From: a virus | Virus record (IMG/VR): IMGVR_UViG_3300031630_000409 | Coordinates: 1-22,760 of that record | Reading direction: 5' to 3' (one strand) | DNA: 22,760 nucleotides | Part shown: positions 1 through 22,760 of the stretch, piece by piece | Layout: each line of letters opens with the position of its first letter | How positions within the stretch are numbered: position 1 is the first letter of the stretch | Made by a program: the position numbers and the translations under genes | The notes under the pieces: model-generated | The model's input: only the letters and a program-made list of their open reading frames with translations | The model's database searches: none | Told to the model about the DNA's origin: nothing

Positions 1-700
1 GAAACGATCTAGATAGTTCAAGATTGTTAGCAAACTTTTTACTACAGTGTACTATAGTTTTTGTTTCAAAGTTTATTACTGGTACCATTGGAAAAGCGGC
101 ACACATTTTACGATCTATTTCAGCTGCTTGTTTATGTACTTCTTCTACATCACCTTTAGTTGGTGTTCTACCATTAAATGCTTTGAACATAGTATTTTTA
201 TGTTCTAGTTTCTTTTTAAATTCTGGATAGTTTGCTATGTATTTAAAGTAATTAGGTGTTTTAAGTACTACGTTATAGTTATTCATATCATTTGGTTCTA
301 GATAGTCATAGTTACCTAATTTCTTTATCTCATCTGGATAAAAATCTAACGTTAAATGTTCTACATATAAAATATCTGGGTCTTTTAGTATCTCTGGGTA
401 TCTTTTTCTTATAAAAGAGTTAGATAAAACTTGGCAAATAAAATTAGGGTATTCTTTTACCATTGCAATCACTTCACGCAAGTTCTTAATTAGACCTGGC
501 TCTCCACCAAGTAAACATATTCTAGTCTTATAATTCTTTAAACTTTCTAACGTTTCTCTTAAAAAATCTAAATCTACTGTTAAGTTTCTCATTTCTAGAG
601 TATAACTTGTACAGTAGTGACAATCTTTATTACAAGACATTGATAGAAAGAAATCTACAGCTAAGTAGTTCTTTTGTGCATATGTTAAATCAAATTTCAT
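1..700 (-). CDS. Radical SAM protein (3' end beyond window)
   Basis: Translating the reverse strand from the ATG at 700 gives an open frame of 233 codons that runs off the left edge, so the C-terminus is missing. Residues 23-30 hold the CxxxCxxC cluster motif (Cys23, Cys27, Cys30) that binds the [4Fe-4S] cluster of radical SAM enzymes. A Gly-Gly-Glu-Pro stretch near residue 66 fits the SAM-binding GGEP motif. The later part has scattered cysteines, one near residue 200 and one in a VHCSKK stretch near residue 217, which could belong to an auxiliary cluster. It is the last visible gene of the leftward operon, and its start overlaps the end of the upstream nitroreductase-like gene by 11 nt, suggesting translational coupling. 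The substrate is unknown. Family membership is solid; specific function is not inferable. Confidence 0.85.
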   Translation of the reverse strand, partial: MKFDLTYAQKNYLAVDFFLSMSCNKDCHYCTSYTLEMRNLTVDLDFLRETLESLKNYKTRICLLGGEPGLIKNLREVIAMVKEYPNFICQVLSNSFIRKRYPEILKDPDILYVEHLTLDFYPDEIKKLGNYDYLEPNDMNNYNVVLKTPNYFKYIANYPEFKKKLEHKNTMFKAFNGRTPTKGDVEEVHKQAAEIDRKMCAAFPMVPVINFETKTIVHCSKKFANNLELSRSF

Positions 701-1544
701 TTTTGTCTTCTTCTAACTGTCTATTTATCTCTAGTTCACCACCAAGAGATTTTTCTATTACCATTTCTGTAAACTTTTTATCATCATAATGCCACATATC
801 CTTTGCATTTTTAAATGTCTTACTGTCTGCTGGCTGTTTTGTCACATCAACCCAATTTATCATATCTTCATATGGTGGTTTATGATCATCTTGTACTTGA
901 TTAGTTCTTTTCATAAAATCCATTCTGTAATAGGAACCATAACCTAGTGTAACTATCATGTGTGGTGTTCTATTAACATAAGTAGTATCTTGCCATCTAG
1001 ATGGATTTTTAGGAAAACAAGAAGTAAATGAAACGTCTATACCTTTTTCTAATGCCAGGCCAACTAATGATTGAGAAAATAATCCACATTCAAAAGAAAT
1101 TAAACTGTCTATTTCGCTTAATTCACTTTCAATAGTTTGTTCCGTAAAGTGACTATCATTATCTACACCCCATTGATTAAATTTATTGTTCTCACAAAGT
1201 CTTGATTCAAATACCAAAACATATGGAGCACTTATTATATGTTGATAGTTTCTATTTACTAAATGTATTGAATCTTTTATCTTACCCTCTCTCATGGCCC
1301 TATCTTCGGTTGCATGGTGATTAAATACTGCTTTATTCCATATCTTAATTTTTTCTGATTGATTTTCATCTCCTGGACCTATAATGTTTATCTTATAAGG
1401 CATAAACTGTTGTTTAGAAGGAGTTACTTCATAAGCTTCTTTAATAACAGAGTTTACTTCTTCTTTAGTTGGCCATTTTTCTCTATCGTACAACCAAACT
1501 TGTTGTCTCTTATTAAGTGCTTTGTATACTGGAGATTTAGTCAT
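690..1544 (-). CDS. Nitroreductase-like flavoprotein, copy 2
   Basis: The protein is 284 aa. Near residue 40 a TPSKQQFMPY stretch corresponds to the FMN-binding arginine/serine loop of nitroreductases. A later FECGLFSQSLVGLALEKGID segment matches the long helix (usually Ala-rich) before the C-terminal FMN contacts. Nitroreductase-family enzymes use FMN and NAD(P)H to reduce nitro groups, quinones or enones, or perform specialised dehydrogenations; the reaction here is unknown. It is clearly a paralogue of the next gene (1537-2355): TPSKQ, a HH pair after WxKAxxNHH, YQH, APYV, GLF, EKGID and CFPK are shared. The start overlaps the upstream gene's end by 8 nt, and an AGGA ribosome site precedes the ATG. 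Fold assignment is moderately confident. Confidence 0.68.
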   Translation of the reverse strand: MTKSPVYKALNKRQQVWLYDREKWPTKEEVNSVIKEAYEVTPSKQQFMPYKINIIGPGDENQSEKIKIWNKAVFNHHATEDRAMREGKIKDSIHLVNRNYQHIISAPYVLVFESRLCENNKFNQWGVDNDSHFTEQTIESELSEIDSLISFECGLFSQSLVGLALEKGIDVSFTSCFPKNPSRWQDTTYVNRTPHMIVTLGYGSYYRMDFMKRTNQVQDDHKPPYEDMINWVDVTKQPADSKTFKNAKDMWHYDDKKFTEMVIEKSLGGELEINRQLEEDKNEI

Positions 1545-2355
1545 TTATTCCTATATTTAAATCTTGTTTACTAATGTTTAATCTTCTTTTCATTTCAGTT
1601 TTATTTTCGTCTGTAGTTCCAGATGTATCTTCAACCCAATTTATTACATCTTTAAAGTCTGCTTTTCTGTCCATATCCCAATTACTTTTACCGTTTTCAG
1701 TATCAGGACCATTTTCTTCCATCCACTGTTTCTTATAATATTTTCCATGTCCCATAGAACAAGTTAGAAGTGGTAAAGTTGTAACAAAATCTAGATCATG
1801 CCATTTTTCTACATCTTTAGGAAAACATTGTGTATATGTAATATCAATACCTTTCTCTACTAGTAATCCTGTAAGAGAAGCTACAAACAATCCTACTTCA
1901 ACACTTGTTGCTTGTGCTAGGTTGTTTATTTGATCTTCAAATTCTGGTTCACTAAAGTGACCATCTTCAGCAATACATTTTTGATTCCATGCATTTGTTT
2001 TTCCTGGTTCAACAACTCTAGACGTAATAACTATTACATAAGGAGCGTCTGATAAATGTTGATATGTTTTATTTACTTTTTTAGGTGATTGATCTATCTG
2101 ACCTTTTGATAATGCTCTTTCTTCCACATTATGGTGGTTATGCATTGCCTTATCCCATACTTTAAGTTTTTCATCATCAAACTTTGATTCTGGACCTAAT
2201 ATATTTACTTTGTAGGGATAGTAATTTTGTTTTGAGGGTGTCATATGCCAGGCTTTCCAGAGACAATCTTCTATAACTTTTTTATCTGGTATATTATCCT
2301 TATCGTATTCTATTACATGTTTACGTTTTAAAAACGTTTCATATATTTTTGACAT
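1537..2355 (-). CDS. Nitroreductase-like flavoprotein, copy 1
   Basis: The protein is 272 aa. The TPSKQNYYPYKVNILGP segment near residue 40 matches the nitroreductase FMN loop. The VEVGLFVASLTGLLVEKGID helix and a CSMGHGKYY stretch correspond positionally to the conserved core of its neighbour. It is a diverged tandem paralogue of 690-1544. Nitroreductases are obligate dimers with FMN at the interface, so two adjacent paralogues could form a heterodimer (inference). A clear AGGAG ribosome site lies upstream of the ATG. The start lies inside the end of the SGNH hydrolase gene (17-nt overlap). No membrane segment or signal peptide is visible, so it is probably cytoplasmic. Confidence 0.68.
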   Translation of the reverse strand: MSKIYETFLKRKHVIEYDKDNIPDKKVIEDCLWKAWHMTPSKQNYYPYKVNILGPESKFDDEKLKVWDKAMHNHHNVEERALSKGQIDQSPKKVNKTYQHLSDAPYVIVITSRVVEPGKTNAWNQKCIAEDGHFSEPEFEDQINNLAQATSVEVGLFVASLTGLLVEKGIDITYTQCFPKDVEKWHDLDFVTTLPLLTCSMGHGKYYKKQWMEENGPDTENGKSNWDMDRKADFKDVINWVEDTSGTTDENKTEMKRRLNISKQDLNIGIND

Positions 2356-3112
2356 TTATTTCTCCTATTAAGAGGTTGGTTATTGCTTGATGTCCTTTTT
2401 CGTTAGGGTGGTCATCTTGGTCAGATACTATAAGGCCTCTTTCTTCCATTTGTATTCCGTCTCTACCTAAAACATGACCGATCATGTTAAAACCACCTAG
2501 TCTATCATATTTTTCTTGTAAACCAGGCCAACCTATAAAGTTATTTATATGTTTATTATACTTGCCTATTATTTCTAATAATTTTTCCTCATCTTTAAGT
2601 GGATCACCTGGATATTTCATTCTATCCTCGTTTGTCATATTATGAAGTAATCTATCCGATTCTGTAGGTTTTAATCCTTTTAAATATGATTCAAACAGAT
2701 CACCCATTTGAAAATGATAATATGGTAGGTTGTAGTTTTCACACATCATCTGAAAACTTAAATATGTTCTTAAACTTTTAGTTACCCAACCTAACAAGTC
2801 TCCATCTTGATCAGTTCTTTTAGAGTGCCAACTGCCTAGCCAGCCTGTTTGCCAATCTTTTCTAAATGATTGTGACCAAGCAGCTATAACTAATCCTATT
2901 TCTTCTTTAGGTGTTTTTACTATCTCATCTAATATAGTATCGTGAATGTATTGATTACCTGCTCCACTTTTCGCAACGCAAACAAGTTCCATACCTAAAT
3001 GTTTTGCAAGAAGTTCAGGCCATTTTGGCCATGAAAAGTCCCATGTAGGGTGACATATAGACCTAAATGCTAGGTCTGTACAACTATCTCCACTAACTAT
3101 TAATTTTTTCAT
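2339..3112 (-). CDS. SGNH/GDSL-family hydrolase
   Basis: The 257-aa protein starts with a short beta strand leading into GDS at residues 8-10, making Ser10 the likely nucleophile (block I of the SGNH family). A SGAGNQ stretch near residue 49 fits the block II glycine. The C-terminal DDHPNEKGH supplies the catalytic His235 with nearby acidic residues. The expected block III GxND is not obvious; AAWSQSFR occupies a comparable place. SGNH enzymes act as esterases, acetyl-xylan or sugar deacetylases, or acyltransferases. In an operon with an aminotransferase and glycosyltransferase, adding or removing an acyl group on a sugar or small molecule is plausible (inference). No signal peptide is seen, so it should act in the cytoplasm. 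The start overlaps the upstream gene by 20 nt. Confidence 0.78.
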   Translation of the reverse strand: MKKLIVSGDSCTDLAFRSICHPTWDFSWPKWPELLAKHLGMELVCVAKSGAGNQYIHDTILDEIVKTPKEEIGLVIAAWSQSFRKDWQTGWLGSWHSKRTDQDGDLLGWVTKSLRTYLSFQMMCENYNLPYYHFQMGDLFESYLKGLKPTESDRLLHNMTNEDRMKYPGDPLKDEEKLLEIIGKYNKHINNFIGWPGLQEKYDRLGGFNMIGHVLGRDGIQMEERGLIVSDQDDHPNEKGHQAITNLLIGEINVKNI

Positions 3113-3401
3113 AGAATAATTTGTTAAATGCTATTTTAAGTTTATGTTTAGGTTCTTCTTTAAAGTTCAAAGGACCGTAATCATATTCAGGCATTAAGTA
3201 AGTCTTCTCAACAATATACTCATACACTGGTTCATGTTCTTTGTCAATTAATGTTTCGTCAAAGATGTCACTAGTACCTAATGCTCTTTTCATCATTTGA
3301 CAAGTTTTAATAAGATTATGATCGGTTATAGGAACAGGATTTTCGTTACTGTCAATATAACTAATTTGATCTAATTCTGTGTTTGCTATTATTTCAATCA
3401 T
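3093..3401 (-). CDS. Small acidic protein of unknown function
   Basis: I do not recognise this 102-aa protein. It is acidic in its central part and has no cysteines paired in a metal motif, signal peptide or membrane segment; the C-terminal third is basic (KHKLKIAFNKLFYEK). The reading frame is supported by its place in the operon: its start overlaps the aminotransferase stop by 4 nt (ATGA-type junction) and its end overlaps the SGNH hydrolase start. It may be an accessory or carrier-type partner, but no phosphopantetheine-type DSL serine motif is visible, so that remains speculation. Confidence 0.6.
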   Translation of the reverse strand: MIEIIANTELDQISYIDSNENPVPITDHNLIKTCQMMKRALGTSDIFDETLIDKEHEPVYEYIVEKTYLMPEYDYGPLNFKEEPKHKLKIAFNKLFYEKINS

Positions 3402-4468
3402 AGGTTATTTAATATTGTATTGCATACATCTTTTACTTCTTCATCTTTCATAAATGGGTGTATTGGTAATGTTAATACAGAGCTACTAACTAGTTTACTA
3501 TTTTTACAGTTATCACTTCTATGTTCTATGTTTTTATACATAGGTCTTTCCGAAATAAGTTTTTCATAATGAATATTAGCACCTAGTTTTCCTTTTATTC
3601 TATCTCTTGCCTCATTAGCTTCAACTGGATCTCCTTCATCAAATCTTATAACGTATTTATGATATGTATGATTCAGACCATTTGTTGTTTCTTGTACAGC
3701 TACATAACCTTTTAGTTCATCATCATATTTTTTTGCTATTATTTGTTTAGCCTCAATATACTGATCTAATTTTTTTAATCTATAATCAATAAATTTTGCA
3801 TTAAAGAATAACATTTTAGAATTATATCCTAGTATCTCATGGTTACCGTGTTTTCTTAACTTGATACACATATCAGCATGTTCTTTATTATCTGTTAATA
3901 CAATTCCACCACCAGCAATACCACCAATAGTTTTGTTTGCATTGAAACTTATAGTACTAAAATCTCCTTGTGTACCTGCTTTTACACCATTAAGACCTGA
4001 ACCTATGGCCTGAGCTGCGTCTTCTACAAAGTATATATTTTTCTCTTTACAAAATTTTAATATTTCTGCTATATCTGTCATACTGCCAAACAAATGTGGA
4101 TAGATAATTGCTTTTACTTTATCTGAATACATTTTTTTAATACTATCAAGAGTCATATGATAAGAGTATGGGTCTATATCACAAAATACAGGTGTTGCAC
4201 CTACCATAGATATACAAGACGCTGTTGATATCCAAGAGAAGTTGGTTGTTATTACTTCATCGCCTGGTTTTATACCTAGACATTTTAGAGAAAACATTAA
4301 GGCGTCTGTACCATTTTGACATGCTACGGCATATTTTCTACCTACTATATCTGTAACTGTTTTTTCCAGAAACTCTATGTTTTGTTCCTGATTTTCTTTC
4401 ATGCATTCATCAAAGAGTTTAGTATAATTCTCTTTGTCTTCAGCATATTCATATTTCCATGCGTCCAT
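3398..4468 (-). CDS. DegT/DnrJ/EryC1/StrS-type PLP aminotransferase
   Basis: The 356-aa protein has the hallmarks of sugar aminotransferases of the DegT/DnrJ/EryC1/StrS family. These are QNGTDALMFSL near residue 51 (PLP phosphate loop), GDEVITTNFSW near 69, VEDAAQAIGSG with Asp150 and Gln153 (PLP pyridine contacts), and SFNANKTIGG with Lys179 as the Schiff-base lysine. Length is slightly short of the usual 370-400 aa but the fold appears complete. The family typically transfers an amino group from glutamate to a nucleotide-linked keto-sugar, making precursors for O-antigen or glycoconjugates. A strong ribosome site (AGAGGAGA) precedes the ATG, so it may be translated well independently of the upstream gene, which it abuts by one base. 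No keto-sugar-forming dehydratase is visible in the window, so the substrate would come from the host or elsewhere in the genome. Confidence 0.88.
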   Translation of the reverse strand: MDAWKYEYAEDKENYTKLFDECMKENQEQNIEFLEKTVTDIVGRKYAVACQNGTDALMFSLKCLGIKPGDEVITTNFSWISTASCISMVGATPVFCDIDPYSYHMTLDSIKKMYSDKVKAIIYPHLFGSMTDIAEILKFCKEKNIYFVEDAAQAIGSGLNGVKAGTQGDFSTISFNANKTIGGIAGGGIVLTDNKEHADMCIKLRKHGNHEILGYNSKMLFFNAKFIDYRLKKLDQYIEAKQIIAKKYDDELKGYVAVQETTNGLNHTYHKYVIRFDEGDPVEANEARDRIKGKLGANIHYEKLISERPMYKNIEHRSDNCKNSKLVSSSVLTLPIHPFMKDEEVKDVCNTILNNL

Positions 4469-4833
4469 TATTTCTCCTCTACCATTTTCTTTACTCCATT
4501 TTCATAAACAGTTTCAACCTTTATCTTATCATCTTTAGCCCTTGCTTGGCAATGGTGTAAACAAGTTTGATTGATTTTTTCTAAATTGTCTCCTTTATCT
4601 CTAGCCTGGACTAGATCATCTTCAAAAGCTTGCCATTGTTTAGTGTCTAGTATATTGTCTATACTTTTATAATCTTTAAGTTTACTAATAGAGTAAATTT
4701 CTTTAAATAGTTCACTCTTTGTAGTCTTCGGGTGATCACACCAACAACATGGTAATAAGTGACCTCTATTGTCTATTGCCAAAGGCATTGGTTTCTCACC
4801 ATTTATAGGTAAACATTTAGGATTTAATTTCAT
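4468..4833 (-). CDS. SPASM-like Cys-rich partner of radical SAM, copy 2
   Basis: The 121-aa protein contains a PCCWCD motif (Cys29, Cys30, Cys32) after a DNRGHLLP strand, and a second cluster CLHHC (Cys91, Cys95) near the end. This is the layout of a SPASM/twitch auxiliary Fe-S cluster domain, which normally forms the C-terminus of a radical SAM enzyme and here is encoded as a separate protein. It follows the radical SAM core gene 4817-5446 with a 17-nt overlap. It is a paralogue of 5446-5829, sharing the N-terminal KCLP/RCLP, MPLAI.NRG, PCCWCD and C..HC. It most likely pairs with the adjacent core enzyme to supply an electron-transfer or substrate-binding cluster (inference). Confidence 0.72.
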   Translation of the reverse strand: MKLNPKCLPINGEKPMPLAIDNRGHLLPCCWCDHPKTTKSELFKEIYSISKLKDYKSIDNILDTKQWQAFEDDLVQARDKGDNLEKINQTCLHHCQARAKDDKIKVETVYENGVKKMVEEK

Positions 4834-5446
4834 ATACTGCGTTTTTTGATATTAATGCTTTTGTAGGTTTAAGAGGATCATCATTTGTTAACCATCTTGA
4901 TGATTCTGTTAACATAAAATTTATTCCGTTATTATTTGCCATTTTTTTACAAGTCTCAATATCGTTTTCATTATAACTAAATCTAATACATTGCCATACA
5001 GGTGTACTTAATAAATGTTTAGTCGCCTCTTTCATTATCTCAAACATCTTAACACCATCTTGATTCTTCCTGTATTTATGACTGTCTTTAGGTAGACCAT
5101 CACAGGCGAATATCCATACTGCTTTAGGATTTGCCTGCCAAGATTTAATATACCATGACATAGGTTTAGCTGTAGCTGCATTATGAACAAATACCTCTGG
5201 CACATCTTTTAGTTGAGACATTATATCATTAAATTTAGGGTGATGTACTGGATCCGATAACTGTCCACAAAATGCAACTTCTTTAAAATGTTTTGCTATC
5301 ATGTCTATCTCAACAGCGCTTAGATCACGTCCATGGGGTACCAAACCATAGTTGGTAAACGATGTTTGTCTTTGGCAGTTAGGACATTCTAAAGGACATC
5401 TATGTGTCACATCTAAATTTAATCTACTATTTTTTTTAAATGACAT
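4817..5446 (-). CDS. Radical SAM core protein, copy 2
   Basis: The protein is 209 aa. The radical SAM motif CPLECPNC is at residues 17-24 (Cys17, Cys21, Cys24), immediately after the first beta strand. The rest is a short TIM-barrel-like domain without C-terminal auxiliary cysteines; the auxiliary cluster appears to be supplied by the separate downstream gene. A FACDGLPKDSHKYRKNQDG stretch in the middle is almost identical in the upstream paralogue (5816-6481), so it is probably part of the active site. The start shares its first base with the stop of the preceding SPASM-like gene. Radical SAM enzymes make a 5'-deoxyadenosyl radical from SAM. The substrate is unknown; cores with SPASM partners often modify peptides or sugars. 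Confidence 0.85.
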   Translation of the reverse strand: MSFKKNSRLNLDVTHRCPLECPNCQRQTSFTNYGLVPHGRDLSAVEIDMIAKHFKEVAFCGQLSDPVHHPKFNDIMSQLKDVPEVFVHNAATAKPMSWYIKSWQANPKAVWIFACDGLPKDSHKYRKNQDGVKMFEIMKEATKHLLSTPVWQCIRFSYNENDIETCKKMANNNGINFMLTESSRWLTNDDPLKPTKALISKNAVYEIKS

Positions 5447-5829
5447 TACTTTGTATCTTTTTTTAATTCTTTTCCGTCTCTATATGTTGTTTCTACCTTT
5501 ATCTTATCTTCCTTTTCTCTTACCTTACAGTGGTGAATACATACACCATTGATCTTATTAAGATTATCTCCTACGTCTCTAGCTCTAACTAAATCATTTT
5601 CAAATTCTTTCCATTCTGGTTGATCCATTAATTGTTCAACTGTATCAAAATTTTCAAGTTTACTTACATCATATATCTTTTTAAATCTTTCACTATTAGT
5701 AACTGCCCTTTCGTCACACCAACAACAAGGTAATATGTAACCTCTATTGTTTATTGCCAATGGCATAGATATGTAATTAGGGTCGTCTGGATTAGGAAGA
5801 CAACGAGGTCTTAATTTAATATTCTTCAT
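5446..5829 (-). CDS. SPASM-like Cys-rich partner of radical SAM, copy 1
   Basis: The protein is 127 aa with Cys35, Cys36 and Cys38 in PCCWCD and Cys97 and Cys101 in CIHHC, plus an N-terminal RCLP cysteine. The architecture is the same as 4468-4833, with the basic C-terminal KVETTYRDGK tail also shared. It overlaps the upstream core radical SAM gene by 14 nt. Together they form the first of two tandem core-plus-SPASM pairs. A stand-alone protein of this kind could bind one auxiliary [4Fe-4S] cluster and act as a subunit of the core enzyme. No alternative function fits the Cys pattern better. Confidence 0.72.
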   Translation of the reverse strand: MKNIKLRPRCLPNPDDPNYISMPLAINNRGYILPCCWCDERAVTNSERFKKIYDVSKLENFDTVEQLMDQPEWKEFENDLVRARDVGDNLNKINGVCIHHCKVREKEDKIKVETTYRDGKELKKDTK

Positions 5830-6481
5830 ATTTCCTTCTACCTTCTAATTTATCTTTTAATGTTTGTTTATATTTACCTGTCGGTCTAAATGGATCAGGT
5901 TTTCCGTCTCTATCTTTCCATCTGGAAGATTGTGTTAGTAGAAAATCTATTCCATTACTATTGGCCATGTTCTTAGCTTCTTCTATATCATTTTCGTTAT
6001 AGTTAAATATTATGTATTGCCATATTGGTATTACTTTTAAATGTTTAACAGACTCCTTCATTATCTCAAACATTTTTTCTCCATCTTGGTTTTTTCTATA
6101 CTTGTGGCTATCTTTTGGTAAACCATCACACGCAAAAGTCCATAGAGCATTTGGATTTGCTTTCCAAGATTTAATATACCATGCCATAGGTTTTGCTGTA
6201 GAGGCATTGTGTACTAAAACTTCAGGTATTTCAAGATCATGTAGTCTTTGTAGTATTTGAGGAAATTTAGGGTGGTGTATAGGGTCAGATAACTGACCAC
6301 AGAAAGTAAAAGACTTAAAGTGTATTGCTAGTTTTTCTATTTCTATCATTGTCAAGTCACGACCATGAGGTACTTTACCTCTAAATGTAAAAGCAGTTTG
6401 TCTTTGACAATTAGGACATTCAAGAGGACATCTATGGGAAGAGTCTACGTTTATTGTTGTTCTAGTTTTAAAGTATGTCAT
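5816..6481 (-). CDS. Radical SAM core protein, copy 1
   Basis: The protein is 221 aa with the CPLECPNC motif at residues 18-25 (Cys18, Cys22, Cys25). It is strongly similar along its whole length to 4817-5446: SHRCPLECPNCQRQT/THRCPLECPNCQRQT, HGRDL, FCGQLSDP.HHPKF, the FACDGLPKDSHKYRKNQDG block, and SSRW near the C-terminus. It is slightly longer at the C-terminus, with a basic tail. Its start overlaps the glycosyltransferase end by 14 nt. The two cores retain all three cluster cysteines and so both look active. Two copies may act on different sites of one substrate or in successive steps (inference). Confidence 0.86.
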   Translation of the reverse strand: MTYFKTRTTINVDSSHRCPLECPNCQRQTAFTFRGKVPHGRDLTMIEIEKLAIHFKSFTFCGQLSDPIHHPKFPQILQRLHDLEIPEVLVHNASTAKPMAWYIKSWKANPNALWTFACDGLPKDSHKYRKNQDGEKMFEIMKESVKHLKVIPIWQYIIFNYNENDIEEAKNMANSNGIDFLLTQSSRWKDRDGKPDPFRPTGKYKQTLKDKLEGRRKYEEY

Positions 6482-7337
6482 TCATTGCCTTTATAATTAC
6501 TTCTATGTTTGGTCTATTAACTGGATCAGTAAGACAGTTGGCAGGTCTTTTGTAGTAAACAGGTCCTGCGTCTTTAATATTTTTATCTCTTACATATACA
6601 AAGTTCATTCCGAAGAAACGACACTCTTGCATTAATCTTGGTGCCGGATCAAATGTATGTTTAGTGTAAACGTAAGTATCAAACATACCTAGTAAATTTT
6701 TTACAGGTACAAATATGTGATTTAGATTATGATCTATGTACTTATCTTTGTATGCCAATATACCATGATTTTGGTATTTGTGAATATGTTTCTTTAGTTC
6801 AGTGTAATAACTTTCATTTGTACCTAAAAATAGATACTTAAACTTAACATCTTTAACTATAGGTTTATATACACTGTAATTAATAATCTTTTCAAATTGT
6901 CTACCTATGCCATTAACATATACCTCATGGTCGCATAAGTCAATTACTTTTTCTGGTTTAAAAAATTCTAGTGCTAAAGGATATTCTTTTGGGTGGTTTT
7001 CTGAATATACTGATATAAGAGGTTTCTTAAATAACAAACGTAAAGTTAATTGTGTATCTTTATCATAATCTTTGATACTCTTATATGCTAGAGTTATCAT
7101 ACTTCTACCCATAATTAAATTTACATCAGCTTCTTCATAATCAAAATATACATTTTTCATATGTATATATTTTTCTGTTAAAGCTTCAATGTATGTTTCC
7201 TTGGTAAATTTGTAGTGAGGTATAATTATAAGTTTTGCGTTGATACCTAGATCATTTAGATATTGTACTTGTTCAAAGCTATAATGCATTAATCCGTCAC
7301 CTGGTTTACTAGTCACCACTATATTCAATCTCATCAT
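6468..7337 (-). CDS. GT-B-fold glycosyltransferase-like protein
   Basis: About 289 aa. An N-terminal Rossmann-like strand (LNIVVTSKPGDG) is followed by alternating strands and helices. In the C-terminal half, DTYVYTKHTFDPAPRLMQECRFFG resembles the donor-binding segment of GT-B enzymes, with the conserved Glu of the E-x-G-type motif. It is shorter than typical GT4 enzymes (350-400 aa), so a divergent or minimal GT-B is likely. Three ATGs lie close together at 7343, 7337 and 7334. I prefer 7337 because a minus-strand TATAAATA box at 7350-7343 would place +1 exactly there; no ribosome site precedes any of them. It is the first gene of the leftward operon, whose genes all overlap. Confidence 0.62.
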   Translation of the reverse strand: MMRLNIVVTSKPGDGLMHYSFEQVQYLNDLGINAKLIIIPHYKFTKETYIEALTEKYIHMKNVYFDYEEADVNLIMGRSMITLAYKSIKDYDKDTQLTLRLLFKKPLISVYSENHPKEYPLALEFFKPEKVIDLCDHEVYVNGIGRQFEKIINYSVYKPIVKDVKFKYLFLGTNESYYTELKKHIHKYQNHGILAYKDKYIDHNLNHIFVPVKNLLGMFDTYVYTKHTFDPAPRLMQECRFFGMNFVYVRDKNIKDAGPVYYKRPANCLTDPVNRPNIEVIIKAMNDIL

Positions 7338-7342
7338 ACGCA

Positions 7343-7350
7343 TATTTATA
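7343..7350 (-). promoter_or_regulatory. T4-type late promoter box (leftward operon)
   Basis: Read on the minus strand the bases are TATAAATA. It heads the leftward operon 7337 to <1. With the T4 late geometry (box at -13 to -6) the start of transcription falls at 7337, an ATG, so the first mRNA may be leaderless. It overlaps the most upstream possible ATG (7343), which argues against that start. It forms a back-to-back pair with the plus-strand box at 7356-7363. Confidence 0.6.
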
Positions 7351-7355
7351 ACACT

Positions 7356-7363
7356 TATAAATA
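7356..7363 (+). promoter_or_regulatory. T4-type late promoter box (rightward operon)
   Basis: Exact TATAAATA. Predicted +1 is about 7369, leaving a 17-nt leader that contains a GGAGG ribosome site at 7376-7380 before the ATG at 7386. It drives the three-gene rightward operon 7386-9279. Confidence 0.65.
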
Positions 7364-7385
7364 ATGGATATAGAATGGAGGTCTA

Positions 7386-7541
7386 ATGACAATAAAACAA
7401 AAACATAAAGACTTAAAGACTAAAGTAATTAAAGCAGAGACAAAAAGAGAATTGAGACGAGGTCCTACAAGTTGGTTTGACCTACGTATGTTAAAGAAAC
7501 TAAAATTACAAATGAAAGACAAATTAAAATTATCTAAATGA
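7386..7541 (+). CDS. Small basic DUF465/YdcH-like protein
   Basis: An open frame of 51 codons plus stop (ATG at 7386, TGA at 7539-7541) lies in what would otherwise be a gap. It has a strong GGAGG ribosome site and a late promoter box, and its TGA overlaps the ATG of the next gene in an ATGA junction, all of which support real translation. The product is very basic and helical. Its C-terminal LKKLKLQMKDKL resembles the LKKEKLxLKDEI signature of the DUF465/YdcH family of short coiled-coil proteins. Function of that family is unknown; small members occur in marine phage genomes. Assignment to the family is tentative because only the C-terminal signature matches. Confidence 0.68.
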   Translation: MTIKQKHKDLKTKVIKAETKRELRRGPTSWFDLRMLKKLKLQMKDKLKLSK

Positions 7542-7993
7542 TTAAATTTCAATATGATTTAGAAAAGATTAAGAAAGAGTTGGAATCTTTACCAGATTAT
7601 AACAAACAGTTATATCTGCAAGGTCACTCTAAAGATATGGATCCTGAAGAAGGAGCTGGCAAAGGTTATGATATAGACAGTAGCGAACACACATATACTA
7701 TTCCATTATTTGATATACCTTACATCAATAGTATAATGGAAGAACATAAACTTACTAGAACAAGATTAATGAGAATGAAACCTAAAGCATGTTATCTTTG
7801 GCACAATGATTTAACAAAAAGATTACACATACCAATTGTTACAAATGATCATTGTTTTTTATTATTAGACAGTGATAGAATACACATACCAGCGACAGGC
7901 GAGGCATATGTAATAGATACTACTAAATTTCATACAGCATTAAACTGCTCAAAGGAAAATCGTATTCATATTGTTGGAGGACTACCTTACTAA
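7538..7993 (+). CDS. AspH-type 2-oxoglutarate/Fe(II) oxygenase
   Basis: The 151-aa protein carries a double-stranded beta-helix iron site: WHNDLTKRLHIPI places His89 and Asp91 (HxD), and KFHTALN supplies the distal His132. Arg142 in RIHIVGG is the expected 2-oxoglutarate-binding residue. The HNDLTKR.HIPI and H.A.N....RIHIV pattern is that of the aspartyl/asparaginyl beta-hydroxylase (AspH) family, which hydroxylates side chains of proteins or small molecules using O2 and 2-oxoglutarate. The stop codon (TAA 7991-7993) overlaps the ATG of the radical SAM gene by one base. Small oxygenases of this class are frequent in marine T4-like phages; the substrate is unknown. It could act on the same target as the adjacent radical SAM enzyme. 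Confidence 0.83.
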   Translation: MIKFQYDLEKIKKELESLPDYNKQLYLQGHSKDMDPEEGAGKGYDIDSSEHTYTIPLFDIPYINSIMEEHKLTRTRLMRMKPKACYLWHNDLTKRLHIPIVTNDHCFLLLDSDRIHIPATGEAYVIDTTKFHTALNCSKENRIHIVGGLPY

Positions 7994-9279
7994 TGTTATA
8001 TGACGCTCTTATAACTTCACTACCAGGAATGGATAAAAGTAAACCTGCACCTGGTCCTTCTTTTTTAAAAGGATATTTAGAGACACAAGGATTTAAAATC
8101 AAAGTTATAGATGGCAATCAGTTAGATACTTTAGATAATATTCATAAAGAAATTGCAAAATATGATTTCAGATGGCTAGGTATATCTGTATTCTCTTATG
8201 AACAAAAAGATGACGCCTTAAAATTAGGTGAAAGATATGAAAATGTATTGTATGGTGGATCGGGTGTAGATATAGCATGGCCATCAAAATATTATATTAC
8301 AGGAGAAGGAGAGTACGCCTTTGTAGAATTTTTAAATAACAATTTTGATTATCCTGGCATTAACGGAAAACAACCAAAACAAATAGAAGACATAGAGTCA
8401 TTACCACCACCTGATTATTCAGACGTAATACAACAACATAACTATCGTAAATTTGTAATATCTGGTTCTAGAGGTTGCGTTAGAAATTGTACCTTTTGTG
8501 ATGTTGCAAGTATATGGCCTAAATTTAGATGGAAGACAGGTAAGAAGATAGCAGACGAAATGCACCACGTATCAGAAACTACAGGTGGAAACAAAATACA
8601 TTTTTCAGACTCTTTAGTTAACGGATCAATGAAACACTTTAGGGATTTGTGTGCTGAGTTAGCTACTAGACCTAAAAAGATTAAATGGGAAGGACAGTTT
8701 ATCGTTAGAGCAGAAAAAACTTTCTCTAAACAGGACTTTGATAACTTAGCCAACTCTGGTTGTAATGGTTTAGAAATGGGTATAGAGGCAGGTAATGAAG
8801 AAGTTAGAGATCATATGAAAAAGAAGTTTACCAATGAAGACATAAAATACTTTGTAACTAATTTAGGTGAACGAAATATTACAATGAAGTTTTTACTTAT
8901 TGTAGGTTATCCTACGGAAACGGAAAAAATGTTTGAAGATACTCTACAACTAATAAGAGACTATGCAAAGTATTCACATTTAATAAGTATATCACACCAT
9001 GTTATGATGACCTTTAAAAATACACCATTAGACTTTGAACATAGAGAGTTGTTTGATAGTGAGTTTGGTTTTAAATGGAAGAATAAAAATTCAGACTTTG
9101 ATATAAGATTTCAAAGATTTATAAAAGTATATGAGTTAGGCAATGAATTAGGTTATAATTTCCAACAACATTGTATTGATAAGATAGAGAGATACAAATC
9201 CGACAAACTTAATGAAAAAAGAAAGTCTATAGGATTTGCACACCCTAAAGCAAAGAAAACTTTACACGTTCAAAGTTAA
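7993..9279 (+). CDS. Cobalamin-type (class B-like) radical SAM enzyme
   Basis: The protein is 428 aa. Residues 1 to about 120 look like a reduced B12-binding Rossmann domain: PAPGPSFLKGYLETQGFKIKVIDGN, then FRWLGISVFSYEQ, then YENVLYGGSGVD and YITGEGEYAFVEFLNN, the order seen in class B radical SAM methyltransferases. The classic DxHxxG cobalamin motif is absent, as is common in this class. The radical SAM core follows a SLPPPDYS linker, with SGSRGCVRNCTFCD giving Cys162, Cys166 and Cys169; GLEMGIEAGNEEVR and LIVGYPTET are typical later core strands. Such enzymes usually methylate unactivated carbons or phosphorus using methylcobalamin. The gene ends tail-to-tail with the receptor gene, with stop codons overlapping in TTAA. 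Family is confident; actual cobalamin binding is inferred. Confidence 0.83.
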   Translation: MLYDALITSLPGMDKSKPAPGPSFLKGYLETQGFKIKVIDGNQLDTLDNIHKEIAKYDFRWLGISVFSYEQKDDALKLGERYENVLYGGSGVDIAWPSKYYITGEGEYAFVEFLNNNFDYPGINGKQPKQIEDIESLPPPDYSDVIQQHNYRKFVISGSRGCVRNCTFCDVASIWPKFRWKTGKKIADEMHHVSETTGGNKIHFSDSLVNGSMKHFRDLCAELATRPKKIKWEGQFIVRAEKTFSKQDFDNLANSGCNGLEMGIEAGNEEVRDHMKKKFTNEDIKYFVTNLGERNITMKFLLIVGYPTETEKMFEDTLQLIRDYAKYSHLISISHHVMMTFKNTPLDFEHRELFDSEFGFKWKNKNSDFDIRFQRFIKVYELGNELGYNFQQHCIDKIERYKSDKLNEKRKSIGFAHPKAKKTLHVQS

Positions 9280-11060
9280 AAGTTCTTTTTTATTCCAAAG
9301 TTAAAGTTTCTACCATCTTGGTTATAACCATCTGGTCTTTCATAGTTTTCATCAAAAGCATTATTAAGTTTAGAGTATATTAAATAATCTCCAATATATT
9401 TTGAAACACCAAAGTCTACTGTTGTAACCTCTGATTTAGGAATAGTAGCATAAGTCACACTATCTATATCTAAATGTTCTCCATAATAATTTATATTAGA
9501 TGTTAAATTATAACCTTTGTACTCTGTATAGATACTTGTATTATTAATCCATTTTGGTTTTCTAGTTAAAGATGTTCCGTTACTTCCTTCAGAAACTATC
9601 CAACTTGTATTATTCTTTATGATAAAATTGTTTATATCATAAGTCAATCCCATTTCAGCACCATGACGAGTAGATGTACCACTAATATTTTTTATCGTAC
9701 TGTCTTGGTAGTTTAAAAGATTTTCTATATCAATTTGAAAAATAGCTATATCAATTGATTTAAGATTAGTTTCTTCAAAATGTTTTTTATATCCTATTTC
9801 GTAAGATTTACTTTCTTCAGGTTTTGCATTTTCATTACCTGAAAATCCGTAACCACTTGTACCATACATTTCATATAACGTAGGTGCTTTATGACCTGTA
9901 GATATAGAACCTCTTATGCCGTTATGTTCAAAACCATATCTATGATTAGTAAAACTACCAAATCTTGATTGATCATCATATCTAATACCATAAGTTAAAA
10001 AAGTATCATTAATTAAATAGTCAATTGTTCCACTGTAACCATGTAAGTGACTTTTTTTATTAACACTTGGAACATAAGAACCAATGTTAGTGTTGAAATT
10101 AACATCTGTTATTTCATGGTCAAAGCCTGAAGTAAATGATAGATTGTCATTAACAGATTTTGTATTGTCTACATGAAAAGTTTTTACATTACTTTCATAT
10201 AGGTCAGTGTCGCCAGATTTAAGATATGATCTTTTATGATCACTATTATTAAATGTAAAGTGAGTATCTTTATCAAAGTAATTAATTTGTTGGTTTTTAA
10301 AATTCCACTCACTAGTGTAAGCTAAGTTATCAGAACCAGAATTATCTAAACTAGAATCATTTTGTTTGTCTATAAAAATGGTACCTAAAGTATAACCATT
10401 ATCTAAAGTAGTTTCTGTATTAAGAAAGTAACTTCTATTATCATAAGGGTCTTTTTCCGCACCTTGAGGATAAACAGAGATACCATCACTAGTCTCATCT
10501 TCAATTCTAAAGTCTAATATAGTTTTGTGTTCTTCAAGGAATGTTCCTAATTTTATTGTTTTGTTCCATGTGTTATGAGAACCATAATCTAATGAAATTG
10601 AATTTTCATCACTAGCACAGGTTTTCATATTGATAACACCACCAATAGCTTCAGCACCATAAACTGTTCCCATAGGACCTTTTATGATTTCTATAGCACA
10701 AGTGCCTAATGTTCCGTGTTGTCCGATATCATCTGTACCACCGGTAGTTGATCTATCTTTTATTCCGATACCATTTAATGTTATTAATGTATGATCTGAA
10801 TCTGTTCCTCTGGTAAATGTAGAAGACAGTTGATTTTTAGGACCTGAAGTTACAATATTAAGTGAAGTACTTTCATTTAAATTTTCAGGACCAATAATGT
10901 CATACGAATATGTTTTGTGTTGATGGTCGCTAGCAGTCCTTAATCCATGAATATGGAGGGTGACGACCAAGTTGCCATCATCGTCATAGTATGATGGTTT
11001 TTCCTCATGTGCTAACGCAACGGTAGAGAAAAGAAGTATTGATAATAGTATTTTATACAT
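9276..11060 (-). CDS. TonB-dependent outer-membrane receptor, BtuB-like
   Basis: About 594 aa from the ATG at 11060, chosen because it gives a clean signal peptide (MYKILLSILLFSTVALA, cleavage after Ala17); an in-frame ATG at 11081 would add seven polar residues. A possible TonB box (GNLVVTLHI, compare DTLVVTA in BtuB) follows. The plug domain has ITLNGIGIKD and EIIKGPMGTVYGAEAIGGVINMKT, very like the BtuB plug. The rest is a 22-strand-type barrel of alternating polar/aromatic strands, with RHGAEMG and a C-terminal NAFDENYERPDGYNQDGR leading to a terminal Phe, as in BtuB. The expected role is energised uptake of cobalamin or another scarce ligand across the outer membrane. It overlaps the upstream membrane-protein gene by 49 nt. 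Intact receptors of this kind are unusual in phages. Confidence 0.9.
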   Translation of the reverse strand: MYKILLSILLFSTVALAHEEKPSYYDDDGNLVVTLHIHGLRTASDHQHKTYSYDIIGPENLNESTSLNIVTSGPKNQLSSTFTRGTDSDHTLITLNGIGIKDRSTTGGTDDIGQHGTLGTCAIEIIKGPMGTVYGAEAIGGVINMKTCASDENSISLDYGSHNTWNKTIKLGTFLEEHKTILDFRIEDETSDGISVYPQGAEKDPYDNRSYFLNTETTLDNGYTLGTIFIDKQNDSSLDNSGSDNLAYTSEWNFKNQQINYFDKDTHFTFNNSDHKRSYLKSGDTDLYESNVKTFHVDNTKSVNDNLSFTSGFDHEITDVNFNTNIGSYVPSVNKKSHLHGYSGTIDYLINDTFLTYGIRYDDQSRFGSFTNHRYGFEHNGIRGSISTGHKAPTLYEMYGTSGYGFSGNENAKPEESKSYEIGYKKHFEETNLKSIDIAIFQIDIENLLNYQDSTIKNISGTSTRHGAEMGLTYDINNFIIKNNTSWIVSEGSNGTSLTRKPKWINNTSIYTEYKGYNLTSNINYYGEHLDIDSVTYATIPKSEVTTVDFGVSKYIGDYLIYSKLNNAFDENYERPDGYNQDGRNFNFGIKKNF

Positions 11061-11413
11061 AGTTTTCCAATTATTACACATATTAAAGTTGAAACCAGTA
11101 AATTAAAATCAAATGGTATAGCCATAATATACGTTGTTAATAAATCGCCACCTGATTTATACCAGACAGCATAGTTAATAAGAACATGCCATGTCATTAC
11201 ACCTACAAAAGTAGCATAGATTTCATTTTTAATAAATTTACTCGCAAGAACGAATAAGCACATACACCCATAAACAGGTATCATTAAAGAATGAAAGCCG
11301 ATGAAAATATCCTTTATTAACAGAAAAGTCATTGGTAAAAGATATTGTATATAACGATTATTTGTAAGACTAGGTAATAATATAGCAATAGCAAATAAAG
11401 GTGTCACATTCAT
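11012..11413 (-). CDS. DUF6580-like inner-membrane transport protein
   Basis: The 133-aa protein is strongly hydrophobic with four to five membrane helices. NVTPLFAIAILLP, LPMTFLLIKDIFIGFHSLM, PVYGCMCLFVLAS, a WHVLINYAVWY stretch and LTTYIMAIPFDFNLLVSTL match my recollection of the DUF6580 family, which resembles substrate-binding (S) components of ECF vitamin transporters: PLxxLLLSDLxLGFH, a short VY segment, NFGVW, then YxxAIPFxxN. Placement is from motif memory, not a search. It is the first gene of a two-gene operon with the BtuB-like receptor, overlapping its start, so the two probably form an outer plus inner membrane uptake route. No ATPase or T component is nearby, so it would need host partners or act alone. 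A late box sits right before its ATG. Confidence 0.72.
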   Translation of the reverse strand: MNVTPLFAIAILLPSLTNNRYIQYLLPMTFLLIKDIFIGFHSLMIPVYGCMCLFVLASKFIKNEIYATFVGVMTWHVLINYAVWYKSGGDLLTTYIMAIPFDFNLLVSTLICVIIGKLCIKYYYQYFFSLPLR

Positions 11414-11421
11414 ATTGTATC

Positions 11422-11429
11422 TATTTATA
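11422..11429 (-). promoter_or_regulatory. T4-type late promoter box (receptor operon)
   Basis: Minus-strand TATAAATA. Predicted +1 is 11416, leaving only three bases before the ATG at 11413. It is opposed to the plus-strand box at 11464-11471 within a 63-base intergenic gap. Confidence 0.6.
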
Positions 11430-11463
11430 CACTATTTTAAATTAAAAGGCAACCTTGAGGTCA

Positions 11464-11471
11464 TATAAATA
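11464..11471 (+). promoter_or_regulatory. T4-type late promoter box with predicted start on the ATG
   Basis: Exact TATAAATA. The T4-type +1 (last box base plus six) is 11477, the A of the structural gene's ATG. The only ribosome-site-like bases (GAGG, 11457-11460) lie upstream of the box and would not be in this transcript. Confidence 0.65.
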
Positions 11472-11476
11472 ACTGT

Positions 11477-11818
11477 ATGGCTGGAATAGCAAACTTAACT
11501 ATAGACCAAGGGTCTAATTTTACATACGATTTAGAAGTAACTAATAGTGATGGTACAGATTTTGATCTTACTGGATTTACGATGGTTGCTAAAATGTCTA
11601 AAGGTTATTCCTCTACATATCCTAGAACAGTTTTTACATGTTCAGTATCACAACCAACCGAGGGTGTCGTTACTATAAGTTTAACTGCTGATCAAACGAA
11701 AGCTTTAAAGGCAGGTCGTCACGTATTTGACGTAGTTGCTACTCATTCGGATAGTACTGTAACTCGTTTACTAGAGGGAATTGTTATTGTAACTCCCTCT
11801 GTAGTTCTTTCTTTTTAA
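11477..11818 (+). CDS. Small virion structural protein, BppU/Ig-like
   Basis: The 113-aa, all-beta protein has an N-terminal GSNFTYDLEVTNSDGT, then FDLTGFTMVAKM, GVVTISLTADQTKAL, GRHVFDVVAT and RLLEGIVIVTP. This order is typical of small phage structural domains related to the N-terminal domain of BppU-type baseplate proteins (a D-L-T-G strand, an L-T-A-E/D-T turn, then a G-x-V-x-V-x-P end). It is the only plus-strand gene between two leftward modules and has its own late promoter box, in keeping with a virion component. It ends tail-to-tail with the glycosyltransferase-methyltransferase gene, the stop codons overlapping in TTAA. The exact virion position is unknown. Confidence 0.68.
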   Translation: MAGIANLTIDQGSNFTYDLEVTNSDGTDFDLTGFTMVAKMSKGYSSTYPRTVFTCSVSQPTEGVVTISLTADQTKALKAGRHVFDVVATHSDSTVTRLLEGIVIVTPSVVLSF

Positions 11819-13191
11819 GATTTAACAGGAGTTTTATTATACTCAAACGTTGCTTTGTTATCGCCTTTTTGTGCTAGACCAAAACCAGCTTTAGTCATAA
11901 ATTGAAGTAACATATTCCAATTTAAACCAGATATATCGTCAAAAACCCAAATTGTTTGATCGGCTTTTCTTTCATTGAAGAAAACAGCTTCTTTTATTAC
12001 ACTAGCAGTATCGTGAGGACCATCAAAGTGTATCATTTCATATTTGTCTAACATGATTTTATTTTCTTCGTAGATAGGAAAACCATCTTTGAATCTATTC
12101 ATAAACTCTGTATCTTCTAAATTAATTAAATGAAACTCTGGATAATATTGAGCAAAGTTACCTAGTGCTTTTTGTCTCATTTTATTATCATAGTTGAATT
12201 TTTTTAAAACACCTTCGGAAGCTGCATAGTCAATATTACCATATGGATCTACACCTAAATGATTAGCTCTAACAGTTGGGTGATAATGTCTGTATGCGTC
12301 CATAATAGTTTTACTTCCTAAACCTAATCTAACACCAATCTCCATACTTACACCTATAGGATTTCTTAACATTTTTACAGCTGTAGCTAAACTTCCATAC
12401 TCTATACTATCGCCAGTGAAAATATCTCCTTCATTTACTTCTAATGAATACTTTCCAGTTACAGGATCAATACCTGGTGCTGTTCTAGCAACATCTTTAG
12501 CAGTTTTATCAAAAGGTTCTTCAACTGTCATAGTACCTGTCATTGGTGTCATTGGTGCCTGCTCTACAGCAAACATATCAACACCTTTATTAATTTGACC
12601 TACTGTGAAAGTACTATCACCTGTATGATCACAACGTATTGTTGTATCTGCCCATAATTCAAAACCTAGATTGCCTGCTTTTCTACAGAAATCAACATCT
12701 TCGGATATTGTATTAGAATGATCAAGTGCTGAGTGATAAGTGAATTGAGGATAACCTACATCTTTTAAAACTTTTCCTTTTATAAGAACACAACCTAAAC
12801 CACAAGCTGCAATTTTTATAAACGGAGTATCTTTACATTCTTCAAAAGTTATACGTTCATTTCCACCACCCTCTGGTCTTTTTTTATAAATTTCTAGTTT
12901 ATGAGTGCCTTGTATTCTTTGAATATAAAGACCTGATACCATATCTTTGTCATGTTTGATCATTTTCTCTAACGTATCTGAAGCAAAAGATATATCACTA
13001 TCTACAGAAAACAAATAATCATAATGTTGACCCCATTCAGCAATTAAATTTCTTATTTGATCTACTTGATAACCAAAAAAGAATTGAAATTCAGTTGTAT
13101 ATCCTTCTGGTACTTTTAAATCATAAATTGCTTTGAACGTTGATGGTTCAATAAACTTGTTTGTTGGTATTGCTATCAGTATTTTTTTCAT
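11815..13191 (-). CDS. GT-A glycosyltransferase fused to a methyltransferase-like domain
   Basis: The protein is 458 aa. Residues 1 to about 210 are a GT-A glycosyltransferase-like domain: KKILIAIPTNKF at the start and a FSVDSDISF stretch giving the DxD metal-binding motif at residues 64-66, followed by GLYIQR and a VDFCRKAGNLGFELWAD acceptor-side segment. Residues 210-270 look like a linker (TMTGTMTVEEP). Residues from about 278 resemble a class I SAM methyltransferase of the Methyltransf_24/cephalosporin-hydroxylase type: SMEIGVRLGLGSKT (SAM loop, 282-295), LGVDPYG, and MIHFDGPHD and VFDDISG strands. Its start overlaps the upstream gene by 4 nt (ATGA). The enzyme may add and then methylate a sugar on host surface glycan or on the virion (inference). 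Confidence 0.75.
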   Translation of the reverse strand: MKKILIAIPTNKFIEPSTFKAIYDLKVPEGYTTEFQFFFGYQVDQIRNLIAEWGQHYDYLFSVDSDISFASDTLEKMIKHDKDMVSGLYIQRIQGTHKLEIYKKRPEGGGNERITFEECKDTPFIKIAACGLGCVLIKGKVLKDVGYPQFTYHSALDHSNTISEDVDFCRKAGNLGFELWADTTIRCDHTGDSTFTVGQINKGVDMFAVEQAPMTPMTGTMTVEEPFDKTAKDVARTAPGIDPVTGKYSLEVNEGDIFTGDSIEYGSLATAVKMLRNPIGVSMEIGVRLGLGSKTIMDAYRHYHPTVRANHLGVDPYGNIDYAASEGVLKKFNYDNKMRQKALGNFAQYYPEFHLINLEDTEFMNRFKDGFPIYEENKIMLDKYEMIHFDGPHDTASVIKEAVFFNERKADQTIWVFDDISGLNWNMLLQFMTKAGFGLAQKGDNKATFEYNKTPVKS

Positions 13192-15218
13192 TGTGTTATT
13201 ATCCTATTTGCGTTTTTTGTTTGTTCGTTAGAGTTAATTTTATAGTCGTTTAGTGGATTTATATCGTTATAGTTATACACTACATCTGATACTACTTTTA
13301 CCTTGTCGGGATCACACTGCTCAATGAGTGTATAAAATATAGAACCATCGCCACCAGCTTTGTACCAATTTTTGTTTTCGTCTTGGAAGTTACTATAATC
13401 TACGCCATCTAAAAGTTTTGCTTTGAAAGTTCTTAAATGTGTGTATGGCATATTCCAATTAAATTTATATTCTCTGTATTTCTTTTGTTTTTTTATTTCA
13501 TCTGGATAAGGTTGTGCTACTAAAGGTATTTTATCTACCATAGACCAACATGACCCATAAGAAAATTCTGTAGTGCCGTCATAAAGATTATTATAAAAGT
13601 GAAGTATCTGATTGTTATTAACTAGAGAGTCATCGCCATCTAGGAACATTACTATATCATCTTTATCACAATATTTCTTTATAGATTCTATTTGATTACA
13701 AACAGCACCTTTGTTTACTTCATTTCTAATTACTTTAATATTTTCACTTTCATATTGTTTTGCAATTGAATATGTATTATCAGTGGAACAATCATCAATT
13801 ACTACCATTAAGTAGTTATCATAATCTTGTGTTACAACTGATCTAATACAGTTCTCTATATAGTTAGCCGAATTATAAGTCGGTGAGATTATAACTATTC
13901 TTTGTTCTTTTTTTCTAGGTAAATAATTTTCTTCTTCATTTGTAAATCTTCTACCAAATACCGTTCTATGTCTGGAGTTTATATAACTTACCTTTCTATA
14001 TTCTTCTTTAGATAAGTAATCTCCTAATTTATAAAGTATATGTTGTTTCCATTGTAAAGCTACTGAATCCCAACCAACAATACCTTTTATAAGATTACAA
14101 GCATATTGTTTTTGTTGATGTAAATATCTATTATGATGAGACATCAAAACTGCATTGACAAATTTTTCTACTTGATGTGGTTGATTAATAAATTGAAATA
14201 AATTGTTTGGTTCAATTGCATAATCTATAAGATAACAAGCTTCTTGTACTGCTGTTTCTTCTAAAGCACCAAAACGTGTGGCGATTACAGGAGTATTATA
14301 TGCTAATGCTTCTAAAGTTGATATGCCAAATGTTTCAGGAAAGGCACCTGGAAATAATTTAAAACTTGCTCTTTCTAATATTTCTGCTATTTCTGATTGT
14401 TTAATAATACCTGTAAATTCTATACCAAGCATTTTGTTTTTAGGATCACTAGACATTTTAGTCCATTCTTCTCCTTGAGCATCCATCTTTTTGCCTGGAA
14501 AAACATAAAATCCACCAATGCATATTAATTTTGCCTCTGGTATCTTTGCCTTAATTTTTGGCCATATATCGTTAACTAGAGGTGCCATACCTTTCGTGAA
14601 AGCTGCATTAAAAACGTATAGATGAGGATCTTTTTTTCTTATGTCAACATCATTTTTATAAGTTACTATTCCATTTCTAGTTTGAAAGAATTTCTTTTTT
14701 AAAACTTCAAAATTTCTTCTTTTACCATGATCACAGTTAGTTACATAAGTTGAGTGAAAATCAGATAGAGTAAATACTTCATCTATATGTCCACCTACAA
14801 CCAAGTCTTCCAAATAAATATCTCCGTTTGCAAACGTATCGTGCATCCATACTATTTTATGTTTTGCATAATTTTTTATTGCAGAATATCTTTGAGGATT
14901 GTATTGAGCAAACTGATTATACATGTTAGGTGTTAAGAAAGGAATTATTGTTCTTAATGATATTACAACATCAAATTTAAAATCACTCTTATAATCAAGT
15001 ATAGAGTTGTCTAGATATTGAACACCATCATAGTTTCCTTCTTTTGCAAGATTAGGATCTTTTGAACAGTTATTGAAGATTGTTACTTTAAAACCTAGTT
15101 TGGCAAGGTTTTTAGCCATTAATATTGTCGCTGATTCGGATCCACCGAGACCTCTTTTCTTTAAAGTATCTCCATCGTATGGTAACCCTATTATATCTAA
15201 AAATGCTATGGTTGTCAT
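13188..15218 (-). CDS. Bifunctional glycosyltransferase (GT-B plus GT-A domains)
   Basis: The protein is 676 aa. Residues 1 to about 410 form a GT4-like GT-B domain: a glycine loop GLGGSESATILMA near residue 24, IVWMHDTFANGD, and the donor-site motif PGAFPETFGISTLEALAYNTPVIA with the two conserved Glu. Residues from about 439 form a GT2-like GT-A domain: RIVIISPTYNSANYIENC, VVIDDCSTDNT (first Asp pair), and MFLDGDD near residue 527 (DxD-type metal site). Each domain appears complete, so it may add two sugars in sequence. It is the first gene of the leftward pair with 11815-13191, headed by the late box at 15257-15264 with a predicted 33-nt leader. No strong ribosome site is visible. Confidence 0.87.
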   Translation of the reverse strand: MTTIAFLDIIGLPYDGDTLKKRGLGGSESATILMAKNLAKLGFKVTIFNNCSKDPNLAKEGNYDGVQYLDNSILDYKSDFKFDVVISLRTIIPFLTPNMYNQFAQYNPQRYSAIKNYAKHKIVWMHDTFANGDIYLEDLVVGGHIDEVFTLSDFHSTYVTNCDHGKRRNFEVLKKKFFQTRNGIVTYKNDVDIRKKDPHLYVFNAAFTKGMAPLVNDIWPKIKAKIPEAKLICIGGFYVFPGKKMDAQGEEWTKMSSDPKNKMLGIEFTGIIKQSEIAEILERASFKLFPGAFPETFGISTLEALAYNTPVIATRFGALEETAVQEACYLIDYAIEPNNLFQFINQPHQVEKFVNAVLMSHHNRYLHQQKQYACNLIKGIVGWDSVALQWKQHILYKLGDYLSKEEYRKVSYINSRHRTVFGRRFTNEEENYLPRKKEQRIVIISPTYNSANYIENCIRSVVTQDYDNYLMVVIDDCSTDNTYSIAKQYESENIKVIRNEVNKGAVCNQIESIKKYCDKDDIVMFLDGDDSLVNNNQILHFYNNLYDGTTEFSYGSCWSMVDKIPLVAQPYPDEIKKQKKYREYKFNWNMPYTHLRTFKAKLLDGVDYSNFQDENKNWYKAGGDGSIFYTLIEQCDPDKVKVVSDVVYNYNDINPLNDYKINSNEQTKNANRIITQ

Positions 15219-15256
15219 ATTATTAGTATCAATTTTATTTTTAATTCACTACAGTT

Positions 15257-15268
15257 TATTTATAAATA
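15257..15268. promoter_or_regulatory. Palindromic bidirectional late promoter
   Basis: The 12 bases TATTTATAAATA are a perfect palindrome holding overlapping TATAAATA boxes on both strands (plus 15261-15268, minus 15264-15257). Predicted starts are about 15274 rightward (fibre operon, 61-nt leader) and 15251 leftward (glycosyltransferase operon, 33-nt leader). Because the boxes share four bases, only one direction can be occupied at a time. Confidence 0.65.
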
Positions 15269-15334
15269 TACAGTAACACAAAAACAAATAAATGTCAATG
15301 CTTGGACATATATGAGGGGAAATAGTATCGCACA

Positions 15335-17497
15335 ATGCCAGTAATTAAGAGTCCATCGGTCCGAGTAGGTCTAGGACGTATAGGTTATTCAGGTTCCGCT
15401 GGAACAGCAGGTTTCACTGGTTCTGCCGGTGCTACAGGTGCTGCCGGTCCTGGTGGTGGTTATGCCGGCTCTCAAGGTTATACAGGTTCAGGTGGTTTAG
15501 GTTACACAGGTTCACAAGGCGCAGGTTTCACAGGTAGTCAAGGTACAGCAGGTACTTTAGGTTACACAGGTTCACAAGGAACAGGTTTCACAGGTTCAGC
15601 AGGTACAACAGGATTTTCAGGTTCAGCAGGCTCTGTAGGTTATTCAGGATCAGCAGGTTCAACCGGTGGTTTAGGATATTCAGGATCAAAAGGAGATACA
15701 GGTACATCGGGTACAGTAGGATTTTCAGGTTCACAAGGCTCATTAGGATATTCAGGATCAAGAGGTACAGCAGGTACAACAGGTGGTTTAGGATATTCAG
15801 GATCAAGAGGTACAGCAGGTACAGTAGGATTTTCAGGTTCAGCGGGTAGTCAAGGTGTTATTGGTTATTCAGGATCAAGAGGTACTGCCGGTACAGATGG
15901 TGACGATGGTTCAGACGGCTCTGTAGGTTTCACAGGTTCAACAGGTGCAGGTTATTCAGGATCAAAAGGAGATACAGGTGCTCAAGGGCCAGGTGGTGGT
16001 TATACTGGTTCAGCAGGTACAGTAGGATTTTCAGGTTCAGCAGGCTCAACCGGTGGTTTAGGATATTCAGGATCAAAAGGAGATACAGGTACAGCAGGTG
16101 GTTTAGGATATTCAGGTTCAGCAGGTTCAGCCGGTGGTTTAGGATATTCAGGATCAAGAGGTGCTTCAGGTGCCGATGGTGCAGGTTATTCAGGATCAAA
16201 AGGAGATACAGGAACAGGATTTTCAGGTTCAGTTGGTACTGTTGGTTTCACTGGTTCAGCAGGATCAGGTTCAGATTCTCCATTTGTATTTACAACTTCA
16301 GGAGATTATAGAACACTTACAGGATATTTAGAAGGTGGTTCAACAAAAACAGTTAGAACGGCAGAGTTTTCATCTGACTTATTAAGATTAACTTTAGCAA
16401 CATTTACTCCTACTTTTTCTTCATCACCTAGTCCATCAAGTTATCTAGATTGGGATAGACCAGCAACAGGATTTTCTGTATCAATAAATAACCCTAGCGA
16501 TATTACAAATGATTATATAAGTTCAGTTTACTCTATCACTCAATCAGGTGGAAGTGTTAACGGTACTTTAAGTAATTATTCAGCAGGTAGTTATTCACAA
16601 ACACCAGAAGGAGGTGTAGATTGGTCACAAAGTTTTACAACAAACAATTCTACTTCATATATCAGATCAACATCTACTAGTCGTAGTGGTGGTTCAGCAA
16701 GTGCTGTAGTTAGATACAATCGTAACAATGGTTCAGAATCAGAATATACAGATTCAAATTCAAACATGTCTTTGAGTTGGGCAACTGCCTCTCATAGTTT
16801 ATCTAAATCAAATGTTAGTGGTAAAACTTTTTTAAAAACTTACACTAGTACATCGTACAACACAAGTGTAAATAATATTAATTCTTCAAGTAACACTTCA
16901 CATGCTCTTACAGCAAGTGGTGGTTCTTTAAGTACGACTTCAGGAAGCGGGTCTGTAAGTGGAACATTTACCTTTACATCACCTATACACAAAAACAATA
17001 CAAGCGATACAAGAACGGTTAGTAACACTACAACGTTTACTAGACCTGTCAATGTAACAGGTACCTCATATACGGTAGATCAGTCTACAACAACAAGCAA
17101 CGTATCTGCTTCATTTTCATATCCGTCTTTCTGGATTTGGACAGCAGGAGTAGGTTCTACTCCATCTTTGGCCAATATAATAAATGATTCTCAATCTACA
17201 GGTTTTGAATCAGCAGTGAATCAATTATCTGATCAAACTAAAAATTTTAGTGTTCAATCAGTTAATAATTCAGATTCTAATCCTAGAGCATTTTGGTTTG
17301 CTGTTAGGAATACTGCAAGTCAACCAACAACATTTAAAACAGGTGCTAGTGCAGGTTTATTAAGTGATGTTTCTACTACAGATGGTGGAACAATTTCTTT
17401 AATTCCTGATTCACCACCTTCTGGTTTAACTTCCGAAAGTTATCATATTTACGGATTTACTTTACAACCAGGAACAACATATGTGGAGATAAGTTAA
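15335..17497 (+). CDS. Collagen-like tail fibre protein with Ser/Thr-rich C-terminal domain
   Basis: The protein is 720 aa. After a 16-residue basic N-terminus, residues 17 to about 311 are an almost unbroken Gly-x-y series (GYS, GSK, GDT, GTA, GFS, GSQ, GFT types), the signature of a collagen-like triple helix. It has almost no proline, but KGD/RGT triplets could provide salt bridges. Residues 312-720 are a Ser/Thr/Asn-rich beta region without recognised motif, probably a receptor-binding or knob domain. It should trimerise and form a tail or baseplate fibre. A GAGGGG ribosome-like site at 15314-15319 is unusually far from the ATG (15 nt). It begins the rightward structural operon. Repeated codons are nearly identical at DNA level, so its length may vary by recombination. 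Confidence 0.85.
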   Translation: MPVIKSPSVRVGLGRIGYSGSAGTAGFTGSAGATGAAGPGGGYAGSQGYTGSGGLGYTGSQGAGFTGSQGTAGTLGYTGSQGTGFTGSAGTTGFSGSAGSVGYSGSAGSTGGLGYSGSKGDTGTSGTVGFSGSQGSLGYSGSRGTAGTTGGLGYSGSRGTAGTVGFSGSAGSQGVIGYSGSRGTAGTDGDDGSDGSVGFTGSTGAGYSGSKGDTGAQGPGGGYTGSAGTVGFSGSAGSTGGLGYSGSKGDTGTAGGLGYSGSAGSAGGLGYSGSRGASGADGAGYSGSKGDTGTGFSGSVGTVGFTGSAGSGSDSPFVFTTSGDYRTLTGYLEGGSTKTVRTAEFSSDLLRLTLATFTPTFSSSPSPSSYLDWDRPATGFSVSINNPSDITNDYISSVYSITQSGGSVNGTLSNYSAGSYSQTPEGGVDWSQSFTTNNSTSYIRSTSTSRSGGSASAVVRYNRNNGSESEYTDSNSNMSLSWATASHSLSKSNVSGKTFLKTYTSTSYNTSVNNINSSSNTSHALTASGGSLSTTSGSGSVSGTFTFTSPIHKNNTSDTRTVSNTTTFTRPVNVTGTSYTVDQSTTTSNVSASFSYPSFWIWTAGVGSTPSLANIINDSQSTGFESAVNQLSDQTKNFSVQSVNNSDSNPRAFWFAVRNTASQPTTFKTGASAGLLSDVSTTDGGTISLIPDSPPSGLTSESYHIYGFTLQPGTTYVEIS
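15383..16270 (+). repeat. Collagen-like coding repeats (first fibre)
   Basis: Nine-base (Gly-x-y) periodicity with recurring longer blocks such as GGATATTCAGGATCAA. Degenerate tandem repeats that encode the triple-helix stalk; they are the source of long leucine-rich antisense frames that are not genes. Confidence 0.9.
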
Positions 17498-17500
17498 TAG

Positions 17501-18907
17501 ATGGCTACTAACTACGATGGATTAACCCGAAACGTTTGGCCAGGTACTTGGAGTACCGGCACTAATGCGCCTATCGTATTAGACACAGAGGTAAGAGGAA
17601 CACTTCAAAGTATATCTGGTGCTGCTAACGATCAGTTGCATAATATTCCAGGTGCTAGAATCCAGGAAGGTATGTTAGTATACGTTAAAACCGGATATAC
17701 TAATGGCTCTACAACATATGTATCTGACAAATATTATACTTACAAACTTATAGGCTCAGAGACTCGTAGTAATATTACCGGCGCTGTACCAAACGCCAAC
17801 GCCAACTGGACTTTATTCAGTGTTGGTGGTGGAGCAGGTTACACTGGTTCTGCCGGTGCAATTGGTTTTACAGGTTCAGCAGGTACAGTAGGATTTTCAG
17901 GATCAAAAGGTGATCAAGGTAATTTAGGATATTCAGGATCAAAAGGTGATCAAGGTAATTTAGGATATTCAGGATCAAAAGGAGATACAGGTACAACAGG
18001 TGGTTTAGGATATTCAGGTTCAGCAGGTGTAGGATATTCAGGATCAAGAGGTACAGCAGGTACAACAGGTACAGTAGGATTTTCAGGATCAAAAGGAGAT
18101 ACAGGTACAACAGGTGGTTTAGGATATTCAGGATCAAAAGGTGATCAAGGTAATTTAGGATATTCAGGATCAAAAGGCGATCAAGGTAATTTAGGATATT
18201 CAGGATCAAAAGGTGATCAAGGTAATTTAGGATATTCAGGATCAGAAGGAGTTGGATATACAGGTTCACGAGGTACACAAGGTACTGTAGGTTATGTAGG
18301 ATCAGAGGGAAATTTAGACGTAACAGTAAACTCAACACCACCGGTTGGTGCTGGTATTGGTGACGTTTGGATTGATGACGCAACAGGAATTCAATATTTC
18401 TGGATGTACGATGGTAACAGTAATCAATGGGTAGAATTAAGTAACCAAGGTGTAGTAGGATTTACAGGTTCACAAGGAGCAGTAGGAGCTATTAATGATT
18501 TATCAGATGTAACAGTTACGGCTCCAACTAGAGGTCAAACTTTAGTTTATGAAACTGCCGGTTGGATACAAAGTGTAACGCCTATATCTCAATTTGTACT
18601 AACAGCTAACGGTTCTAGTGCATATAGATTTGACGGTGCAGGCTTTCCAGCGGGTACTAGTGGTGACAACCCTACAATATTTTTAAAAAAAGGCCAGACA
18701 TATTACTTTAGAAATACAAGTAGTGGTCACCCTTTTGAAATACGATCAACTGCCGGTGGTAGTGCGTATAACACAGGCGTTACAGATAATAACGCTTCAG
18801 GTCCTTCAGGAATAATTGTTTTTCATATTCCTATGAACGCACCTGCGACATTATACTATCAATGTTCATCGCATAGTTCAATGTTAGGAACAATTACTAT
18901 CGTATAA
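17501..18907 (+). CDS. Collagen-like fibre protein with C-terminal cupredoxin-like domain
   Basis: The protein is 468 aa. Residues 1-110 are a globular N-terminal domain (GTWSTGTNAPIVLDTEVRG, then GMLVYVKTGY, then WTLFSVGGG), presumably the attachment module. Residues 112 to about 270 are Gly-x-y collagen repeats containing several GSKGDQGNLGYS units. Residues about 275-316 carry the GDVWIDDATGIQYFWMYDG module, also found in the next fibre gene. Residues 365-468 form a cupredoxin-like beta domain with a potential type 1 copper site: His410 in GHPFEIR, then Cys455, His458 and Met461 in YYQCSSHSSMLG. A GGAG ribosome site lies 12 nt upstream of the ATG, three bases after the previous stop. Likely a virion fibre; copper binding is inferred from the residues. 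Confidence 0.85.
   Translation: MATNYDGLTRNVWPGTWSTGTNAPIVLDTEVRGTLQSISGAANDQLHNIPGARIQEGMLVYVKTGYTNGSTTYVSDKYYTYKLIGSETRSNITGAVPNANANWTLFSVGGGAGYTGSAGAIGFTGSAGTVGFSGSKGDQGNLGYSGSKGDQGNLGYSGSKGDTGTTGGLGYSGSAGVGYSGSRGTAGTTGTVGFSGSKGDTGTTGGLGYSGSKGDQGNLGYSGSKGDQGNLGYSGSKGDQGNLGYSGSEGVGYTGSRGTQGTVGYVGSEGNLDVTVNSTPPVGAGIGDVWIDDATGIQYFWMYDGNSNQWVELSNQGVVGFTGSQGAVGAINDLSDVTVTAPTRGQTLVYETAGWIQSVTPISQFVLTANGSSAYRFDGAGFPAGTSGDNPTIFLKKGQTYYFRNTSSGHPFEIRSTAGGSAYNTGVTDNNASGPSGIIVFHIPMNAPATLYYQCSSHSSMLGTITIV
17834..18311 (+). repeat. Collagen-like coding repeats (second fibre)
   Basis: Gly-x-y repeats encoding the stalk. Within them five nearly identical 36-base units (encoding GSKGDQGNLGYS) occur at 17900, 17936, 18131, 18167 and 18203, two and three of them directly in tandem. 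This is a hotspot for length change by slippage or recombination. Confidence 0.9.
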
Positions 18908-18960
18908 GAAAAAAAGTTTTGAAACACTTGATTTAATATCATTAATGAGAGTGTATATAT

Positions 18961-18968
18961 TATAAATA
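18961..18968 (+). promoter_or_regulatory. T4-type late promoter box
   Basis: Exact TATAAATA in the 152-base gap between fibre genes. Predicted +1 is about 18974, with an 86-nt leader to the ATG at 19060. A good ribosome site (AGGAG, about 10 nt before the ATG) lies in that leader. I see no terminator hairpin or other gene in this gap. Confidence 0.65.
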
Positions 18969-19059
18969 GAGATAGAAAAGATAGTTTCTTTTCTTGCAAG
19001 AGACAGAACATGACAGAAAGTGATAAGTTAAATTTAACAATAATTAGGAGACAAGCAAA

Positions 19060-20154
19060 ATGGCAATTAATTTTCCAAATAGTCCCTCATTAAACGATCT
19101 TTACACACTTGGCACACGTCAGTGGAAATGGAACGGTAATGGGTGGGCACTTCAGCCTTTAACAGCAGGTTTCACTGGATCAATCGGTTACTCCGGTTCT
19201 AAAGGTGATATTGGTTATACAGGTTCAAAAGGAAACACGGGTCAAGGTTTTAGAATTACTAAAACTTATACAAGCGTTTCTGCACTATCAGCAGACACAA
19301 GTCCATCAGGCATAGCAACTGGTGAATTTGCAATAATTGAAAACGGCTCTTTAACAGACGCCGAAAATTCTAGATTATACCTATGGAATGGATCAAACTA
19401 CAGTTTTGTATCCGATCTTTCTGGTACAATTGGTTTCACAGGATCTAAAGGAGACATTGGTTTCACAGGTTCACAAGGTGTAATTGGTTTTACTGGTTCT
19501 AAAGGTGATCAAGGTATCATTGGTTTTACAGGATCTAAAGGCGATCAAGGTATAATTGGTTTTACTGGTTCACAAGGTGTAATTGGTTTTACAGGATCAA
19601 AAGGCTTCACAGGATCTAAAGGAGACATTGGTTTCTCAGGTTCTAAAGGAGACATTGGTTTCACAGGATCAAAAGGCTTTGGCGGTTCTAAAGGTGATAT
19701 TGGTTATTCAGGATCTAAAGGAGACATTGGTTTCTCAGGTTCTAAAGGCGATATTGGTTTTACGGGCTCTAAAGGTTTCGCAGGATCAGAAGGTAATTTA
19801 GATATTACAACTTCAGTAGCTCCACCATCAAGTGGTGTTGGTGAAGGTGATATTTGGGTTGACGCTAATACAGGCGTACAGTACTTCTACTACAACGATG
19901 GTAATTCAGTTCAATGGGTTGAATTAAGTAACCAAGGTGTTGTTGGTTTTACTGGATCTAAAGGTGATACAGGTAATCAAGGTGTTATAGGATTCTCAGG
20001 ATCAAAAGGTGACCAAGGTGTTATCGGGTTCTCAGGTTCTCAAGGCGCACAAGTGGCAACAGTTGACTCAAGTAATTTTTCAGCTGCTGTAACATTACTG
20101 ATTAAAAACAGTAGTGGTACTACATTAAAAACAATCATAGGTAATGCTTCATAG
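19060..20154 (+). CDS. Modular collagen-like fibre protein
   Basis: The protein is 364 aa. The N-terminal module (residues 1-33; FPNSPSLNDLYTLGTRQWKWNG then ALQPLT) is shared with the fibre gene at 21268. Collagen repeats (36-61) are interrupted by a globular insert at about 62-121 (TSVSALSADTSPSGIATGEFA, then LYLWNGSNYSFVSDLSG), then resume to about residue 246 with GFTGSKGDIG-type units. A GDIWVDANTGVQYFYYNDG module matches the previous fibre, followed by a few more repeats. The C-terminal cap LIKNSSGTTLKTIIG is also shared with 21268-22317. This arrangement indicates a set of fibres with common ends and exchangeable middles. A late box and an AGGAG ribosome site precede it. Confidence 0.85.
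   Translation: MAINFPNSPSLNDLYTLGTRQWKWNGNGWALQPLTAGFTGSIGYSGSKGDIGYTGSKGNTGQGFRITKTYTSVSALSADTSPSGIATGEFAIIENGSLTDAENSRLYLWNGSNYSFVSDLSGTIGFTGSKGDIGFTGSQGVIGFTGSKGDQGIIGFTGSKGDQGIIGFTGSQGVIGFTGSKGFTGSKGDIGFSGSKGDIGFTGSKGFGGSKGDIGYSGSKGDIGFSGSKGDIGFTGSKGFAGSEGNLDITTSVAPPSSGVGEGDIWVDANTGVQYFYYNDGNSVQWVELSNQGVVGFTGSKGDTGNQGVIGFSGSKGDQGVIGFSGSQGAQVATVDSSNFSAAVTLLIKNSSGTTLKTIIGNAS
19165..19797 (+). repeat. Collagen-like coding repeats (third fibre, interrupted)
   Basis: Gly-x-y repeats from 19165 to about 19245 and again from about 19420 to 19797, separated by a non-repetitive globular insert. Codon choice (GGTTTTACTGGTTCTAAAGG types) differs somewhat from the repeats of the two preceding fibres, so this tract seems to have expanded separately. 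Confidence 0.87.
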
Positions 20155-20186
20155 GCATAACTGAAGAATAATAGGAGAAATATAAC

Positions 20187-21122
20187 ATGGCAACAAGAAA
20201 CCCCTTAATATACTCTGGGAATAACTTGGTTGAGATGACTTCAGGTCAGATGGACGCTTTAATATTGAATATTGTTTATCAATATTCTCAAAGTCCCTCT
20301 GTAGCTTTATCTGTTGTTGGTAGTAGCGGTACTCTAGGATCATTAAGTGATACTAGATTACAGGCTGGAGCTATTTCTAATAGTAACAGTTCTTTCCCTT
20401 CACAAGGAACGACACAAGACCCACAAACGGTAACAGTTAACTATGATAAAATAACTCAAACAGTTCAATCGGTAACGAAAACAACTGACACAGGCACAAC
20501 ATGGCCGATCTACTACGAGACAAGTGGTGGTAATCTTCGTGCTATGCCTATTGCAGACATTAAGGACACGTTCCTTCATCCTGCAATTGATTTATTGACA
20601 GCAAGTACAACGACTTCACAACAAGGTGGAACATATCATATATCTACATCTTCAAGTGTGTCGGGATCAACTGAAGTTTCTGGAAGTAATACACCGATCT
20701 TTATTGACACAAGAGCCAACACTGGTTCTTATGCGTCAGGATCAATCGGTGATCACGCTCAGGACAATCCAACTACGATTACAAGTTACTATTTACAACG
20801 TGTAAATGGTGCTACATCATCATACGAACAACCTTTGACTATTGTCTCAGGAAATAACCTACAGCAAGTAACTACTTCAAACTTTAACACTTTGTTACAA
20901 GGATGGATTAGAGAAACTGCAGCTAATTCCTCTGACGGTTATTCAATACGTTACAACTTTAATGGTTCTGGTACGACAAGAGGTTCAGGAATGGCTAACA
21001 CCGTTTTGAACGGAACAAACTACCAAACTAGACAAGTTGGTGATGACTACAGAGCGCAAGAGTTTCCAGCAGGTTCTGCTACAACTCAAGCAACTCACAC
21101 TTTAAAGATTCTAAAAGCATAA
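20187..21122 (+). CDS. T4-like virion structural protein
   Basis: The protein is 311 aa, Ser/Thr-rich, and begins NPLIYSGNNLVEMTSGQMDAL. Middle segments WPIYYETSGGNLRAMPIADIKDTFLHPAID and a later PLTIVSGNNLQQVTTSNFNTLLQGWIR repeat the SGNNL...M/TSxxxxxLxxxI theme of the N-terminus, so the protein may contain two related halves. It has an AGGAG ribosome site and lies between two fibre genes upstream of gp13, so it is very probably a virion component, as for similar proteins of marine T4-like phages. A strong rho-independent terminator follows 32 bases after the stop. I cannot assign a precise T4 homologue. Confidence 0.7.
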   Translation: MATRNPLIYSGNNLVEMTSGQMDALILNIVYQYSQSPSVALSVVGSSGTLGSLSDTRLQAGAISNSNSSFPSQGTTQDPQTVTVNYDKITQTVQSVTKTTDTGTTWPIYYETSGGNLRAMPIADIKDTFLHPAIDLLTASTTTSQQGGTYHISTSSSVSGSTEVSGSNTPIFIDTRANTGSYASGSIGDHAQDNPTTITSYYLQRVNGATSSYEQPLTIVSGNNLQQVTTSNFNTLLQGWIRETAANSSDGYSIRYNFNGSGTTRGSGMANTVLNGTNYQTRQVGDDYRAQEFPAGSATTQATHTLKILKA

Positions 21123-21154
21123 TCTTTAATTTAAGTAGTTTAATCAAAAAGATT

Positions 21155-21188
21155 AACCCCTGGAATGAAAGTTCCAGGGGTTTTTTTA
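21155..21188 (+). terminator. Rho-independent terminator
   Basis: Inverted repeat CCCCTGGAA / TTCCAGGGG with a six-base loop (TGAAAG), followed by a run of seven or more T. It lies 32 bases after the structural gene's stop and just upstream of two late promoter boxes, separating two transcription units. It is the only strong terminator visible in the window. Confidence 0.93.
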
Positions 21189-21213
21189 TGGAAAATAAGC
21201 TCTTAATATCTGT

Positions 21214-21230
21214 TATAAATATTATAAATA
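21214..21230 (+). promoter_or_regulatory. Tandem late promoter boxes
   Basis: Two exact TATAAATA boxes, 21214-21221 and 21223-21230, separated by one base. Predicted starts about 21227 and 21236; the downstream fibre gene's ATG is at 21268. Placed directly after the terminator, they restart transcription for the last fibre and gp13. Confidence 0.65.
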
Positions 21231-21267
21231 TGGTGAGAGATCAACTAAAGGTTAACAAAATTATAAC

Positions 21268-22317
21268 ATGCCGACTATAAACTTTCCGAGTGGACCATCA
21301 CTCAACGATTCTTACAATCTAGGTACTCGTACTTGGAAGTGGAATGGTGAGGCATGGGCTTTACAACCACTTACAGGTGGATTTACAGGTTCAGCAGGTG
21401 CGATTGGTTACACTGGTTCAACAGGTGCCATTGCGCCTTTGACTATAGATACAACAAACGATAGAGTTGGTATTAATCAAACATCTCCAAGCGTAGCATT
21501 AGATGTAGTTGGTGGTATCAAAGCTACTGGTAAGATAGAGACAGGCGATACAGAATTAAATAGCGGATCAAAAAGTATTATTAATACAGGCACCTCAAAT
21601 TTGCAAATTGACGGTAGTTCCAATGGAGCTAGACTCTATATTAGAAATGGAGGCGTTGAAGGATTTTCAGCAGGATCGGAAGGCGGTCAAGGACACGGTT
21701 CAATGTCTTTACGAGGTCAACAAGTATTTGTAGGTGGTAATGGTGGTAAAGGTTTTGCAATAGGTAGAAGTGTTTCGTGGTCCGATGTTAACAGTCAGGC
21801 TAGTGGAGAAGATGATCTTTACTTAAAAGGTGATGTTAAAGTATCAGGTAGTTTAAGAGTTGTTGATGATGTAACTTTATCAAACAATAAAAAAGTAATA
21901 TTTGGTGACGCTGGAGAAAACATTTTAGGTGATGGAACAAATTTAACTATTGCTTCAAGTGGTAATGCTATTATAGACGCTACAAGTTCAATTAATTTAG
22001 ACTATGGTAGTGTTGGTAATATTAATTTAAAAGACGATGGAACAAAATTTGGTTCATTTGGAAACAACTCTGGACATTTCAATATAGACGCTGCTATACA
22101 AGATAAAGATATATCATTCAGAGGTAATGATGGTGGTTCATCAGTTACAGCATTAACTTTAGATATGTCAGATAATGGGGCTGCAACATTTAGTGGTGGA
22201 ATATCTATCACAAATGGTGCCTTAACATTGTCTAGCGGAGTTAGTAACTCAACAAGTATTGTAATTAAAAATTCAAGTGGTACTGTATTAAAAACTATGT
22301 ATGGAACGACAAGTTAA
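21268..22317 (+). CDS. Modular fibre/whisker-position protein
   Basis: The protein is 349 aa. The N-terminal module (INFPSGPSLNDSYNLGTRTW, KWNG, ALQPLT) is shared with 19060-20154. A short Gly-x-y stretch (36-52) follows, then DRVGINQTSPSVALDVVGGIKATG, the VGIxxTxPxxxLDVxGxIxATG motif often seen in phage and adhesin proteins before beta-helical or chaperone domains. The remainder is repetitive beta-rich sequence (DLYLKGDVKVSGSLRVVDDV). No S74 peptidase domain follows; the protein ends with the SIVIKNSSGTVLKTMYG cap shared with the other fibre. It lies directly upstream of gp13, the place of the whisker gene wac in T4, but homology to fibritin is not visible. Confidence 0.8.
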   Translation: MPTINFPSGPSLNDSYNLGTRTWKWNGEAWALQPLTGGFTGSAGAIGYTGSTGAIAPLTIDTTNDRVGINQTSPSVALDVVGGIKATGKIETGDTELNSGSKSIINTGTSNLQIDGSSNGARLYIRNGGVEGFSAGSEGGQGHGSMSLRGQQVFVGGNGGKGFAIGRSVSWSDVNSQASGEDDLYLKGDVKVSGSLRVVDDVTLSNNKKVIFGDAGENILGDGTNLTIASSGNAIIDATSSINLDYGSVGNINLKDDGTKFGSFGNNSGHFNIDAAIQDKDISFRGNDGGSSVTALTLDMSDNGAATFSGGISITNGALTLSSGVSNSTSIVIKNSSGTVLKTMYGTTS

Positions 22318-22323
22318 TTAGAG

Positions 22324-22331
22324 GATAAATA
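22324..22331 (+). promoter_or_regulatory. Near-consensus late promoter box (GATAAATA)
   Basis: One mismatch from TATAAATA, and fits the relaxed NATAAATA form described for cyanomyoviruses. T4-type +1 falls at 22337, the A of the gp13 ATG, again implying a leaderless message. Read-through from the tandem boxes upstream is an alternative source of transcription. Confidence 0.45.
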
Positions 22332-22336
22332 GAATT

Positions 22337-22760
22337 ATGGCACAACCAACAACTAGAGAAACATTAAAAGACTATGCTTTAAGAGCACTAGGTCAACCTG
22401 TTATAGAAATTAACGTTGACAATGATCAACTAGAAGATAGACTAGATGAAGCTTTACAGTTTTATTCTCAATATCATTATGACGCTATTAGAAGAACATA
22501 TTTAAAGTATCAATATACACAAGCAGATTATGACAGAGTTACTACTAATGCAAGTGAATCTATAACTAAAGAAGGAGTAACTACTTCTTGGAAAGAAAGT
22601 CAAAATTTTATAGTTGTTCCTGAAACTGTTATAGCAGTTACAAATATTTTTCCTTTTTCAAGTAAAGGTACTCTTAATTTATTTGATGTAAGATACCAAA
22701 TGAGATTAAATGATCTATATGATTTTTCTTCAACATCGGTAGTTAACTATGATCTCGTAA
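22337..22760 (+). CDS. 13: T4-like gp13 neck (head completion) protein, N-terminal part
   Basis: The reading frame from the ATG at 22337 stays open for 141 codons to the window edge, so the C-terminus is missing. TRETLKDYALRALGQPVIEINVD near the start, then QLEDRLDEALQFYSQYHYDA and YLKYQYTQADYD match the conserved start of gp13 neck proteins of marine T4-like phages (LGxPVIEINVDxDQxxDRxDEALQxxxxYHYD). gp13 joins gp14 in the head-completion/neck complex at the portal, closing the head for tail attachment. The position after the fibre genes follows T4 order (12, wac, 13). This is the strongest anchor identifying the window as a myovirus. Confidence 0.88.
   Translation, partial: MAQPTTRETLKDYALRALGQPVIEINVDNDQLEDRLDEALQFYSQYHYDAIRRTYLKYQYTQADYDRVTTNASESITKEGVTTSWKESQNFIVVPETVIAVTNIFPFSSKGTLNLFDVRYQMRLNDLYDFSSTSVVNYDLV

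Follow-up and report, generated by a model that had tools for sequence, protein, structure and literature searches.

A BtuB-like Receptor and a DUF6580 Membrane Protein in a T4-like Phage: A Probable Corrinoid-Uptake Module of SAR11 Type

The Locus and Its Viral Origin

The window analysed here, a 22,760-base IMG/VR virus record with T4-like virion genes, carries on its minus strand a TonB-dependent receptor gene preceded by the gene of a small membrane protein, DUF6580. The receptor gene and a radical SAM gene converge, their ends overlapping by 4 nt, and the upstream border of the pair is formed by a divergent gene related to tail-fibre assembly. The features are the following.

7993..9279, plus strand: radical SAM protein (PF04055, 71.1 bits) with a weak N-terminal B12-binding-like domain
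9276..11081, minus strand: open reading frame of the BtuB-like TonB-dependent receptor, 601 aa; likely start at ATG 11060, giving 594 aa
9279..10610, minus strand: beta-barrel, residues 151–594, from sequence alignment and predicted structure
10611..10928, minus strand: plug domain, residues 45–150, its first half about 10 residues shorter than that of BtuB, with the G-QLSS and RGT motifs kept
10956..10970, minus strand: TonB-box-like segment LVVTL, residues 31–35, beside the plug, resembling the box of BtuB
11010..11060, minus strand: signal-peptide-like N terminus MYKILLSILLFSTVALA, assigned by eye and not with a predictor
11012..11413, minus strand: DUF6580 inner-membrane protein, 133 aa (PF20221, 58.5 bits, cut-off 27)
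11422..11429, minus strand: T4-type late promoter box TATAAATA, separated by 8 nt from the ATG of DUF6580
11477..11818, plus strand: L-shaped-tail-fibre-assembly-like protein (PHROG 1084/3304)
22337..22759, plus strand: T4-like neck protein (partial), with 75% identity to its counterpart in Pelagibacter phage Mosig EXVC030M and 57% to that in HTVC008M

The initial annotation described an intact receptor overlapping a small membrane protein in a T4-like virion region under a late promoter box, and this description is confirmed. Neither open reading frame of the pair has an internal stop, the C-terminal residue of the receptor is Phe, and the Pfam domains of the receptor score above their cut-offs (TonB_dep_Rec_b-barrel, PF00593, 80.3 bits, cut-off 27; Plug, PF07715, 37.5 bits, cut-off 23.9). 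The extent of the overlap with the DUF6580 frame depends on the start of the receptor: the start at 11081 (MCNNWKTMYK) corresponds to 70 nt, and the likelier one at 11060, where the protein would begin with MYKILLSILLFSTVALA followed by HEEK, to 49 nt.

The 75% identity of the neck protein to that of Mosig identifies the window as a pelagimyophage. The pelagimyophages Mosig and HTVC008M and the OM43 phage Melnitz are likewise T4-like phages of SAR11 or OM43, and Mosig resembles the window in carrying variable metabolic cargo beside its tail-fibre and neck genes. However, the region of Mosig that corresponds to the window holds other metabolic cargo and no receptor, and neither receptor nor DUF6580 was found in the isolate phage records searched. 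Matches to BtuB in "phage" database records of Salmonella and Acinetobacter were not counted, as we took these records for bacterial contigs filed in the wrong place; two of them bear the names of Salmonella strains and include 16S rRNA. Glutamine riboswitches are known in some phages of this group (PMC7029224, PMC9004378), and the open-licence literature yielded no report of phage-encoded TonB receptors or of phage B12 uptake.

Genes for receptors of this kind originate in bacteria, which would fit a virus bin that contains host DNA or a chimeric assembly. Such a reading is already refuted for the family, and we assign it practically no probability, since the collinear pair recurs in six contigs from other IMG metagenome samples, with receptor identities of 97–100%, and the arrangement is repeated in many related ones. 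In addition, of the 49 receptor-bearing records tested, seven, with lengths of up to 204 kb, contain the T4-type capsid gene gp23, and the neck protein lies on the window itself. The receptor and DUF6580 genes are therefore a genuine phage feature, that is, cell-related genes within a phage genome.

The Receptor and Its Relation to BtuB

By sequence profile and predicted fold, BtuB is the nearest known receptor, as the initial annotation had proposed. With the profile of the family, BtuB (E 1e-81) ranks above CirA (1e-56) and the FepA type (1e-41), and in a PDB fold search with the AlphaFold model of the receptor (pLDDT 85.7, pTM 0.85) the first 12 matches are all BtuB, the best with a TM of 0.84/0.85. 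The sequence identity to BtuB is only about 20–25%, and on the BtuB equivalog model TIGR01779 the window receptor reaches 160.8 bits, under the cut-off of 599.7. This shortfall says more about orthology than about the ligand, because SAR11 receptors controlled by cobalamin riboswitches likewise stay under the cut-off, with 90–233 bits.

The window receptor has the barrel, the plug, and the G-QLSS plug motif in common with E. coli BtuB (TIGR01779; PDB 1nqh, 2gsk), the best PDB match in sequence and fold. Among 29 aligned family members, 90–100% keep Q77 and S80 of the plug and four acidic residues, E202, D204, D239, and D244, which by sequence alignment would lie at or near the calcium-site positions of published BtuB structures. 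D244 and D241 of BtuB do not form a clean aligned pair, and BtuB D179, also a site residue, is aligned with a Ser of the window receptor. The latter differs from E. coli BtuB, moreover, in being phage-encoded and accompanied by an inner-membrane partner, in its shorter plug, and in that TonB was not found in SAR11.

Signal-like N termini also occur in phage relatives of the window receptor. The TonB-box-like segment reported initially is present at residues 31–35; it is only loosely kept across the family, however, residues 1–44 being the least conserved part of the receptor.

The DUF6580 Protein

The match of the small protein to PF20221 bears out its earlier assignment as DUF6580-like. The match begins at profile position 27, and in the alignment the window protein lacks the N-terminal helix 1 and the RxxPHPPNF motif, both of which are present in other phage and SAR11 forms, where the domain is complete; the loss is shared by the window lineage. 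Related phages have proteins 98% and 88% identical to that of the window.

The proposed likeness to ECF S components is only suggestive. In a PDB fold search with a model of the DUF6580 protein of another locus (L144), five of the top 14 matches are of the PanT/FolT/ThiT type, with TM values of 0.52–0.56 and E above 1, and no match is significant. A possible functional parallel is BtuM, a solitary S-component-like B12 transporter that works without an ECF module and resembles DUF6580 in being a small membrane protein and in its place next to BtuB in organisms that lack BtuCDF (PMC6072759); the match of DUF6580 to S components is weak. No paper on DUF6580 was found in the open-licence literature.

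Recurrence of the Pair and Its Evolution in Phages

Profile-guided scans located relatives of the receptor in 77 IMG/VR viral contigs. Most of the tested receptor-bearing records other than those with gp23 are fragments. The pairing seen in the window recurs in this survey: in 44 of the 77 contigs, DUF6580 and the receptor are neighbours on one strand. DUF6580 leads in the window lineage and in several more, the receptor in the gp23 group, and the ends of the two genes overlap in every paired phage locus except one (L164). The receptor and DUF6580 thus form a conserved unit. The receptor stands without an adjacent DUF6580 in 29 contigs, and a further four are cut by contig ends. All of the 29 loci have a membrane microprotein of 36–41 aa beside the receptor, and the microprotein and DUF6580 are never found together at receptor loci. 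We do not claim the microprotein as an alternative partner of the receptor; many phages have it apart from a receptor as well. With the pair recurrent, the receptor placed with BtuB, and the small protein in its expected family, none of the results speaks for a siderophore or sugar receptor, an unrelated small protein, or a chimera.

The promoters vary by lineage, with the late box in the window group and, by eye, a sigma70-like TTGACA-TATAAT site in others. A TATAAAT box starts 13–16 nt ahead of the DUF6580 ATG in 12 loci, the window included.

Purifying selection acts on both genes among near relatives (dN/dS of 0.09–0.14 for the receptor and 0.06–0.11 for DUF6580). Compared with locus L007, the window receptor has an amino acid identity of 46.8%, whereas DUF6580 has 88.5% and most flanking genes 72–93%; the comparison with L004 gives the reverse pattern. 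Fast receptor evolution through diversifying selection was considered for this difference and rejected, as allele exchange is the better reading given that the receptor of L007 sits in another clade.

Receptor alleles that pass from one phage backbone to another without the genes beside them would also fit a receptor that acts mainly at the cell surface, where it would replace, mask or act as a decoy for the host adsorption protein (superinfection exclusion), with uptake secondary. TonB-dependent receptors are, moreover, classic phage and colicin receptors. We nevertheless consider this improbable as the main role: it leaves unexplained the coupling with an inner-membrane protein, conserved in either gene order, and the riboswitch retained in one phage (see below), and the barrel loops show no greater variability across the family than the strands (mean conservation of 0.586 vs 0.491), contrary to a simple escape through surface loops. 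A decoy or exclusion role, alone or on top of B12 uptake, is possible.

Cobalamin Riboswitches and SAR11 Operons

A cobalamin-class riboswitch lies directly upstream of a receptor–DUF6580 operon in 13 of the 14 SAR11-order regions fetched, the exception being a second, lone DUF6580, and AdoCbl-II riboswitches directly precede such operons in two further SAR11 single-cell genomes. Pfam identifies the gene behind the SAR11 riboswitch as a TonB-dependent receptor in all nine cases tested; these receptors belong to several subfamilies, only some of which are near the phage type. In a region from a Flavobacteriaceae MAG the order is DUF6580, riboswitch, receptor. Among the phages, an AdoCbl-II riboswitch separates DUF6580 from the receptor in the 115-kb contig L164 (78.4 bits, cut-off 36.5), and no further one was found with a model from three AdoCbl-II sequences in 79 loci, among them the window. 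A riboswitch was accordingly rejected for most phage copies and for the window, where the space ahead of DUF6580 is only about 60 nt.

The SAR11 operons (L063, L064, L199–L208, L210–L212) resemble the phage loci in the adjacency of the two gene families and in the B12-binding radical SAM genes that are often nearby. They differ from the window in being chromosomal, in having the riboswitch, in the order receptor then DUF6580, and in a full-length DUF6580. In the receptor tree the phage receptors form one clade (96/95), within which a single copy from a Rhodobiaceae MAG is nested, and this clade is sister, with a support of 100/99, to SAR11 receptors of AdoCbl-II-controlled operons (L063, L064, L205–L207). 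Transfer from host to phage is the likeliest direction, although the midpoint rooting of the tree leaves it unproven.

Cobalamin, or a related corrinoid, which the initial annotation had put first as the ligand, gains independent support from the riboswitches that precede the SAR11 operons and from the one at a phage copy, and the distribution of B12-binding proteins points the same way. DUF6580 occurs in 77 of 297 SAR11-order genomes, and a B12-binding-domain protein over the cut-off is present in 70 of these 77, compared with 16 of the other 220 (Fisher test p 9e-44, a value that ignores shared ancestry). In 22 of the 32 loci checked, the nearest such protein is within 6 kb of DUF6580. BtuC (PF01032) gave no convincing match in the 297 genomes, the best having 33 bits and all matches listed being short proteins; we read these weak matches as probable cross-matches of the ZnuB type.

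A module for another ligand, such as a siderophore, haem or another metal chelate, is conceivable in view of the low identity to BtuB and the divergence of TonB-dependent receptors in ligand, and haem oxygenase and ferrochelatase genes lie in the same cargo region of Mosig. The profile and fold searches place BtuB above all siderophore receptors, however, and with the cobalamin riboswitches of the homologous operons and the co-occurrence of DUF6580 with B12-binding proteins we regard another ligand as quite unlikely.

Proposed Function

We consider it rather probable that the phage acquired the two genes from an operon of a SAR11-type host and carries them as a module for corrinoid (vitamin B12) uptake, and the virus probably makes a SAR11-type host import B12 during infection. 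The homology, the intactness and recurrence of the genes, their coupling, the riboswitches of the cellular operon and of one phage, and the purifying selection are observed; ligand binding, transport, the direction of gene transfer, timing, and B12 use are the steps that we infer here. The receptor would bind extracellular cobalamin or a related corrinoid and pass it through the outer membrane, and DUF6580 would carry it over the inner membrane. For the uptake across two membranes suggested initially, the BtuB-like receptor and the recurrent pair speak in favour, while the inner-membrane step is one that we infer, and the DUF6580 of the window is without helix 1.

In the window lineage the riboswitch of the host operon would be gone and the T4 late box precedes the pair, which would thus be freed from B12 feedback, so that uptake could go on when the host would stop it; the promoter boxes suggest late expression in this lineage. 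The imported B12 probably serves B12-dependent enzymes, the most plausible users being the B12-binding radical SAM proteins kept near the pair by phages and hosts. B12-binding-domain proteins, often radical SAM enzymes, are found in 14 of 42 receptor-bearing phage records. The radical SAM protein of the window itself has 20.9 bits on PF02310 (B12-binding), under the cut-off of 32.1, and comparable neighbours in other phages and in SAR11 exceed this cut-off. MetH was rejected as the B12 consumer of SAR11, its activation domain being absent from the 297 genomes.

A more specific version, in which the pair is a mobile two-membrane B12-import cassette whose riboswitch is kept or rewired to early or late expression, and which feeds phage radical SAM enzymes and is Tol-driven in SAR11-type hosts, is put forward only tentatively. 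SAR11 are among the most abundant bacteria of the ocean, where B12 is a scarce and costly resource; if a phage installs B12 uptake in them, virus infection would be linked to vitamin cycling. DUF6580 would also gain a testable function, the inner-membrane step of B12 uptake in bacteria without BtuCDF.

Energy Source of the Receptor

The TonB C-terminal domain (PF03544) was not detected in 74 SAR11 genomes or six phage records, which makes powering of the receptor by TonB in SAR11 doubtful; how an outer-membrane receptor would be energised there, with no TonB to be recognized, is a question that the pair poses. That Tol could be the motor is a guess. In a complete 1.21-Mb SAR11 genome, neither a motif search nor a search with E. 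coli TonB gave a TonB, leaving the Tol-Pal motor only; this genome encodes one receptor by the phage-family profile and one TolQ/ExbB–TolR/ExbD pair, which lies inside a tolQRAB-pal-like operon.

Microprotein Beside the Receptor

Twenty-nine phage loci have the BtuB-like receptor but no DUF6580 gene. In each of them, the receptor is adjoined by a single-helix microprotein of 36-41 aa with the C-terminal end ..YKLGLELWCIAYGLIY, and the microprotein is found next to the receptor in none of the phage loci having DUF6580. The downstream copies show a pN of 0.18 versus a pS of 0.56. No Pfam family scored over the cut-off for the microprotein, and no PHROG match was obtained. In other phages, copies also neighbour unrelated genes.

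Microprotein, example copies (25 more were listed)
L042:11666-11791
L044:6846-6971
L015:9910-10020
L024:3295-3405

A second subfamily of shorter phage receptors (490-530 aa; L237, L238, L240, L250, L251, L267, L269, and L274-L277) was also observed; in these, the start of the receptor gene and the microprotein gene share 28-46 nt.

Genomic Surroundings

Several phage lineages carry the receptor-DUF6580 pair immediately after a tRNA-Pro gene or within a tRNA cluster (L021-L023, L056, L149, L150, and L161). In the 182-kb T4-like phage L163, a glutamine riboswitch (9374-9421; 48.4 bits, cut-off 35) is placed between the gene of the capsid protein gp23 and the pair. Cargo genes are clustered at positions 2-6481 of the window, coding for radical SAM and nitroreductase-like proteins as well as a DegT aminotransferase and one GDSL-like protein.

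Receptors on Bacterial or Apparently Bacterial Contigs

The complete SAR11 genome G024 (L279-L342) encodes a B12-type receptor at 1052059-1053969; TonB was not found in this genome, Tol-Pal being the only motor.

A Rhodobiaceae MAG also includes a phage-clade receptor, on a contig that appears to be bacterial (L062:7962-9722). This receptor has neither an adjacent DUF6580 gene nor a riboswitch, and possibly reflects phage-to-bacterium transfer or misbinning. Three btuB-containing records filed as phages in the phages collection (AFYI01000005, AGRM01000004, and CAKLQH020000002) look like bacterial contigs, and 16S rRNA is listed in two of them.
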